Shown here: positions 1 to 64,000 of the stretch, in pieces
Position numbering within the stretch: the stretch's first letter is position 1
Layout: each line of letters begins with the position of its first letter
DNA from: Atopobium fossor DSM 15642
GTDB lineage: Bacteria; Actinomycetota; Coriobacteriia; Coriobacteriales; Atopobiaceae
Direction of reading: 5' to 3'
DNA: 64,000 nt
Assembly: GCF_000483125.1 (NCBI RefSeq)
Contig: NZ_AXXR01000003.1
Span: 1-64,000, forward strand
Made by a program: the position numbers and the translations under genes
Notes under the pieces: generated by a model
Databases searched by the model: none
What the model was told of the DNA's origin: nothing
What the model saw: the letters and a program-made list of their open reading frames with translations, nothing else

Positions 1-377
1 CATCACCGCGTGCGATGTATTAATATACACACCCCTTTTGGGTGTTTCAAGTACCAAGACTAGATTTGTGTTGATTCATATTATGGACACAAATATGAAA
101 TGACTAGATATTGCCGTCCAATCTATCTCATAGCACTTTACCTGGCATTTCTCGATAATAGATATGAGGAGTTGGATAAAATTTTGGGCATATATACGTC
201 TGAAAAGGCATTATAGAATTTAGCTATATTGAGGGGCAAAAAGGATGAAAAGCTAAGCCGTATATACGTATATATAAAAGGGGGCAAGTTGTAATTGACT
301 TGCCCCTTAGTGTGCGTAGCTTTTATAAGATGTGAAATAACGTAGCAGTAAGATATGAGCCAAAGAATGGCTGGAAA
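1..377. other. non-coding left edge
   Basis: No convincing gene is visible here on either strand. The stretch is AT-rich and holds several inverted repeats: a small hairpin with arms ACACCC/GGGTGT at about 29-46, arms ATTTGTGT/ACACAAAT at 64-71 and 87-94, a perfect 14-base palindrome at 261-274, and the ppc terminator at 278-308. The first hairpin may be the 3' end of a gene lying outside the window. Confidence 0.6.
270..308 (-). terminator. intrinsic terminator of ppc
   Basis: The arms GGGGCAAGT (281-289) and ACTTGCCCC (298-306) pair perfectly around an 8-base loop. Read on the minus strand, downstream of ppc, the stem is followed by CTTTTATATA, a U-rich tail. Confidence 0.75.
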
Positions 378-3197
378 CTAACCAGTGTTTTGTAGGCCAG
401 CTGCAACTCCAGATACAGTACACAAGATAAGATAGATAAAACGCTCGCGCTCTTCAGCAGTAAGTTTATCGCTCTTCTCGCGAAGAGCTGCAAGAGCTCG
501 CACCTGCGTGAGGGATAATGCATTTACATAAGGAAGTCGCATACGAATGACAGGGCCAAGAACACGTCGATGCTCCAAAGGCCAAGAATTGTTAGTAATA
601 GCAAGGACCCACTTGCGCGTAAGAGCCATTTCATCAAGGACCATCTTGGAGAGATCTTTGCGATTTCCCAGGTTAAGATACATATGAGCAATACTGGCAT
701 CGGTCTTGGAAAGCGACATCTCGATATTATCAATAAATGTAGTAAAGACAGGCCACTCAGCATAGGCTTGTTTGAGCAGCTCAAGGTCATTAATTTGTTG
801 ACAAGCACTACCCAGACCGTACCAAGCAGCTAAGTTGGTTCGTGCCTGCGACCAAGAAAAAATCCAGGGGATAGTACGTAAATCATCAAGAGACTGAGCA
901 CCCAAACCGCGTTTGGCGGGACGGCTACCAATGGGCATGAGGCCAATCTCGGTAAGAGGTGTTACGATGGAAAACCACTCGGCAAAGTCCTTGGTATTAA
1001 GAAGCTGTAGGTAACGCTGGCGAGAATACACATCAAGATCATGAGCAAGCTGTGTATATCTATGTGTCGTATCTGTATTAATCTCCTCAATAGAAGGAGC
1101 GGATTGCAATAGCGTTGCACCAGCAACGGACTCAATATGGCGACGCGCAAGCGTAGGATCTCCGTAGCGAGCAAAAATGACTTCACCCTGCTCTGTCAAT
1201 TTGAAGTGACAGTTAACCGAACCCTTGGGTTGAGCCAAAACAGCACGATTTGCAGGACCACCACCACGACCAACAGCACCACCGCGACCATGCATCAATA
1301 CTAAATCTATGTGATTGCATTCTGCCCATCGAGCAATTGCCTGCTGAGCAGCGTGTAAAACCAAGGTTGCAGAAGTTGGACCAGCGTCTTTGGATGAATC
1401 AGAATATCCCAGCATAACTTCAAGACGCCGATTGGTTTGACTCATGCGCTTTTGAACCTCAGGAATACGAATCATCGCATCAAGGATATTAACGGCATTT
1501 TCTAAGTCCTCTACCTGTTCAAATAACGGAATAACATCCAAAACAGGTACATCCTGCTCGTGAGCAAATGCCAGACGAGCAAGTTCATAGACATCTGCCA
1601 CATTTTGAGCTGACTGTGAGAAAGAAATAATATAGCGGCGAGCAGCAATAACACCATTACGACGCTGAATAGAACCAATGGCACGGAACGTATCCAAAAC
1701 TTCACGAGTCATAGGAGCAAGTTCACCGCGCTCCCCTCTTCTACCGTGCTCGCGAATATCTGCTAGAGCACGCTCATGTACAACGGAGTGCTGACGGAAT
1801 TCCATCTCTACCATATGAAATCCAAAGGACTGCACTTGCCAAATAAGGTTTTGAACAGGACCGTATGCAGCACGAAGAGCTCCAGCACGTGCCAAAGACT
1901 CTTGAACCACCTGCAAATCATTAAGGAAGTCCTCTGCAGTGTTATACATAAGATCTGCTGTGCGGTCGATAGTTGCCTTGAGCCTATAGGACATAACAAT
2001 CATAACGGCACGATGTAGCTCGGAGGCGCTTACCGTTTGAGCGCGCGAAGTCATAGACTCGCTCATCTCAACCTGGTGATTCCACAAGTTAATAAGCATG
2101 TCTGAGGGTTTAGTACACAAGGTATCAAGCGTGAGGTTGCGACCCACATAATATGTGCGCTGCGTAAGAGCTGTAAGAATGTGACGACGGAACTTCTCGG
2201 CAACTTCGCGACTTACCTTGGCAGTAACGTTGGGATTGCCATCTCGATCCGAGCCAATCCAAGAACCTGGGTGAAAAAATGCAGGACAAACAGGAGGAAC
2301 GGTACCGGCCTTGTCACCCAACTCCCAGTCATCAAAGCGACGGTAAACTTCAGGCACCATGTCAAACAAGGTGTTATCAAAAATATCAAGAATGGTGTCC
2401 GCTTCTTCTGCGGGTGTAGGCTTTTTGAAACCGATGGGCGATGTTCGGAACATGGCATCAATTTCCTGCAGCATCTTGCGTTCGTTTTCCGCCAAAGAAG
2501 CGCCACCTAAAGCAGGGCGTTCTTTGAGAAGGCCAGCAATACGGCGAATTTTACCTTCCACGCCACGGCGACGTGCTTCAGTTGGGTGAGCAGTAAATAC
2601 AGGATGAAACTCCAAACGCTTAAGTAAAGAGAACGCCTTAGCATGCCCGCATTCATCAATCAAGCGACGGTATGCCACCGTAAGATCATTAATGGGGTCA
2701 TATGTAAGAGTGGCGGAAGAAATAGCTTGTTCGCGCAGGTGAAGAGCATGAACACGATAATTTTCTTCACAGACATTAGCAAGATGAAAGTAGGTTGCAA
2801 ACCCGCGCATGAGCAAGGTTGCCTGCTCAACGGGCAAAGAATCAATGAGTTCGACGGCCTTCTTGAAATCCGCTTCGATAGGGGCAGGAGGCTGGATAGA
2901 AGATGTTGAGGTGTCAGTTGCTGTAACAGCATCGGATGAATTAGCACCATCGGATAAAGGAGATGCAGAGCTTTGAGTGTGAACCAACAAAGTATTTGTG
3001 AGAAGATCATCAAACGATTGACGCAGAGAAGGATCATATTCAGACAAAACTTTACGAACCAGACGTAAAAATAGAGTCATATTGCCACGGAGCTCATCAG
3101 GAATACCAGCTTTAGCAAACATGGCATCGTCATTACGAGCTTCCAAATCTACCTGATCAACCAAAGCGGCGGGCGAAAATGGAGTGGCTGGGTTCAC
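378..3197 (-). CDS. ppc: phosphoenolpyruvate carboxylase
   Basis: Carboxylates PEP to oxaloacetate in the cytoplasm, the anaplerotic step feeding the reductive branch in fermenters. The 939-residue length fits the family. Visible signatures are the catalytic HPTE box (His204), a GYSDSSKDAG motif, the glycine-rich HGRGGAVGRGG loop, and the invariant C-terminal QNTG. The start is taken as GTG at 3197 because AAGGAGGT lies five bases upstream; a longer reading from an upstream ATG would put this ribosome site inside the gene. A low-complexity Ser/Thr-rich insert at about residues 75-105 looks lineage-specific. Monocistronic, with its own terminator, and divergent from yaaA. Confidence 0.97.
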   Translation of the reverse strand: MNPATPFSPAALVDQVDLEARNDDAMFAKAGIPDELRGNMTLFLRLVRKVLSEYDPSLRQSFDDLLTNTLLVHTQSSASPLSDGANSSDAVTATDTSTSSIQPPAPIEADFKKAVELIDSLPVEQATLLMRGFATYFHLANVCEENYRVHALHLREQAISSATLTYDPINDLTVAYRRLIDECGHAKAFSLLKRLEFHPVFTAHPTEARRRGVEGKIRRIAGLLKERPALGGASLAENERKMLQEIDAMFRTSPIGFKKPTPAEEADTILDIFDNTLFDMVPEVYRRFDDWELGDKAGTVPPVCPAFFHPGSWIGSDRDGNPNVTAKVSREVAEKFRRHILTALTQRTYYVGRNLTLDTLCTKPSDMLINLWNHQVEMSESMTSRAQTVSASELHRAVMIVMSYRLKATIDRTADLMYNTAEDFLNDLQVVQESLARAGALRAAYGPVQNLIWQVQSFGFHMVEMEFRQHSVVHERALADIREHGRRGERGELAPMTREVLDTFRAIGSIQRRNGVIAARRYIISFSQSAQNVADVYELARLAFAHEQDVPVLDVIPLFEQVEDLENAVNILDAMIRIPEVQKRMSQTNRRLEVMLGYSDSSKDAGPTSATLVLHAAQQAIARWAECNHIDLVLMHGRGGAVGRGGGPANRAVLAQPKGSVNCHFKLTEQGEVIFARYGDPTLARRHIESVAGATLLQSAPSIEEINTDTTHRYTQLAHDLDVYSRQRYLQLLNTKDFAEWFSIVTPLTEIGLMPIGSRPAKRGLGAQSLDDLRTIPWIFSWSQARTNLAAWYGLGSACQQINDLELLKQAYAEWPVFTTFIDNIEMSLSKTDASIAHMYLNLGNRKDLSKMVLDEMALTRKWVLAITNNSWPLEHRRVLGPVIRMRLPYVNALSLTQVRALAALREKSDKLTAEERERFIYLILCTVSGVAAGLQNTG

Positions 3198-3382
3198 GGT
3201 ACCTCCTTGAGTTGGCATTAACCAGCGCAACACTACTTGACAGTAGTAAGCGTCAGTCAGCGTTAACCATCACAAACTACTTTAGAGCATAGACGCAAAA
3301 GTAAGCACGTCATTGCTTTCGCAAAAACACGAAATACAATATCAACAATATGAGAAGTAACAAACTGTAAAAGGATGACACT

Positions 3383-4150
3383 GTGGCACTGAGATTTATA
3401 ACTTCACCTGCAAAGAAAATGCAAACCACTGAGGAGTATCCTTTTGCCACTGCCTTGCCACAGTTTATTGAGAAGGCCCGTATCATCGCAGCTCATTTGC
3501 ACCAAATGGATTTTGAGCAACTTCACAAGTTATGGGCATGTTCTGAGCGTTTAGCACATGAATCTATGCAACAACTTGATGCACTGCAGGAGGGTTTGCA
3601 GCTGCCTTTTGAGCAGCTCAGTGCCGCAATTTGCAGCTATAACGGCATTCAATACACCAATATTGCTGCTTCAGTCATGTCAGAAGAACAAATTGAATGG
3701 ATGCAAACACATCTACGCGTGATTTCTGGTATGTACGGATTAGTGCGACCACTGGACGGCGTCTGTCCATATAGGCTGGAAATGCAAGCAAAACTTACTA
3801 TGGATGGATCGCGAAACTTATATGAGTGGTGGGGAGATTTGCTTGCACACACACTTATGGATGAAGCAGATGATGTATATCTTGTAAATCTGGCATCTAA
3901 GGAATATTCGCAAGCAGTGCTACCTTACGTGACAGATCGGGCCATAACCTGTTCGTTCTTATCGCCAGATCAAAAATCAGGCAAACTTGTTATGCGTGCG
4001 CCAGAAATTAAGGCTGCACGCGGAAGTTTTATTCGTTGGTGTGCTGAGAAAGGCGTCGAATCCCTCGATGACCTACGCAACTTTAATGGACGCGGTTATA
4101 CGTTTGATGAGTCACTTTCAAGCAAGGATGAACTTGTTTTTAAAAGTTAG
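3383..4150 (+). CDS. yaaA: YaaA-family protein (DUF328)
   Basis: Resembles the YaaA/DUF328 family, whose E. coli member limits intracellular iron and DNA damage during peroxide stress; the molecular activity here is inferred only. The 255-residue length is typical. The N-terminal SPAKKM box, the central YNGIQY segment, the IKAARG stretch and the FNGRGYTFDESLSS C-terminal block match the family pattern. The start is GTG at 3383, preceded by AAAGGA. It is divergent from ppc, and its 3' end overlaps by 11 bases the convergent XRE gene. Confidence 0.88.
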   Translation: MALRFITSPAKKMQTTEEYPFATALPQFIEKARIIAAHLHQMDFEQLHKLWACSERLAHESMQQLDALQEGLQLPFEQLSAAICSYNGIQYTNIAASVMSEEQIEWMQTHLRVISGMYGLVRPLDGVCPYRLEMQAKLTMDGSRNLYEWWGDLLAHTLMDEADDVYLVNLASKEYSQAVLPYVTDRAITCSFLSPDQKSGKLVMRAPEIKAARGSFIRWCAEKGVESLDDLRNFNGRGYTFDESLSSKDELVFKS

Positions 4151-4415
4151 GTTCAGATGAGATACCCTCATTGAGTTTTGTAGCAAGATCTGCAACAGAC
4201 ATATCTAAAACCTCTGCAATCCAACGGACTTCGTATACACGAAGTGCACGCTCTCCACTTTCCAGCTTACTGAGGAAAGACTGGTTTACGTTAAGCCTCT
4301 CCGCCAAATCAAGCTGAGTGATTCCATGCGCACAGCGGATGGACTTAAGATTCTTGCCGATTGTCTGATTACTTGAAATATCCATGAGGAAATTATTATC
4401 CGAGTTTCGCATCAT
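4140..4415 (-). CDS. small XRE-family transcriptional regulator
   Basis: A 91-residue protein that is almost entirely one Cro/C1-type helix-turn-helix (about residues 20-80), with ITQLDLAERLNVNQSFLSKL as the two DNA-contacting helices. No effector domain is present. The start is uncertain: the first ATG has only GGG close by, and a second in-frame ATG ten codons on has no better ribosome site. The gene overlaps the end of yaaA tail to tail. The target is unknown; such small regulators often act on their own promoter. Confidence 0.75.
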   Translation of the reverse strand: MMRNSDNNFLMDISSNQTIGKNLKSIRCAHGITQLDLAERLNVNQSFLSKLESGERALRVYEVRWIAEVLDMSVADLATKLNEGISSEPNF

Positions 4416-4442
4416 CCCAAATTAGGATATAGTAGGTAGTAC

Positions 4443-4502
4443 CTCCAACCAAGTTGGAGACAATGCGGACGATGGTCATTCTTTGAGTGGCCATCGTTTT
4501 TT
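4443..4502 (+). terminator. hairpin pair with U-tail, leader attenuator or sRNA end
   Basis: A 7-bp hairpin (CTCCAAC, loop CAA, GTTGGAG, 4443-4459) is followed by a 10-bp stem (ACGATGGTCA 4469-4478 with TGGCCATCGT 4488-4497, one G-U pair) and then TTTTTT on the plus strand. No plus-strand gene ends nearby, so this is either the end of a short RNA or an attenuator in the leader of the radical SAM gene at 4608. Confidence 0.55.
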
Positions 4503-4607
4503 GTAAACGTATCCATTTTGTACGATTGCCACATATGAAATGACCGTACAGGATGAATTGCTCGGATTTTGCTCCCTTCTTTTGTATTATCAAGATGGAG
4601 GGAATTG

Positions 4608-5384
4608 ATGCCTACTTTTTTGAATGACAGTCCTGTTTTTGGACCCGTACAAAGCCGTCGCTTAGGAATCTCTTTAGGGATTAACTTGATGCCTGCAACG
4701 GGAAAGATTTGCTCGTTTAACTGTGCATATTGTGAAAATGGCTTGAATGAACAACGACGTACAAGCAATGACTATGTTAGCTTGGATGAACTTGAGCATG
4801 CCCTTAAGAAAAAACTCGCAAGCATGGCTGCAAACGGGACACAACCTGATGTCCTGACCTTTGCAGGCAATGGTGAACCTACGGCAAGTCCTATATTTGC
4901 ACAAGCAGTTGATTTGGTACGCGCACTACGTACTGTTTATGCACCAGCTGCGCGTATAAGTGTACTAAGCAATGGCATGTTTGCCGATAAACCCAGCGTT
5001 TTTCATGCATTGATGCAGGTAGATGATAATATTTTGAAGCTTGATACCGTGGATGCAACCTACATTGAGCTTCTTAATAAGCCACAAGGACCATATGATG
5101 TGAATGAACGCATTACAACATACGCGTCTTTTCATGGCCACATAAAGATTCAAACCATTTTTGTAAGCGGCAAGCTTGCAGGCGTAAGTGCAGATAACAC
5201 TGGCGAAGTATATGTAAACCCATGGTTGGATGCACTAGAAAAGATTGACCCACAGCAGGTATTTATCTACACGATTGCGCGCGAAGTACCTATACCTACA
5301 CTTACAAAGGTAGCACCCGCAATACTAGATGGCATTGCTCAGCGTGTACGTAAGCGTGGTCTACCTGTTGTTGTCTCATACTAG
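4608..5384 (+). CDS. radical SAM protein (COG0731-like)
   Basis: A 258-residue radical SAM enzyme. The [4Fe-4S]-binding CX3CX2C is Cys35, Cys39 and Cys42 (CSFNCAYC), preceded by the GPVQSRRLG and SLGINL blocks that mark the COG0731-type family. GNGEPTAS is the usual SAM-contacting GGEP-like motif. The start ATG at 4608 follows GGAGGG by six bases, so the longer reading frame is not used. The reaction is unknown; the related archaeal enzyme class modifies tRNA, but assignment to that function is not supported here. It probably sits in one transcript with the following LysR gene (21-base gap). Confidence 0.85.
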   Translation: MPTFLNDSPVFGPVQSRRLGISLGINLMPATGKICSFNCAYCENGLNEQRRTSNDYVSLDELEHALKKKLASMAANGTQPDVLTFAGNGEPTASPIFAQAVDLVRALRTVYAPAARISVLSNGMFADKPSVFHALMQVDDNILKLDTVDATYIELLNKPQGPYDVNERITTYASFHGHIKIQTIFVSGKLAGVSADNTGEVYVNPWLDALEKIDPQQVFIYTIAREVPIPTLTKVAPAILDGIAQRVRKRGLPVVVSY

Positions 5385-5405
5385 CATGCGTATAAAGGAA
5401 AGAAC

Positions 5406-6311
5406 ATGAATCTTCAGCAGCTCAGGTACATAATTGCTATTGCCGAAAGTGGTTCAATGAACTCGGTTGCTAAGACACATTTTATTGCACAATCAAGTTT
5501 GTCGGTTGCAGTTAAGGACCTCGAACAGGAGCTGGGTATCACTATTTTTACGCGCACCAGCAAGGGCATCCGTGTTACCCGTGAGGGTGTTGAGTTTTTG
5601 GGTTACGCTCGCCAGGTTGTTGAACAAGCAGATTTGCTACAAAGTCGCTACGCTGGCCACCCTGACCAACTTAAACAGCGCTTATCGATAAGCTCACAGC
5701 ATTACGCATTTGTAGTCCGCGCGTTTACAGAATTTGTGCGCACACAAGAAGGAAGTGGTTTTGACTTTATCCTACGCGAAACCCGCACTACCAATATTAT
5801 TAATGACGTTGCAGATTTCAGGTCAGATATTGGCATTTTGTTTTTGAGTTCCTATAACGAGCAAGCGCTGCGCAGGCGTTTTGACGAGAATAACCTTAAA
5901 TTTGCATCACTATACAAAGCAAAACCGCATGTTTTTGTCCGTAAGGATCATCCACTTGCTGCGCTGCCTTCCATTAAGGTTTCTGCACTTGCCAGCTGGC
6001 CGCGCTACACCTTTGAACAGGGCACACAAAGCTCACTGTATTTATCGGAAGAACCGTTTTCTTACATACCCCACGCACAAAATGTAGTGGTAAGCGACCG
6101 TGGAACTATGACCAGCTTGCTGGCAAATTACAATGGATTTTTGATTTCAACTGGCATGCTGTCTGACGAGATGTCTGCACATATTGTGTCCATTCCGCTG
6201 GAAACAGACGAGATTATGAACGTGGGCTATCTTACTCATAGTCAGCGCAAGCTAAGCGAACATGCTCAAGAATTTATTAGCATGCTTAAGCAGCTGATTG
6301 CTGCGCAATAG
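5406..6311 (+). CDS. LysR-family transcriptional regulator
   Basis: A 301-residue LTTR. The N-terminal winged helix (residues 1-60; LQQLRYIIAIAESGSMNSVA and the SLSVAVKDLEQELG recognition helix) is followed by a linker helix and a periplasmic-binding-like effector domain (about 90-300). The CysB/CysL-type N-terminus suggests activation in response to a small metabolite, which cannot be named. The ribosome site AAAGGAAAG precedes the ATG. It lies 21 bases after the radical SAM gene, and its target is not obvious from position. Confidence 0.92.
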   Translation: MNLQQLRYIIAIAESGSMNSVAKTHFIAQSSLSVAVKDLEQELGITIFTRTSKGIRVTREGVEFLGYARQVVEQADLLQSRYAGHPDQLKQRLSISSQHYAFVVRAFTEFVRTQEGSGFDFILRETRTTNIINDVADFRSDIGILFLSSYNEQALRRRFDENNLKFASLYKAKPHVFVRKDHPLAALPSIKVSALASWPRYTFEQGTQSSLYLSEEPFSYIPHAQNVVVSDRGTMTSLLANYNGFLISTGMLSDEMSAHIVSIPLETDEIMNVGYLTHSQRKLSEHAQEFISMLKQLIAAQ

Positions 6312-6399
6312 ACATGTGCCGGTAACACACCCATAACAGCAGCTCCACAAAATAATGCAATAAACGCAGATAGAGCTATGCAATTGTCATAAACAAACA

Positions 6400-6433
6400 T
6401 ATGTCGCCTGCACACAACTGCACAGACGACATA
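6400..6433 (-). terminator. terminator after degV-like gene
   Basis: Arms TATGTCG (6400-6406) and CGACATA (6427-6433) enclose a loop that contains two TGCA blocks able to extend the stem. On the minus strand the stem is followed by TGTTTGTTTATG. It lies between the convergent LysR and DegV genes. Confidence 0.5.
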
Positions 6434-6439
6434 CATACT

Positions 6440-7285
6440 CTATTTATTGGCAAAGAAACCTAAGACAATGGTGCCAGGGCCAGCATGCGTACCAATGGTG
6501 CCACCTATAGAGTGGAACACAAGTTGATTGACATTGCCCTTCCACAACGCAGCGCTATCCTGAACATACTTCCTAAGAAGTGTGTCATCCAGACCGGTAT
6601 AACCAACACACATGGGCAAACCAAAGTTAATGCCACCGCTCTTTTCAACCAGTTGGTCAAGCAAATTGTTGGCTGCCTTGGAACCACGCGCCTTTCCTAC
6701 CAGCGAAACCGCGCCTTCGTGCGTAGTGATGACGGGCTTAATGGAGAGCAAGGTCCCCAAAGTTGCCGCTGCCTTTGGCAAACGGCCACCACGATGCAGG
6801 TATTCTAAGGTGTCAAGAAGGGCCAAGACATGCAGATGCTCTACACTGCGGTTAAGCTCTTCGCACAGAGCTTCAAACTCAATACCCTTATCGACAAGTT
6901 CAAGTGCATATTCAACCATTGCACGCGTACCCATAGAAGCATTAAGTGTATCGATAATACAGACGTTGCTGCCGTAAGACTGTGCCGCAGTCACCGCACT
7001 ATGATAGGTGCCCGACAAAACAGAAGAGATAGTAATTGCCACGACTTTCTCGTCCGCTTCACGCGCCTGTGCAAAAGCCTGGTCAAAACGATACGGCGTG
7101 ACTTGCCCGGTGGTTGGCATGACATCTGTTTCCATAAGCAACTCATAAAAGCGCTGGTTAGTAAGGTCAATTCCATCCAGATACGTGGTTGTACCAAACG
7201 CAACGGATAATGGTAAAACAGTAAGCTGATCGTGCTGGAGATCGGAAACGTCGGCGCCTGAGTCGCAAACAATTCGAATGGCCAT
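6440..7285 (-). CDS. DegV-family fatty-acid-binding protein
   Basis: A 281-residue DegV/FakB-type protein, a family that binds a fatty acid for phosphorylation by the FakA kinase (known for FakB; inferred here). Features visible are the N-terminal VCDSGADVS block, the TTGQVTP motif that contacts the carboxylate, and the SGTYHSA motif. No FakA-like (DhaL-related) partner is adjacent; the DhaL-type proteins at 46-49 kb belong to a different cluster. AAAGGAG precedes the ATG. It follows the MarR gene in the same direction after a 90-base gap, so it may be co-transcribed with it. Confidence 0.93.
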   Translation of the reverse strand: MAIRIVCDSGADVSDLQHDQLTVLPLSVAFGTTTYLDGIDLTNQRFYELLMETDVMPTTGQVTPYRFDQAFAQAREADEKVVAITISSVLSGTYHSAVTAAQSYGSNVCIIDTLNASMGTRAMVEYALELVDKGIEFEALCEELNRSVEHLHVLALLDTLEYLHRGGRLPKAAATLGTLLSIKPVITTHEGAVSLVGKARGSKAANNLLDQLVEKSGGINFGLPMCVGYTGLDDTLLRKYVQDSAALWKGNVNQLVFHSIGGTIGTHAGPGTIVLGFFANK

Positions 7286-7375
7286 GCAGTTTCTCCTTTG
7301 TAGTAGCGCGGTTAAGCGATGTGTACTATTCCGCGCAAATGCGCGATTGGCTTGCTAAATATTGGCATTATCGTG

Positions 7376-7843
7376 CTATAACACCTTTATTTTTGCAAGG
7401 ACTTGTTTAAGTACACGATACATAACCACGATATCTTCCCCAGCAAGATCGTCTGCAGCCAGGCCTACCATGCGATTAATAACCTCTTCTATCCGATGTC
7501 CAAGCTCCCTTCCTTTTTTGGTAAGAAGCACAGGACTTCGATACCCCATCACACCATGATCCTGCTGCGCTTGTGCGTAACCTTTTTGCATCAACGATGC
7601 TAGCGAACGCGAAACCAGTGCACGGTCCACACCAATAGCCCGCGCAATATCCGCGCTGGGAATACCTTTGGGGTGCTTGGCAAGACACACTAAACACATG
7701 GCATCGGTTCCTTGCAAACCAAAGCGAGCCATTTCTGTTTTTTTAAGACGTTGTACTTCTTTGTTGAGCGCAGATATGAGACTTGAAAAAGTCTCAAAAC
7801 GCTCTGACTGCGCGGGTTGGATTGATTGAGTTGACTGAGACAA
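7376..7843 (-). CDS. MarR-family transcriptional regulator
   Basis: A 155-residue winged-helix regulator of the MarR type. The recognition region IPSADIARAIGVDRALVSRSLASLMQKGYA (described here in parts) and the wing GVMGYRSPVLLTKKG lie mid-protein, flanked by dimerisation helices. The start codon is TTG at 7843, strongly set by AAGGAGG eight bases ahead. Two near-identical palindromes just upstream (7860-7875 and 7887-7906) are the obvious operators and overlap its likely promoter, pointing to autorepression and joint control of the divergent exonuclease gene. The ligand is unknown. Confidence 0.93.
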   Translation of the reverse strand: MSQSTQSIQPAQSERFETFSSLISALNKEVQRLKKTEMARFGLQGTDAMCLVCLAKHPKGIPSADIARAIGVDRALVSRSLASLMQKGYAQAQQDHGVMGYRSPVLLTKKGRELGHRIEEVINRMVGLAADDLAGEDIVVMYRVLKQVLAKIKVL

Positions 7844-7859
7844 GTTTTACCTCCTTTCT

Positions 7860-7875
7860 TGTTGACAAGTCAACA
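7860..7875. promoter_or_regulatory. MarR operator 1
   Basis: TGTTGACAAGTCAACA is a perfect inverted repeat with 7-base arms and a 2-base centre. It shares the half-site TGTTGA with operator 2, whose centre is 29 bases away. It lies directly next to the putative minus-strand -10 (TAAACT, 7881-7876). Confidence 0.75.
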
Positions 7876-7886
7876 GTTTAGCAATG

Positions 7887-7906
7887 AATGTTGAGTGGTC
7901 AACATT
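7887..7906. promoter_or_regulatory. MarR operator 2
   Basis: AATGTTGA and TCAACATT are perfect 8-base arms around GTGG. A minus-strand -35-like TTGACC lies inside it, 16 bases from TAAACT, so a bound dimer would cover the promoter of the MarR gene. Confidence 0.75.
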
Positions 7907-8002
7907 TATCCAATGGAACGTGTAATCTGCACACGCGCAGCGCACAACTTTGGTAGGCTTAACGAGACTTACTCTTTTGCTCTCAAAACGGGAGATGTAT
8001 AT

Positions 8003-8971
8003 ATGAACTTGAGTGAAGCACTTGAACGTGCAAATGCGTTCTCGCTACCTGGCTTTTTTATGGATGATGCCACTCTTACGGCAGATCGTGCAGCTAATGA
8101 AGATGCCATTTCTCAGCTTCTTGCTGCTTGGCGTTCCTCTTTTGGCACTGATGATCCTTTTGATTTTGAGATTGTTCGTGCCTTAGCAGATCGCAACCGA
8201 GCTACTTGCGATAGTTTTGGTATTGAGCGTCTACAAAATGTGCGTGGCACAAGCTTAGCGCCACGTCTTTCTGATGAGGATTTGATTCGCGGTGTTGCTG
8301 CAATGCAGCATCGCAATCCCAAAATTGTTGCCAAAGAAGCAGGTTTAGGTCTTAATGAACTGACCATGGCATACCTTGCAGCACCTATTTCTGGCATGGT
8401 AGTTGGAATTGACATAGAAACTACTTCACGCGAGCCAGATCGCGGCTACATCGTAAATGTCGGTCTTGAATTTATGCAACTTGCTGCAGATACTCAACCA
8501 ACTAATCCTTACTTTGCTTACTGCGGACTACCTAACATGTATAAAGAAAAGGGCGTTCCTCTCGCTCATATTCACCACATTAGCTGGTCTGATGTAGAAG
8601 ACAAAACACCCTTTAGGGAAGATAAAAAGATGCAGGCAGCACTTTTGGCAACACTTACGCGTTTTCCCTATATGGCACATAATGCTGCCTTTGAAGATTC
8701 GTGGTTTATGCTGCATATTGACGGTTATGCAGAAGCTCGCAAGGAAGGTAAAATTGTTCCTATTGATACACGTGACATCTGCCGCCGCGTAGATCCCGAA
8801 ACCAAAATTCTGCCCCACGAGCAAAGGCCTGCTTCACTTGAAAGCTGGGCACGCCGTCGCAAAACCTTAGCAGCAGGACAATCCGAGAAGCACTTGGGTT
8901 TGGAAGATGTTGACCTTATGTTCCGTACTGTTCAGGCAGAATTTACCCTGCGCAATATGTTTAGCAGATAG
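8003..8971 (+). CDS. DEDDh 3'-5' exonuclease-domain protein
   Basis: 322 residues. The C-terminal half is a DnaQ-type DEDDh nuclease with all acidic ligands visible: Asp137 and Glu139 (GIDIETT), Asp232 (HNAAFED region) and the His297-Asp302 pair. The first 130 residues have no recognised fold; they are helical and acidic-basic mixed. The start at 8003 follows GGGAG; longer readings begin inside the operators and lack a ribosome site. The gene is divergent from marR across the double operator, so it is probably regulated by it. The substrate (DNA or RNA) cannot be decided. Confidence 0.85.
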   Translation: MNLSEALERANAFSLPGFFMDDATLTADRAANEDAISQLLAAWRSSFGTDDPFDFEIVRALADRNRATCDSFGIERLQNVRGTSLAPRLSDEDLIRGVAAMQHRNPKIVAKEAGLGLNELTMAYLAAPISGMVVGIDIETTSREPDRGYIVNVGLEFMQLAADTQPTNPYFAYCGLPNMYKEKGVPLAHIHHISWSDVEDKTPFREDKKMQAALLATLTRFPYMAHNAAFEDSWFMLHIDGYAEARKEGKIVPIDTRDICRRVDPETKILPHEQRPASLESWARRRKTLAAGQSEKHLGLEDVDLMFRTVQAEFTLRNMFSR

Positions 8972-8993
8972 TTAATTCTTGTACGATGCGTAT

Positions 8994-9824
8994 CTAAAAC
9001 CCAATAGTGTTTGAGAAATCATAGTCACCGTCAGTGGCAATGATAAGATAATTTTCTGAGTTACTAAACTCCTCATCACAAGCGTCAACAATATGCACGT
9101 GTTCAAACTCGTTGCTCAGAATGCTCGTTACTTTTTGAAGTCCAGATAGACCGGTCTTATCAACAACATAATTTATGAGATATAAGCCACAGGGAGTAAG
9201 ATGTGTATGTACGGTCTTAGCACCTGTCTCCCCCACCAGCAAAGTTACCGGCAGACCAGCAGCAAAGACATCGTTGATGATGACCTCATAATCGGCATCT
9301 GTATACTGTAAATACGAAACTGCATCTGCGCAAATGTTAGTAAGGCGTCCTGTAATTTGAGTCTTAAACTCGCGTTTGAGCGCATCTAAATAAAACCAAC
9401 GATGTGCGATAGACGTAATCTCTGGATCGATTTCCACCACATCTACCTTCACGTCCTTATCGTGAGCAATAAGATACTTAGGATAAGCGTATCCGCCGCC
9501 GCCCAAGACAAGCGTACGTTTTACCTGTAAGCCAGCCTCATGTGTTGCACGAGCAAACGCACGGAAGTACTCAAAGGGCAACTCATAGCGATTTTGGTCC
9601 ATATAACTGGCACTTTGCACTGCGCCACCAACACTAAGCAGGCGCACAGGAGTGCCTTTTTGATCATAGCTGGTATATACCAATGCAGGACCATAGGCCG
9701 TAGAGCGAATAAGATGAGGGTCATGACGCACCCAAGCACGGGCAACCAGTGCAGCAGTGACTGAAGCAGTTGCGGCCGCAGCTCCAATAATTCCCGCAAG
9801 CATAAGTTTTGATTTGCGCGTCAT
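8994..9824 (-). CDS. membrane-anchored spermidine-synthase-like protein
   Basis: 276 residues. A single N-terminal hydrophobic helix (about 8-28) anchors a Rossmann methyltransferase-like domain of the spermidine synthase superfamily: the LGGGGYAYPKYL loop, the VDVVEIDPE acidic strand and NDVFAAG. The classical GGGDG loop of true spermidine synthases is replaced by GGGGYAYPK, as in membrane-linked spermidine-synthase-like proteins of unproven activity. No S-adenosylmethionine decarboxylase is nearby. The start ATG at 9824 follows GGGAGG; a TTG twelve bases upstream is less likely. Confidence 0.82.
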   Translation of the reverse strand: MTRKSKLMLAGIIGAAAATASVTAALVARAWVRHDPHLIRSTAYGPALVYTSYDQKGTPVRLLSVGGAVQSASYMDQNRYELPFEYFRAFARATHEAGLQVKRTLVLGGGGYAYPKYLIAHDKDVKVDVVEIDPEITSIAHRWFYLDALKREFKTQITGRLTNICADAVSYLQYTDADYEVIINDVFAAGLPVTLLVGETGAKTVHTHLTPCGLYLINYVVDKTGLSGLQKVTSILSNEFEHVHIVDACDEEFSNSENYLIIATDGDYDFSNTIGF

Positions 9825-9904
9825 AGTTCCTCCCAAAACGCTTGTTTATCTCTACAATAGTACCCAACAGCACAACATTTGAGCGTTCAAACAAAGGATT
9901 TTAG

Positions 9905-10420
9905 ATGAGTGATTTTGCAAGTTTGGCTCACGAGCGCTATTCATGCCGCTCGTTTTCCAACAAGCCAGTAGACCCCAAGCTTATCGAGAAGATCATTGAT
10001 GCTGCACTTGCGGCACCAACTGCCGTAAATAAACAACCCTTTAGACTGTGGGTTTTAACAGGTGATGCAGTTACAAAGTTCACACGTCACACCCGCTACG
10101 ATTTTGGTGCACACACCTATCTTTTAGTTGGCGCAGCTACAGATGAAGCTTGGACACGACGCTACGATGGTAAAAATTTTGCAGAAGTGGACGCCTCTAT
10201 TGTTGCCACGCATATTATGCTTGCCATTGCAGACTTGGGACTTGGCACTACTTGGCTTGGTTCTTTTGATGTTCCTGCCCTTATCCAAGAGTTGCCTGAG
10301 CTCACTGGATATGAGCTCGTTGCTGCATTTCCGGTTGGCTGGCCATCTACAAATGCTCACCCTTCTCCTATGCATGAAGCATCACGCAACAAGAATGAGC
10401 TGGTAAGCTACTTGGAATAA
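9905..10420 (+). CDS. nitroreductase-family flavoprotein
   Basis: A 171-residue FMN-dependent oxidoreductase of the nitroreductase fold, usually a homodimer using NAD(P)H. The phosphate-contacting RYSCRSFSNKPV block and AAPTAVNKQPF near the N-terminus, and the GLGTTWLGSF segment in the middle, are diagnostic. It is short, as in the compact members found in anaerobes. AAAGGA precedes the ATG. It is monocistronic and divergent from the spermidine-synthase-like gene. The physiological substrate is not inferable. Confidence 0.92.
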   Translation: MSDFASLAHERYSCRSFSNKPVDPKLIEKIIDAALAAPTAVNKQPFRLWVLTGDAVTKFTRHTRYDFGAHTYLLVGAATDEAWTRRYDGKNFAEVDASIVATHIMLAIADLGLGTTWLGSFDVPALIQELPELTGYELVAAFPVGWPSTNAHPSPMHEASRNKNELVSYLE

Positions 10421-10469
10421 CAATAGTTAGCAATGTTGATGAGCTAGACAAATCAGATAAACCATCTTA

Positions 10470-11378
10470 CTAGAACTTGTCATGTTCCTTAAGCCACGCA
10501 CGTATAAGCTGTACATATTTGGAAGTATCATCCGCATAACACATGTGACGACAACCTTCAAAAAGCTCCCAACGAGCATTGGGTAAGCCATCAAACATGG
10601 TCTTTGCAATGAGTGGCGTGCAAAGGTCATCGGTTCCACTCACAATAAGTGCTGGCGTTTTGATGTTTGGTAACTGAGCTGTATAGTCCCAATCTTTGAG
10701 TGTTCCTTGGGGCATAAGCTCATTGGGGCCCCATGCAGTTTCATAACACTCAATACCCGACTTCTTAGGTCGGCGCAAACACTCTGGTGCGTTTTGTCCA
10801 TACACACTATCGCAACAATGCAACTGCATATAGTGATCAATAGCTTGTTTGTAGGCTATCGATTCATACTCACCAGTTTTCTCGGCCTGATTAAGCGCCT
10901 CCCATTCCTGCGCAGGAAGCATCCGCGCCATACGATGATTTTCTTTGCCCCACAACTGCGATGAAGGTAACGTACTTGAAAGCACAACTGAACGCACACC
11001 TTGCGGCTGATAATCCGCCAAATACGTAAGCGCCAACATGCCACCCCAAGACTGCCCCAACAGGTGAAACTCCGTAATACCTAGATACTCCACTAATGCA
11101 CGCAGCTCATCCACCCAAGTTTGAGCCTGCCACAGCTCGGGATGACCATCCACAAAAGACTGACCGCAACCCAGCTGATCGTAACTTATAACTGCACGTC
11201 CATCATCGGCAAGGCTATCGAGAAGCTCCATGTAATTATGTGTAGAACCAGGACCTCCGTGTAACAAAATAATTGGCGCATGTTTTGGCGTAGTATGTGC
11301 TGTCCAAGTGCCGACGATACGGTAATAGGTTTGGTAACCCAAAAAAGGCATGAAGCCTTCAGTTACTATGCGGCTCAT
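10470..11378 (-). CDS. pip: proline iminopeptidase-like alpha/beta hydrolase
   Basis: A 302-residue S33-family peptidase that would remove N-terminal proline from peptides. Visible are the oxyanion-hole HGGPG (residues 40-44), the nucleophile elbow GQSWGG with Ser110, the acid in VSGTDDLCTP and the histidine in EGCRHM near the C-terminus. The ATG follows the ligA stop codon immediately (TAA then ATG), with AGGAAGG inside the ligA end, so translation is coupled to ligA. The assignment as iminopeptidase is by motif only; related hydrolases cleave other small amides. Confidence 0.88.
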   Translation of the reverse strand: MSRIVTEGFMPFLGYQTYYRIVGTWTAHTTPKHAPIILLHGGPGSTHNYMELLDSLADDGRAVISYDQLGCGQSFVDGHPELWQAQTWVDELRALVEYLGITEFHLLGQSWGGMLALTYLADYQPQGVRSVVLSSTLPSSQLWGKENHRMARMLPAQEWEALNQAEKTGEYESIAYKQAIDHYMQLHCCDSVYGQNAPECLRRPKKSGIECYETAWGPNELMPQGTLKDWDYTAQLPNIKTPALIVSGTDDLCTPLIAKTMFDGLPNARWELFEGCRHMCYADDTSKYVQLIRAWLKEHDKF

Positions 11379-13604
<2,226 letters not shown>

Positions 13605-16427
13605 TTATTCACAGATAACAGTAGTAAAACTGCCATCATTGGTTGCGGTAACTTCAATGCGCTTTGGGATTTGCTCACGCAATTCTTCTACGTGGCTAAT
13701 AATACCCACCAGACAATCACTCGAGGCGAGGTCGGACAGAACATCCATGACTTGATTGAGCGTGTCTGGATCAAGTGTGCCAAATCCTTCATCTATAAAT
13801 ACCGTATCAAGAGCAATGCCGCCTGTTTGTTGTTGTACATAGTCAGATAAGCCAAGCGCTAAGGAGAGCGATGCTTCAAAAGACTCTCCACCAGAAAGAG
13901 TGTCTACAGAACGCATCTTTCCATTCCAACTATCGTATACGTCAATATCCAATCCTGTTTGACGACGACCTTTTGCTTGGTCAGAGCGGATTAACTGGTA
14001 ACGGCCAGATGACATCTTGTGCAAGCGATAATTTGCACACATGAGTACTTGGTCAAAGTAGTAGCTCATAACGTAGCGCTCAAAAGACACACGCTTAGCA
14101 GTGCGTGATACAGCACTGGTGATATCGCCTGAGGCAACACTCGACACTTCCTGCGCAGTTTGCCAAGCCTTTTTTATAGAAGGCAGCTGACTATAAAGCT
14201 CTTGTACACGAAGAGCAATTTCTTTGTTTTGCGTTAACCGTGCAACAGCAACAGTAAATGCTTCTTGCTGCTCTTTTGTTGTTTTTTGAGCTGCTTCAAA
14301 TAGGTGCTGTAAATAAGAAGTGCTTTCAAGCTTGGTATCTTCTGAAAGTCCCAGCTCATGCAAGCGCGCTAACGAAACATCGTAGGCTGTCTGAGTAGAT
14401 GCCACATGTTTTCCCGCATCGTCAAGCGCATTTTTGGCCTTACGATGCGCATCTTCTAGTTCTTTTCGTTCTTGTTTTATCTTGCCAAGCTGCTGTTCTG
14501 CCACATCCTTTGAATTAAATTCCAACTTGTTGAGCAGATTATCAACAAGCGCTCTTGCACGCTCCCCTTCGAGTTTAACCTCAGAAATCTTTGATTGAAG
14601 TTCTTCTTGTTGAGTTGTGAGTACAGCAAGCTGCTCCTCCAGAACTTCCAGTTCTTCTGTTTGTTTTTGCAGCTCTGTCTGATGGGCAAGCATGTGCGTA
14701 TGCGAAGCAGTAAGCTCTTCAAGCTTTTTCTCATCCTGTGCGAGACATTTGGAAATCTGGTTGTTTGCATAGACCTCATCAGTGATTTCTTTTTGCAAAA
14801 AATTAGAAGCTTCCTCACGAAAAGTCCGTTGAATAGCTCGGAGCTTCTCTACTGCAGAAATATGCTTTTCAGACACAGCATCATATTGTTGTTGTACAGC
14901 TTGCGCTGTTTGCTGAGCCGCATCAAGCTGCTCTTTAGTAGGGGGCTCTTCTGAGGCAACTGCTGGCAAAGGATGGTGAAGTGAACCACATACAGGACAC
15001 GGCTCACCTTCTCGAAGATTTTTTGCCAAGACATAGGAGCTGCCTGCAGTAAAGGCATGCATGAGCTGATCTGCTGTTGCATGTGCAAACGCACGCTTTT
15101 TTTGAATAGCGTGAAACTGCTCACTTGTAGCATGAACATACGTTTGATTGGACAAAAGTGTCTTATATTGAGCCAGCAATTGTCTAGCCGTTGTACTATT
15201 TTGTGTACATACGGACTGTTCTTGCTCCAAACAAGCAACACGCTTTGTTACCTCTGGAAGTTCTTTTTGGGCTTGTAGAGCACTTTGTTGCCGTTGCAAA
15301 ACAGATTCCTGCAAGGACTTCTGCTGGTGCTGCTGCTCGGTGAACGCACTAAACTGGGTGCGCAATTTTTTGAGCACATGCTGATGTGTTTCCAACTCAT
15401 CATAGCTAGACAGGCTTTGTGTAAGCTGTGTCTCTCGTGCAATAAGCTGCTCATGCTTTGTTGGATAGGTCTCTTGCAGGGTATCAAACGAGACTTTTGC
15501 CTGTTTATACGCGGATACTGCCTGATTGTGAGCATTGTAATTTTGCTGAGTTACCTTGAGCACCTGCTGCTTTTGACGAAGCTGCTCAAGCTCAATCTGA
15601 ACAGTATGCTGATGTTGTTGTGCTTGTTCAAATGCTTGTTGCGCCTGCGCTTGCATAGAGGTAAGACTATCTAGCAGTGCCTTGATAGCGGTTATAATTT
15701 CCTGTTGAGGCACCGCAATAGCAGCGTTTTGCTGCTGTAAAGCTGCAACATCACAAGGATTTTGAACGGCATCAATACGTAGATGAGACAGCTCATTTTG
15801 CAGCAATGACATGTGCTTGTCGTATGCTGTTTGCGTTTCACTTTTTTGCTGCTTAAGAAACTCCTGGAAGTTTTTTAAATTTTGCGTCATAAAAATCTTA
15901 CGCAAAATTTCTTCTCGTGCAGAACTTTTTGCAGTAAGGAGTTCACGAAACGTGCCTTGCGCAATCATGGTTACTTGGCGGAACTGGTCTACATCAAGGC
16001 CCAAAAGATTCTCAATAGCAGCGGTAACCTTAGTAGTTGCATTTTGAACCACCTCATTCCCACAAAGTAATTCGGCCTTTGGTGAACGTTGGGTTGTATC
16101 ATCTTCCGAAGTTGTTTTACGGCGCTTTTTAACAAGCTGAGCTGGCTCACGAGTAACTGTGTAGCACTTACCATTTTGTTCAAAGGTAAAACTAACCGAG
16201 CAAATTTGATTAGAAGTAGCATAGTTACTTCGCAGCTGCATGGGGTCACGCCCACCAGAGGTTTCCCCGTATAGCGCAAAACATAGTGCATCAAAAAGCA
16301 TAGTTTTGCCCGAGCCAGTATCTCCGTAAATCAAGAACAAACCATGCTTGCCAAGCTGCGTAAAATCAATAGTAGTCTGCTGTACGTAGGGACCAAAAGC
16401 TGTGAGCGAAAGCTGTAGGGGTTTCAC
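13605..16427 (-). CDS. sbcC: exonuclease SbcC, Rad50-like ATPase subunit
   Basis: The 940-residue SMC-like partner of SbcD, which opens hairpins and trims blocked DNA ends. The N-terminal Walker A (GDTGSGKT), the long Gln/Glu-rich coiled coils, the zinc hook CPVCG at about residues 474-478, the ABC signature LSGGESFEASL and the Walker B TVFIDEGFGTLD are all in order. The start is GTG, placed immediately after the sbcD stop (TAA then GTG), which implies translational coupling. Confidence 0.97.
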   Translation of the reverse strand: MKPLQLSLTAFGPYVQQTTIDFTQLGKHGLFLIYGDTGSGKTMLFDALCFALYGETSGGRDPMQLRSNYATSNQICSVSFTFEQNGKCYTVTREPAQLVKKRRKTTSEDDTTQRSPKAELLCGNEVVQNATTKVTAAIENLLGLDVDQFRQVTMIAQGTFRELLTAKSSAREEILRKIFMTQNLKNFQEFLKQQKSETQTAYDKHMSLLQNELSHLRIDAVQNPCDVAALQQQNAAIAVPQQEIITAIKALLDSLTSMQAQAQQAFEQAQQHQHTVQIELEQLRQKQQVLKVTQQNYNAHNQAVSAYKQAKVSFDTLQETYPTKHEQLIARETQLTQSLSSYDELETHQHVLKKLRTQFSAFTEQQHQQKSLQESVLQRQQSALQAQKELPEVTKRVACLEQEQSVCTQNSTTARQLLAQYKTLLSNQTYVHATSEQFHAIQKKRAFAHATADQLMHAFTAGSSYVLAKNLREGEPCPVCGSLHHPLPAVASEEPPTKEQLDAAQQTAQAVQQQYDAVSEKHISAVEKLRAIQRTFREEASNFLQKEITDEVYANNQISKCLAQDEKKLEELTASHTHMLAHQTELQKQTEELEVLEEQLAVLTTQQEELQSKISEVKLEGERARALVDNLLNKLEFNSKDVAEQQLGKIKQERKELEDAHRKAKNALDDAGKHVASTQTAYDVSLARLHELGLSEDTKLESTSYLQHLFEAAQKTTKEQQEAFTVAVARLTQNKEIALRVQELYSQLPSIKKAWQTAQEVSSVASGDITSAVSRTAKRVSFERYVMSYYFDQVLMCANYRLHKMSSGRYQLIRSDQAKGRRQTGLDIDVYDSWNGKMRSVDTLSGGESFEASLSLALGLSDYVQQQTGGIALDTVFIDEGFGTLDPDTLNQVMDVLSDLASSDCLVGIISHVEELREQIPKRIEVTATNDGSFTTVICE

Positions 16428-17606
16428 TTATACCAACCCCTCTGAACTGTGAGTAAGCGCCTGTGATACCAAGGTATCTTCATCAGCAGATAAAGGTTTA
16501 CCTAATTGGTTTTCAAAGAAGTCCGAGAAAAGCTCTTTAAGGCTGCTATTTTCCAGCTTTTCTTGCGAGGGTGCTGCTGATAAAGCAATAGCTGGTCCGT
16601 TATGAGACTGCACCGAAATCCCTGCATAATGAGGCCATAGATATTTAATACGCTCCACAACATCCACAGGGTTATCTTCTACTACCATTACTTGGACAAA
16701 ATCTTCTCGCTGTTTTGCAGACTCTGCTGCAGCAATACATTGCAACTCATCCAAAGATCCTGTAACTATTCTAAAATCGTGTAATGCTGTAACAGGTACT
16801 GGCTTGTATTGTGCTTTTCCGTCTTCACTCATACTCACCAACATAAAACTCTTATTTTGATGAGCTTCTGAGCTGGAATATTTAAGTGGAGTACCACTGT
16901 ATCGAATAGTGGAACGTCCAATACTTTGTGGAGCATGAATATGACCAAGCGCTACATAAGCAAAATCATCAAATACAGCAGCATCGATGTTATCGAGAGT
17001 TCCTACCGAAGGACCAAAACCGCCACGTTCGGATTCACTAAGCTGTGGCTTCATACTACCAGCTGTAATAAATTGGTGCGCCACACAAACATTGGGAGCA
17101 TGTGCAAACAAAGGGTGTAAGCGAATAGATGCAATTACATAATCCAATGCCTCTTCATAGCTTGAAATCTGAATGTTTTCATCTTTTTGTTGAGAAGCCC
17201 ATGCACGCACATCCGATGGACGCACAAAGGGTATCAACCAAAAATTAACCCCTGCAATCGTAATGGGCTCAAGATGATGGGCGAGTTCACCAGCAATATG
17301 AATACCAGCCTGAGAAAACAGGCGAGAACCACAACCTAGACGTGCACCTGAGTCATGATTACCACTCACAACTAACACAGGGATTTTTGTTAAAGACATG
17401 CGTGTAAGAAACTCGTCCCATAGTCTCGTTGCATAATCCGGAGGCGCAACCGTATCAAACACATCACCTGCTATTACAACTGCGTCCACATCATGCGCAA
17501 TTGCAGCATCATAAAGCAGACTCATCATATGCGCCTGGTCTTCTGCCAAAGAATAATTAGCTATCTTTTTGCCCAGATGCAAATCTGATGTATGGATAAA
17601 CTTCAT
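16428..17606 (-). CDS. sbcD: exonuclease SbcD, Mre11-like nuclease subunit
   Basis: A 392-residue calcineurin-like metallophosphoesterase that is the nuclease of the SbcCD complex. The metal-binding motifs are visible: TSDLHLG at the N-terminus, GDVFD, GNHDSG and ALGHIHAPQ. The C-terminal part contacts SbcC. It is the first gene of a likely sbcD-sbcC-ligA-pip operon with gaps of 0-12 bases. The start is the first ATG. Confidence 0.96.
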   Translation of the reverse strand: MKFIHTSDLHLGKKIANYSLAEDQAHMMSLLYDAAIAHDVDAVVIAGDVFDTVAPPDYATRLWDEFLTRMSLTKIPVLVVSGNHDSGARLGCGSRLFSQAGIHIAGELAHHLEPITIAGVNFWLIPFVRPSDVRAWASQQKDENIQISSYEEALDYVIASIRLHPLFAHAPNVCVAHQFITAGSMKPQLSESERGGFGPSVGTLDNIDAAVFDDFAYVALGHIHAPQSIGRSTIRYSGTPLKYSSSEAHQNKSFMLVSMSEDGKAQYKPVPVTALHDFRIVTGSLDELQCIAAAESAKQREDFVQVMVVEDNPVDVVERIKYLWPHYAGISVQSHNGPAIALSAAPSQEKLENSSLKELFSDFFENQLGKPLSADEDTLVSQALTHSSEGLV

Positions 17607-17682
17607 AGGCGCTCAAATCCCTATTAGCAACTCATTAACGCTTCCTATTGTACGTTGTCGCTCGGACACTAGTACAAACAAC

Positions 17683-17714
17683 AAGGGTGATACTCTAAAT
17701 GAAGTATCACCCTT
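17683..17714 (-). terminator. terminator of htrA-like gene
   Basis: A perfect 12-bp stem (AAGGGTGATACT, 17683-17694; AGTATCACCCTT, 17703-17714) with an 8-base loop. On the minus strand it is followed by GTTGTTTGT. It lies between the protease gene and sbcD. Confidence 0.8.
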
Positions 17715-17770
17715 TCGTACATACCATGCGTATATATCTTGCAATGCATACCTGCAAAGGTATAGATTTG

Positions 17771-19027
17771 CTAGTTAGAACCAGTAGAATCGCTTGAATC
17801 GCCGCTGGTATCACCCTTAGGTGCAGAATCGGCTGCCGTACCCGCCTGCAAAGACTCATCAGAACCAAGGGTTACCTCAAAGGTTTTCTCGTCAGAGCCA
17901 CGCACAACAGTAACCTTGACCTTCTCGCCCACCTCATGGGAACGAACTGCCAAAATTAATGCATCAGCAGAAGAAATATCATCATCATTGACCTTGGTAA
18001 TGATATCGCCTTCTTTGAGACCAGCCGTACCTGCAGGGCTAGCAGCTACAACCCCTGTAATGTAGGCACCTTGATTGACCGAAAGATTATTGCGTGCAGC
18101 ATTATCCGCAGTGACGCTTTGCAGAGAAACGCCCAGGTACGCATGGAGAACCTGCTTGCCCTCTATGAGGGTCTTAGCCACTTTAACAGCATAATTGGAC
18201 GGAATGGCAAAGCCGATACCAGCATTTGAACCAGACTCAGACTCAATAATGGAATTAATACCCACAAGCTTGCCTTCTGCATTTACCAATGCACCACCTG
18301 AGTTGCCAGGATTGATGGCGGCATCGGTTTGAATGAGATTAGCATAAATGGTATTGCCTGAAGTAGACGGCAGCATAGTGGAACGGTATAACGAAGACAC
18401 AATGCCTGACGAAACAGACTGGTCAAGACCGTAGGGACTGCCAATACTCATGACCCAATCTCCAACTACAAGGGAATCAGAGTCTGCAACCTCTATAGGG
18501 GTAAGCTGAGTATCTTCGGGATTAATCTTTACAACAGCAAGATCACTCGAAGCATCAGAGCCAACAACTTTAGCTTCATAACTCACATTATTAAGCGTAA
18601 TGCTGATGGTGTCGGCACCATCTACCACATGATAGTTAGTAAGAATGTTGCCCTTGGTATCCAACACTACACCCGAACCTACGTAATCATTGTTACCAGA
18701 AGAGATGTAGATAGCTGCAACAGAAGGAAGGCACTTTTTTGAAACTGCTTGAGCCGTAGTTGCTTTCTCATCCGTGGAATGAATAGTGATGGTTTGTCCA
18801 GCAGAACTGGTATTTGAAGTTATAGGTACGTTGAGAAACCCACTAAACTTGAGGCCACACACAACAACAGCAGCACCAACGGCACCGCTTACTAGCGAAA
18901 TAAGTACCGTTCGACCATGGCGAGGTTTTTGATTTGCTACAGGCATGGAAGTAACTACAGTTTGTTGAGAAGTAGTAGTATTGTTGTCCACCATAGATGG
19001 GTTGGGCTCATTAGATATCTCGGACAT
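17771..19027 (-). CDS. HtrA/DegP-like membrane-anchored serine protease
   Basis: A 418-residue trypsin-like protease for quality control of extracytoplasmic proteins. A cytoplasmic N-terminal tail rich in Thr/Asn is followed by one transmembrane helix (about 40-65), the protease domain with triad His133 (NYHVVDG), Asp162 (SSDLAVV) and Ser243 (GNSGGAL), and one PDZ domain (about 310-395). The tail end is rich in Gly, Ser and Asp. AGAGGTG before the ATG at 19027 decides the start. It is followed by its own terminator. Confidence 0.95.
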   Translation of the reverse strand: MSEISNEPNPSMVDNNTTTSQQTVVTSMPVANQKPRHGRTVLISLVSGAVGAAVVVCGLKFSGFLNVPITSNTSSAGQTITIHSTDEKATTAQAVSKKCLPSVAAIYISSGNNDYVGSGVVLDTKGNILTNYHVVDGADTISITLNNVSYEAKVVGSDASSDLAVVKINPEDTQLTPIEVADSDSLVVGDWVMSIGSPYGLDQSVSSGIVSSLYRSTMLPSTSGNTIYANLIQTDAAINPGNSGGALVNAEGKLVGINSIIESESGSNAGIGFAIPSNYAVKVAKTLIEGKQVLHAYLGVSLQSVTADNAARNNLSVNQGAYITGVVAASPAGTAGLKEGDIITKVNDDDISSADALILAVRSHEVGEKVKVTVVRGSDEKTFEVTLGSDESLQAGTAADSAPKGDTSGDSSDSTGSN

Positions 19028-19281
19028 GAAGCACCTCTTTACATGATGCGAATAACTCACTATATATGTACCTATAGAGTGTCCAATTTTACCTGTCTTA
19101 AGAGAAAATTCCTCTCAAACCGCAATTCCAACAAAAACGTAGCGTCAACCTGTATATTTGGAACTTTGTCATCAGGTTTTATAAAGTTTCAACGAACGCA
19201 AGATACCGATGTCTGTATGGATGCAAACGTAAAAGTTATGACCAAGCGGATGTAAATGCAAAGATGCCGACATAACGCAGA

Positions 19282-19956
19282 TTAAAGCTTAAATAGATAC
19301 CCAATGCCACGTACCGTAACGATATGTCCTGCAATTTGTGGACCAATCTTAGAACGGACTCGACGGATATGAACATCTACCGTACGAGTGCCACCACAGT
19401 ATTCAAAACCCCAGACACGATGAAGCAGAGTATCACGAGAATACGCCCTTGAAGGATGCGTTGCCAAAAACGAAAGGAGCGAATACTCCATAAGTGTCAA
19501 GTCCACGGGCTTATCGTCCACATACACTTGGTAGGTTGCTAAGTTAATAGTCATATTATCTATAGTGACAATATCTGAAGGAGCGCTTTCCTCACCTGGC
19601 CACAAAAGCTGTGACACGCGCACTTCCATCTCTGGTTCGGAACAATTTGAGACAACAAAATCTGTCTTAAACTGAATAGGAATCCTCATGCTAGAAAGCG
19701 CAGTTTGGTCAACCACCAACAGCAATGGCATCATTCCATTGTCAGAAAGATATGCCTCTATCGTTCCAAAGAAATCACTCGATACTCCAGCAAGATCAAG
19801 AACTACAAGATCAAACTCTCGATTAGAAGCAATAGCCTGAGCAAACGTATCTGGAGATGCAATGAGTGCAGAGGCATCCAACGAGTGGGTAAGTTCACGC
19901 ATATACTCACGATGACGAGAAGTCGTTGAAATGTACAAAATATTCCTGTGGTGCAC
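19282..19956 (-). CDS. GlnR-like orphan OmpR-family regulator
   Basis: 224 residues. The N-terminal receiver-like domain keeps Asp54 (VVLDL) but lacks the usual acidic pair at strand 1 and the conserved Lys, so phosphorylation is doubtful. The C-terminal winged helix (about 125-224) contains GGTRTVDVHIRRVRSKIG, the same block seen in actinobacterial GlnR. No histidine kinase is nearby, and glnA is the upstream gene. Together these support a nitrogen regulator of GlnR type (inference). The start GTG at 19956 is set by GGAGGTGG; an upstream ATG reading lacks one. 19028-19281, downstream, holds nothing recognisable apart from the htrA promoter region. Confidence 0.8.
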   Translation of the reverse strand: MHHRNILYISTTSRHREYMRELTHSLDASALIASPDTFAQAIASNREFDLVVLDLAGVSSDFFGTIEAYLSDNGMMPLLLVVDQTALSSMRIPIQFKTDFVVSNCSEPEMEVRVSQLLWPGEESAPSDIVTIDNMTINLATYQVYVDDKPVDLTLMEYSLLSFLATHPSRAYSRDTLLHRVWGFEYCGGTRTVDVHIRRVRSKIGPQIAGHIVTVRGIGYLFKL

Positions 19957-19989
19957 TGATTCCACCTCCAACCTGGTATGGTAAGAAAG

Positions 19990-20024
19990 ATGCTCGATGT
20001 TGAGAATACCACAGCATCGAGCAT
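19990..20024 (-). terminator. hairpin between glnA and glnR-like gene
   Basis: Perfect 10-base arms ATGCTCGATG (19990-19999) and CATCGAGCAT (20015-20024) with a 15-base loop. On the minus strand the stem is followed by CTTTCTTACC. It sits only about 35 bases upstream of the regulator start, so it may be a glnA terminator or an attenuator in the regulator's leader. Confidence 0.55.
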
Positions 20025-20138
20025 GCATTATTGCTTGCATTACAACGCACGATAATTGCAGGTTTTATCCTGTATTTTACCGCTTGGAACAGAGTTTATT
20101 CAGCAAAGTATTTGCAATTATATTGTATATCGATGTAA

Positions 20139-21485
20139 TTAAAAACCACCGTAATAACGAGACTGCTCCCAATCCGTAACAGATGTACGATACTCTTCCC
20201 ACTCGCCCTTCTTTACATTAAGCAGGTAGGTAAAGATGTGTTCACCCAATGCCTCTTGCATAAGTTCACTATGCTCAAAAGTAGCAATTGCTTCGCCAAG
20301 ATCACGAGGTAGTGCCTGAATACCTTTAGCACGAAGTTGAGTATCACTTAAGTGTGCATCTTCCACTGTTGACTCAGGCTGAAGTTCAAGCTCGTCTTTA
20401 ATACCACGCATACCAGCAGCCAAGGTTACCGCAAATGCAAGATAAGGATTGCATGTTGGATCTGGACTGCGAAGCTCAATACGGGTTGCAGACTGCTTAC
20501 CAGGTTTATGCGTAGGAATGCGTACCAAAGCAGAGCGGTTCTTGCGACCCCAGGTTGCATAACAAGGAACCTCACCATTAGGAATAAGACGTTTATACGA
20601 GTTAACCGTTGGATTGGTTACCAAAGAAAACTCTGGTGCATACTTAAGAATGCCAGCAATGTAATGCTTAGCCAAACTGGAAAGACCTACACCGCCCTCA
20701 AGCTTCTCATCATCTGACCAGAACAGATTATTGCCATCATGATCCATTAAGGACTGATGAACAAACATGGCAGAACCAGAAATACCATTAAAAGGCTTGG
20801 GCATAAAGGAGGCATAACGACCCTGATTATAAGCAGATTCCTTAATCACCAAGCGAGCGGTAATGATATTATCCGCACAGGTACGAGCTTCTGCATAGCG
20901 AAGTTGAATACCATTTTGCGAAGGTGCTATCGAATGGTAAGAATACTCAACCGGAATAGACATTTTTTCCAGTGCAAGTGTTGTACTGCGACGCAAGTCC
21001 TGAGCATAGTCAGAAGGTGTTAAATCGAAGTAACCAGCACTGTCCAGTAGCTGAGGAGTTTTATCGTTATCCAAATAAAAGTACTCGATACCAGCACCAA
21101 CATTGAGAAAATAGCCATGCTTTTCTGCCTCGCGGAAGAGTTTCTCTAAGCGAGCACGAGAATCGCCAACAAAAGGATTGCGATTGGGTGTTTTTACCTC
21201 GCAAAACATGCGAGCAACGCCATTTTCTTTGGGTCGCCAAGGAAGCAGCTGGAAAGTCTCAGGATCGGGAAATGCAAGCATGTCCGATTCTTCCAAAGGA
21301 ACAAAACCATCTACTGCAGAGCCATCAAAGCCAATGCCTTCTTCAAAGGCCTCCTCAAGGTCCTCTGGAGAAATTGCAAGTGATTTAAGATTGCCTAGTA
21401 CATCAGTAAACCACAGACGAATAAAACGAATGTCTCGCTCTTCAACTGTTCGAAGTACGAAGTCAATATTCTGCTCGTAGGACAT
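20139..21485 (-). CDS. glnA: glutamine synthetase type I
   Basis: Makes glutamine from glutamate and ammonia with ATP; cytoplasmic dodecamer. The 448-residue length and the absence of the NLYDLP-type adenylylation loop place it in the GSI-alpha group, so control by covalent adenylylation is unlikely. The N-terminal DVLGNLKS and GFDGS blocks, the metal-site region and the C-terminal catalytic loops are present. The start ATG at 21485 follows GGGAGGG. The GlnR-like regulator lies downstream on the same strand. Confidence 0.97.
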   Translation of the reverse strand: MSYEQNIDFVLRTVEERDIRFIRLWFTDVLGNLKSLAISPEDLEEAFEEGIGFDGSAVDGFVPLEESDMLAFPDPETFQLLPWRPKENGVARMFCEVKTPNRNPFVGDSRARLEKLFREAEKHGYFLNVGAGIEYFYLDNDKTPQLLDSAGYFDLTPSDYAQDLRRSTTLALEKMSIPVEYSYHSIAPSQNGIQLRYAEARTCADNIITARLVIKESAYNQGRYASFMPKPFNGISGSAMFVHQSLMDHDGNNLFWSDDEKLEGGVGLSSLAKHYIAGILKYAPEFSLVTNPTVNSYKRLIPNGEVPCYATWGRKNRSALVRIPTHKPGKQSATRIELRSPDPTCNPYLAFAVTLAAGMRGIKDELELQPESTVEDAHLSDTQLRAKGIQALPRDLGEAIATFEHSELMQEALGEHIFTYLLNVKKGEWEEYRTSVTDWEQSRYYGGF

Positions 21486-21660
21486 AGTCCCTCCCAGCGG
21501 ATTGAAACTAAAAATGAACCTTTCACATAGTAAGACTGACACAAAGATGTTTCACCCATATTTCTCAATATATAGAAAAAAGCAAATGGCCGCAGATTTC
21601 CGGAATACGGTAGTCTACGACCAACACAAGATAAGCTTATTGCACGTCAAAGTGTGAATA

Positions 21661-21864
21661 CTATTTTTGAGAAGAGAGCTTAGCTTCCATCCCGGAAACA
21701 ATAGACTCAGCAGCTGTACAGCAGCCCTTTTCTCCCCCATGGCTAGCACAACCCGACGAACTTCCACAACTTGCACAGTTACCCTTGGAACGCATAAGCG
21801 AGCGAATGGCTAGCGCAATGATTGCCACAATAACAGCAATGACAATAATATCTACTGGAGACAT
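21661..21864 (-). CDS. FeoB-associated-type Cys-rich membrane protein
   Basis: 67 residues. One N-terminal transmembrane helix (about 4-24) is followed by a basic turn and a cysteine cluster with six Cys (CASCGSSSGC and KGCC). This layout matches the small Cys-rich proteins often encoded beside feoB, but no feoA or feoB is in the window, so the role in iron uptake is only by resemblance. GGGAG precedes the ATG. It stands alone between glnA and the Tad operon end. Confidence 0.75.
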   Translation of the reverse strand: MSPVDIIVIAVIVAIIALAIRSLMRSKGNCASCGSSSGCASHGGEKGCCTAAESIVSGMEAKLSSQK

Positions 21865-21996
21865 GCGACACTCCCAAACTTTGTAGTGTTAACTGTGTAT
21901 AACTATACCCTGTTTTGGCTAAGGCAACCAAAAAATACATGATACGGTGCTTACAAGTTTCTATTGCAGAATGAGAATGACATGTGAGCGGTCTTG

Positions 21997-22470
21997 TTAT
22001 TGCACCATAAATACCAGATTGCCCATGTGAATTTTTGTCCCCCTATCAAGACATACACCTTCGCAGTTATCAGGCGCAGTATTAGAGGTAAACAAGCGGA
22101 TACCTTCATGTGTGCAACCAAAGGACAAATTAACCGATGGTCCCGATATGCATAAAACGGAACATGCTTGGGCAACAGAGTCTGATGTTTTTTGTACAGC
22201 ACTCAGTTCTTGTTGTGGAGGGGCAATAACCTTGCTTTTTTCTTCATCAATTTGAGATTGAGAAAGTTGTTCGTACACGTCTAAAGGCACCTCATCAGCC
22301 ACGCCAATCTGAGGCGGCTCATAAGTTTTTGTAAAGTCATAGAGACATCCGTAACAGATATCCATATCTGCAAAAAGGGTTGCACCACAGCTGGGACAAA
22401 CCTTTGTATGCTCGTTTGTAACTGTTTTGGTTTGAGTTTGAACTTTATCTTCAACTTGAATCTCTGCCAT
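21997..22470 (-). CDS. zinc-ribbon protein at the end of the Tad operon
   Basis: About 157 residues. An N-terminal four-cysteine zinc ribbon (CPSCG...CYGC, about residues 24-43) is joined by a polar linker to a C-terminal beta-rich part ending LDRGTKIHMGNLVFMVQ that looks like a short, degenerate FHA-type domain; this is a tentative reading. It is the last gene of the pilus operon on the minus strand and may bind a phosphorylated or assembled partner. The start is uncertain: the ATG at 22470 has AGAGGGAG eleven bases away, and a GTG one codon earlier fits the spacing better. Confidence 0.6.
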   Translation of the reverse strand: MAEIQVEDKVQTQTKTVTNEHTKVCPSCGATLFADMDICYGCLYDFTKTYEPPQIGVADEVPLDVYEQLSQSQIDEEKSKVIAPPQQELSAVQKTSDSVAQACSVLCISGPSVNLSFGCTHEGIRLFTSNTAPDNCEGVCLDRGTKIHMGNLVFMVQ

Positions 22471-22525
22471 CACCTTCAGCACTCCCTCTGTAAACAATGC
22501 GGACGAGAAAATACATGATTGCTTT

Positions 22526-23020
22526 CTATACCACCACCCCCGACCGATATGGATCAACAAATAGGCGATATTCATACACCATAAATGGCGGTGGACTAAA
22601 GCTAACGCCAGCAATTACGAAGTGCGAAGGCCATGGTTTTATTCGCAGTGTACATATATATTCATGAACCTTTGGTAAAAAGCTAAACGTAGTTGTTTCT
22701 GCAATAAAATGATTGCGCTCGTGCACCTGCACTTCAATTTCCCCTAAATCATTTAGTTGCATGTTTTTCTCAATAGCCTGTTTCACAGCAGTTGGATTGC
22801 CCAATTGTTGAATCGTAGAGGTTTGAGTAGTCCCTAGGTTTACGATGGCATGAGAACACTCAGCAGAAAACTTCATTCCCAACCCAAGGTATCGAGCAAG
22901 ATTGAATACCAAAAGAGACATGACCAAAACAACAGGCATAAGAACTGCAAGTTCTATACTCATTTGAGCATCTACTTGATGCACCCAGACCTTAGCCGAG
23001 CACCACATGTTTTGCCTCAT
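22526..23020 (-). CDS. TadE-like pseudopilin
   Basis: A 164-residue protein with an N-terminal prepilin-like segment: a short charged leader, then MSIELAVLMPVVLVMSLLVFN as a hydrophobic helix starting with the conserved Glu (IELA), followed by a mostly beta-rich exported domain. This is the arrangement of TadE minor pilins. The ATG overlaps the stop codon of the TadG-like gene (ATGA), so translation is coupled. Confidence 0.75.
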   Translation of the reverse strand: MRQNMWCSAKVWVHQVDAQMSIELAVLMPVVLVMSLLVFNLARYLGLGMKFSAECSHAIVNLGTTQTSTIQQLGNPTAVKQAIEKNMQLNDLGEIEVQVHERNHFIAETTTFSFLPKVHEYICTLRIKPWPSHFVIAGVSFSPPPFMVYEYRLFVDPYRSGVVV

Positions 23021-25095
23021 GTAAGACCCACCAACTTTCTTACATCAACGTTGAGCGGGATAGACAACTCTGTGCCTGGTATAGGTAGATCTGCAATAGT
23101 AAAATATTCATCCGGTAACTCGTTTATGAGAACAACACCCATAGCTTGTGCAACCTGCTGAGTAGTTGCATTGGTTGGTAAGGATTGAATCTTTGCACGA
23201 AGTTCTTCTAAACCACCAAAACCAGCTTTTGTAAGCACCTTTTGCGTATTGGTAAGTACAGGTTTTCTTGCCTGTAAATTAACAGGCTTAAGACCCGCAT
23301 CTTCTACCAGACTAACCAGCTGGTTTTGCAGCATGTATGCAATTGTTCCTCCAGCAATTCCCTCAAGCTTCTCAAAAAACGAATCTGTAATCTGTGCCAC
23401 AGAGCCATAAGCATCGCTGTATGACATGAGCAAACTGCCCCAAATCGTACAAATCTGTTTGGAAAGACCCGCAAGTAGGCCTTCATGTTTCAATGAGAAG
23501 CCATCAAATAAATGAGAGAGAACATTGTTTTGCGTATCGGCCTTATCTGGTGCAAGCACTGCCGCAGAAATTGCCACACCAGCAGGAAGCTCTGGTACGT
23601 TAATAAGTGATGAGTGCAGCACAGGAGTCTGCGGAACAGAGCTGTTACGCGTTACAAACGCAATACATCCCCAAGCACCAGGAGGACACAGCTTAGGTCG
23701 ATTGACCTTAAGAGCATCAAGAGCTTCTTCAAAAGCATTGCCTCCCTCCTGAGCTGTCTGTTTCATCTGTTCCTCTGCTTCTATCTGCTGATTTTTTGCC
23801 TTCTGATAGCGCTTTGACGCCTGCACAATGATTGCCCAATAATGTTCAAAGCCATTATTTATTGAAGTAGATGCAGCGGGTGTTTTACCAACATCGCTTG
23901 TTTTAAAATGACACAACTCACACTCATACACGGCACCTGCGTCCAAATCTGCAAGAGAAGCTAATCCCATACTTGGTCCACTTGCACCTGGACAATTGAA
24001 TGAGTAGTGCATAGTTGGTATGCCATTTACACTAGTTACGGGCCACATCTTTTTGGTATACAGTTCTGTTTGTTTAAGCTCTTGCGTATTTGCTGGTAGT
24101 GAGGGTAAATCCAGCTCAATAGTGCCATTCTCAAACTGCCTATAATGACCCTTATTAAGGGTTTGCAGAGCGTATTCATAAAACGCTGACCGCGCTGCAG
24201 ACTTTGAAGCTTCTTCTACACTTGAGCCCTGGGGCTTTTCTGCTCTAGAACGCGCAAGATAATAAGCACGAGCCCTAAAAAGCGGTACGCCAAAGTTCCA
24301 ATCATTAACCGAGCTATACCATGGATTATTACTTGATGAAATAGATGATAAAGTTTTAGCACGCTGATACAAACAGTATGGATTATCCACACAATCAGCT
24401 TGCCAACCTTCCATAAGTGCAGCGTCAGCCTCTTTTTTGGCTTGCTCTACCTGATCTGATTGCTCTCCCATTTTAGCGGCAAGATCATCGAGTTTTTGAG
24501 TATCTAAAGACGACTCATCTAACATAAACTGACTTTGTGAAACCTGGGGAAATGGAACAGCAGCACCAGAATATTCAAATGAATTTCCATTGTTAGCTTG
24601 GATAACGTCTGCAGAATTTTTTACTATCAGAAAAGGCAATGTTGCTTCTAGTTTTTGTAACCCAGCATTGGCACTTTGAGCAAACTTTGAGCGTGCGTCT
24701 AAAATAGTTTTAGCTGTCTGCACCGTTTGTGCACCTACTGCCGATAAGCCCGGCACAGCAGATAAAACAAGACCTGCACCGCCAACCAGCACACCCGTAA
24801 TACCCATGCTGAGCACACAAGAATCAAGCACTTGGGCAATGGTTGTATAACCCGCTATAACATTTTGACCAGCAAGTGCTGCGCTATCTGCAATAGCTTG
24901 TGTTTTATTGGATTTTGCGAGATACCATCCTGCACCGACCATACCAAAAAGCAAGCTTATGCTAACCAGCAAAGAGGTAACTACCGCCAAAGAGGTATAA
25001 CCTCCTGTTTCTTGTATAAACAGATTTATAGGTCTCCATCGTTGCATTTTTGATACGCAAACATTACTGGTCCCACATTTCAACCCAACTTTCAT
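23017..25095 (-). CDS. TadG-like Flp pilus assembly protein
   Basis: A 692-residue protein anchored by an N-terminal helix in a TadE/TadG-like segment (GYTSLAVVTSLLVSIS, then the characteristic ADSAALAGQN). A glycine/alanine-rich second hydrophobic region lies near residues 95-120. The remainder is a large extracellular part with several Cys pairs (CELC) and coiled-coil stretches. It is much longer than Gram-negative TadG and lacks an obvious von Willebrand MIDAS motif. The start ATG at 25095 follows TAGGAGGTG. It overlaps the TadE gene upstream by 32 bases. Confidence 0.75.
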   Translation of the reverse strand: MKVGLKCGTSNVCVSKMQRWRPINLFIQETGGYTSLAVVTSLLVSISLLFGMVGAGWYLAKSNKTQAIADSAALAGQNVIAGYTTIAQVLDSCVLSMGITGVLVGGAGLVLSAVPGLSAVGAQTVQTAKTILDARSKFAQSANAGLQKLEATLPFLIVKNSADVIQANNGNSFEYSGAAVPFPQVSQSQFMLDESSLDTQKLDDLAAKMGEQSDQVEQAKKEADAALMEGWQADCVDNPYCLYQRAKTLSSISSSNNPWYSSVNDWNFGVPLFRARAYYLARSRAEKPQGSSVEEASKSAARSAFYEYALQTLNKGHYRQFENGTIELDLPSLPANTQELKQTELYTKKMWPVTSVNGIPTMHYSFNCPGASGPSMGLASLADLDAGAVYECELCHFKTSDVGKTPAASTSINNGFEHYWAIIVQASKRYQKAKNQQIEAEEQMKQTAQEGGNAFEEALDALKVNRPKLCPPGAWGCIAFVTRNSSVPQTPVLHSSLINVPELPAGVAISAAVLAPDKADTQNNVLSHLFDGFSLKHEGLLAGLSKQICTIWGSLLMSYSDAYGSVAQITDSFFEKLEGIAGGTIAYMLQNQLVSLVEDAGLKPVNLQARKPVLTNTQKVLTKAGFGGLEELRAKIQSLPTNATTQQVAQAMGVVLINELPDEYFTIADLPIPGTELSIPLNVDVRKLVGLT

Positions 25096-25534
25096 AATCA
25101 CCTCCTAACCAATCTGGTCTAACTTGAGAATGCGCCTTAATCGTTAAGACAATTCCTTGGTTATCAACCTTTGCAAAGAGTCTTGACGCTGCATAAAACA
25201 AAGGGAGTGGTTTTGCATGACCAGAGATTGTGATTTCCGCGGTCTTTTCGGAAAACCCCGAACAGGAAATATCCCAATCTCCTTCTCCACCCACATGAAA
25301 AAGCGGAGCTTCTGGAATAGCAGAAAGACGCCTGTGAATATAGCTTTTAACTGAAGATTCATCCTGAGTTGTTTCCATACAACGCAGCGCCTGATTAGCA
25401 GCGGACCACATAATTGCCTGGGTATACATCAAGCACAAGGGTTGCAGCAGGCAGATTAAAACCAGCATACAAACGGGAATGATAAAAGCAGCTTCTACGC
25501 TTGACTGAGCATGTGTCTCAGAACAAAAGAACAT
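25064..25534 (-). CDS. TadE-like pseudopilin
   Basis: A 156-residue minor-pilin-like protein. After a short leader (MFFCSETHAQ) comes SSVEAAFIIPVCMLVLICLL, a hydrophobic helix starting with the conserved Glu, as in TadE. The rest is a small exported domain with one Cys pair. The ATG lies 17 bases inside the end of the preceding small pilin gene. Part of the Tad operon. Confidence 0.75.
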   Translation of the reverse strand: MFFCSETHAQSSVEAAFIIPVCMLVLICLLQPLCLMYTQAIMWSAANQALRCMETTQDESSVKSYIHRRLSAIPEAPLFHVGGEGDWDISCSGFSEKTAEITISGHAKPLPLFYAASRLFAKVDNQGIVLTIKAHSQVRPDWLGGDYESWVEMWDQ

Positions 25535-25793
25535 CCTGCCACACCCCCAAATCTCCCGATTCTACATAAGTAAATGGCAACGATTTGATGACATTGGATA
25601 AGAATCTTCCATCACTGATTACATGAAAAATAGCAGCTAAACCCAGTACGATTGCCATAAATACTGTAAGTACCACGGCATATTCCACAGTTGATTGACC
25701 AGCTTGGCATAGCGCAACCTTATGCAGCCTTTGTAAACTCTGAGTATTGAGAAGCCCATTGTTTAGTTGTGAGGCGGACAGTTTTAACCTCAC
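25518..25793 (-). CDS. small Flp/TadE-like pilin, start uncertain
   Basis: The core is CQAGQSTVEYAVVLTVFMAI, a typical prepilin cleavage region (after Gly-Gln, with Glu at +5) and hydrophobic helix, followed by about 35 exported residues. No in-frame ATG with a ribosome site is found near the core. The GTG at 25793 gives 91 residues but overlaps the upstream gene by 74 bases; a non-standard or shorter start near 25720 is possible. The stop at 25518 and the frame are clear. Confidence 0.6.
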   Translation of the reverse strand: MRLKLSASQLNNGLLNTQSLQRLHKVALCQAGQSTVEYAVVLTVFMAIVLGLAAIFHVISDGRFLSNVIKSLPFTYVESGDLGVWQDVLLF

Positions 25794-26238
25794 ACTGATT
25801 CTTTTGTTGTTGAGATACAAAAACAACGTCCACCCACCCCTTTCCACATGTTGTGCAACTCCATACATTTCCCTGCAAATCCAGATAGCCAGAGCGTACA
25901 AGCACGCAATCTCCCCGCATTTGATATGTTTTTAAGATTGATTGAGCGCTATCGAGAAGATTATTTTGCTCGTAGTATGTGCTCACTTCGCCAGATTCAG
26001 TAACAACTTTCGAAAGCCTTGACTCTTCATTTGATACATCAACTCTTTTATGCAAAATAACATCCTTGGATTTTTTGCCAGAGGGTTTATCAACTGCAGT
26101 AACTTGATTACTTGCACTCTTTTGTCCTGCAGGTTGTAAAGTGGCAATATGTCCAAAAATTGCTATAAGTCCAATTAGAAAAATCGCTAAAATACCTGTT
26201 AAAATTAATTGTTTAGGTAAAAATTTGCGGAGCATCAT
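25720..26238 (-). CDS. unrecognised membrane-anchored Tad-operon protein
   Basis: 172 residues with one N-terminal transmembrane helix (about 10-30), a Lys/Ser-rich linker, a helical stretch and a small C-terminal domain with four Cys (GDCVLV, SCTTCGK, QCEV). I do not recognise the family. Its ATG overlaps the flp stop codon (ATGA), so it is translationally coupled to the major pilin, and it lies between flp and the minor pilins. A chaperone or processing role for the pilin is a guess from position only. Confidence 0.75.
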   Translation of the reverse strand: MMLRKFLPKQLILTGILAIFLIGLIAIFGHIATLQPAGQKSASNQVTAVDKPSGKKSKDVILHKRVDVSNEESRLSKVVTESGEVSTYYEQNNLLDSAQSILKTYQMRGDCVLVRSGYLDLQGNVWSCTTCGKGWVDVVFVSQQQKNQCEVKTVRLTTKQWASQYSEFTKAA

Positions 26239-26450
26239 AGTGAATTGATGCCTTGCGCAATGGCATCCCACAACTGTGTAACCTTGTCCTTAAAAGATAG
26301 AATTGCCACAATAGCAATAACCACCAAAACGCCCACTAAAATGGCATATTCTGTAGTGCCTTGTGCATCCTTCTCTTCATGTATCTTGGCTAATACTTGC
26401 AACATCCTCGCATATCCATGAGTTAGCATGGTCAACATATATGCTTGCAT
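26235..26450 (-). CDS. flp: Flp-type major pilin
   Basis: 71 residues. A 30-residue basic leader ends in DAQG, followed by TTEYAILVGVLVVIAIVA: the Flp cleavage site (after Gly, Glu at +3, Tyr at +4) and a hydrophobic helix. The mature protein would be about 41 residues, normal for Flp pilins, and assembles into the Tad fibre. The leader is longer than usual. AAAGGAATTGAT precedes the ATG. Confidence 0.9.
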   Translation of the reverse strand: MQAYMLTMLTHGYARMLQVLAKIHEEKDAQGTTEYAILVGVLVVIAIVAILSFKDKVTQLWDAIAQGINSL

Positions 26451-26462
26451 ATCAATTCCTTT

Positions 26463-27113
26463 CTAAAAAATTCCCGAAGCTGCACTGAGAAGCGGCCCCA
26501 AAATTGCCAATAACATCGCAGGTACAATGAGCGTGCCAAGCGGAATGAGCATCTTAATGGGAACTTTTTCTACCTGCTCTTCCAGCGTGCTTCTTTGCTC
26601 TTCTCGGATAAGTTCTGCCTGAGCAGACAATGTGTGCGCAAGTGGAGATCCAAAACGCAACGCTTCATCTACTGCAGTGACAAATCGTGAAAATGGCGCC
26701 AAATCCAACTCACGAGCCAATAGCCGCAATGCCTCAGAACGACTCTGCTCTCCAATTTGCCAACTCAGCAATGACCTGCGTAAACACAGAGCTAAGTTAG
26801 TATTAAACTTGGAACAATACAGATTGAGCGATGTATCAAATGACATCCCTGCCGATAGGCCTAGGTTCAAAATATCAAGAAAAGCCGGTAAGTTGGTTAA
26901 ACAATCTTTCCGCATGGCCGTAAGCTCTGCACGCTTTCTTATAGCCTGCATAAAAGGCAAATTTTTCCACCAAGCAATAAGTGTAAGAGACTTTTTGTTG
27001 TGATGTACTATATACGTTCCAGCTTCTGAAGATGGTTTTTGCATAACAATAAATGCCCAGATAAATCCCATGGATACACTAGCTATAAGGAGACTCATTT
27101 CATGGGTGCTCAT
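26463..27113 (-). CDS. tadC: TadC-like pilus inner-membrane protein
   Basis: A 216-residue type II secretion F-domain protein, shorter than the usual 300-residue TadC. An N-terminal helix, a basic cytoplasmic loop (about 50-175) and a C-terminal hydrophobic hairpin with AMLLAILGP are visible. It pairs with TadB to form the platform for pilus assembly. The ATG overlaps the tadB stop (ATGA), with AAGGG upstream. Confidence 0.88.
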   Translation of the reverse strand: MSTHEMSLLIASVSMGFIWAFIVMQKPSSEAGTYIVHHNKKSLTLIAWWKNLPFMQAIRKRAELTAMRKDCLTNLPAFLDILNLGLSAGMSFDTSLNLYCSKFNTNLALCLRRSLLSWQIGEQSRSEALRLLARELDLAPFSRFVTAVDEALRFGSPLAHTLSAQAELIREEQRSTLEEQVEKVPIKMLIPLGTLIVPAMLLAILGPLLSAASGIF

Positions 27114-28039
27114 TGGGAAATCCCTTGCATCATCTTTTTGACAATAAGAAGAGCAATGCCATCAAGTGTCAGGGAAATTGCGATACAAACAACGCCCTGA
27201 ATTGTAAAGAGACCTTGACGAAAGTCTTGTGATATTGCCGATAAAACCAGCAGCATTAAAAACGGTAAACCACAGACAATCTTGACCGAAAGTCGAGCCT
27301 GTGCTGTTTTAGTGCGTAACAGCCGGGCCAGCTTTTCCCTCTGTTCAACCATGCGTGATGAAGTGGCTAAAATCTCTCCCAACGGACTACCTGTCCTTTG
27401 AGAAATTTCCAAAGCAATGGCCAACAACTCGCCACCAGGAACAGACAATGATTCGTTAAGCTGCCCCAGCACTTCCTGCATAGGCACACCGCAGCGCAAA
27501 GACAATGCAGCTATTGCAAAAGATTTTGAAAGTTGTCCCTGTGCATGGGCACCAATGTACTCCATAGCCTGAAACAGCGTTTTTCCAGATTGCAAGGCAA
27601 CAGACAAGGAACGTAAGATCTCAGGCATCTGTTGTTGAATACTTTGGATCTCATTTACTTTTTGCTTATGAGTAAGCCATACAGTAGACCCGACTACACC
27701 ACCTAAAGCAAACAATATGCCTAAAGCAGGGCCAAACAAAATAAGAAATGCAGCACAAACTACGCTTACTATGATTGCATACACTGCTGCGGCGTGAGGA
27801 ATGCTCAAAATATAGCCGTACGTTTCTGCCATTTGTTGAGTCTTTTTAAAAGCCGGTAAGAAAAACTGCTGCTGAGAAAACCATACAATCGTAGGCGTCT
27901 TACTTAAGCTATTAGTCATACCTGATAAATATCCTGTAGACGATACAGATGTACCATGTCCTATAAAACGCCTCGGTATACAAGCAAATACTCCGGCTCC
28001 TGTTACGGCTATGGCTCCTGCAAGCATGATTGCTTCCAC
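27110..28039 (-). CDS. tadB: TadB-like pilus inner-membrane protein
   Basis: A 309-residue type II secretion F-family protein. N-terminal helix, then a hydrophobic pair at about 85-130, a cytoplasmic F domain (SLRCGVPMQEVLGQLN, SQRTGSPLGEIL) and C-terminal helices. It forms the assembly platform with TadC. The start GTG at 28039, preceded by GGAGGTTGATCA, lies 31 bases inside the end of the ATPase gene. Confidence 0.9.
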   Translation of the reverse strand: MEAIMLAGAIAVTGAGVFACIPRRFIGHGTSVSSTGYLSGMTNSLSKTPTIVWFSQQQFFLPAFKKTQQMAETYGYILSIPHAAAVYAIIVSVVCAAFLILFGPALGILFALGGVVGSTVWLTHKQKVNEIQSIQQQMPEILRSLSVALQSGKTLFQAMEYIGAHAQGQLSKSFAIAALSLRCGVPMQEVLGQLNESLSVPGGELLAIALEISQRTGSPLGEILATSSRMVEQREKLARLLRTKTAQARLSVKIVCGLPFLMLLVLSAISQDFRQGLFTIQGVVCIAISLTLDGIALLIVKKMMQGISQ

Positions 28040-29346
28040 TGATCAACCTCCTTTCGAGAAAGCCTGCCTTCCTCTACGCTCTTCTTGATAAAGGTAGGCA
28101 CATATAACAACTTCCAGCTCTTAGTACCAAGGTCATAGGAAATAAAGTCTTGGACCTGAATACCACCAGCAGCCCCACGAAAAACTTCTGCTGCAGAAGT
28201 AATTACACGAGAACCATCAGGTAAACGCGCAGACATAACAATAAGATCAAGCGCAGTTGCTACTTGCTCTTCAATAACATCAACCGGCAAATTCATACCA
28301 AAGCGAGCCATAAGCACCAAACGTAGTAATGCTTCTCGTGCAGTACCCGCATGTAATGTAGTAAGTGAACCATCATGACCAGTATTCATGGCCTGAAGCA
28401 TATCGATACACTCTTCACCACGAACTTCACCAACGACAATGCGATCTGGGCGCATGCGCAGTGCATTTTTTACCAGATCACGAATGGTAACTTGCCCAGT
28501 GCCCTCTAAAGAAGACTCACGTACCTCTAAACGGACAACGTGTGGGTGCATATCAAAACGCAATTCTGCAGAATCCTCGATGGTAATAATGCGTTCCGTA
28601 GGGTTGATTTCACAAGACAATGCGTTTAATAAGGTGGTCTTTCCAGAACCTGTTCCTCCCGCAACAGCAATATCCTTGCGACATTTAACTGCCCAGGATA
28701 ACAGCTGTGCGTACCAGCGAGGCAACGATCCCAGCTGGACAAGCTCATCCAAAGAAGCAATGCGATCAGAAAACTTTCGAATAGTCAGAATGGGACCATC
28801 AAGTGCGACGGGCTTATTAACAACATTTACGCGATAGCCATTTGCTAAACGAGCGTTAACAATCTGGTTTTGCTCGTCTAAACGCCTTCCTAGCGGTGCC
28901 AAAATGCGGTCCACAACCATCAGAATTTGCTCGTCAGATTCAAATACACGCTTTGCTGTATGCATCTGACCCTCTCGTTCAAAAAATAGTGAACTTGGGC
29001 CGTTAACCATAACCTCAGTTACGCTCGCATCATCCAACAAGGGTTGCAAAGGACCGAGTCCCAAAATTTCATCCAATACTTCTTTGATAAGAAGTGGCTG
29101 ATTTGCAGAAGTAATGCCTTCATACGAGTGAGTGTTCAAGATAGTCTGACAAGCAACTTCCAACTCGTTATAGGCAGTTCCAATATTTGATTCCTGGGCA
29201 ATGTTTGAAATTGTTGATAAACCCAGCATGGCAATCAGTTGCTCTTTGAGCTTCTTACGCAACTCATCCATAGTGTGTTGTGTTCCTTCATCAGAAGAAG
29301 AAACAACTGCACTTTGAGATTCTTGCACACGGGATAGCAGTGACAT
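28009..29346 (-). CDS. tadA: TadA/CpaF pilus assembly ATPase
   Basis: A 445-residue secretion ATPase of the CpaF type that powers Flp pilus assembly. The N-terminal helical domain (1-90), the VTEVMVNGP block, Walker A GGTGSGKTT (about 230-238), the Asp box, Walker B region and the His-box segment TGHDGSLTTLHAG are present. The stop of the upstream cpaE-like gene and this start share a base, so they are coupled. Confidence 0.96.
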   Translation of the reverse strand: MSLLSRVQESQSAVVSSSDEGTQHTMDELRKKLKEQLIAMLGLSTISNIAQESNIGTAYNELEVACQTILNTHSYEGITSANQPLLIKEVLDEILGLGPLQPLLDDASVTEVMVNGPSSLFFEREGQMHTAKRVFESDEQILMVVDRILAPLGRRLDEQNQIVNARLANGYRVNVVNKPVALDGPILTIRKFSDRIASLDELVQLGSLPRWYAQLLSWAVKCRKDIAVAGGTGSGKTTLLNALSCEINPTERIITIEDSAELRFDMHPHVVRLEVRESSLEGTGQVTIRDLVKNALRMRPDRIVVGEVRGEECIDMLQAMNTGHDGSLTTLHAGTAREALLRLVLMARFGMNLPVDVIEEQVATALDLIVMSARLPDGSRVITSAAEVFRGAAGGIQVQDFISYDLGTKSWKLLYVPTFIKKSVEEGRLSRKEVDQWKQSCLQEP

Positions 29347-30752
29347 TAACCTGCCTCCCTCATGCGTGCAAAGAACCCTTTAGGCTTTTGAGTAAAACTC
29401 GCAGTTGATGCCTTTTGTGCATCTTCATTTTGAGGAAGGCAACCAAGTTCAGATAATACCTTTGCCAAGCATATTTTAGTGGTACGCACAAATGCACTAT
29501 CCGTTTGCATAAGATCTTGCGCATGACCCATACTCAGTAGTTCAGGAACTTCTACTCCACCGTCAGACACACGTAGCAAACGAGCAGCCTCTAGACCAAT
29601 ATCAGCCCTATACAGATGATGCTCATTTTTACTGCTCACATCACTCTTACTTGACACACGCATGATACGCGTGCGAGCTACACCCAAGCGCACTGCTAAA
29701 GCTGCACAGCGAGAGGTCGCACCCACAGCCCCATAACGATCGTCAGAAACAAGCAATAGGCGATCACACATTTGTGCAGCTAAACCAACTGAATCCGTCC
29801 ATAACGTGGAGGTATCAACTAACACCAGTTCATACTCATTAGACAGAGCGATTAACAGATTATTGATGAGTGGTGTTACAGTTTCTGCCAACTCTGGTTT
29901 AGAGCATGGTCCCCACAAAGTGATGTTTTCTCCAACCTTGGTGCCTGCAGCCAATACATCATCAATATGTTGATGGTCAACAAAACGTGCTAGATCGGTA
30001 CCTTGCTGAGCGCCAAACATACTAAATAAATTGCCAGAACCCAAATCAAGATCAACCAAAGCCACCTTTAAGCCCCAGCTTGCAGCATGTAATGCAGCAG
30101 CACAAATCAACGTAGATTTTCCAACACCACCACGACCTGAAGTTACAACTACAATGGGCGCACAATCTTTCTTACGAACAATCGTTTGCGATTCAGGTTT
30201 TTGAGTCATTTGAGTCTGCACCTCAAATACATGAGTGCTTTGTGGCGCGTTTTGTGCAATAGCACCTTCTTGCACCACCTTCTCGCTCATTACTTTGCTT
30301 TTGTCAGTCTTTTCTACCGTTGGCTCATCCAAATCTGTAATCAATGCACTTGAGGAATCGGCCACAGCTTCTACCTGCAACTCCTTTGCATATTCAGCTG
30401 TAGCCGGTTCCTCAGTACGTATCTTTAAGTCCTCCAAACTGTGCACACGAACAATACCCGCACGCACTGCTCGGGACCTCAAAGATCCAGAGGGTTTCTC
30501 ACCAACCAAAACAACTTCATCGGCATAACCATCACGTGCCAAAGCTGCTGCAAGATTTACCGCAGTCAAACCAGATACTTCAGGACCTATTACCGCAGAA
30601 GCACGATGAGGTGTTTGACTCAACAACCTTTGACGCAAGTGATGTGGATTAGGCTCATCAATAATCAAAGCGTGGGGATGCAACGTGCGTGTTGCCCACA
30701 AGACTTCATCCTTATACTTATCGCCTGTACAAACGAACCAAATATTAGCCAT
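29346..30752 (-). CDS. cpaE: CpaE/TadZ-like ParA-type ATPase
   Basis: 468 residues. The N-terminal 110 residues form a receiver-like localisation domain without clear phosphorylation residues; a disordered Glu/Thr-rich linker follows, then a MinD/ParA-type ATPase with Walker A SGRGGVGKST and the LVDLDLGSGN switch. TadZ/CpaE proteins place the Tad machine at a site in the cell. A six-Lys-poor C-terminal tail ends near MREAG. The ATG at 30752 follows AGGATAGG. Confidence 0.9.
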   Translation of the reverse strand: MANIWFVCTGDKYKDEVLWATRTLHPHALIIDEPNPHHLRQRLLSQTPHRASAVIGPEVSGLTAVNLAAALARDGYADEVVLVGEKPSGSLRSRAVRAGIVRVHSLEDLKIRTEEPATAEYAKELQVEAVADSSSALITDLDEPTVEKTDKSKVMSEKVVQEGAIAQNAPQSTHVFEVQTQMTQKPESQTIVRKKDCAPIVVVTSGRGGVGKSTLICAAALHAASWGLKVALVDLDLGSGNLFSMFGAQQGTDLARFVDHQHIDDVLAAGTKVGENITLWGPCSKPELAETVTPLINNLLIALSNEYELVLVDTSTLWTDSVGLAAQMCDRLLLVSDDRYGAVGATSRCAALAVRLGVARTRIMRVSSKSDVSSKNEHHLYRADIGLEAARLLRVSDGGVEVPELLSMGHAQDLMQTDSAFVRTTKICLAKVLSELGCLPQNEDAQKASTASFTQKPKGFFARMREAG

Positions 30753-30756
30753 CGTG

Positions 30757-31512
30757 TTACCTATCCTTTTCTTCATCAGAGGTGGTTGAGGTATCAGATT
30801 GCTCCTTCTCGCCATCTTGCAGCTCGTCCCCATCAAAAACATCTACAGAACCTAGGGTTACTTCCTTTTTCTTATTGGCCAGTGAAGAGACATCCTCTGC
30901 TGGCACCACTAACCTCAATTGGCCTGAAGCGCTGATCGATAAGATTTGCTCTACATCCGCAACAGGGACCGCAAGGGTAAGTACCGAAGACTGGCTTTGT
31001 TGTTTTGCGCCCGATGCCAAGATCAAAACGTTTGCTGAAACAAGCGAAGTTTCCGAGTCGTTTGTCGCATATGCAGCAACACTTGTACCAGGCAGGGTAG
31101 CCGCAGAAATACCAATCTTGTCCGTCAGAGGAATACTGATAGCAACCATGCCCTTAGGCACTTCGATACCAGAACCAGCCTCTCTAAAGTTGAATTCGGA
31201 AAGCGGTGCACCAGCGCAAATGGGAACGGTTAGAGCTTTGCCAATAATGGAATCTGCATCCGTAATGGCTCCCTGAGGCACAAGCTCGGCCACCCAATCA
31301 CGCATTTGAATATCACTTGAATCGATTGTTTTGCCAGCTTCAATTGTGCTCGTTGCAACAGCAACCTGCACCAGTTCTCCCCCATATTTGGACAGGGCTT
31401 CCGAACGCATGGCCTGTGCTTGCGCTTTAACAGACTGGGCATATGACAAAAACAGAATGCCAACCAACACTGCACAAGCTACCGAGAAAACAATTCTGAA
31501 TTTTAGTGACAT
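30757..31512 (-). CDS. cpaB: CpaB/RcpC-like pilus protein
   Basis: A 251-residue protein with an N-terminal membrane helix (about 8-28) followed by a SAF-type beta-clip domain (ATSTIEAGKTIDSSDIQ, VPICAGAPL) and the RcpC/CpaB part with VAISIPLTDK. In Gram-negatives this protein works at the outer-membrane secretin; here, with no secretin, it probably stabilises the assembly in the wall. GGAG precedes the ATG. First gene of the Tad operon. The 214 bases upstream (31513-31726) are AT-rich and probably hold the operon promoter; no terminator for rsgA is obvious there. Confidence 0.85.
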   Translation of the reverse strand: MSLKFRIVFSVACAVLVGILFLSYAQSVKAQAQAMRSEALSKYGGELVQVAVATSTIEAGKTIDSSDIQMRDWVAELVPQGAITDADSIIGKALTVPICAGAPLSEFNFREAGSGIEVPKGMVAISIPLTDKIGISAATLPGTSVAAYATNDSETSLVSANVLILASGAKQQSQSSVLTLAVPVADVEQILSISASGQLRLVVPAEDVSSLANKKKEVTLGSVDVFDGDELQDGEKEQSDTSTTSDEEKDR

Positions 31513-31726
31513 AGCTACTCCGCACAACGAATCCAACTCGTGGTTCAAATTGTGCGTGAGCTCAAAGGTATAAAACTGATGAAAAATCGAAAATCAAAAA
31601 TGGGCTGTCAACAATCAAACAATAAGCCAACAATCGGTAGGCGGTAGTTATCCAACAACATAGCGCACTACAGATGCAGACAGGCATTTTTATCTGCTTA
31701 TTTTTCTTTTTTAATCACATTACATG

Positions 31727-32971
31727 CTACAGAACAATATCAGGATCAAGAGTCTGCTTGGACAATCGCATTTCCGACGCCAAAGCTAAATACGCAGCAA
31801 GGCGCTCTGGATAAAAATCTCCTGCATTTGCATGAGTTAAAACCTCACACCCTGGCTCATGCGTGTGTGTACAGTCTCTAAATTTACAGTTCTGCGCCGC
31901 AGCAGAAATCTCGGGGAAGGCCAGCGCTAAACCACGTTCATGTCCCACCAGTGGAAGGCTGCGCAAGCCAGGTTCATCCACAATAATACCCGCACCAGGA
32001 ATCTGCACCATGCGACGAGTAACTGTTGTATGTCTACCCGCATCATCAGAACTGCGTACCGCACCAGTTTCTAGAATCTCTCTGCCAAGAAGTGCATTGA
32101 GCAGGGTAGATTTTCCAGCACCAGATTCGCCCAATACAATAGCCGTTGTTCTGGGCGCAACAAGCGCAGTTACAGATTCAATCCCCCAAGATACCTGTGC
32201 AGGAATATCCCCAGCACTGCTCATCTTATCAGCGTTAATAGCTCTATACATACAGGTTTCATTGTTACAACAATCAGCTTTGGTGCTATTCTCACTACCA
32301 GGCCTTGTGCCCGCACTGGTAACAATAATGGGCACCTCTGGGCCAACAATATGTGCAAGGGTATGCAACTGACTGACTAACTGCGCATAACTACTACAAC
32401 GGTCTGCCTTGGTAAGCACCACAGCTGCGCGAGCACCACAATCTAATGCCACTACAACAGAACGAGCTATGCGATTAAGGTCTAAATCTCGTTCAGAAAG
32501 CGCTTGAGCAATAAGCACTAACCCAACATTGGCGGCCAGCGTCTGATGTTCTCCACGGCTGTTCCCACGCCAGCGTGCCACATCACTTGTTCGAGGCAAC
32601 AGAGCTTCAATAACGCCCATATCGTGCGTTTGAGGACGACGTACAACCACCCAGTCTCCCACTGCGGCACGCACACTTGTATCGCGAGATAATATCACCG
32701 AATACTCGGCTCTAAAAACACTATCAGCGCAGGCAATGACTGGAAAACCACGATCAAGCCTCACCACACAACCCAAATGATACTCTGCTAGCTCCACGCC
32801 ATTCTCAACAGAAAGCTTAAGAGCTGTGTGCTCAAATGCAGCACGTTGAGAGTTGGTGAGAGGCAAATCCTCAAAGGCTGGAAGATCCAACATTAACGAA
32901 AGCGCCGGCAGAGAAACTTGCTCTCTACCGGCACTCTTGCGCTTACGACTATGTTTACCTTTTTGTGCCAT
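31727..32971 (-). CDS. rsgA: ribosome small subunit-dependent GTPase A
   Basis: A 414-residue circularly permuted GTPase that helps mature the 30S subunit. Basic N-terminal tail, OB fold (about 70-115), G4 TKAD, G5 SAG, G1 GESGAGKST, G3 DEPGLR, and the C-terminal zinc finger CKFRDCTHTHEPGC. An insert of about 45 residues containing CCNN and ETC separates G5 from G1. It starts 24 bases after the Ca2+-ATPase stop, with no clear ribosome site, so translation is probably coupled. Confidence 0.93.
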   Translation of the reverse strand: MAQKGKHSRKRKSAGREQVSLPALSLMLDLPAFEDLPLTNSQRAAFEHTALKLSVENGVELAEYHLGCVVRLDRGFPVIACADSVFRAEYSVILSRDTSVRAAVGDWVVVRRPQTHDMGVIEALLPRTSDVARWRGNSRGEHQTLAANVGLVLIAQALSERDLDLNRIARSVVVALDCGARAAVVLTKADRCSSYAQLVSQLHTLAHIVGPEVPIIVTSAGTRPGSENSTKADCCNNETCMYRAINADKMSSAGDIPAQVSWGIESVTALVAPRTTAIVLGESGAGKSTLLNALLGREILETGAVRSSDDAGRHTTVTRRMVQIPGAGIIVDEPGLRSLPLVGHERGLALAFPEISAAAQNCKFRDCTHTHEPGCEVLTHANAGDFYPERLAAYLALASEMRLSKQTLDPDIVL

Positions 32972-32994
32972 ATGCACTAAGTGTAACGGTTCTG

Positions 32995-35676
32995 TTAGCG
33001 ATTGTCCTTATCAACAGCGCGCATAATAAGCTTTTCCAATTCTACGATGGGAATGATGGAAGCAGCCAACAACATGGCAGTAATGTACTCTTCAAAACCA
33101 ATCTCGGCAAAACCAAAAGCGGCAGACAAAGGTGTTTCGATAACCACAAAGGTGAGCAACAATGCCATTGCAAATGCGCCCCACAACCAAAGGTTTTGCT
33201 TTTTAAGCGTGAAGATAGACTGGCGACGACTGCGCATATTAAGCGAATGGAACATCTCTACCATAGACAAGGTCAAGAAGGCCATAGTCATTCCTTCCAT
33301 ACCTGCAGAAGGATTAGAAAGAACCTGAGAAATATCCAGGGTACCATACTCATACCAATGACCAATAAAATAGCTAACCAGCGTAAGTGTGGCGATAATA
33401 GCACCTTGTACAATTGTGTCTAAGCCCATACCATTGGAGAAAATACCGTCCTTAGCATCACGAGGCTTGCGCTTCATAATGCCGGGCTCTGCATCCTCGG
33501 TTGCCATGGCCAATGCGGGCAAGGAGTCCGTAATCAGATTAATCCACAGCAGATGTGTTGGTTCCAAAATGGTAAATCCAATAAGCGAAGCAATAAACAC
33601 CGAGATAACTTCGGCAAGGTTGGAGGACAGAAGGAACTGTATGCACTTACGAATATTATCGTAAATACGACGCCCCTCTTCTACCGCACCAATAATCGTG
33701 GCAAAGTTATCATCTGCCAAAACCATATCTGCCACGTTCTTAGTAACGTCAGTACCAGTAATGCCCATGCCAATACCAATATCTGCACGCTTGATGGAAG
33801 GTGCGTCATTTACACCATCACCAGTCATGCCAACAATCTTGTTTTGCTTCTTCCAAGCATCAACAATGCGCACCTTATGCTCAGGTTGAACTCGTGCATA
33901 TACACCATAGTTGCCAATGGTCTGTGCCAGCTCTTCATCAGAAATGCGATCAAGATCTGCACCAGAAATTGCCTGAGTACGCTCGGAAATAATACCGAGT
34001 TCCTTAGCAATAGCAACCGCAGTATCAATATGATCTCCAGTAATCATAACAACACGGATACCTGCAGACTTAGCCTCTGCAACTGCCGCCTTAACCTCAG
34101 GTCGAACCGGATCAATCATGCCGGATAAACCAACAAAGGTCAGATCATGCTCAAGGTTTTCTGGGCTAAAATCGTTGGGCTTATCGGCACCCCAATCGCG
34201 ACGAGCAGAAGCCATGACGCGCAGCGCTTTATCGGCCATAGCCTTGTTGGACTCCATAATTTGAGCGCGCAGCTCATCAGTCATATCCACAACACCATCT
34301 GCCGTTAAGTACTTAGTGCAGCGAGCCAGCACTACATCAGGACCACCCTTGGTGTGCTGCATAAAACCATCTTCGCCACGAACAACAACGGACATCATCT
34401 TGCGGCCAGAGTCAAACGGAGCCTCACCCACACGTGGACGAGAAGCACTAAGAAGCTCAGTTGTAAAACCTGCTTGGGCAGCATCTGCAACCAAAGCCGC
34501 CTCTGTGGGCTCTCCTACCGCATTCTTTTGGGCAGCATCCCACTTAGCATCAGATGCAAGTGCCATAGTACGAATATGTGCCGTCGTATTATTGGTAAAG
34601 TGATCAACAACGGTCATTTTATTTTGCGTGAGTGTACCAGTTTTATCAGAGCAAATGATTTGTGTACTGCCAAGAGTCTCTACCGCAGAAAGCTTACGAA
34701 TAATAGCGTTTTGCTGGCTCATCTTAGTAACACCAATAGAAAGTACGATGGTTACAACCGCAACCAAACCTTCAGGAATTGCCGCAACCGCCAAAGAAAC
34801 AGCAATCATGAATGTGCTAAGCATAAGATTCATGTTGCCCAAGAAACCCGTACCATACTTAAAGAAGCCCGTCAAAAACACCACAACAGAGACTGCAATA
34901 ACCAAAATGGTGAGAATGCGAGAAAGCTCAGACAGCTTGATTTGCAGAGGCGTCTGCCCGTCCTCCGCTTTGGCCAAAGCATCTGCAATTTTGCCCATCT
35001 CGGTATCCATACCAGTGGCAACCACTACCGCGCGACCACGGCCAAAAACCACCGTTGAACCCATGTAGCACATGTTTTTACGGTCGCCCAGAGGTACGTC
35101 ATCCGCACCCTCTTCCAACGCAATAGTATGAGCGTGCTTAGTTACCGGTACGGATTCACCAGTAAGTGCGGCTTCCTCAATCTTCATGGAGGCAGATTCC
35201 AAAATACGGCAATCTGCAGGAACAGAGTCTCCGGCCTCCAAAATTACTACGTCGCCCACAACAAGCTCAGACGAAGGCACCACTACCTGCGTGCCATCAC
35301 GGATAACCTTACTGGTAGCAGCGGCCATTTCTTGCAGAGCAGCCAAGGCTTCCTCCGCCTTAGACTCCTGCACAACACCTAGTACGGAGTTAAGAATAAC
35401 AACAAACAAAATGATAATAACGTCTGCAAAATCTGCGGAGCCTTTATAGAATCCCTCCAGTGCAGAAATTAATGCTGCAATGAGCAGCATGATAATCATA
35501 GGATCAGCCATTTGCGAGAAAAAGCGCTTCCACAACGGATCTTTTTTTGCTTCCTTAAGTTTATTTGGTCCGTTTTGTTGCAAACGCTGATCTGCAACAC
35601 CTGCACCCAAGCCCTCAAGCTCGCTGGTGCCAACCTCCTCAAGAACATCCTGTGCATCTACAAGATACTCTCTCAT
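32995..35676 (-). CDS. P2-type cation-transporting ATPase, calcium-like
   Basis: 893 residues. Type IIA pattern: N-terminal cation-ATPase domain, ALTGES actuator motif, IPEGL in helix 4, phosphorylation motif DKTGT near residue 342, nucleotide-binding and hinge motif MTGDGVNDAP, and six C-terminal helices with NLAEV and TDSLPALAMATE. PMR1/SERCA-like calcium export is most likely, with Mn2+ or Mg2+ possible. The ATG at 35676 follows AAGGAGGG. 35677-35925 upstream holds the nagA terminator and its own promoter region. Confidence 0.93.
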   Translation of the reverse strand: MREYLVDAQDVLEEVGTSELEGLGAGVADQRLQQNGPNKLKEAKKDPLWKRFFSQMADPMIIMLLIAALISALEGFYKGSADFADVIIILFVVILNSVLGVVQESKAEEALAALQEMAAATSKVIRDGTQVVVPSSELVVGDVVILEAGDSVPADCRILESASMKIEEAALTGESVPVTKHAHTIALEEGADDVPLGDRKNMCYMGSTVVFGRGRAVVVATGMDTEMGKIADALAKAEDGQTPLQIKLSELSRILTILVIAVSVVVFLTGFFKYGTGFLGNMNLMLSTFMIAVSLAVAAIPEGLVAVVTIVLSIGVTKMSQQNAIIRKLSAVETLGSTQIICSDKTGTLTQNKMTVVDHFTNNTTAHIRTMALASDAKWDAAQKNAVGEPTEAALVADAAQAGFTTELLSASRPRVGEAPFDSGRKMMSVVVRGEDGFMQHTKGGPDVVLARCTKYLTADGVVDMTDELRAQIMESNKAMADKALRVMASARRDWGADKPNDFSPENLEHDLTFVGLSGMIDPVRPEVKAAVAEAKSAGIRVVMITGDHIDTAVAIAKELGIISERTQAISGADLDRISDEELAQTIGNYGVYARVQPEHKVRIVDAWKKQNKIVGMTGDGVNDAPSIKRADIGIGMGITGTDVTKNVADMVLADDNFATIIGAVEEGRRIYDNIRKCIQFLLSSNLAEVISVFIASLIGFTILEPTHLLWINLITDSLPALAMATEDAEPGIMKRKPRDAKDGIFSNGMGLDTIVQGAIIATLTLVSYFIGHWYEYGTLDISQVLSNPSAGMEGMTMAFLTLSMVEMFHSLNMRSRRQSIFTLKKQNLWLWGAFAMALLLTFVVIETPLSAAFGFAEIGFEEYITAMLLAASIIPIVELEKLIMRAVDKDNR

Positions 35677-35825
35677 GTATCCCTCCTTGATCGGGCTATG
35701 GTCCTCAAGAACCACGTTACTCCACACTCGATTGTTTGATTCCCGATCATAATTCCCCAGCTAGGGGCAAGGGCTCACCAAGCTAAAATACGAGTGCCTT
35801 AAATGCAGTATTTTAGCAAACAAAA

Positions 35826-35866
35826 ATGGGTTTCTCGGTAGATTCATAGCCTATCGAGAAGCCCAT
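35826..35866 (-). terminator. terminator of nagA
   Basis: A 16-bp stem (35826-35841 with 35851-35866, two G-U type pairs) encloses a 9-base loop. On the minus strand it is followed by TTTTGTTTGC. It lies about 60 bases downstream of nagA. Confidence 0.75.
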
Positions 35867-35925
35867 CCATATAAAACAGGTGCCTTTAAAAAAATAAGCG
35901 TTTTTCTCAACACGTCCGTTATACG

Positions 35926-37098
35926 CTACTTTTGTACCTGCTTGCCGCCAATAAAGGTATCCACCAGCATAAGGTCTGTATCCAAAACATTAAAATCTGC
36001 AGAACGACCAGGTAACATCATGCCACAAATATCATCAATACCCGCAGACTTTGCCGCCACTTCACTTGCCATACGAATACCCTGCTCTGCAGTAACAATA
36101 TTCCATTCCACTACGTTACGAACTGCCTGATCTAACGTTAAAACAGAACCAGCAATGCTACCCAAAGTACCATCGGCCATCTTTAAACGAGCTAAACCAC
36201 CTGTCAAACGAATGGGGAAATCTCCCAAGAAGTAATCACCTGCGGGCATACCACCACAACGTAGGCAGTCAGAAACCAAGACCACATGCTCCCAGCCACG
36301 GGCATTTACCAGTGTCTGTATTGCTCCAGGAAGCACATGCATGCCATCACAAATAATCTCTGCATAGGTTGAGGTCGCTGTCATAGCGCAACCTACCAAC
36401 CCGGGATTGCGATGATTCAAACCGCTCATGCCGTTGTAAGTATGCACAAAAGCTGTAGCCCCGGCAGCAACAGCAGCCATACCCTGCTCATAGGTGGCAT
36501 CAGAATGGCCCAGCGCTACCACAACACCCATCTCGTGTAACGTAGTGCAGTACTGTGTGGAGCCATCACGCTCGGGAGCAATAGCACTCTTGCAAATCAA
36601 ACCGTGTGCAGCTTCTTGCCAATCACAGAATAAATCTACGTTGGGATCACACATGTTATCTGGGTTTTGAGCTCCCTTGTGTTTCTCGGTAAAAAAGGGG
36701 CCTTCCAAATAAATGCCATCAATGTTGGCACCCACAAAGTCATCATCACGTGCTTCTACAGCCTCAAAAACCGCAGCACACGCAGCCATGATTTCTTCTG
36801 CAGGTTGAGTAAGCGTAGTAGCAACCCATGAGGTAGTACCATGCTTTGCCAGCTCCACGCTCGCCTCATTAAGGCCATCTATATCGCAATCCATAACGTC
36901 ATGACCACCAAAACCATGAATGTGCGTATCAACATAACCAGGCGCAATCCAGCAGCCAGAGTAATCCAATACCTCTGCATCCTCGGGAACTTCGGATACA
37001 ACTTCACCAAATAAGCCGTCTATGACCTCCAGATAACCTTCTGATGCCACGCGACCAGGAAGAACAAACTTACTTGCTTTAACAAAATATCTATTCAT
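35926..37098 (-). CDS. nagA: N-acetylglucosamine-6-phosphate deacetylase
   Basis: A 390-residue amidohydrolase that releases acetate from GlcNAc-6-P, the first cytoplasmic step of amino-sugar use and wall recycling. Metal and substrate motifs are visible: DTHIHGFGG, the Glu in EGPFFTEKHKGAQ, GHSDATYEQ, THTYNGMS-like HTYNGMSGLNHRNPG, and SDCLRCGGMPAG. The usual NagB partner is not adjacent. GGGGAGG before the ATG at 37098 fixes the start. Divergent from the dehydrogenase gene. Confidence 0.96.
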   Translation of the reverse strand: MNRYFVKASKFVLPGRVASEGYLEVIDGLFGEVVSEVPEDAEVLDYSGCWIAPGYVDTHIHGFGGHDVMDCDIDGLNEASVELAKHGTTSWVATTLTQPAEEIMAACAAVFEAVEARDDDFVGANIDGIYLEGPFFTEKHKGAQNPDNMCDPNVDLFCDWQEAAHGLICKSAIAPERDGSTQYCTTLHEMGVVVALGHSDATYEQGMAAVAAGATAFVHTYNGMSGLNHRNPGLVGCAMTATSTYAEIICDGMHVLPGAIQTLVNARGWEHVVLVSDCLRCGGMPAGDYFLGDFPIRLTGGLARLKMADGTLGSIAGSVLTLDQAVRNVVEWNIVTAEQGIRMASEVAAKSAGIDDICGMMLPGRSADFNVLDTDLMLVDTFIGGKQVQK

Positions 37099-37279
37099 AA
37101 CAGCCTCCCCTATATGAGCCTGATACAGCATTGTTACTCTTGTAATTCTACTCATTTATGCGCGAGTTAAACGTAATTAACTGCTATCAAGAAAAGCAGC
37201 TACACTAGAGTTTATACATTGTATGCAAGCGGATGAGCGCCATCGACCATCCGTTGCAGCTGTCAAGAAGGGTCTACGC

Positions 37280-38284
37280 ATGAAAATTTTAGTTTTTGGT
37301 GCCAAAAGCTATGACATCGAATCCTTTAAGAAAGAACTTCCCTCCTATCCAGACATTGAACTACAGTACACCGACTCCATCCTTACCCCCATGACAGCCC
37401 CACTTGCCAGCGGATATGATGGCGTGTGTGCTTTTGTCAACGATAATTTATCGGCCATGACGCTGGAAATACTCAGTGGTGTAGGTGTGCAACTCATTTT
37501 GATGCGTTGTGCAGGTTTTGATGTAGTAAACGTTGAGTACGCCAAGAAATTGAGTATGACCATTACTCGCGTCCCCGCCTACTCCCCTGAAGCTATTGCC
37601 GAGCATGCTATGGGTTTGGCACTCACGGCAAACAGACGTATCCATCGAGGCTACAATCGTGTGCGCGAGAATGACTTCTCGCTTGTAGGTCTTGTAGGTG
37701 AAACTCTGTACGGCAAGACTGCGGGTATTATTGGTACGGGTCGTATTGGTGCTGCACTATGCCGCATTTGCAAGGGTTTTGGCATGACCGTCCTGGGTTC
37801 GGACCCCTATCCCAACCAAACACTCGTTGACGAAGAACATGTTATTGATGAGTATGTTTCCAACGAAGAGCTCTTTGCACGTGCAGACCTTATTTCCCTT
37901 CACGCGTTTCTCAATGATGAGAGCTATCACATGATTAATGATGACAGCATTTCTCACATGAAAGATGGCGTGATTTTTATTAATACTGGTCGCGGAGGCC
38001 TTGTGGACACCCATGCTCTCATACGCGGAATTCTATCGGGCAAAATTGGGGCGGCTGGCTTGGATGTATATGAAGAAGAGAATCCCAATGTCTACCGTGA
38101 CCGTACGGATGAAATTTTTAACTCCCCCACCGCGCAGCTCTGCTCATTCCCCAATGTAGTAATTACCAGCCATCAGGCATTCTTTACCAAAGAAGCATTA
38201 GCTCAGATTGCACATACAACCTTAGCAAACGCTCAAGCTTATGCTACTAATAAGGACTTTATTGAGCACAGCATTGTTTGCTAG
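37280..38284 (+). CDS. D-lactate dehydrogenase-like 2-hydroxyacid dehydrogenase
   Basis: A 334-residue NAD-dependent D-isomer 2-hydroxyacid dehydrogenase. The nucleotide-binding GTGRIGAALCRI, catalytic Arg in MRCAGFD-like region, the Glu in LDVYEEE, and the His in SHQAFFT are all visible. Close similarity of the C-terminal block (DRTDEIFNSP) to fermentative LdhA-type D-lactate dehydrogenases suggests pyruvate reduction to D-lactate with NADH. The ATG at 37280 follows AAGAAGGG. Together with pyruvate kinase just downstream it fits a fermentative metabolism. Confidence 0.92.
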   Translation: MKILVFGAKSYDIESFKKELPSYPDIELQYTDSILTPMTAPLASGYDGVCAFVNDNLSAMTLEILSGVGVQLILMRCAGFDVVNVEYAKKLSMTITRVPAYSPEAIAEHAMGLALTANRRIHRGYNRVRENDFSLVGLVGETLYGKTAGIIGTGRIGAALCRICKGFGMTVLGSDPYPNQTLVDEEHVIDEYVSNEELFARADLISLHAFLNDESYHMINDDSISHMKDGVIFINTGRGGLVDTHALIRGILSGKIGAAGLDVYEEENPNVYRDRTDEIFNSPTAQLCSFPNVVITSHQAFFTKEALAQIAHTTLANAQAYATNKDFIEHSIVC

Positions 38285-38400
38285 TTGTACTTTGATGGAC
38301 ATTTATAGTTCTTTGCGCGCTATACTTTTTTATAACTGAATTTATAAAACAGCATGTAACGCCACCACACGTGGCTTTTACCATAACGAAAGGAAGATTT

Positions 38401-39843
38401 GTGATCGGCAAGAAAACTAAAATTGTTTGTACCATGGGGCCCTCAACAGAAGATGAACATGTATTGCGCGAGCTTATCCGCAATGGTATGAATGTTGCCC
38501 GTTTTAATTTCTCCCATGGCTCTCACGACTATCACCGAGCTGGCGTTGCACGCGTCCGTAAGATTGCAGCGGAACTTGGTGTTCCCGTAGCGGTCATGCT
38601 GGACACCAAAGGACCTGAGGTTCGTACTGGCGATCTTGAAAATCACGAGAAGGTTACACTTGTTACTGGTGACGAGGTTATTGTTACCACAGATGACAAT
38701 GTCATTGGTAACGCCAAGCGTTTCTCACTTGACTACAAAAATCTACCTAACGAAGTAGTTCCAGGCTCCATCATTCTTATTGATGACGGTCTGATTGGCC
38801 TTGAGGTTGTTCGCGTTGAAGGCACTAATATGCACTGCATCGTTAATAACGGCGGAGAGTTGGGTGAGCGCAAGGGTGTTAACCTGCCTAACGTTGAGGT
38901 TGGTCTGCCTGCAATTACCGAACAAGACCGTGCAGACATCATCTTTGGCTGCGAGGTTGGTATTGATGCAATTGCTGCTTCCTTTATTCGTGATGCAGCT
39001 GGCGTAAATGAAATTCGCGCCATTTGTGCTGAGCAGGGTGCAGAGCGCATTTCTGTATATCCCAAGATTGAATGTGCACAGGGTGTCAAGAACTTTGATG
39101 AGATTTTGGAAGCGTCCTCTGGCATTATGGTTGCCCGCGGAGACTTAGGCGTAGAGGTTCCCGCAGCTGAAGTTCCTCACATTCAGAAGACCATCATTAA
39201 GAAGTGCAACCGTGCCTATAAGCCTGTTATTACCGCAACTCAAATGCTTGACTCCATGATTCGTAACCCTCGCCCCACTCGAGCAGAGGTTAATGACGTA
39301 GCAAATGCAATTTATGACGGTACGGATTGCGTGATGCTTTCTGGCGAGACTGCTGCTGGTAAATATCCTATTGATGCCGTTAAAACCATGGCTTCCATTG
39401 CTTTTGAAACCGAGAAGTACCTCAAGGAGCGCAATACCTATTTTGATCGCGGTGGTGTAAAGAACGTTAATGGTGCTATTGGTTTTGCTGCTGTTACCAC
39501 TGCAGAACGCGTGGGCGCTAAGTGCATCATTGCTCCTACCGCTTCTGGTCGTACCGCTCGCTTGATTTCTGACTTCCGCCCTAAGCTTCCTCTGTATGCC
39601 TTTACACCCTCCGAGAAAACCTATCGCAAGTGTTCCTTCTACTGGGGCGTTAATTGCTTTGTAACCGAGGATTCCGACAACTTTAACGGTACGATTGAGA
39701 TTGCTCTTAAGGAAGCCAAGAATCTTGGTTTGGTCGAAAAGGGCGATTTGGTTGTTATTACCGCTGGCGATCCCAAGACCTCTCCTGTTCAGGGTGATTA
39801 CTCAACCTCCACCAACATGGTTATGGTCTGTCAAGTCAACTAG
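38401..39843 (+). CDS. pyk: pyruvate kinase
   Basis: A 480-residue glycolytic enzyme that makes pyruvate and ATP from PEP. N-terminal KIVCTMGPST, the Mg/substrate loop MVARGDLGVEVP, the ATQMLDSM motif and the C-terminal allosteric domain are in order. There is no extra C-terminal PEP-utiliser domain. The start is GTG at 38401, after AAAGGAAG; the longer reading upstream would bury this site. Own terminator downstream. Confidence 0.97.
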   Translation: MIGKKTKIVCTMGPSTEDEHVLRELIRNGMNVARFNFSHGSHDYHRAGVARVRKIAAELGVPVAVMLDTKGPEVRTGDLENHEKVTLVTGDEVIVTTDDNVIGNAKRFSLDYKNLPNEVVPGSIILIDDGLIGLEVVRVEGTNMHCIVNNGGELGERKGVNLPNVEVGLPAITEQDRADIIFGCEVGIDAIAASFIRDAAGVNEIRAICAEQGAERISVYPKIECAQGVKNFDEILEASSGIMVARGDLGVEVPAAEVPHIQKTIIKKCNRAYKPVITATQMLDSMIRNPRPTRAEVNDVANAIYDGTDCVMLSGETAAGKYPIDAVKTMASIAFETEKYLKERNTYFDRGGVKNVNGAIGFAAVTTAERVGAKCIIAPTASGRTARLISDFRPKLPLYAFTPSEKTYRKCSFYWGVNCFVTEDSDNFNGTIEIALKEAKNLGLVEKGDLVVITAGDPKTSPVQGDYSTSTNMVMVCQVN

Positions 39844-39892
39844 CACAACAAGCTCTAGCTTTTTTGCACACCCAATCATTTACTTGCAATGC

Positions 39893-39926
39893 AAAGACCT
39901 ACGGTCAAATGACCGTAGGTCTTTTT
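39893..39926 (+). terminator. bidirectional terminator of pyk and the DMT gene
   Basis: A perfect 14-bp stem (39893-39906 with 39911-39924) and a 4-base loop AAAT, with Ts following on the plus strand and, because the arms begin with AAA, on the minus strand as well. It lies between two convergent genes. Confidence 0.85.
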
Positions 39927-39963
39927 ATGACTCATTGGATTTTACTGACACTATGCAATTTAA

Positions 39964-40887
39964 TTATTCGGCCGGTTGTACAGCTTGGTTTGCTTGGCTC
40001 ATGAGCTTTTTACGCCTGTCCAAAGCTTCAACCCCAGAGTTAATAAGCAATCCTGCCGCAATAACAATACCACCCATAATAGAAGTACTGGATTGCACAC
40101 TACCAATAGCAGCATCCAATACCACTCCCATCAATACCTGTCCTATAAAAGTTAAGAGCGTCAAACGAAACGCAGGTACGTTAGGCACAGTAATGTTGCA
40201 CAGTAAAATAGCTATTACACCTAACATGCCACCCATATACATCCAGGCGGGACCAAAAGACACGCTTGGCAAGTTGAATAAAGACGCACGTGAAAACAAT
40301 AAAGCGAGAATCAAAGCAAGAGATAACCCCGTAATATGGACTGCAAACGAGCTACGTAGTGCGCTGGTTTTTTGAGCAAGACGAGCGTTAATCATACGAG
40401 AAATCACAACAGTAATGCCTGCACTAAATGACATCACAAGAGCAACCAACGTGTCTATACCAACAGAGGTATCCATCATAAGGAAAATACCTGCAAAACT
40501 GAGGAGTAAGCCTGGAAGTTGCTTAGCAAAAAACGGTCTTTTGGAACCATTAAACAAACCAAAATAATCAATACCTATGGAAGTAATCGTCTGCCCCAAC
40601 AAGCCCAACGCAATTAACCCTGTAACACTAATCTTGCCAAATGCAAAATTTTGAAACATTGTGGTTATCAAACCAACAGCGCCACCCAAATACATCCAGA
40701 TGGGACCCTGATTAAAAATGGGTTTTTGTTCTTTTTCCATCTTGCACAGCACAAATGCAGCAACACTACCCACCAAATGGATAATAACTGCGGCCCAAAA
40801 CATACCATGTAAACTGGTTAAATTACCATTTATAGCAATCATTACCGATAAAACCATACCAGTAAGAAGTGACAAAAAGATATACAT
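39964..40887 (-). CDS. DMT-superfamily transporter (DUF606/YdcZ type)
   Basis: A 307-residue integral membrane protein with about ten transmembrane helices, made of two similar halves of five helices, each beginning with a Gly-rich helix (IWMYLGGAVGL and AWMYMGGMLGV are the matching repeat blocks). This is the DUF606-type DMT pattern. The substrate is unknown. AAAGGAG precedes the ATG at 40887. It is divergent from a Crp/Fnr regulator that may control it. Confidence 0.88.
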   Translation of the reverse strand: MYIFLSLLTGMVLSVMIAINGNLTSLHGMFWAAVIIHLVGSVAAFVLCKMEKEQKPIFNQGPIWMYLGGAVGLITTMFQNFAFGKISVTGLIALGLLGQTITSIGIDYFGLFNGSKRPFFAKQLPGLLLSFAGIFLMMDTSVGIDTLVALVMSFSAGITVVISRMINARLAQKTSALRSSFAVHITGLSLALILALLFSRASLFNLPSVSFGPAWMYMGGMLGVIAILLCNITVPNVPAFRLTLLTFIGQVLMGVVLDAAIGSVQSSTSIMGGIVIAAGLLINSGVEALDRRKKLMSQANQAVQPAE

Positions 40888-40937
40888 TGTGCTCCTTTCT
40901 GCTCTCACAATACGGATGCAAGCAAACAGCTAGGTAG

Positions 40938-40947
40938 GACATATGTC
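40938..40947. promoter_or_regulatory. palindrome between divergent DMT and Crp/Fnr genes
   Basis: GACATATGTC is a perfect 10-base palindrome in the 108-base gap, about 50 bases from either start. It is a candidate operator for the adjacent Crp/Fnr-type regulator, but the sequence does not match the classic CRP or FNR half-sites. Confidence 0.35.
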
Positions 40948-40995
40948 ATACTAAGAAGCACAACACGTAGTCTCTCCACAATTGGAGTTACCGCC

Positions 40996-41649
40996 ATGAG
41001 ATTCAAACGTCTTACCGCCCATCACCAAGCTGTATTTGCACAATATGGCCTGTCAAAAATTAATCAAATTAACTGCAGTTGTAATATTTTTAATCCAGGA
41101 GAAATTGTTATTAACGAGGGTGACGCGTTTACAAGCTTTTGGCTTGTAGTAAAGGGACGTGCCAAGGCATTTAGACTGGGCAACAATGGCAAAACTCTTA
41201 TTATGAGCAGGTACATTTCCAGTGGCGTTATTGGCGATATTGAACTTATGAGCAACTTACCACAAGCAAAAACAACTATAAGTGCTATCTCACAACTAGA
41301 GTGTATTCAACTTCCCTATTCACTCTGCCAAAAAGAACTTACCCACAATATTATTTTTTCCAACAAACTTGGCAACGGCTTAGCTCTTAAGTTAGCAAGC
41401 TCAGCAGATTCTTATGTTTCATCTGCACTTTACACAGGTAAACAGCGCTTATGTGCTTATATCCTCGATAATTCCAACGCAGGAGTTTTTTCTGGTGTAC
41501 TTACCGAAGTATCTGCTTCTATTGGCATGAGTTATCGCCACATGTTTAGATTGCTCGATGAACTCTGCAATCAACATATTCTTCGCAAAGAAGAGCGAGG
41601 GTTTATCATTCTTAATAAGTCAGCTCTTGAACATGCATTGCATGGGTAG
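40996..41649 (+). CDS. Crp/Fnr-family transcriptional regulator
   Basis: 217 residues: an N-terminal cyclic-nucleotide-binding-like beta barrel (about 20-130; GEIVINEGDAFTSFWLVVKGRAK), a dimer helix and a C-terminal winged helix (ASIGMSYRHMFRLLDELCNQ). The cAMP phosphate loop is not conserved, and the cysteines (two at 27-29, one at 94) do not form the FNR cluster pattern. It resembles the YeiL type more than CRP. GGAG precedes the ATG. The likely target is the divergent DMT transporter. Confidence 0.9.
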   Translation: MRFKRLTAHHQAVFAQYGLSKINQINCSCNIFNPGEIVINEGDAFTSFWLVVKGRAKAFRLGNNGKTLIMSRYISSGVIGDIELMSNLPQAKTTISAISQLECIQLPYSLCQKELTHNIIFSNKLGNGLALKLASSADSYVSSALYTGKQRLCAYILDNSNAGVFSGVLTEVSASIGMSYRHMFRLLDELCNQHILRKEERGFIILNKSALEHALHG

Positions 41650-41741
41650 GTACATTAATCAATTATCCTTAAATGCATCAATTGTGCTTGCTTGGTAAAG
41701 TATTTTCATGAATAAATTTATGTAAGCTGGAGGCTATAGCA

Positions 41742-42716
41742 ATGTCAGCTAGCGAAGAAACAACGATTGTTTTTGATGGAGTTGCTCCTCAAAAACAAAC
41801 TGGACCCGTAAGCTCTCCAAATATCACCGCAAGTATTGATAGAAAAAATCTAAGTAATAGATCTATTAGGATTATTTATACGCCTACTCCAACTGCAATT
41901 AGTACATTCTTCTATATACAACGCGTTGGTTACTATGAGGCAATGAGTGGGTTTTTTCGTACTTCTCCTCATTTAGAGGGGTATAACATTTTCTTAACAA
42001 TATCTGGATCAGGTTATTTTGAATTTGAGGGTCAACATCAGGTTCTACAGTCAGGTGATATTGTTTGGCTTGACTGTAAGAAAGACTACAAACTCGGCGT
42101 TGAAGAACAGTCTTGGAACTATTACTGGATTCAATTTAATGGTAATTCAGCGCGTGGCTACTATAAAGAATTTACTAAGTATGGAAACAACTATACGCAC
42201 ATGAGCAATTTAGAGAAATTCAAAAACCTTTTCGAAGCGATACTTAACCTATCAAAAAGCACTTCAATTCGAAGAGAGATTTTATCGAATGGTTCTATTG
42301 TACACATTATGACCTTGCTACTTAAAAGTAGAGTAGACTCGAGCCTCACGCTTAATTCAGTACCTGAGTATATTAGACAATCGGTCAATTATCTTAATTG
42401 GAACTATACCAAAAAGATTAATTTAGATGACTTATCTGAACAAGTTGGAGTCAGTAAGTTTCACCTCTCTCGGAATTTTAAACATTATGTTGGTGTAACA
42501 ATCAGCGAATATTTAAATGCCAACAGGATGCGCTATGCACGTGATTTATTAAAGTATACCGACTATCCTATTAAATCCGTAGCTCAGCTTTGCGGTATAC
42601 CTCAACCAAGTCATTTCTCTGCTTTTTTTAAAAAAATAGAAGGATATACTCCTCTTCAATACCGAAAGAAATGGGAAGCAACTAGCTATTTTGAAGAAAA
42701 TGAACCAAACCCATAG
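41742..42716 (+). CDS. AraC-family transcriptional regulator
   Basis: 324 residues. An N-terminal cupin-like sensor domain (about 60-170, with GYFEFEGQHQVLQSGDIVW) and a C-terminal pair of helix-turn-helices (about 215-315; LDDLSEQVGVSKFHLSRNFK and PIKSVAQLCGIPQPSHFS, then YRKKW). A 50-residue polar N-terminus precedes the cupin. It is AT-richer than its neighbours. It lies convergent to the PTS EIIC gene with a shared terminator, so it may control the sugar island. Confidence 0.92.
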   Translation: MSASEETTIVFDGVAPQKQTGPVSSPNITASIDRKNLSNRSIRIIYTPTPTAISTFFYIQRVGYYEAMSGFFRTSPHLEGYNIFLTISGSGYFEFEGQHQVLQSGDIVWLDCKKDYKLGVEEQSWNYYWIQFNGNSARGYYKEFTKYGNNYTHMSNLEKFKNLFEAILNLSKSTSIRREILSNGSIVHIMTLLLKSRVDSSLTLNSVPEYIRQSVNYLNWNYTKKINLDDLSEQVGVSKFHLSRNFKHYVGVTISEYLNANRMRYARDLLKYTDYPIKSVAQLCGIPQPSHFSAFFKKIEGYTPLQYRKKWEATSYFEENEPNP

Positions 42717-42760
42717 TCAAATAAGCCCAAAGTAGATTAATACAATACAGATATAGTAGA

Positions 42761-42790
42761 AACCGCCCACCATTACTATAGTGGGCGGTT
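42761..42790. terminator. bidirectional terminator of araC-type gene and EIIC gene
   Basis: A perfect 10-bp GC-rich stem, AACCGCCCAC (42761-42770) and GTGGGCGGTT (42781-42790), with a 10-base loop. It sits midway between two convergent genes; the U-tract is weak on both sides, so efficiency is uncertain. Confidence 0.55.
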
Positions 42791-42832
42791 ACATTGGAGA
42801 GATTACACTAGAGACTCTACAATTATTTAAAA

Positions 42833-44230
42833 CTAACCATTGAGTTCTTTCTTAATTTCAACATTACGCGCTGACATTTCCTTCATCAGCCATACAAAGC
42901 CTACAAGCCAAATAATCAAAACAATAATTCCTACTGGCTTGAGAGAAAGACCATTTGCAATTGCCCAACGGAAGTCAGGGCACTCGAGCGTAGACCAAGT
43001 AATAGAGGGATTGGATCCCATATTAGCAAGTGCATCTGGAGAGTACTGCTGCGCAAGCTGAGTGCATGCGGGAGCAAATGAAGAAGCAACGAGCAGATAC
43101 ACAGGAGTCGTAATAAGACCAAGAATAAACATCTTTACAAGGTTGCCGGAAGCAATGAAGAGAGCAGGGACAGCAACACAGATGTTAACGATACCGGCAA
43201 ATGGCAAAACGGTATTTCCAGCTGGCGCAAGCGCTACAGCCAAAATAATCTCAAATGGAATCAAAAGGATGGTAAGAACCCAAAGCTCATTAGAGCCAGC
43301 AACAATAGGCCAGTCAAGACCAATGTAAAGCTCACGCCCGTCATTAAACTTATTCTTCATCCAATCGCCAACAGCATCAGAAATTGGAGACAAAGCCTGC
43401 ATAAAGAGTTTGGAAACCATCGGGAAAAGTTGCATTGCAGTAGCAGCCTGAATACCAAGAGTAAGTGCAGCCTGAAGTTCGTCATAAGCAACGAAACCAA
43501 GTACGATACCAATCAAAAGACCCATTACAGCATTCTCACCAAAGATACCGAGCTTATTACGAAGCCACTTAGCATCGTAATTTTGATTCTCAATTGCAGG
43601 AATCTTCTCGAGAAGCTTCTCAAAAGGAAGCATGAAAACTGCAGTAAAGGTCATGGAGTGAGGAACCGTTACACCAGGAATACCAGTGAGTTTCTCAACA
43701 GTGGGAGCCCAAGCATCACCAATCTTAAGACCAATAATTGCCATAAGGCCTGCGCCAACAAATGCTAGAACCATAGATACCACAGGAGTCATGCCAGCAG
43801 ATGTGCATGCAAAGTTAATAAGAACAGCAGTAAGCAGAAGGTTCCAAACATTCCAAAGATCAACATTAAGAGTATTGGTTTTATTGGTAACCAACATGAT
43901 GATGTTAATCACAATAAGCAGAGGGAAGCAAAGAACGCCAAAGGGCCAAGCCCATGCAATTGCAGACATTGCTGGCCAACCAGTATCAATAGAAGTCAAC
44001 ACAATACCAGTTTTTGTAGCAAGACCTTCTGCAGCAGGCTGAATTGCACCAGTCATAAAACCGGTAAGAACATTCATGCCCGTAAAAGCTACACCAAGAG
44101 TAAGTGCAGCGATAAAAGCATCTCCTGGCTTCATCTTAACCGCAAGACCAAGAATAAACATAATCAGTGGAACGAAGACTGCGGCTCCGAACCCAAGGAT
44201 GTAATTAACAACGTTTAGCAAAACATCCAT
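42833..44230 (-). CDS. PTS galactitol-type EIIC permease
   Basis: A 465-residue membrane component of a PTS of the galactitol (EIIC-GAT) family, with about ten transmembrane helices. Visible hallmarks are the N-terminal LGFGAAVFVPLIMFILGLAVKMKPGDA, IGDAWAP and the conserved TGIPGVTVPHS loop. The matching EIIB is at 45884-46177, on the other side of the aldolase and an unknown gene. No EIIA is in the window. AAGGGAG precedes the ATG. A strong hairpin separates it from the rest of the cluster, so it is likely expressed from its own promoter in the 185 AT-rich bases upstream. Confidence 0.9.
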   Translation of the reverse strand: MDVLLNVVNYILGFGAAVFVPLIMFILGLAVKMKPGDAFIAALTLGVAFTGMNVLTGFMTGAIQPAAEGLATKTGIVLTSIDTGWPAMSAIAWAWPFGVLCFPLLIVINIIMLVTNKTNTLNVDLWNVWNLLLTAVLINFACTSAGMTPVVSMVLAFVGAGLMAIIGLKIGDAWAPTVEKLTGIPGVTVPHSMTFTAVFMLPFEKLLEKIPAIENQNYDAKWLRNKLGIFGENAVMGLLIGIVLGFVAYDELQAALTLGIQAATAMQLFPMVSKLFMQALSPISDAVGDWMKNKFNDGRELYIGLDWPIVAGSNELWVLTILLIPFEIILAVALAPAGNTVLPFAGIVNICVAVPALFIASGNLVKMFILGLITTPVYLLVASSFAPACTQLAQQYSPDALANMGSNPSITWSTLECPDFRWAIANGLSLKPVGIIVLIIWLVGFVWLMKEMSARNVEIKKELNG

Positions 44231-44415
44231 TGAGAACTCCCTTCAAAGACATTGGATACTGTTTGGCGTGCTCTCTCCTGCACGTGGTGCTGGCACTTCA
44301 CCATGTACACGATATTAATACACATAAAGAAATAAAACTCTATAAATATTCGTAATAAAGAATTATTTTGACTTAATACTTTAAACGAATGAATTTTAAT
44401 AATACTTATATTAAA

Positions 44416-44450
44416 TCTTTGGAGTGAATAGAATATATTCACTCCAAAGA
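44416..44450 (-). terminator. hairpin between aldolase and EIIC genes
   Basis: A perfect 15-bp stem (44416-44430 and 44436-44450) with a 5-base loop. On the minus strand it follows the aldolase stop directly and is followed by TTTAATAT. It would end the main transcript or protect its 3' end. The rest of 44231-44460 is AT-rich and carries no gene. Confidence 0.75.
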
Positions 44451-44460
44451 TTTTAGGGGG

Positions 44461-45279
44461 CTAAACGTTTAAATAACCCTCACGAGGGGTAATTCCCCAC
44501 TGATTGGCAAGCTCCATCAACTCAGCATCATTGATGCCACCGTTAAACTTTCCGGTACGAATAACTTCAAGGTACACACCGCAAAGCTTATCAACAGACT
44601 CCAGCAATCCAAAAGCATCATGTAAAGACTTGCCTGCTGAAAATACGCCGTGGTATTGCCAGATTACAAACTTGCGGTCTTTCATCTTTTCCAATGTCAA
44701 ATCAGCAATATGCTGTGTGCCACAGGCACAATATGGAACCATACCAATACCTTCTGGGAACATAAAAAGTGCCTCTGGAATCAAGCGCCAAAGTGCAAGC
44801 GTAAAATCACGTTCATCTGTAGGACCTACGTGTGTCATTGTCAAAACATTTGTTGCATGATTATGCATTACTACGCGCTGCTCGGGATCAATTGCAAGAC
44901 GGGCTGCATGTGTAGCAATATGTGCAGGAAACTCAGATGTAGGTTTATTGCCATGTTCGAGTCCAAAGGCAATCTCGTAATAGTCTCCATTTTCGGGAAT
45001 ATATACGATTCCAATCAAGTCATCAGGATTATCGCGAAGCTCACGGAAATACGATCCACTAGAGGTTGTAAGAATATACTTGCCACGAACAGCATCAGGT
45101 ATTTGAAGCTCAACTTTACGTCCAGAGCCAATGGTGTAATTGAGTGATGTTGCTTCTTTCTCGGTCAGAATATAAGTAATATTACCTCCGTTAGCTTCAT
45201 CCCAATTCTTGTCCCACATTAAGTAAGCAAGTTCTTGAGCTTCCTTTACCGCACCAATCTCTTTCCAGTCAGTCGCCAT
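44461..45279 (-). CDS. rhaD: rhamnulose-1-phosphate-aldolase-like class II aldolase
   Basis: 272 residues, the length of RhaD. Zinc ligands His139, His141 (MHNHAT) and His210 (WQYHG), and the general acid/base Glu116 (SEFPAH) lie almost where E. coli RhaD has them; NGGNIT and the TTSSGSYF phosphate loop are also present. RhaD-type enzymes split ketose-1-phosphates into DHAP and an L-aldehyde. Rhamnose isomerase and rhamnulokinase are missing here, so the real substrate is probably a PTS-imported ketose-1-phosphate. AAGGAG precedes the ATG. Confidence 0.9.
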   Translation of the reverse strand: MATDWKEIGAVKEAQELAYLMWDKNWDEANGGNITYILTEKEATSLNYTIGSGRKVELQIPDAVRGKYILTTSSGSYFRELRDNPDDLIGIVYIPENGDYYEIAFGLEHGNKPTSEFPAHIATHAARLAIDPEQRVVMHNHATNVLTMTHVGPTDERDFTLALWRLIPEALFMFPEGIGMVPYCACGTQHIADLTLEKMKDRKFVIWQYHGVFSAGKSLHDAFGLLESVDKLCGVYLEVIRTGKFNGGINDAELMELANQWGITPREGYLNV

Positions 45280-45314
45280 TTTCTCTCCTTAGCTGTAGCA
45301 ACGGATTGAAACTA

Positions 45315-45851
45315 TTACTCTGATTCATTTGTCTGCAATATTTCTTGCCGACGAATAAAATCAGCGTTTTCCTTCTCTCGATATTCTTCGACCGTTAAGC
45401 CACTCTTAGCTGCGACTTTTTCATACTCGCGGACAAGGGCTTCTTCATAGTCAATGCCCTTTTTTATGGAAAGTCGTTTTGCACGCTTTTCACGACGCTG
45501 GCGCTGTCGCTCATCACGCATTGCAGCCATGATTTCGTTGCGCTGTTCAGCAGTCATGCCATCTTTGCCAAAACCAAAACGCTGCCTATACTCAGCAACC
45601 TGCATGTTATAGTCATGCAAAATATAATCTTTACCGTATCGTTCAACAAAAATACCGATAACTAATGCTCCTATACCCAAAAGAATATTTGAAGTAAAGA
45701 AACTAGCAATTAACAGTAAGGCTTCTACGACAATAAAAATTAACCAACCAGCTTTTGAAATATTAAATTTATTATCAGGCGCTGCATGTAAGTCTTCCCA
45801 GCGCTTTTTAGAAGCCTTTCCTGGAACGATATTTTTCTTACGCTTAGACAA
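45315..45851 (-). CDS. unrecognised two-helix membrane protein
   Basis: 178 residues: a basic N-terminus, two transmembrane helices (about 34-75; a hairpin), then a long charged helical C-terminal half rich in Arg, Glu and Lys (about 90-178) that should form a coiled coil on the cytoplasmic side. No PTS EIIA or enzyme motif is visible. The start is TTG at 45851 after GGAAG. It lies between EIIB and the aldolase genes (33 and 35 bases apart), so it is co-expressed with the sugar enzymes. Function unknown. Confidence 0.75.
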   Translation of the reverse strand: MSKRKKNIVPGKASKKRWEDLHAAPDNKFNISKAGWLIFIVVEALLLIASFFTSNILLGIGALVIGIFVERYGKDYILHDYNMQVAEYRQRFGFGKDGMTAEQRNEIMAAMRDERQRQRREKRAKRLSIKKGIDYEEALVREYEKVAAKSGLTVEEYREKENADFIRRQEILQTNESE

Positions 45852-45883
45852 CTGTGGTCTTCCAAATTCAATAAAACCGGAGT

Positions 45884-46177
45884 TTAGCGCTTATTAACTT
45901 CATCAATAGCCGCAAGAAGCTTTTTCAGCTCTGCATCTTGGCCCATTCCCGTTAAGAAGCAAACGCCGTTAAATACAGGAATACCCCAGTCTGTATCTTC
46001 CTTAACAATAGAGATGTAAATATCAGCGTTCTTGATGTAGTGCTTAAGTGATTTGATATCAACTGCCTCGCATTCTGCATCTGCACCCTCAGCCTTGAGA
46101 AGGCGTTGAACCTTTGATGCAACAGTCTGAGATGTTGCAACACCGGAACCACAAGCAACAATGATACGAGCCGTCAT
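45884..46177 (-). CDS. PTS galactitol-type EIIB subunit
   Basis: A 97-residue soluble PTS component. Cys9 in ACGSGVATS is the phosphocysteine that passes phosphate to the sugar. The small size and the P-loop-like N-terminus match the EIIB of the galactitol/ascorbate group. It partners with the EIIC at 42833. AAAGGA precedes the ATG. It lies 80 bases after the fused kinase gene. Confidence 0.93.
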   Translation of the reverse strand: MTARIIVACGSGVATSQTVASKVQRLLKAEGADAECEAVDIKSLKHYIKNADIYISIVKEDTDWGIPVFNGVCFLTGMGQDAELKKLLAAIDEVNKR

Positions 46178-46258
46178 AATAAAAATCCTTTCTCGACATT
46201 ACGTCAGAACCCATGGCCTAATGTGGCCGATTACATCTAATAGCTTAATATGTTTTTA

Positions 46259-47959
46259 TCATTCAGGTAATACTGATTTGATACACAAAGCCATAGAAGT
46301 TGCACCGGCATCTGGAGTACCTAAACTACGTTCAGCAGCAGGGCGAGCACGTCCAACCTTTGGAACCAGATTTGCAGTTGCCCGTGCAGACTCATCTGCA
46401 ACAGTAGATGCAATAGTCCATGCATCTTTAATATCCATGCCCTTATTAGCGGATATCGCAAGTGATTCACCAAATGGAATGAGTACATCTAGCATGGTTT
46501 TATCACCACGCTTTGCGCCACCCAATGAAAGCATTTTTTCATAGGCTGCCCTTACGGCATCAGCAACCATCTTGGTGGTATATTCATCTGCAGTATCACC
46601 GATTACAGCACCTGCCGCCTGAAGAGCACTCCCCCACAATACACCAGATGTTCCACCAGCTTTTGCAGCCCAAGCTTTACCAGCTTCCTTTAAAACAGAA
46701 CCTGCTGCGGCACCTTTAGAACGCGCAGTTTTAGCGGCTTCATATGCAAAAGAAGAGCCTTTAACCATGCCACGACCATGATCGCCATCACCAGCAATAC
46801 CATCAATTTTTGCAAGTTCAGACTCCGCGCCTGCAATAACATCAGCCATACGGCTAAAAGCATCTACTAGATAATCAGCAACTACATTAGATGCTTCAGA
46901 ACCTAGCTCAAAAGTTTCAACTACTTCGGACTGCTCTGCATAAACCTTACGTTCACCCGCTGCCATAGAACTTGCTCCTTTGCGGAAAGAAGCAGTATCG
47001 GCAGGAGCACTCCAATAAGTTTCTAACTCATCATCCAAGTACTCAACAGAAAGCGCAATGCCTTCCATATCAAGGGAAGTTACATACTCGCCAACTAAGG
47101 GCTCTACTAAGGTATATCCTCTTTCTTCAAGAAGTTGGTAAACTGTACCCCATACAACAAAAAGTTCTTCATACTTAGTTGACCCAAGACCATCAAGAAT
47201 GACAGCTATACGTTTGGTGTCGTCTGCAGGAGCTTCAGCGAGAACACGCTCAACTAAAATTTGAGCAACTTCTGCAGCAGACTTAAGATTATCTTCACCA
47301 ACGCCAGGTTCACCATGAATACCCTGGCCAACTTCCATCTTGCCAGACGGAACATGGAACAATGGCTCACCTGCACCAGGAAGTGTGCAGCCACGAAAGC
47401 CCATAGACATAGTACGCGTACGGTCATTTGCTTTGGTTGTAATACGAACTAAATCATCGAAAGAAACACCTGCAGCTGCAGCTGCACCAGCAGCTTTAAA
47501 GACCATAAAAGTGCCTACATTACCACGGCGTTTTTCAACTTCTTCAGGGGCAGCAGAAGCTACATCATCAGTAATATAAAAAGAGCGAGCATCAACACCT
47601 TCTTCAATGAGCGTATCACGCGCCATATTAAAGTTCATTTTATCGCCGGCATAATTACCACCAACAATAAACAAGCCACTACCCTGCTCAACAGAACGTG
47701 CTACACCCAAAACATCATCAGTAGAAGGAGATGTAAACACATTTCCAACAACTGTTGCATCCATAAAGCCATCGCCAATAATTCCGCAAAATGCTGGATA
47801 GTGTCCTGACCCACCACCATTGATAACAGCGATTTTGCCTTCAGGCATTTTTGTTGCACGCGCAACGCCGCCAGGAACTTCAACTACATAATCAGGATAA
47901 GCTGCCACATATCCATGAAGCATATCCTCACGAAAATTTTTCGGATCATTAAAAAGCAT
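46259..47959 (-). CDS. fused DhaK-DhaL short-ketose kinase
   Basis: A 566-residue single-chain kinase. The DhaK half (1-330) has His53 (GGGSGHYP), Asp106 (NYAGDKMNF) and substrate-binding His215 (GIHGEPG), which forms a hemiaminal with the ketone in this family. The DhaL half (about 355-566) has the ADP/Mg-binding GDGDHG motif (Asp391, Asp393) and KVGRARP...LGTPDAGATS. ATP-dependent kinases of this build phosphorylate dihydroxyacetone or tetruloses such as erythrulose. The C-terminal block resembles the erythrulose kinase group (inference). AAGGAG precedes the ATG. Confidence 0.92.
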   Translation of the reverse strand: MLFNDPKNFREDMLHGYVAAYPDYVVEVPGGVARATKMPEGKIAVINGGGSGHYPAFCGIIGDGFMDATVVGNVFTSPSTDDVLGVARSVEQGSGLFIVGGNYAGDKMNFNMARDTLIEEGVDARSFYITDDVASAAPEEVEKRRGNVGTFMVFKAAGAAAAAGVSFDDLVRITTKANDRTRTMSMGFRGCTLPGAGEPLFHVPSGKMEVGQGIHGEPGVGEDNLKSAAEVAQILVERVLAEAPADDTKRIAVILDGLGSTKYEELFVVWGTVYQLLEERGYTLVEPLVGEYVTSLDMEGIALSVEYLDDELETYWSAPADTASFRKGASSMAAGERKVYAEQSEVVETFELGSEASNVVADYLVDAFSRMADVIAGAESELAKIDGIAGDGDHGRGMVKGSSFAYEAAKTARSKGAAAGSVLKEAGKAWAAKAGGTSGVLWGSALQAAGAVIGDTADEYTTKMVADAVRAAYEKMLSLGGAKRGDKTMLDVLIPFGESLAISANKGMDIKDAWTIASTVADESARATANLVPKVGRARPAAERSLGTPDAGATSMALCIKSVLPE

Positions 47960-47976
47960 ATATCTGCTCCTTAATC

Positions 47977-48621
47977 TTATTTAGAGAAGTAATTTTTCAT
48001 GCCAGCATATACGTACTGTCCCGCAAGGGCACCTTGGTCAATAACGCCTTTGGCCTTTGCAGCATGTACCGCTGCTTTACCATACTTAGGAAGCATATCT
48101 TTGGTTGCCTCACAACCTTCAGACGCACCAGTTACTAAAGCATCTACTAGCTCAGTAAAGCTTGCCTCTGCATTATTCTCTAAAAATGCAGTTGCTTTCT
48201 TTGCAGCAGCATCTACAGAGTCAAAAATAGTTCTATCACCTAACTCGCACTTTCCACGTTTCTGAATACCAGCAGCAAATGCAGTTGCAAACGTTACAAG
48301 ATCTGCTGGAGCGAGTTCGGTCTGCCCTTTGAGATTTTTACCAGCTTCCATTACACCAGACGCCATGAGTGTTCCCATAGTTGATGGAACGAGATTTTGC
48401 ATTTTCATAGCGCCTTTAAAAAGCATCTTTCCTAAATCGTTTTCTGATGCAAAGTCACGCAAAAATCCTGGAAGGGCGCTATAACCTTTGCTCATAGTTA
48501 AACCAAGGTCACCATCACCCATAGCTGCATCCATCTCACAAAGTTCATCTTTTTTCTCAACAAAAAGATTACCAACAGACTCAAAAAGATCTGCTACATC
48601 CGCAAGAGATAGTGTATCCAC
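47977..48621 (-). CDS. dhaL: DhaL subunit of dihydroxyacetone-type kinase
   Basis: A 214-residue nucleotide-binding subunit. Asp31, Asp36 and Asp38 (DAAMGDGDLG) bind Mg-ADP or ATP; PSTMGTLMAS-like and GDRTIFDS segments also match DhaL. It forms a pair with the DhaK encoded just upstream. The GTG start at 48621 sits eight bases from AAGGAG, better than the GTG three codons earlier. No DhaM gene is near, so the phosphate donor (PTS or ATP) is open. Confidence 0.9.
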   Translation of the reverse strand: MDTLSLADVADLFESVGNLFVEKKDELCEMDAAMGDGDLGLTMSKGYSALPGFLRDFASENDLGKMLFKGAMKMQNLVPSTMGTLMASGVMEAGKNLKGQTELAPADLVTFATAFAAGIQKRGKCELGDRTIFDSVDAAAKKATAFLENNAEASFTELVDALVTGASEGCEATKDMLPKYGKAAVHAAKAKGVIDQGALAGQYVYAGMKNYFSK

Positions 48622-48642
48622 TACAATCACTCCTTACTAAAG

Positions 48643-49635
48643 TTACTTTTGGCAAATAAAAGGAGTGTGTACAGGATAATCAAAATAACCTTTAAGCTCT
48701 TCGTCTACCTTACAGATAGAGATAGAAGCACCCATCATTTCCATTGAGGTTGCAAACTCACCAGTCCAAGAGCGATAAATGTTTACCCCCTTGGCTTCAA
48801 GCTGCTTACGAACGGAATTATTGAGAATATAAAGTTCTTCAATACTTGTGGCTCCGAGACCGTTAATAAGAACAGCAACTTCATCGCCTTCGTTTAGAGA
48901 CATATCCTTAAGAATCTCATCCACGGACTCTGCAGCTAACTCATCAGCAGTTTTAATTGGACCATTCCAGACACCAGGCTCACCATGAATACCCATACCA
49001 AAGGCCATTTCATCTTCACTGAGATTAAAATTCGAATGTCCAACTTCAGGAACAATGCAAGGTGTCAGCGCAAAGCCAACTGTACGCACATTATCTCCGG
49101 CCTTTTTAGCTGCAGCAGCAACCTCTTCTAAGGTTCCCATTTGATCAGCTTTTGCACCGGCAGCTTTATACATAAAATAAATACCAGCTACACCACGACG
49201 AGCTTCAGGATTATCATTGGACAGCACATCATCAGCTCCAACTAGAGAAATAGATGCAATATCATCCATTTCTAGCATTTCGGCTGCCATATCAAAATTC
49301 ATGATGTCGCCCGTATAATTACCATACAGATAAAGAATGCCTGCACCGGCTTCAACCTCTTTTGAAATATTATAAATTTGCTCAGCAGAGGGAGATTGGA
49401 ATACTCCACCAACACCGCAACCATCAATAAGACCTTCACCAACATAACCAAGAAAAAGAGGAAGATGTCCGGTTCCACCGCCGGTAATAATTGCAACCTT
49501 ACCATCTTTTTTAACTGCATTGCAGTAGCAACGAAGATCATCAGCAGCACATTTAACCATATCAGGATGAGCTGCATAGATGCCTTGAAGCATCTCGTCT
49601 ACGTAATTCTCTGGCTTATTGATAATCTTTTTCAT
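48643..49635 (-). CDS. dhaK: DhaK subunit of dihydroxyacetone-type kinase
   Basis: A 330-residue substrate-binding subunit. His57 (GGGTGHLP), Asp110 (NYTGDIMNF) and His217 (GMGIHGEPG) occupy the positions of the catalytic and covalent residues of E. coli DhaK. It differs throughout from the DhaK half of the fused kinase, so the two are paralogues, probably for different ketoses. It is the first structural gene of the island operon; AAGGGATG precedes the ATG. Confidence 0.92.
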   Translation of the reverse strand: MKKIINKPENYVDEMLQGIYAAHPDMVKCAADDLRCYCNAVKKDGKVAIITGGGTGHLPLFLGYVGEGLIDGCGVGGVFQSPSAEQIYNISKEVEAGAGILYLYGNYTGDIMNFDMAAEMLEMDDIASISLVGADDVLSNDNPEARRGVAGIYFMYKAAGAKADQMGTLEEVAAAAKKAGDNVRTVGFALTPCIVPEVGHSNFNLSEDEMAFGMGIHGEPGVWNGPIKTADELAAESVDEILKDMSLNEGDEVAVLINGLGATSIEELYILNNSVRKQLEAKGVNIYRSWTGEFATSMEMMGASISICKVDEELKGYFDYPVHTPFICQK

Positions 49636-49678
49636 ACCTGCATCCCTTCAAAAAATCGAACACAAGTGACTTGGTTTA

Positions 49679-49688
49679 TATTATACTG
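49679..49688 (-). promoter_or_regulatory. promoter -10 of the dhaK operon
   Basis: On the minus strand CAGTATAATA contains a perfect TATAAT -10 box 44 bases before the dhaK start. The same ten bases occur in front of the GntR gene (50601-50610). A good -35 is not seen at 17 bases; activation or an operator overlapping the -10 is possible. Confidence 0.55.
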
Positions 49689-49701
49689 CGTGCACATAAA
49701 A

Positions 49702-49738
49702 AGCAGACATGCGACCTTAAACACCGCGCATGTCTGCT
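49702..49738 (-). terminator. terminator of gntR gene
   Basis: A perfect 12-bp stem, AGCAGACATGCG (49702-49713) and CGCATGTCTGCT (49727-49738), with a 13-base loop; on the minus strand TTTTTATG follows. It separates the regulator from the dhaK operon. Confidence 0.75.
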
Positions 49739-49821
49739 ATTTGGTAGCAATATTTTTATATTTTTATTAACGCAATTAAACTAAGAATAATTTAAATAAC
49801 CCTATACAGAATATTATTACC

Positions 49822-50562
49822 CTAATCGTTGCGACTTGTCTGAGAACTAATTACACAACGGTTTGCAGGCAACCAAACACTACCCCACTCAAAAGGAGAA
49901 CCATTTTCTAGGCGAACCAGTTGATCTAGGTTAAGCACAGGCGCATGTTCATCACAACGCAACCATTCAGAACGCTTTTTACCAGCCGTGCGAGCACTAT
50001 AAATCATCTCTGACTTGCCAATGCCATGACCGCTCAAACGCTCCACCGCTTCAAACAGACCTTCCTCATTAAAATCCACATCCGCTAAACCAGGAAGCAA
50101 CTTCAAGTTAAGATGGCTCTCAATAAACATAACTGGCTCACCAAATACTTCTCGCACACGAGCCAGATATAAATAGGAGTCCCCACGGCCAATGCCCAAA
50201 GCCTCAGCGCAAGCTTTGCCTGCGGGAAGTATGCTTTTCTCGACAACGGTAGTTTGATACGGAATGCCCTGTTCGTTCATGGACTCCGCAAAGGAAAGAA
50301 GCGAGTTGGAAGAGGGACGAGCCATAACTGGCTGAGTTACATAGGTACCACGACCACGCTGCTGGACAAGAAGACCTTCATCCACCAATGCGCGGATACC
50401 TTTTTGTACAGTACCACGCGATAGGTCAAGCATGTCCATGAGCTCATGCTCAGACGGAATGCGGTCATCAACACCCCATTCCTTGGAGTATATTTTTTCA
50501 CGCACAAAGTCAGAAACCTGCACGTACAAAAGCGAATCAGACGATTTTTCGAATTGCGCCAT
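49822..50562 (-). CDS. GntR/HutC-type regulator of the sugar island
   Basis: 246 residues: an N-terminal winged helix (about 10-78; IPSEHELMDMLDLSRGTVQKGI, shown in part) and a C-terminal UTRA ligand domain (about 95-240) that binds a sugar phosphate or similar metabolite. It most likely represses the dhaK operon, which starts just downstream. AAGGGG precedes the ATG. Its promoter (-10 TATAAT on the minus strand, 50601-50610 region) lies within the end of the PLC-like gene. Confidence 0.92.
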   Translation of the reverse strand: MAQFEKSSDSLLYVQVSDFVREKIYSKEWGVDDRIPSEHELMDMLDLSRGTVQKGIRALVDEGLLVQQRGRGTYVTQPVMARPSSNSLLSFAESMNEQGIPYQTTVVEKSILPAGKACAEALGIGRGDSYLYLARVREVFGEPVMFIESHLNLKLLPGLADVDFNEEGLFEAVERLSGHGIGKSEMIYSARTAGKKRSEWLRCDEHAPVLNLDQLVRLENGSPFEWGSVWLPANRCVISSQTSRND

Positions 50563-50586
50563 GTTTCCCCTTACGTAACAAGCATG

Positions 50587-51294
50587 CTATGAACTGCTCG
50601 TATTATACTGTGTTGCTCCATCTAATAAGTTTGAAATTATAATATTATGAGCCGCTTGCGCGGTTGTTTCAAAAAACTCAGTGCTCAGCAGCCGATAACT
50701 TGGGCTTGGCATAGCAGGCGTGTTAGTGTCTACTATGCGTTGCGCCGCATCGATTGCTGCTGTTACATCGGGCTTATCGATAGGATACTGCGAAAAGCTA
50801 TGGGCTGCACGAATCAGTGTAGGTGTAAGTTTTGGCACCATAGATATGGATAAACTCTTTCCGTAGTCATCAAAATCAGACTGTTTGAGCACACGCACGC
50901 CATCGCCTGGTTTATAACCTGCAGCAAGCGCAACCTTACGAGCAGCCAGATTATAGCTATGATCACACACTAAATGTGCCCAAGCACCAAGTGCTAAATC
51001 ACGCTCTGGCGAAGGTCCATCGGCTAACAGGGGTACCACATACAAATCCCAAAACTCGTTATAGCAAGGTGTAGGCATAAACTCATCTACCGCCACATGC
51101 GTACGACAATAGCTCAGCGTTTTGGTAAGCGGCTGCACCATGTAGCCCACATAAATATCTGGTACAAGGTTACCAAACAAAAAACAATTAGCGCTGGCAA
51201 TACCCAAAGTGCACGGCTCTTTCTCCTGAAAGAGCCGCTCAACATGAGCAATATGTACATTCCAGCTAGGCAAACTAACCGCGCAACTCGGCAC
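50587..51294 (-). CDS. zinc-dependent phospholipase C-like protein
   Basis: A 235-residue mostly helical protein whose histidine and aspartate spacing (NVHIAHVE, LVPDIY, RTHVAVDEF, AWAHLVCDHSYN) resembles the zinc-dependent phospholipase C / S1-P1 nuclease-like family. No signal peptide is visible, so a cytoplasmic hydrolase is more likely than a secreted lipase. The start GTG at 51294 overlaps the pheT end by 20 bases, with weak ribosome-binding sequence; a later TTG is possible. Confidence 0.65.
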   Translation of the reverse strand: MPSCAVSLPSWNVHIAHVERLFQEKEPCTLGIASANCFLFGNLVPDIYVGYMVQPLTKTLSYCRTHVAVDEFMPTPCYNEFWDLYVVPLLADGPSPERDLALGAWAHLVCDHSYNLAARKVALAAGYKPGDGVRVLKQSDFDDYGKSLSISMVPKLTPTLIRAAHSFSQYPIDKPDVTAAIDAAQRIVDTNTPAMPSPSYRLLSTEFFETTAQAAHNIIISNLLDGATQYNTSSS

Positions 51295-53734
51295 CCAAGC
51301 CTCGCTTGAGTTTCTCGATAAGTTTGGAATGTGCAGCCTCTACCTCACTGGAACTCAGGGTGTGATCCACAGCGCGATATACCAAAGAAACCGTCATGGA
51401 CTTCTTACCAGCAGCAATCAGCAAAGGATCACGATATATATCAAACAGGCGTGCCTCGGCCAACAACTTGCCACCCGCAGAAGTCACACGCTGCATGAGC
51501 GTTTCTGCCGTAACATCCTCATTTACGAGCAAGGCAATATCCATAGTGACACCAGGCAATGTGGGTACTTCCTGATACGGCAGTTCACGTACGGCCTGCG
51601 AAAGCAAAACATCTTGAGCAAGTTCAAAGGCAACTACGTCTGCGTCAATACCAAAGTGAGCAAGAGATGTGGGATGTACATTACCAATCCAGCCTAACAA
51701 ATCCTTGCCTGCAAAAATCTGAGCACTACGACCAGGCTGTAGCCAAGAATAACGCTGAGAATCTGCAGGAACAAAGCGAACTTTCTGGATGCGCAAAGAC
51801 TTAAGCAACTGCTCTACAATACCTTTGGCATCAAAGAAGTCATAGATCTTTGGTTTGACATTCCAGCTAGGCAAGCTATTCTCGCCACACAAAACACCTG
51901 CTACAAAAGAAGGTTCTGCAGGCTGGCTGGCATCTGCGCTCCCAAAGAAGCAGCGGCCAATCTCATACAAGGCAACGTTTGCAACGCCATGATCCAAGTT
52001 ATAAGCCACCGAGCGCAAAAGACCAGGAAGCATAGAGCGACGCATTTCTGACTGATCTGCCACTAAAGGATTGAGAAGAACAACGGGCAAGCCCCTATCC
52101 TCTTTTGGCATATTAAGCAACTCAAGATCACGATGATCTGCAAAACAATATGTGCTTGTCTCATTCAAACCACAGGCACGCAGGGTTGCACCTATCTGAC
52201 GTACACGAACCTGATCTGTAGTAAGACCACCATGATGGTTACGCGCCGCAGGAAGTGTGGGTTCTACACGGTCCATACCCCACAAACGCAGCACCTCTTC
52301 CACCAGATCTGCTTCACGCGTAAGATCAGGACGGTTGGAAGGCACGATGATATTCCAGGGTTCAGAATTTGTATCCACTTTGCAGCCCAGGCGTGTAAGA
52401 AACGTTTCCATCTTGGCATTTGTGATGGGCGCACCACATAAAGCACGAACACGATCAGGGCGTAAAGAAATACTTACAGGCTCAAATGGCTCGCACACAC
52501 AATCGACCACGCCGGAGCAAACCTCAGCATCACAGCACTGCTCAAACAAAGCTGCTGCAATATTGGCAGCGTCTACGCAACCAGTTGGATCAACCTTACG
52601 CTCGTAACGAATGGAAGCCTCACTCATAAGATCCAAGTTACGACTAGTACGAGAAATATGGCCCGCATTAAAGACAGCACTTTCCAAGAGTACATCTACC
52701 GTATTGCTGGTTACCTCGGAATCTAGACCGCCCATAACTCCAGCAAGCGCAAGGGGGGTTTGACCGTTGTCTGTAATAACAGCCATATCAGATGTGAGGG
52801 TACGCTCTTGTTCATCCAGTGTTGTAAGTTTTTCACCCTCGTGAGCAGCACGCACAACAATATGACGCTTACCGTCTGCCTGTACAGTAACTTTATCAAG
52901 GTCAAAGGCATGTAAAGGTTGACCGGTCAAATACATAACATAATTAGTTATATCTACCACATTATTAATGGTGCGTGCACCAGCAGCCATAACACGACGA
53001 GCCAGCCACTCAGGACTGGGACCAATTTTAACGTTGCGAACAACACGAGCTGCATAGCGAGGACAAAGCTTAGAATCTACCACTTCTACCGAAACAAGAT
53101 CAGAAGCTTGCGGGCCCTTCTCGTCTGTAATGGTGGGATTATCAAAATGGACGTCCTTGTTATATATGGCACCAACTTCAACCGCAATACCACGCATAGA
53201 TAAGCAATCGGGACGATTAGGCGTTATTTCTGCATCGATAATAACGTCGGATAGACCCAAATACTGAGCAATAGGCATACCTACAGGAGCATCGGCAGGC
53301 AAAATAGCAATACCGTTAGACTCTGCCGCTAGGCCCAGCTCACGCAAAGAACAATTCATGCCGTACGAATCTACACCACGGAGCTTGGACTTTTTAATCT
53401 TTATGCCACCAGGAAGCTCGGCACCAATCATGGCAACAATAATGTGGTCACCCTCATTAAAGTTTTGAGCACCGCAAACAATTTGCAGAGGAGCAGGGAG
53501 GCCATGCTCATCTACATTAAGATTGCCTACGTTAATTTGAGTGAGCCACATGTGATCAGAGTTGGGATGGGCAGTCTTAGACACAACCCGACCAGTTACT
53601 ACATGATCTAAATTTGCACCGGTTTTCTCGACCGTTTCCACTTCGGTACCAGTACGAACAAATTCACGACAAAGGTCATCAGGATTTTCTGGAAGCTCAA
53701 CCATAGACTTGAGCCACTCATATGAAATGCGCAT
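51275..53734 (-). CDS. pheT: phenylalanyl-tRNA synthetase beta subunit
   Basis: The 819-residue beta subunit of the alpha2beta2 enzyme. Domain order: N-terminal EMAP-like tRNA-binding fold (TGRVVSKTAHPNSD), B3/B4 editing domain, B5, the catalytic-like core, and a C-terminal anticodon-binding FDX-ACB domain (about 725-819). It lies 18 bases after pheS, under the same T-box leader. Confidence 0.97.
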   Translation of the reverse strand: MRISYEWLKSMVELPENPDDLCREFVRTGTEVETVEKTGANLDHVVTGRVVSKTAHPNSDHMWLTQINVGNLNVDEHGLPAPLQIVCGAQNFNEGDHIIVAMIGAELPGGIKIKKSKLRGVDSYGMNCSLRELGLAAESNGIAILPADAPVGMPIAQYLGLSDVIIDAEITPNRPDCLSMRGIAVEVGAIYNKDVHFDNPTITDEKGPQASDLVSVEVVDSKLCPRYAARVVRNVKIGPSPEWLARRVMAAGARTINNVVDITNYVMYLTGQPLHAFDLDKVTVQADGKRHIVVRAAHEGEKLTTLDEQERTLTSDMAVITDNGQTPLALAGVMGGLDSEVTSNTVDVLLESAVFNAGHISRTSRNLDLMSEASIRYERKVDPTGCVDAANIAAALFEQCCDAEVCSGVVDCVCEPFEPVSISLRPDRVRALCGAPITNAKMETFLTRLGCKVDTNSEPWNIIVPSNRPDLTREADLVEEVLRLWGMDRVEPTLPAARNHHGGLTTDQVRVRQIGATLRACGLNETSTYCFADHRDLELLNMPKEDRGLPVVLLNPLVADQSEMRRSMLPGLLRSVAYNLDHGVANVALYEIGRCFFGSADASQPAEPSFVAGVLCGENSLPSWNVKPKIYDFFDAKGIVEQLLKSLRIQKVRFVPADSQRYSWLQPGRSAQIFAGKDLLGWIGNVHPTSLAHFGIDADVVAFELAQDVLLSQAVRELPYQEVPTLPGVTMDIALLVNEDVTAETLMQRVTSAGGKLLAEARLFDIYRDPLLIAAGKKSMTVSLVYRAVDHTLSSSEVEAAHSKLIEKLKRGLGAELRG

Positions 53735-53752
53735 TGATGAAATGCCTTTCTC

Positions 53753-54820
53753 TTAGAACTGACGGAGGAAACGCATGTCACCAGTTACCAGCATGCGCAG
53801 ATCGGGTAAGTCATAGCGAAGCGCAGCTACGCGCTCGGCACCAATACCAAAGGCAAAGCCCGAGTACTTCTCGGGATTTATTCCCACATAATTAAAGACA
53901 TTAGGGTCAACCATACCGCAACCCAAAATCTCTAGCCAACCAGTGTTCTTGCAAAAACGGCAACCTTTACCATGGCAAATATTGCAAGATACATCTACCT
54001 CACAGGAAGGCTCCGTAAAGGGGAAGAAATGAGGACGATAGCGCGTAGCACGATCCTTACCAAACATCTCACGACAGAAGTAATCAAGGGTCCCCTTCAA
54101 GTCACCAAAGGTGATGCCTTCATCTACCACTAAACCTTCAATCTGCGTAAACTGAGGTAAATGGTTGGCGTCTGCTGTATCGGGACGAAATACCGTACCA
54201 GGGCAAATCATGTAAATAGGAGGCTTTTGCTCCTCCATGGTGTGCACCTGCACGCCAGAAGTTTGCGTACGCAGCAAAATGTCAGACTCGCCACGCACAT
54301 GATTATGCTTGTTATGGTCTGTGCGATCTTGAACATAAAACGTGTCGCGCGCAGAACGAGAAGGATGATCTTCTGGTGCATTGAGCGCAGTGAAATTGTA
54401 ATACGTAGTCTCTACATAGGGACCATCCTGTACGGTATAGCCTAAACCAGCAAAGATTTGCTCAATCTCTTCTACAATCTGAGAAATGAGATGTTGGGTA
54501 CCCACGGAAAGTTGTGTTCCAGGAAGGGTTACATCCACCGTATCTGCTGCAATACGAGCCTCCAAAGCTGCTGCTTGGAGTTGCTTTTTAAACGATTCAA
54601 GTGAGGCCTCAAACTGTGCACGCACCTCATTGGCCTGCTTACCAATACGAGGACGTTCTTGAGGATCTACGCTGCCCATGGAACGCAACACACCTGCAAG
54701 CGTACCTTTCTTACCCATAGTTGCCACGCGGACTTTTTCTAAATCCTCTAACGTTTTTGCAGCAGCAAGCTGCTCGTTTGCCTGCTCAGCAATAAGTTTA
54801 AGGTCGTCAACTAGTGACAT
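53753..54820 (-). CDS. pheS: phenylalanyl-tRNA synthetase alpha subunit
   Basis: The 355-residue catalytic subunit that charges tRNA-Phe. An N-terminal coiled coil (1-90) is followed by the class II core with FRPDTADANHLPQF (motif 2) and GFAFGIGAERVAALRY (motif 3). A CNIC...CRFC cluster near residue 280 could hold zinc, as in some other bacterial PheS. GGAAGGGG precedes the ATG. Its leader is a T-box. Confidence 0.97.
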   Translation of the reverse strand: MSLVDDLKLIAEQANEQLAAAKTLEDLEKVRVATMGKKGTLAGVLRSMGSVDPQERPRIGKQANEVRAQFEASLESFKKQLQAAALEARIAADTVDVTLPGTQLSVGTQHLISQIVEEIEQIFAGLGYTVQDGPYVETTYYNFTALNAPEDHPSRSARDTFYVQDRTDHNKHNHVRGESDILLRTQTSGVQVHTMEEQKPPIYMICPGTVFRPDTADANHLPQFTQIEGLVVDEGITFGDLKGTLDYFCREMFGKDRATRYRPHFFPFTEPSCEVDVSCNICHGKGCRFCKNTGWLEILGCGMVDPNVFNYVGINPEKYSGFAFGIGAERVAALRYDLPDLRMLVTGDMRFLRQF

Positions 54821-54839
54821 TTACCTTCCCCTTCCAATA

Positions 54840-55139
54840 AAAACCGCCCCTGAGCATAGTGCCCAAGGACGGGAAATTACCGCGGTACCACCTTGATTGA
54901 CGCACACGTTTTCTCTCGCACACGCCCACTTAATTATCCTTGTTTCGTAAGGAGAACGGCTCCCCTACTAAGAAGTCTGGCGTAGGAGCACAAAACTTCC
55001 GTTAAGGTCACAGCTGATAGAGTGAACGCACTTCTCTATCCATGTGGGCGTTTCTCAGCCAGCGGTCATACCGCCAAACACCCTCTCTGTCCACGGATAA
55101 CACGAGAAGATACCCTCTCCGTCATAGCCATTGGCTTAC
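54840..55139 (-). promoter_or_regulatory. Phe T-box riboswitch leader of pheST
   Basis: The minus-strand leader contains the conserved T-box sequence AAGGTGGTACCGCGG (about 54880-54895), which pairs with the tRNA acceptor end, followed by a 13-bp terminator stem (54842-54872) ending in TTTTT. Upstream are stem-I-like structures, including GCGGT ATG ACCGC. A TTC triplet at 55024-55026 may be the phenylalanine specifier, but I could not fold the leader fully. Uncharged tRNA-Phe is expected to turn on pheST. This accounts for the 330-base gap 54821-55150. Confidence 0.88.
54842..54872 (-). terminator. T-box terminator
   Basis: The stem CCGTCCTTGGGCA/TGCTCAGGGGCGG (13 pairs including G-U) with loop CTA and a run of Ts lies directly downstream of the T-box sequence and 20 bases before the pheS start; it competes with the antiterminator. 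Confidence 0.8.
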
Positions 55140-55150
55140 CTTAGCACAAA

Positions 55151-55966
55151 CTAGCGAGTAAAGGGCCACTCGCCACAAGCTATCGCACGAATATCATCTG
55201 CTACTGCATCATCATCTACGCTACCAGTATGCCAGCGTGCAGCCGCTGCAGCTTGTTCCATAGCACCAGCAACAGCAACAGAATTTGGAACGTGAGCCAA
55301 CATGGGTACATCATTGCCGCCATCACCAAAAACTACCACGTCATCCAAGGTAATGCCCAGATGATGCGCAAGAGCATCAATACCAGAAGCCTTGTTACGG
55401 CCCTCCACCATCACATTAAGAAACGCAGGATTGGGCACATCAAAGTCTAGGCCACTCACGCGCTCATTCAGGCGCTGGCACAACGTAACTGTGGCATCCA
55501 TATCACCGTTAAGAAATACATTGCATTTAGTCATAGCATCTGTGGATGGAATGGTTTTCTCGATAATTGCGGTTTTGGCATATTCTGGAAATGACACCAT
55601 CAAATCTGCTGTATCTCCACACAGTACATGGGGCACACCGTCCATAAACACCAACACACCTGCACCGCAAACATCAGATAGCTCGTCTACCAGAGGCTGC
55701 AAGAGTTGACGCGTAAAGCGAGTCTCCACCAGTGCTTGGCCATCCAGATAGACACTTTGACCATTGGTGCCAATAGCCGTTGCATAGGCTGTAGCATCAT
55801 CACAAAACAATGGCGCCAGCCACTCTACGCCACGACCAGTGCAAGGACCAAAACGTATACCAGCATCTAAGGCTGTATGAATAGCATCCAACATATTTGC
55901 CGACACATGTTTTTGCCCATACGGCAAAATGGTCCCATCAATGTCCGACAAAATGAGCTTAATCAT
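55151..55966 (-). CDS. Cof-type HAD phosphatase
   Basis: A 271-residue HAD hydrolase with a C2 cap, as in Cof/sugar phosphatases. Nucleophile DIDGT at residues 8-12, the CTGRG threonine of motif II, a conserved lysine in motif III and FGDGGNDVPML as motif IV are visible. The physiological phosphate ester is unknown. The ATG at 55966 follows GGGAG; the longer reading from an upstream ATG lacks one. Confidence 0.92.
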   Translation of the reverse strand: MIKLILSDIDGTILPYGQKHVSANMLDAIHTALDAGIRFGPCTGRGVEWLAPLFCDDATAYATAIGTNGQSVYLDGQALVETRFTRQLLQPLVDELSDVCGAGVLVFMDGVPHVLCGDTADLMVSFPEYAKTAIIEKTIPSTDAMTKCNVFLNGDMDATVTLCQRLNERVSGLDFDVPNPAFLNVMVEGRNKASGIDALAHHLGITLDDVVVFGDGGNDVPMLAHVPNSVAVAGAMEQAAAAARWHTGSVDDDAVADDIRAIACGEWPFTR

Positions 55967-56043
55967 GCCGCTCTCCCATCCGCAAAGTTTACGAAGCGTT
56001 ACACTTAATTTTATATAATCACTCCCTACCAAAAAGGAGCAGT

Positions 56044-57573
56044 ATGGCTACCAATCCCAATCAACTTACTGCCGATCTTGCCGAGCTTGATCGCATAGAA
56101 AAACACCTGTTTGCCCATAATTATGCAACGAGCGGTATTTATTTTAGCGGAGCTACAACCGATCCTGCCAAAGGTGCAGCTGGTCGAGGTGAAGCACTTG
56201 CAATTTTAGACGAAGAATACCACGAACTATTGTGTTCTAAAGAAACTGGAGAACTTCTCGATCGCCTCACAGCTGCCGAGAAAAACGGTGAGCTCGATGA
56301 TTTTCGTGCTGCCGAGGTACGCGTTTTGGCACGCGACCGTTCCCGCGAAGCAGATATTCCTGCGCAGATGGCAAGTGACTACACGCGCCTACGCGTTGAA
56401 TCTGGCGATGCATGGCACAAGGCTAAGCCTGCTGGGGACTGGGACAGCTTTGCTCCCTATCTTGATCAAGTTGTAAGTTATATGCGCCAAATTGCCCAGC
56501 TCAAAGATGCTACTCGTGACCCTTATGATGTCTGGCTGGATGAATTTGAGCCCGGCACTTCTCGTGAGTTTTATAACAATTTCTTTGATGCTGTTAAGGC
56601 TACAGTTGTTCCCCTTGTAAACGATATCGTAAAGAATGGCTATCAGCCCAGTCGTAGCTGTGTAGAAGGCACCTTTGATGCCAAAAAGCAGTGGGATTTG
56701 GGTATTGAGCTTTGTAAGATTGAGGGCTTGGATATGGATGCTTTGGTATGTGCCCATACCGAGCACCCATTTACAGACTCTCTGACCTCCAACCATGTCT
56801 TTATTGCTTCGCATGTGTATGAGCATGATGTTTTATCCAATATCTTCTCGATGTTGCACGAGGGAGGTCATGCCATATACGAGCAGGGAGTCAATTCCGC
56901 ATATGACTACACCTGCCTTAAGGGTGGCACCTCCATGGGAATCCACGAAGCTCAATCTCGTTTCTACGAGAACCTTGTTGGCCGTAGTGAAGCTTTTGCT
57001 CCCGTGCTACTTGACCTGCTTAAAAAATACTTCCCTGAGCATATGGCAAATGTTACCGCCCAAGAGCTCTATCTTGCCGAAAATCGCGCTGAGCCTTCTC
57101 TTATCCGCACTGAAGCAGACGAGCTTACCTATCCTTTGCACATTTTGATTCGTTACGAATTGGAGCAGCTGTTGTTTGCTGGCGAGGCCAAAGCAGCAGA
57201 TATTCCTTCACTGTGGGCTCAAAAGTACAAGGAGTACTTGGGTGTAGATGTTCCTAACCACACAGTGGGTGCATTGCAAGATATGCATTGGTCTGACGGC
57301 TCTATTGGCTACTTCCCCACTTATGCTTTGGGCAGTGCTTACGGATCTCAGTTTGCTGCCAAGATGATTGAAGAAGGCATGGACCTTAATGGCATTATTG
57401 GCTCAGGCAAACTTGCTCCCTTAAGTGACTGGCTGGGGAGCCGCATCTGGACCTATGGCCGCGGTAAAGACCCCATTGATTTGATTAAGGGTGCCGTTGG
57501 CGCAGATTTTGATCCCAGCTTCTACACCAAGTACTTAGAAGAGAAGTTCAGCAAGATTTACAAGCTTGCCTAG
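56044..57573 (+). CDS. M32-family metallocarboxypeptidase
   Basis: A 509-residue carboxypeptidase of the Taq type that trims C-terminal residues from peptides in the cytoplasm. HEGGH at 272-276 with the downstream Glu (ESRFYEN-like EAQSRFYENLVGRS) gives the zinc site, and the C-terminal half keeps the family-specific RxEADELTYPLH block. AAAGGAG precedes the ATG. Divergent from the HAD gene; first of three plus-strand genes with gaps of 14-30 bases. Confidence 0.95.
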   Translation: MATNPNQLTADLAELDRIEKHLFAHNYATSGIYFSGATTDPAKGAAGRGEALAILDEEYHELLCSKETGELLDRLTAAEKNGELDDFRAAEVRVLARDRSREADIPAQMASDYTRLRVESGDAWHKAKPAGDWDSFAPYLDQVVSYMRQIAQLKDATRDPYDVWLDEFEPGTSREFYNNFFDAVKATVVPLVNDIVKNGYQPSRSCVEGTFDAKKQWDLGIELCKIEGLDMDALVCAHTEHPFTDSLTSNHVFIASHVYEHDVLSNIFSMLHEGGHAIYEQGVNSAYDYTCLKGGTSMGIHEAQSRFYENLVGRSEAFAPVLLDLLKKYFPEHMANVTAQELYLAENRAEPSLIRTEADELTYPLHILIRYELEQLLFAGEAKAADIPSLWAQKYKEYLGVDVPNHTVGALQDMHWSDGSIGYFPTYALGSAYGSQFAAKMIEEGMDLNGIIGSGKLAPLSDWLGSRIWTYGRGKDPIDLIKGAVGADFDPSFYTKYLEEKFSKIYKLA

Positions 57574-57603
57574 CTTACTCATATACCTAGTAAAGGAGCT
57601 TCC

Positions 57604-58074
57604 ATGTCCGTACCCAAAAGAAAACTTCCCAACGATGAGGCTTGGCGCATTTTAAATGACTGTAAATGGGGCACGCTTTCGTTAGTTTTACCTGATGGTA
57701 CGCCCTATGCTACACCTGTAAATGCCGTGCTGGATGATAATGACCACAGTCTTTGGTTCCATTGCCGCCGTGGTGGTACGCGCGCAAAGGCTCTAGCCAA
57801 AAATCCCAGCGTTTGCTATGTGGCTGTTCACAACGTGGAAATCCCCGAAGAGAAATACATAACCTGGTATGAAAGTGCCATGATATTTGGCACCGCTGAG
57901 TTTGTAACTGATGAGTCAACCCTACGCAAACGCCTCGCGTGGATGAGCCGCAAAATTGCTCCCGAGTGGGAAATGAAACGACTCGACGCAGTAATTGATA
58001 CGTACATTCGCGCTGTTCAGTTTGTAAAGATTACACCTACAAGCTGGTCTGCTAAGCAAAATCATGATGACTAA
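57604..58074 (+). CDS. NimA-like pyridoxamine-oxidase-fold flavoprotein
   Basis: A 156-residue split-barrel FMN-binding protein of the NimA/pyridoxamine-5-phosphate-oxidase-like family. The LSLVLPDGTPYATPVNAV strand pair and FHCRRGGTRAKALAKNPSVC segment are typical. NimA members reduce 5-nitroimidazoles; whether this one does cannot be told from sequence. AAAGGAG precedes the ATG. Confidence 0.88.
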   Translation: MSVPKRKLPNDEAWRILNDCKWGTLSLVLPDGTPYATPVNAVLDDNDHSLWFHCRRGGTRAKALAKNPSVCYVAVHNVEIPEEKYITWYESAMIFGTAEFVTDESTLRKRLAWMSRKIAPEWEMKRLDAVIDTYIRAVQFVKITPTSWSAKQNHDD

Positions 58075-58088
58075 TAGAGGAAACTAGT

Positions 58089-58541
58089 ATGCGAGCCTGT
58101 TTGCAACGCGTTACCCACGCCTCTGTTTATGTAGATAACCAAATTGTTGGATCCTGCAAACAAGGTTTTATGATTTTGCTCGGAGTAGGTCCTGACGATA
58201 CAGAAAAGACGGCACAAGCTCTGTGGAACAAAATATATGGCCTTCGTATTTTTAATGATGAGCACGGAAGGATGAACGTATCTCTTGCCGACATTGATGG
58301 AGAAGTGCTGGTAATAAGCCAGTTTACTCTGTATGCAAACGCGCGCCGGGGTAAACGTCCTTCTTTTGTAGAAGCAGCTGATCCTCAACTTGGAAATAGG
58401 CTCTACGAGAAGTTCTGCGAATTTGCAGCACACGATGTATCTCATGTAGGTCGTGGCATCTTTGGCGCAGATATGCAGGTTGAACTGGTAAATGATGGTC
58501 CTGTTACCATCTGGCTTGATAGCAAGACACTAGGCTTTTAA
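58089..58541 (+). CDS. dtd: D-aminoacyl-tRNA deacylase
   Basis: A 150-residue enzyme that removes D-amino acids (and glycine from mischarged tRNA) from tRNA. The active-site SQFTLYA and the cross-subunit NDGPVT motifs are both present. The 3' end overlaps the convergent membrane-protein gene by four bases. AGAGGAAA precedes the ATG. Confidence 0.96.
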   Translation: MRACLQRVTHASVYVDNQIVGSCKQGFMILLGVGPDDTEKTAQALWNKIYGLRIFNDEHGRMNVSLADIDGEVLVISQFTLYANARRGKRPSFVEAADPQLGNRLYEKFCEFAAHDVSHVGRGIFGADMQVELVNDGPVTIWLDSKTLGF

Positions 58542-59308
58542 TTACGATGATACCGCGCGCGTTCGATGTCTTTCTTGGTAAGTGGAAGCGACCCTATACA
58601 AGGCAGCTTGGGACCCTCGGTGCGCACACGTAAATCACCAAAGCTCAATACGTCACCTTCCTGGCGTATTGAGCTTGTTTTATGGGGTTTTGTCTGCATT
58701 GCTGGTGCTGGGATATCTATAGTAGGAACCGCAGTCGTAGAAACTTGCACTGCTGCATACCTAGACGAAGGAGTATACGAGTTTTGCTCTATAGAGGAGT
58801 CGCTTGTTTTGCCTTTCGTAAACAAAAGTATGGGAATAAAAATCCTAGGCAAAACCGTAAGGCCAAGTTGGTACACAATACCCTTATCGTAAAATTCACA
58901 AAGATGCTTAATAACAAACCAACTTGCAATAATGCCAAACAACACAAGAGGAATAGCCATACGTTGCAGGCCTGTCATTTGTGAATGTACATCCAACAAA
59001 TGCAAGGTATCAAGCGTAAACCCACCTCTTTGTGCAAGGCGAATCTGCACATAGGTATAAAAGGTGTAGACACCAACCAGAAAATATACCAACTCTCCAA
59101 CAGCCCATACCAAACCAGGAATAGGCTTATCAAAACGCTTTCCTAGTTCATACTTTGAAAGACCTGGAATAAGAGATTTCCATTTTGCAATATCTAAATC
59201 ACCAAAGATTTTCCAGTTACCCACAACCTCAAGGATAAAAAGTACAGGATTCAGCACATTCTTATAGAAGTTATATATAAGCATAATGATATATAAAATT
59301 AGGCCCAT
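58538..59308 (-). CDS. unrecognised multi-pass membrane protein
   Basis: 256 residues with about four hydrophobic helices (about 1-28, 65-90, 108-135, 140-162) and a 90-residue hydrophilic C-terminal tail rich in Ser, Thr and Pro. The N-terminal WKIFGDLDIAKWKSLIPGLS motif resembles the DUF5684-type family. The coding region of the tail contains the terminator hairpin used by dtd from the other strand. TGGAG precedes the ATG. Function unknown. A 13-base palindrome TAGGCTTAGCCTA lies upstream at 59345-59357. Confidence 0.75.
   Translation of the reverse strand: MGLILYIIMLIYNFYKNVLNPVLFILEVVGNWKIFGDLDIAKWKSLIPGLSKYELGKRFDKPIPGLVWAVGELVYFLVGVYTFYTYVQIRLAQRGGFTLDTLHLLDVHSQMTGLQRMAIPLVLFGIIASWFVIKHLCEFYDKGIVYQLGLTVLPRIFIPILLFTKGKTSDSSIEQNSYTPSSRYAAVQVSTTAVPTIDIPAPAMQTKPHKTSSIRQEGDVLSFGDLRVRTEGPKLPCIGSLPLTKKDIERARYHRN
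58641..58684 (+). terminator. terminator of dtd inside the convergent gene
   Basis: A perfect 12-bp stem AAGCTCAATACG (58641-58652) and CGTATTGAGCTT (58665-58676) with a 12-base loop, followed by GTTTT on the plus strand. It is about 100 bases after the dtd stop and within the tail-coding region of the opposite gene. Confidence 0.6.
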
Positions 59309-59436
59309 GCGAACTCCATAAGAACGTCCAATGCGTTGCTACTATAGGCTTAGCCTAATTCAAATGAATGTGTTTCTCAAGGCACCTACAAAAACAATTC
59401 GATTATTTGCTGTTCTACCCCAGTCAATGTACACGC

Positions 59437-59470
59437 GTACTCCCGCAAAGCATGAGCTTTACGGGAGTAT
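59437..59470. other. inverted repeat after ricT
   Basis: A 15-base repeat (59437-59451 and 59456-59470, one mismatch) with a four-base loop lies downstream of ricT on the minus strand. The minus-strand tail is not U-rich, while the plus-strand tail is TTTATC, so its role as terminator is unsure. The rest of 59309-59512 holds no gene. Confidence 0.4.
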
Positions 59471-59512
59471 TTATCGCTTGCTTTATGTTGAGTAGATCGT
59501 CTTAACTTACAT

Positions 59513-61093
59513 CTACTCGCTTGTTTTGGAACCTTCACCAGAAGGACGCCTGCGTCTACGGCGAGCCTTTGGTGTAGATGTATGTTCTGCACCAGAAGTA
59601 TGGGCGGTACTCTCTGGTTTGCGGCCATGTTTGGCTACATGTTGCGAACGAGAAGAACGTCCAGGACGATTGGTATTTTCCGCACGCTCAGAAGCTGGAG
59701 CTCCAACAGTACCACCCTTATCACCAGGACGACGAACACGACGTACCTTGTGGGAACCAGCTGGCTTGGAAGTCATTTGACCAGAAGTTTTTGTAGTTGC
59801 AGAATCCATAGTTTGATGAGGTGCAGCCGCACGATGATGACGACGTTTGGTTGGAGCCTTAGCCTGGGTAACATCAGAAGTCATTGTGCTTTGCTCAAAA
59901 ACCATATTCTTGCGGCGCTCGCGGCGTGTTTTTGTGGGTGCAACTCCTAGCTCACGATGCTCGGAGCGACGACGAGAACCAGATGGGTGCTCTTGCGTAT
60001 TATGAACAGGATTCTCGGGTTTCTCGGCAGCCATAGAGCTGTCTGAAAGGAAATTAGAGTTGGAAGACTGAGTAGTACGACGTGCACGACGCTGACGCTT
60101 GGTAGGCTCTACAAAGATATCCTGCTCATCAATGCTCTCTTCTGGAAGCAAACCATTCTTGCGGTCAAGCTCAGCCAACGCCATTTGAATCTCTGGCGAA
60201 CTCAGTTTGTCTAAGGTAGAACGTGAAACCGTATCTGGACGACAAGCGCAGCCGAGTTCCTTGGACTTTGCACAGGCAGCTTCAGAAGCATCCATCTCTG
60301 CCAAAGGCACACGAATTTGTTTGCCGCTTTCAAGGCGTAGACATACCTCCTCTTTAGGTGTGTTGTACTCAACAATTTTTGCCTTACCTAAAGGAGTATC
60401 GATAACAGCATTGCGCTTGGGTGCGCGAGACTTAAACTCACGATAAGCTTCAAATTCATAGCGCAAACAGCACATAAGCCTGCCACAAGCACCAGAAATT
60501 TTGCTGGAATTAAGCGGGAGATCCTGCTCTTTTGCCATACGGATAGATACAGGCTCAAACTCACGACCAAACCTTCTACAGCACAGTTCTTGGCCACAGT
60601 GGGCATAACCGCCAACAATGGCAGCTTCTTCACGCACACCAATTTGACGCATATCAATACGTTCATGCAGTTCATGAGATAAATCACGCACAAGCTGACG
60701 AAAGTCCACGCGCTCCTCTGCAGCAAAATAGCACACGGCCTTCTCGCCATCAAAAAGATACTCCACGCCAACGGGCTTAATCTCTAAGCCAGAAGCTTTG
60801 GCCAAACGATGAAAGATCGGTAGCGCCTCTTCGCCCTTACATGCAAGTTCATCTGCACGAGCAAGATCTTCCTCCGTGGCAATGCGAACTACAGAGCTTA
60901 ATGTAGCTTCACCCAGCGTCTCGCCTAGCTCTTCTTCAGGGACAACAAAAGAATCGCGCGTAACCAAACCAATCTCGGTGCCACGCTCAGTAGAAACGAT
61001 TACATGGTCCCCCATACAGGCACCCGAAGCAACTGGATCAAACCACAGCTCGTGGACAATATAGGGAAATTTCACCGGCAAAACGGTGGGCAT
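59513..61093 (-). CDS. ricT: PSP1-domain protein, RicT/YaaT-like, with long basic tail
   Basis: 526 residues. The first 290 align in pattern with RicT/YaaT: PSP1 domain (about 70-160), cysteine clusters HCGQELCCRR and SGACGRLMCCLRYE that in RicT hold an iron-sulphur cluster, and a C-terminal Cys-rich segment. The last 230 residues form a disordered, Arg/Lys/Ser-rich tail with several RRxRR blocks; this is unusual, since B. subtilis RicT is about 275 residues. The order tmk-holB-ricT matches Firmicutes. RicT binds the RNase Y complex there; RicA and RicF partners are not seen in this window. Confidence 0.88.
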   Translation of the reverse strand: MPTVLPVKFPYIVHELWFDPVASGACMGDHVIVSTERGTEIGLVTRDSFVVPEEELGETLGEATLSSVVRIATEEDLARADELACKGEEALPIFHRLAKASGLEIKPVGVEYLFDGEKAVCYFAAEERVDFRQLVRDLSHELHERIDMRQIGVREEAAIVGGYAHCGQELCCRRFGREFEPVSIRMAKEQDLPLNSSKISGACGRLMCCLRYEFEAYREFKSRAPKRNAVIDTPLGKAKIVEYNTPKEEVCLRLESGKQIRVPLAEMDASEAACAKSKELGCACRPDTVSRSTLDKLSSPEIQMALAELDRKNGLLPEESIDEQDIFVEPTKRQRRARRTTQSSNSNFLSDSSMAAEKPENPVHNTQEHPSGSRRRSEHRELGVAPTKTRRERRKNMVFEQSTMTSDVTQAKAPTKRRHHRAAAPHQTMDSATTKTSGQMTSKPAGSHKVRRVRRPGDKGGTVGAPASERAENTNRPGRSSRSQHVAKHGRKPESTAHTSGAEHTSTPKARRRRRRPSGEGSKTSE

Positions 61094-62250
61094 TACAGTG
61101 CCTCCTTGGCAGATAACAGCATGACTTCTAAAGCCAACTGAGGTGTTACATTATGGTTGATGTCTGCAATTGCCACATCAACAGCTTCTAGTGCACAAAT
61201 TACACCTGTGATAGTAGTAGTTGCACCTATACGCTGAATGACATCACTATGGTCTATATTGATAGGTGCCACATCCACATGCTCACAGTACATAAGCACA
61301 TCTCGTAATAAAGATTTTGCTGCAGCTAGAGCCTCTATCATACCCGAACGATCTTTTGAGGTAGCTTCACGCTTTTTTATAGCCTCAAGTTCACTCTGAG
61401 CTTTCTTGGAAAGATATTGCTCCACAATGGCAGCTTCTTGCTGCTCTTCCTCGCTCAGCTTAGCCTCATCTACCTTCTTTTTACTCTTTTTTTGCGGCGA
61501 AATAGCATGAGCAATTCTTTGTGCCGCTTGCAGAATATCCCAAGAGTCAGCATGAGCTAATTCACTAAAAGCACGTATGACCTGCGTACGAATTTCCTGA
61601 CGTGCAGCAGACAAGAGATACTGTTCCGCCTGTTGAGGTGTGCCTGTTATTGCAAGCGCAATCTGTGCTCGATAATCGTCTATACCACATGCCAGCTCTA
61701 TAGCACGGGCACCTGTTTGGGGAGAAAGTACACTAAATGGCACCGTCTGACAGCGAGAAACAATAGTAGGCAGCACGTTATCCAACGTACGAGCAATGAG
61801 GATAAACACAACGCCAGCTGGAGGTTCCTCAATAGTCTTAAGCAAAGCATTTGCACTGGTACCATGCAGCATATCTGCCCGCTGAATAATGTATACCTTA
61901 GACTTTGCGCGTACGGGAGTTAGTTGTACATCATCTATAAGCTCACGAATTTGACCTGCCAGATAGTCAGATACACCAGCAGGGCTATACCAATGAACAT
62001 CAGGGTGTGTACGATGAGCAACACGGATACAGTCATCGCAATGAGCATCTCCACCATGAGGACAAACTAAACTTTGCGCGAGAGCTTGAGCTGCTAGTGT
62101 TTTACCAGCTCCAGGTGCTCCTACAAACAAATACGCATGAGAAATACGCCCACTAGCAACAGCCGATGTCAAGAAACGCTTAACACGTGGCTGCGCTACA
62201 ATCTGATTAAACGCAGGCACTTCTTGAATATGTTGCTCTCCCAAATCCAT
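61093..62250 (-). CDS. holB: DNA polymerase III delta' subunit
   Basis: A 385-residue clamp-loader subunit. Walker-A-like GAPGAGKT (near residue 45), zinc ligands CPHGGDAHCDDC, and SRCQ are present. The stop shares a base with the ricT start (TAATG). The ATG at 62250 follows AGGTG and is preferred to a GTG nine bases earlier. Forms an operon with topA, tmk and ricT. Confidence 0.93.
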   Translation of the reverse strand: MDLGEQHIQEVPAFNQIVAQPRVKRFLTSAVASGRISHAYLFVGAPGAGKTLAAQALAQSLVCPHGGDAHCDDCIRVAHRTHPDVHWYSPAGVSDYLAGQIRELIDDVQLTPVRAKSKVYIIQRADMLHGTSANALLKTIEEPPAGVVFILIARTLDNVLPTIVSRCQTVPFSVLSPQTGARAIELACGIDDYRAQIALAITGTPQQAEQYLLSAARQEIRTQVIRAFSELAHADSWDILQAAQRIAHAISPQKKSKKKVDEAKLSEEEQQEAAIVEQYLSKKAQSELEAIKKREATSKDRSGMIEALAAAKSLLRDVLMYCEHVDVAPINIDHSDVIQRIGATTTITGVICALEAVDVAIADINHNVTPQLALEVMLLSAKEAL

Positions 62251-62251
62251 G

Positions 62252-62881
62252 TTATGCACCTAGCTGAGGAACCAAATCAACCAATGCAGCGCAAATGCGC
62301 TGATATACCTCGTCAGGAGTGCCCGACGCATTGATAATTTGTGCTCGATGAGGATTATCATGAGCTACTACCATATAGCCTTCACGAACCGCAGCTTGAA
62401 AGTTTAAGCCCTCCGCTTCAAGACGATCGGTACCGCCCTTTGTTGCACGAGCAAAACCTTCGCGCGGATCCAAATCCAAGATAAGTGTTCTTGTAGGATC
62501 TACACCACAACTGCCAAGCTTATTTGCCATAAGCACACGCGGAGCATCAATACCACGACCACCCGCTTGATAAGCATAGGTGGAATCATAAAAGCGATCA
62601 CATAAAACCACAGTACCTGCAGCCAAAGCTGGCTCAACAACCTGTTTGACCATCTGAGCACGTGAAGCTTCATATAAAAGCAATTCACACTCGTCGCTCA
62701 TCTCGGCATTATTGGTATCCAAGAGTACCGCACGAATGGCCTCAGAAATCTTTGTGCCACCAGGCTCACGCAGACAAATAACATCTACCCCAGCAGCCAT
62801 CAACGCATTATACAAACGCTGAATCTGCGTAGTCTTACCGCAGCCATCAATACCCTCAAGGGTAATAAATACGCCCGCCAT
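62252..62881 (-). CDS. tmk: thymidylate kinase
   Basis: A 209-residue kinase making dTDP from dTMP. P-loop GIDGCGKTTQ, the CDRFYDST motif and the LID region RATKGGTDRLEAEG are visible. The ATG overlaps the topA stop (TAATG), so translation is coupled. Confidence 0.96.
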   Translation of the reverse strand: MAGVFITLEGIDGCGKTTQIQRLYNALMAAGVDVICLREPGGTKISEAIRAVLLDTNNAEMSDECELLLYEASRAQMVKQVVEPALAAGTVVLCDRFYDSTYAYQAGGRGIDAPRVLMANKLGSCGVDPTRTLILDLDPREGFARATKGGTDRLEAEGLNFQAAVREGYMVVAHDNPHRAQIINASGTPDEVYQRICAALVDLVPQLGA

Positions 62882-64000
62882 TATGAAGACTTCTTTACAG
62901 TACGAGTGGGTGTTTTCTTGGTTGCTGCTTTCTTGGTTGTTACTTTTCTAGTAGTTGCCTTCTTTGCTGTAGATTTTTTTACACCACGTCGTACGGTCTT
63001 TTCCTTGGAAGGACACTCGGGATTGGGACACAATTTCCAAGGACCACGAGCTGTTTGCACCTCTACCATAGGTGCACCGCAATCAGGGCAACGATCAGCT
63101 GTTGCGTGCAGCTCACCACGTGCGGGCAGAGGATAGCTTGTTTCACATTCTTCGTAATTGGTACAGCGAATAAAACGTTTACCAGTCTTCTCGGATTTAT
63201 GAGCAATGAGCTTACCCGAACGACCTTGCTCAGCACAAATATGACAAGTGCCTACCACAACATCAGGCTCTTGATTAGTGGAGCATGCAGGATTTACACA
63301 CACCTCAAATGCCTTACCCCTAAAGGGGCGACACTTGATACGGGGAGCCCCACACTCGGGACATACTGCCGCATCTCCCTCCAGAGCATCAATGCGCACA
63401 TTGGAAGGTACGGGGAAAGTAACATCACAGTCTGGCCAGCCCATACAACCAATAAAGTTACCGCGTGTCTTTGCAGAAGACTTAAGCACAAGATCTTTGC
63501 CACATTTAGGGCAGGTACCTACACGAGCATCCGCGGTTACGGCATCAGAAATGGATTCTCCCAAGTCCTCAGTATGCTCGATTAAACCCTCCATCATCTC
63601 AGCGAGAAGCGCACGCGAATGCGTAACAACGCTGTTTTGTGTATCGCTACCCTCAGCAACTTTGGTCATATCCTGCTCAAGCTGACTCGTCATCTCTGGA
63701 GAGGTAATATGTGGTGCATAGGTTTGCAAAGCATCAATAATAGCCATACCAAGTTGGCTGGGTTCTACAGGATCATTCTTGAGATACTTTACGGCATAAA
63801 GACGCTCAATCATGGATGCACGAGTAGACTTAGTGCCTAGACCCAAGCGCTCCATCTCTTGAATGAGCTTACCTTGGCTATAACGTGCAGGAGGTTCCGT
63901 TTGTTTTTGCACAAGCTCAACCTTCTTAATAGCAACGGTATCGCCCTTCTCAAGAGCAGGTAGTTGTTCATCTTTTTTTAGGCCAAAGGGATATATCGCA
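62881..64000 (-). CDS. topA: DNA topoisomerase I, C-terminal part (partial)
   Basis: The frame stays open from 62881 to the right edge, so the 5' part is outside the window. The TQPP-like TEPPARYSQGKLI and LGLGTKSTRASM segments belong to the type IA core. Four C-terminal zinc modules follow (CPKCG, CPECG, CHIC, CPDCG starts), then a Lys/Thr-rich tail KKSTAKKATTRK. An apparent internal GTG at 63912 is not a start: the upstream frame (AIYPFGLKK...) continues the same protein. Confidence 0.93.
   Translation of the reverse strand, partial: AIYPFGLKKDEQLPALEKGDTVAIKKVELVQKQTEPPARYSQGKLIQEMERLGLGTKSTRASMIERLYAVKYLKNDPVEPSQLGMAIIDALQTYAPHITSPEMTSQLEQDMTKVAEGSDTQNSVVTHSRALLAEMMEGLIEHTEDLGESISDAVTADARVGTCPKCGKDLVLKSSAKTRGNFIGCMGWPDCDVTFPVPSNVRIDALEGDAAVCPECGAPRIKCRPFRGKAFEVCVNPACSTNQEPDVVVGTCHICAEQGRSGKLIAHKSEKTGKRFIRCTNYEECETSYPLPARGELHATADRCPDCGAPMVEVQTARGPWKLCPNPECPSKEKTVRRGVKKSTAKKATTRKVTTKKAATKKTPTRTVKKSS

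Follow-up and report, generated by a model that had tools for sequence, protein, structure and literature searches.

A PTS-linked gene cluster of Atopobium fossor with a RhaD-like aldolase and Dha-type kinases: a possible ketohexose pathway with the logic of fructolysis

Introduction

In mammalian fructolysis, ketohexokinase and aldolase B act before triokinase (TKFC). The ketose-1-phosphate is cut before a second phosphorylation, and a kinase of the Dak fold acts on the free triose. The fructose phosphotransferase (PTS) route also yields a ketose-1-phosphate, which passes to FruK and then to a bisphosphate aldolase. Bacterial L-rhamnose operons (RhaB, RhaA, RhaD) employ a class II aldolase, DhaKLM systems serve glycerol and dihydroxyacetone (DHA), and the erythrulose kinases of tetritol pathways are Dak-family kinases. 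Available excerpts describe triokinase as the third step of fructose metabolism (PMC6429413) and a D-tagatose PTS with its kinase TagK (PMC10101011).

Here we examine a 64,000-nucleotide stretch of the Atopobium fossor DSM 15642 genome (the window) containing a cluster that resembles each of these systems in part. Its likeness to fructolysis is an analogy of logic only; import and first phosphorylation would fall to a PTS, the aldolase is a class II zinc enzyme and the sugar would differ. It shares a RhaD-family aldolase with the rhamnose operon but lacks RhaA, a PTS replaces isomerase and kinase, and its aldolase has an HNH motif and lies across the tree. A PTS would make a ketose-1-phosphate, as in the tagatose and fructose routes, whose kinases (TagK, FruK) act ahead of the aldolase; a kinase of this kind is missing from the cluster. 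With DhaKLM systems the cluster shares the DhaK and DhaL families and their active-site residues; it differs from them in having no DhaM or glycerol dehydrogenase gene, in missing the equivalog cut-offs and in its PTS and aldolase linkage. The likeness to erythrulose kinases lies in the Dak family, whereas no tetrose isomerase is seen in the cluster. A search of open-licence PMC articles, which could miss one, found no published account of the cluster among the titles listed. Below we document its gene content, domains and catalytic residues, its conserved linkage, and the variation of aldolase and kinase between clusters.

Layout of the cluster

Eight minus-strand genes occupy window positions 42833-50562, all where the initial annotation had put them. 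They are listed with their flanking regulator and two hairpins.

41742..42716, plus strand: AraC-family regulator in convergent orientation to EIIC; the related genome G004 has a 62% identical gene on its EIIC contig (C78)
42833..44230, minus strand: PTS EIIC of the Gat family (EIIC-GAT 226 vs 24.2 bits; GatC model 273 vs a cut-off of 542)
44385..44462, minus strand: hairpin after the aldolase gene, 18-pair stem, -24.2 kcal/mol
44461..45279, minus strand: RhaD-like class II aldolase (Aldolase_II) of a PTS-linked group (Glu116, His139-Asn140-His141, His210, Glu169)
45315..45851, minus strand: small membrane protein, 178 aa; hydrophobic at about residues 28-73, long enough for two helices and followed by a charged tail
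45884..46177, minus strand: PTS EIIB with Cys9 (PTS_IIB 42.5 vs 23.6 bits; best NCBIfam model GatB, 45 vs a cut-off of 95)
46259..47959, minus strand: fused DhaK-DhaL kinase, Dak1 plus Dak2 (PRK14479 697 vs a cut-off of 492; glycerone kinase equivalog 318 vs 575)
47977..48630, minus strand: DhaL-like subunit, Dak2, with a GDGDLG motif (DhaL equivalog 93 vs a cut-off of 138 bits)
48643..49635, minus strand: DhaK-like subunit, Dak1, with His57, Asp110 and His217 (DhaK equivalog 353 vs a cut-off of 406 bits)
49690..49760, minus strand: terminator-like hairpin between GntR and DhaK, -24.5 kcal/mol for the stretch folded alone
49822..50562, minus strand: GntR/UTRA regulator, 46% identical to a GntR that accompanies a FucA-type cluster (L105) and 41% to that of a second PTS operon in the same genome

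The residues named in the initial annotation (DhaK His217, His215 of the fused kinase, EIIB Cys9, and aldolase Glu116, His139, His141 and His210) are all present. Gaps are 12 bp (DhaK-DhaL), 17 bp (DhaL-fused kinase), 81 bp (fused kinase-EIIB), 32 bp (EIIB-membrane protein) and 35 bp (membrane protein-aldolase). GntR and EIIC are set off by 186 and 230 bp, each gap containing a hairpin of about -24 kcal/mol. A generic scan listed neither hairpin, and its counts did not exceed those of shuffled sequence for promoter-like sites (15 vs 21.6) or for terminator-like sites (7 vs 8.2).

An EIIC-GAT protein and a PTS_IIB protein with its active cysteine make this a Gat-type PTS, although both proteins miss the NCBIfam cut-offs for the galactitol transporter GatBC proper. 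No EIIA gene is present in the cluster. The genome (G000), in which the cluster lies on contig C2, encodes in another PTS operon an EIIA (G000:C3:163314-163751) that is 52% identical to the EIIA of a related locus, L035.

The membrane protein has no Pfam or NCBIfam match at E 0.001. Proteins with 23-28% identity occupy the equivalent position in six other RhaD-type loci. A search of 296 genomes of the phylum matched only two, the window's own included; the sequence has thus diverged too far to be useful as a marker. Its homology to the membrane proteins of FucA-type clusters, described below, was not convincing (hhalign probability 17%).

Recurrence in related bacteria

The EIIB-membrane protein-RhaD-EIIC core recurs at six further Coriobacteriia loci in six genomes; the grouping of EIIB, RhaD and EIIC is thus not due to chance. 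A Dak-type kinase adjoins the core at four of the six (L035, L036, L038, L056), is broken at L039 and is unlinked in G004. A sister cluster, EIIA-EIIB-EIIC-FucA-membrane protein-DhaK-DhaL-DhaKL, was found at 13 loci among 140 family genomes. Named carriers include Parafannyhessea umbonata and the Olsenella isolate KGMB02461. Comparative genomics links PTS, class II aldolase and Dha-type kinases across Coriobacteriia clusters. Little or nothing was found when genome contigs were scanned with the aldolase alone as query.

The composition of these clusters varies. RhaD-like and FucA-like aldolases replace each other. The two Olsenella-type loci L035 and L036 have the fused kinase alone, and Collinsella provencensis has only DhaK and DhaL, which a stop codon and the ORF list show to be separate genes. 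A divergent version of the same gene set occurs in G036 (DhaKL 33% and RhaD 36% identical, with EIIABC). G004 and the window have flanking genes in common (pyruvate kinase at 70% identity, AraC at 62% and the gene at 50587 at 39%), and an EIIA in G004 takes the position of the window's GntR and kinases, as though a kinase module had been gained or EIIA lost.

More distantly, six Lactobacillales loci carry EIIABC and RhaD with no Dak kinase in the 12-17 kb fetched. Two Lactobacillales loci (L144, L153) contain EIIABC, a 1-PFK-family kinase and a class II aldolase, resembling the tagatose and fructose order. The absence of EIIA, the FucA-type sister cluster and this wider PTS-RhaD group in Lactobacillales had gone unremarked in the initial annotation.

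An HAD phosphatase lies near 11 of the 13 FucA-type clusters. In the window the nearest (35% identical) is about 5 kb away, beyond genes that we take to be pheS and pheT, and was rejected as part of the cluster.

Proposed pathway

We propose, with a probability of roughly 0.5, that the cluster encodes a ketohexose pathway running from PTS to aldolase and working like mammalian fructolysis. EIIC and EIIB, with an EIIA encoded elsewhere, would bring in a ketohexose, converting it to the ketose-1-phosphate. The RhaD-like aldolase would cut this, with no prior second phosphorylation, to DHAP and an unphosphorylated triose, either glyceraldehyde or, if the sugar is branched, DHA. The Dak-type kinases would phosphorylate the free triose, feeding both halves of the sugar into glycolysis, and GntR, perhaps with AraC, may regulate the pathway. 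Every reaction, the identity of the sugar and the reason for keeping two kinases are inferences.

It had been suggested that one or both kinases handle C3 or C4 ketones. The tie of the kinases to PTS and aldolase stands, but we narrow their substrate here to the unphosphorylated C3 fragment released by the aldolase, since clusters sharing PTS and aldolase vary in kinase type and since a RhaD-like aldolase in one cluster can be replaced by a FucA-like one in another.

Published reactions of other RhaD, FucA and Dak-family enzymes suggest candidate substrates. In available excerpts (PMC6202814, PMC5434028, PMC3869271), RhaD joins DHAP to L-glyceraldehyde, giving L-fructose-1-phosphate, to D-glyceraldehyde, giving D-sorbose-1-phosphate and D-psicose-1-phosphate, and to DHA, giving dendroketose after dephosphorylation; FucA forms D-psicose-1-phosphate from D-glyceraldehyde. 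Human triokinase accepts D-glyceraldehyde and DHA, and similar activities are described for the DHA kinase of Citrobacter (excerpts of PMC6429413). By analogy, D-allulose or D-sorbose would fit as the sugar.

Several observations weigh against the pathway. The six Lactobacillales EIIABC-RhaD loci do without a Dak kinase, EIIA lies outside the locus, the genome encodes two glycerol dehydrogenase-family proteins, two kinases are present where one should suffice, and no PTS accompanies the plasmid relatives of the fused kinase described next.

Context of the Dha-type kinases

The fused kinase exceeds the cut-off of the PRK14479 dihydroxyacetone kinase subfamily, whereas all three Dha proteins miss the NCBIfam equivalog cut-offs for DHA kinases. 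Like the aldolase, the kinases align by sequence to solved structures. No DhaM (EIIA-Man) gene is found in the cluster; contig C3 of the genome carries three EIIA-Man genes.

The fused kinase is present at 60% identity or more in 19 of the 140 family genomes. Thirteen copies belong to FucA-type clusters, four lie by RhaD and EIIC, one (G048) adjoins EIIA and an EIIC cut by the contig end, and one (G004) is unlinked. Relatives at 48-56% identity in other Actinomycetota and on plasmids have mixed contexts that do not fix the substrate. Five plasmid neighbourhoods of 48-50% relatives are annotated, none with a PTS. In three, PdxA occurs together with a sugar phosphate isomerase/epimerase, and one of these three adds a 3-oxo-tetronate kinase as well as a gene annotated as aldolase; another has a carbohydrate kinase, glycerol-3-phosphate dehydrogenase and a sugar ABC transporter, and the last nothing telling.

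These contexts bear on an ordinary role in which GldA-type enzymes would convert glycerol to DHA for the products of the three Dha genes to phosphorylate, beside an unrelated PTS-aldolase pathway. Two glycerol dehydrogenase-family proteins of the genome score above the subfamily cut-off (426 and 526 vs 336), which would let the kinases act on DHA from glycerol, and in G004 the DhaK-DhaL-DhaKL trio has neither PTS nor aldolase in the 18 kb fetched. However, the fused kinase stands beside PTS genes in 18 of the 19 genomes that hold it, neither GldA-type gene lies close by (contigs C1 and C3 vs C2), and the kinases fall below the DHA-kinase equivalog cut-offs. We consider this role unlikely.

Affiliation of the RhaD-like aldolase

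The aldolase scores 276 bits with PRK03634 (cut-off 170) and has the catalytic Glu, the three zinc His and, in Glu169, the counterpart of RhaD Glu171'. With the equivalog model TIGR02624 it reaches 266 bits (cut-off 401), while three RhaB-linked enzymes score 452, which passes, 386 (start-trimmed sequence) and 370. In the tree it falls in a supported PTS-linked group that extends into Lactobacillales, apart from RhaB-linked RhaD. The zinc site reads HNH in 13/13 PTS-linked members of the group and 0/13 RhaB-linked enzymes, a set that includes L049-L053 on the basis of RhaA and RhaB probes. No RhaA- or RhaB-like gene was detected by probe search near PTS-linked RhaD (0/14 loci). RhaA homologues are also missing from the fetched stretch at three of the 13 RhaB-linked loci (L044, L046, L048), and at L050 and L051. 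The divergent G036 aldolase groups on the RhaB-linked side, on a long branch and with HTH at the zinc site, and the PTS-RhaD link may therefore have arisen twice.

RhaD-family membership would also suit a 6-deoxyketose or pentulose (L-rhamnulose, L-xylulose) as PTS sugar, cleaved to DHAP and lactaldehyde or glycolaldehyde, which would be reduced while the kinases serve a different ketone, for example erythrulose. At one of the six Lactobacillales loci (L147) a lactaldehyde reductase (648 vs a cut-off of 537) adjoins EIIABC-RhaD, as would be expected for a 6-deoxy or C5 sugar. A DkgA-like aldo-keto reductase (278 vs a cut-off of 425) lies near the C. provencensis cluster, and the window's genome has nine iron-containing alcohol dehydrogenase matches elsewhere. 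This reading is doubtful, since it leaves the kinases without a substrate from the pathway, the window cluster has no reductase, and the aldolase group is separate from RhaB-linked RhaD.

It is very improbable that the protein is a 4-epimerase or works in the synthetic direction: 4-epimerisation by RhaD and FucA is published (excerpt of PMC5434028), but the cleavage Glu and zinc ligands are retained in all 14 PTS-linked members aligned, and the window cluster lacks the sugar-phosphate kinase and second aldolase that an epimerised product would call for. Glu and HxH...H are likewise retained in the FucA-like aldolases of the sister clusters whose sequences were inspected.

Although the best family match is rhamnulose-1-phosphate aldolase (PRK03634), standard L-rhamnose catabolism, already discounted in the initial annotation, is scarcely credible given the TIGR02624 score, the HNH motif, the position across the tree, the absence of RhaA and RhaB from the window and the lack of any RhaA (PF06134) match in the 97.6% complete genome, in a search that finds RhaA in 3/14 controls.

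Discussion

The fructolysis-like pathway from PTS to aldolase can be carried further, tentatively, to a bacterial counterpart of fructolysis in which a PTS-made ketose-1-phosphate of D-allulose, D-sorbose or dendroketose passes to a dedicated HNH aldolase subfamily and a Dak-type triokinase. The genes would form a modular cassette swapped between species, with a RhaD-like or FucA-like aldolase chosen by the C4 configuration and a fused or two-subunit kinase. Dendroketose, which is branched, is the boldest candidate; its 1-phosphate would yield DHAP and DHA.

If the pathway is real, it would add a PTS-sugar route to gut and rumen-type bacteria, with cleavage of the sugar following a single phosphorylation, and would predict which microbes may consume allulose and other low-calorie rare sugars. 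Annotations would need correcting as well, PTS-linked "rhamnulose-1-phosphate aldolase" becoming ketohexose-1-phosphate aldolase and PTS-linked "dihydroxyacetone kinase" becoming triokinase. The exchange of FucA and RhaD would offer a direct handle on substrate stereochemistry.

A PTS, kinase and aldolase gene cluster

The gene cluster claimed in the initial annotation is real, and all of its members are present:

42833-50562, minus strand, in order of transcription: GntR regulator, DhaK, DhaL, fused DhaK-DhaL kinase (DhaKL), EIIB, small membrane protein, RhaD-like aldolase, EIIC
41742-42716, convergent with the cluster: AraC gene

The families named in that annotation were borne out by Pfam and NCBIfam; the small membrane protein matched no family in either. 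Every residue that it listed was found in place (DhaK His217, His215 of the fused kinase, EIIB Cys9, and aldolase Glu116, His139, His141 and His210). Gaps from DhaK to the aldolase are 12-81 bp. GntR is separated by 186 bp and EIIC by 230 bp, with a stable hairpin within each of these two gaps. A CRP-like regulator (40996-41646) adjoins the AraC gene; its top model, YeiL, scores under the cut-off (101 versus 180), and the fetched sister loci yielded no homologue.

The locus encodes only part of a PTS, as the cluster contains no EIIA. Seven EIIA-2 matches occur in the genome (G000; 1.65 Mb, 4 contigs, 97.6% complete). The EIIA at G000:C3:163314-163751 is 52% identical to that of sister cluster L035 and belongs to a second PTS operon:

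G000:C3, L093:3246-10459: GntR, triosephosphate-isomerase-family protein, YjbQ/UPF0047-like protein (by eye), EIIB, EIIC, small membrane protein, class II aldolase/epimerase-like protein, FBA-like aldolase, EIIA, DeoC-like protein (by eye)

The GntR proteins of the two loci are 41% identical. EIIB and EIIC of the window may borrow the EIIA of this second operon.

RhaD-type and FucA-type clusters

Aldolases at least 59% identical to that of the window were found in 6/140 genomes of the family, the window's included, and in one further genome outside the 140, Collinsella provencensis, from a named collection. The proposed combination of PTS, RhaD and Dha kinase was searched for in these neighborhoods. 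Its PTS part held throughout, with EIIB and EIIC adjoining the aldolase in 7/7 loci; an intact adjoining kinase was missing from genomes G004 and G051. C. provencensis has separate, divergently placed DhaK and DhaL genes. At the G051 locus (L039) the adjoining DhaKL and EIIA are both broken. This RhaD-type cluster (L039:8867-12960) looks decayed, and transposase-like ORFs (by eye) lie upstream. G051 also carries a FucA-type cluster (L111), where the DhaK and DhaL genes are spread over several frames. The G004 aldolase locus is split over two contigs, and the kinase trio lies on a separate one (L110). On the upstream contig, a gene homologous to the one at 50587 of the window (39%) precedes EIIA, EIIB, the membrane protein, RhaD and the first part of EIIC. 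EIIC continues on the other contig, which also holds a FucA-like aldolase, an AraC gene at 62% identity to that of the window and pyruvate kinase (70%). From this order, GntR and the three kinase genes of the window occupy the place of the G004 EIIA, and the FucA-like gene is missing from the window.

The fused kinase, at a threshold of at least 60% identity, is present in 19/140 genomes, and all 19 neighborhoods were inspected. Thirteen consist of EIIA-EIIB-EIIC-FucA-like aldolase-membrane protein-DhaK-DhaL-DhaKL, with a PRD-type regulator (named by eye) in 10/13 and a Cof-type HAD phosphatase near 11/13. In four (the window, L035, L036 and L038) the fused kinase is next to RhaD-type genes; one (L113, G048) ends within EIIC at a contig end, and in G004 the fused kinase is unlinked. 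A distant version of the whole gene set occurs in G036. Identities between the window and the FucA-type clusters are 81-89% for DhaK and 62-71% for DhaL (both excluding L111, whose DhaK/DhaL pieces match at 49-76%) and 70-84% for DhaKL. The window EIIC is 67-68% identical to RhaD-type EIIC (full-length or nearly) and 45-48% to FucA-type EIIC. The FucA-like enzymes retain the Glu and HxH...H zinc site, and fuculose-phosphate aldolases come out as the top PDB matches for L105, the one tested. Because none of the three tested reaches the FucA or AraD cut-off, we infer their reaction.

The window EIIC was matched in 253/395 sampled Lactobacillales genomes. Seventeen hand-picked, non-random neighborhoods from 16 genomes (EIIC identity 46-53%) were fetched. 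EIIA-EIIB-EIIC-RhaD without a Dak kinase was found in 6/17 (G562, G780, G487, G707, G665 and G606), and 8/17 have a FucA-like gene in place of RhaD. The gene between in L144 and L153, the two FucA-like loci tested, is a 1-PFK-family kinase. In these loci (L144:6728-10503 and L153:6160-9980) EIIABC is accompanied by this kinase and by a small aldolase of class II, assigned in L153 to the PRK06357 family; they form a kinase-first counterpart to the pathway proposed for the window. One neighborhood (G653) has a rhamnose operon nearby and a class II aldolase that belongs to a different family (PRK06357); in 2/17 tblastn found no aldolase.

A PTS-linked aldolase group

In a tree of 32 RhaD-like proteins, midpoint rooted for drawing only, a supported branch (96/94) has on one side the PTS-linked enzymes of Coriobacteriia (7) and Lactobacillales (6) plus 4 orphans. 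The other side holds 13 enzymes whose neighborhoods include a RhaB homologue (in 8/13 also RhaA), L054, whose neighborhood has none, and, on a long branch, L114 (G036). Since L114 is PTS-linked, the PTS-aldolase link may have arisen twice. No RhaA- or RhaB-like gene was found in the fetched neighborhoods of any of the 14 PTS-linked aldolases, L114 included.

The zinc motif is H-N-H in 13/13 PTS-linked members of the group. The 13 RhaB-linked enzymes have H-C-H (9), H-S-H (3) or H-T-H (1), never H-N-H; the orphans have HNH (3) or HSH (1), L114 has HTH and L054 HAH. Scores against TIGR02624 (cut-off 401) lie between 245 and 295 for 8 PTS-linked members, with 274 for L114, and are 370, 386 (start-trimmed) and 452 for three RhaB-linked enzymes. 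In the orphans L041, L042 and L043 (three genomes of one genus) Asp27/Asn30 are replaced by Thr/Gly, which alters the substrate-binding loop; neither an EIIC nor an EIIB homologue of the window's kind lies beside these genes. For RhaD residue Glu171' the source is PMC6202814.

Proposed pathway and candidate sugar

Because the gene set has no isomerase, ketose kinase or ketose-1-P kinase, the PTS would have to provide the substrate of the aldolase, a ketose-1-P. Should cleavage leave a free triose, a Dak-type kinase would have a clear role, and one of the two forms of this kinase accompanies the aldolase in most Coriobacteriia loci seen. A free triose would in turn point to a six-carbon sugar hydroxylated at C6. 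A 6-deoxy or shorter PTS sugar also fits, as the six Lactobacillales loci with RhaD lack a Dak kinase and one of them (L147) has RhaD followed by lactaldehyde reductase. Alternatively, the window kinases could act on ordinary DHA. The genome has nine iron-containing alcohol dehydrogenase matches; six were typed further, and two of those belong to the glycerol dehydrogenase family, a possible DHA source. Two further observations count against the proposed pathway. Both the two-subunit and the fused kinase are kept in the window and in FucA-type clusters, and on 4/5 annotated plasmids the genes around 48-50% relatives of the fused kinase are of a sugar-acid or polyol type; on one of these four a gene named aldolase adjoins 3-oxo-tetronate kinase. 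The fifth has nothing telling beside it.

No paper on this gene set was found in the open PMC literature. D-tagatose is used via a PTS in evolved E. coli, a route that differs in that, as we understand the paper, a second phosphorylation precedes the aldolase (PMC10101011). The parts are known families; how the genes are ordered and linked, and the group of PTS-linked aldolases, appear not to have been described within the literature searched.

According to published studies, other RhaD enzymes yield L-fructose from DHAP and L-glyceraldehyde, and D-sorbose and D-psicose from DHAP and D-glyceraldehyde; DHAP and DHA yield dendroketose, with 73% conversion by E. coli RhaD and 17% by FucA, which also makes D-psicose-1-P from D-glyceraldehyde (PMC6202814, PMC3869271, PMC5434028). 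D-glyceraldehyde and DHA are reported substrates of human triokinase, and the DHA kinase of Citrobacter shows comparable activities (PMC6429413). Together with D-sorbose, D-psicose (D-allulose) is our first-ranked candidate by analogy, being the sole sugar that both aldolase types reportedly make from D-glyceraldehyde, and because its breakdown would give back D-glyceraldehyde-3-P.
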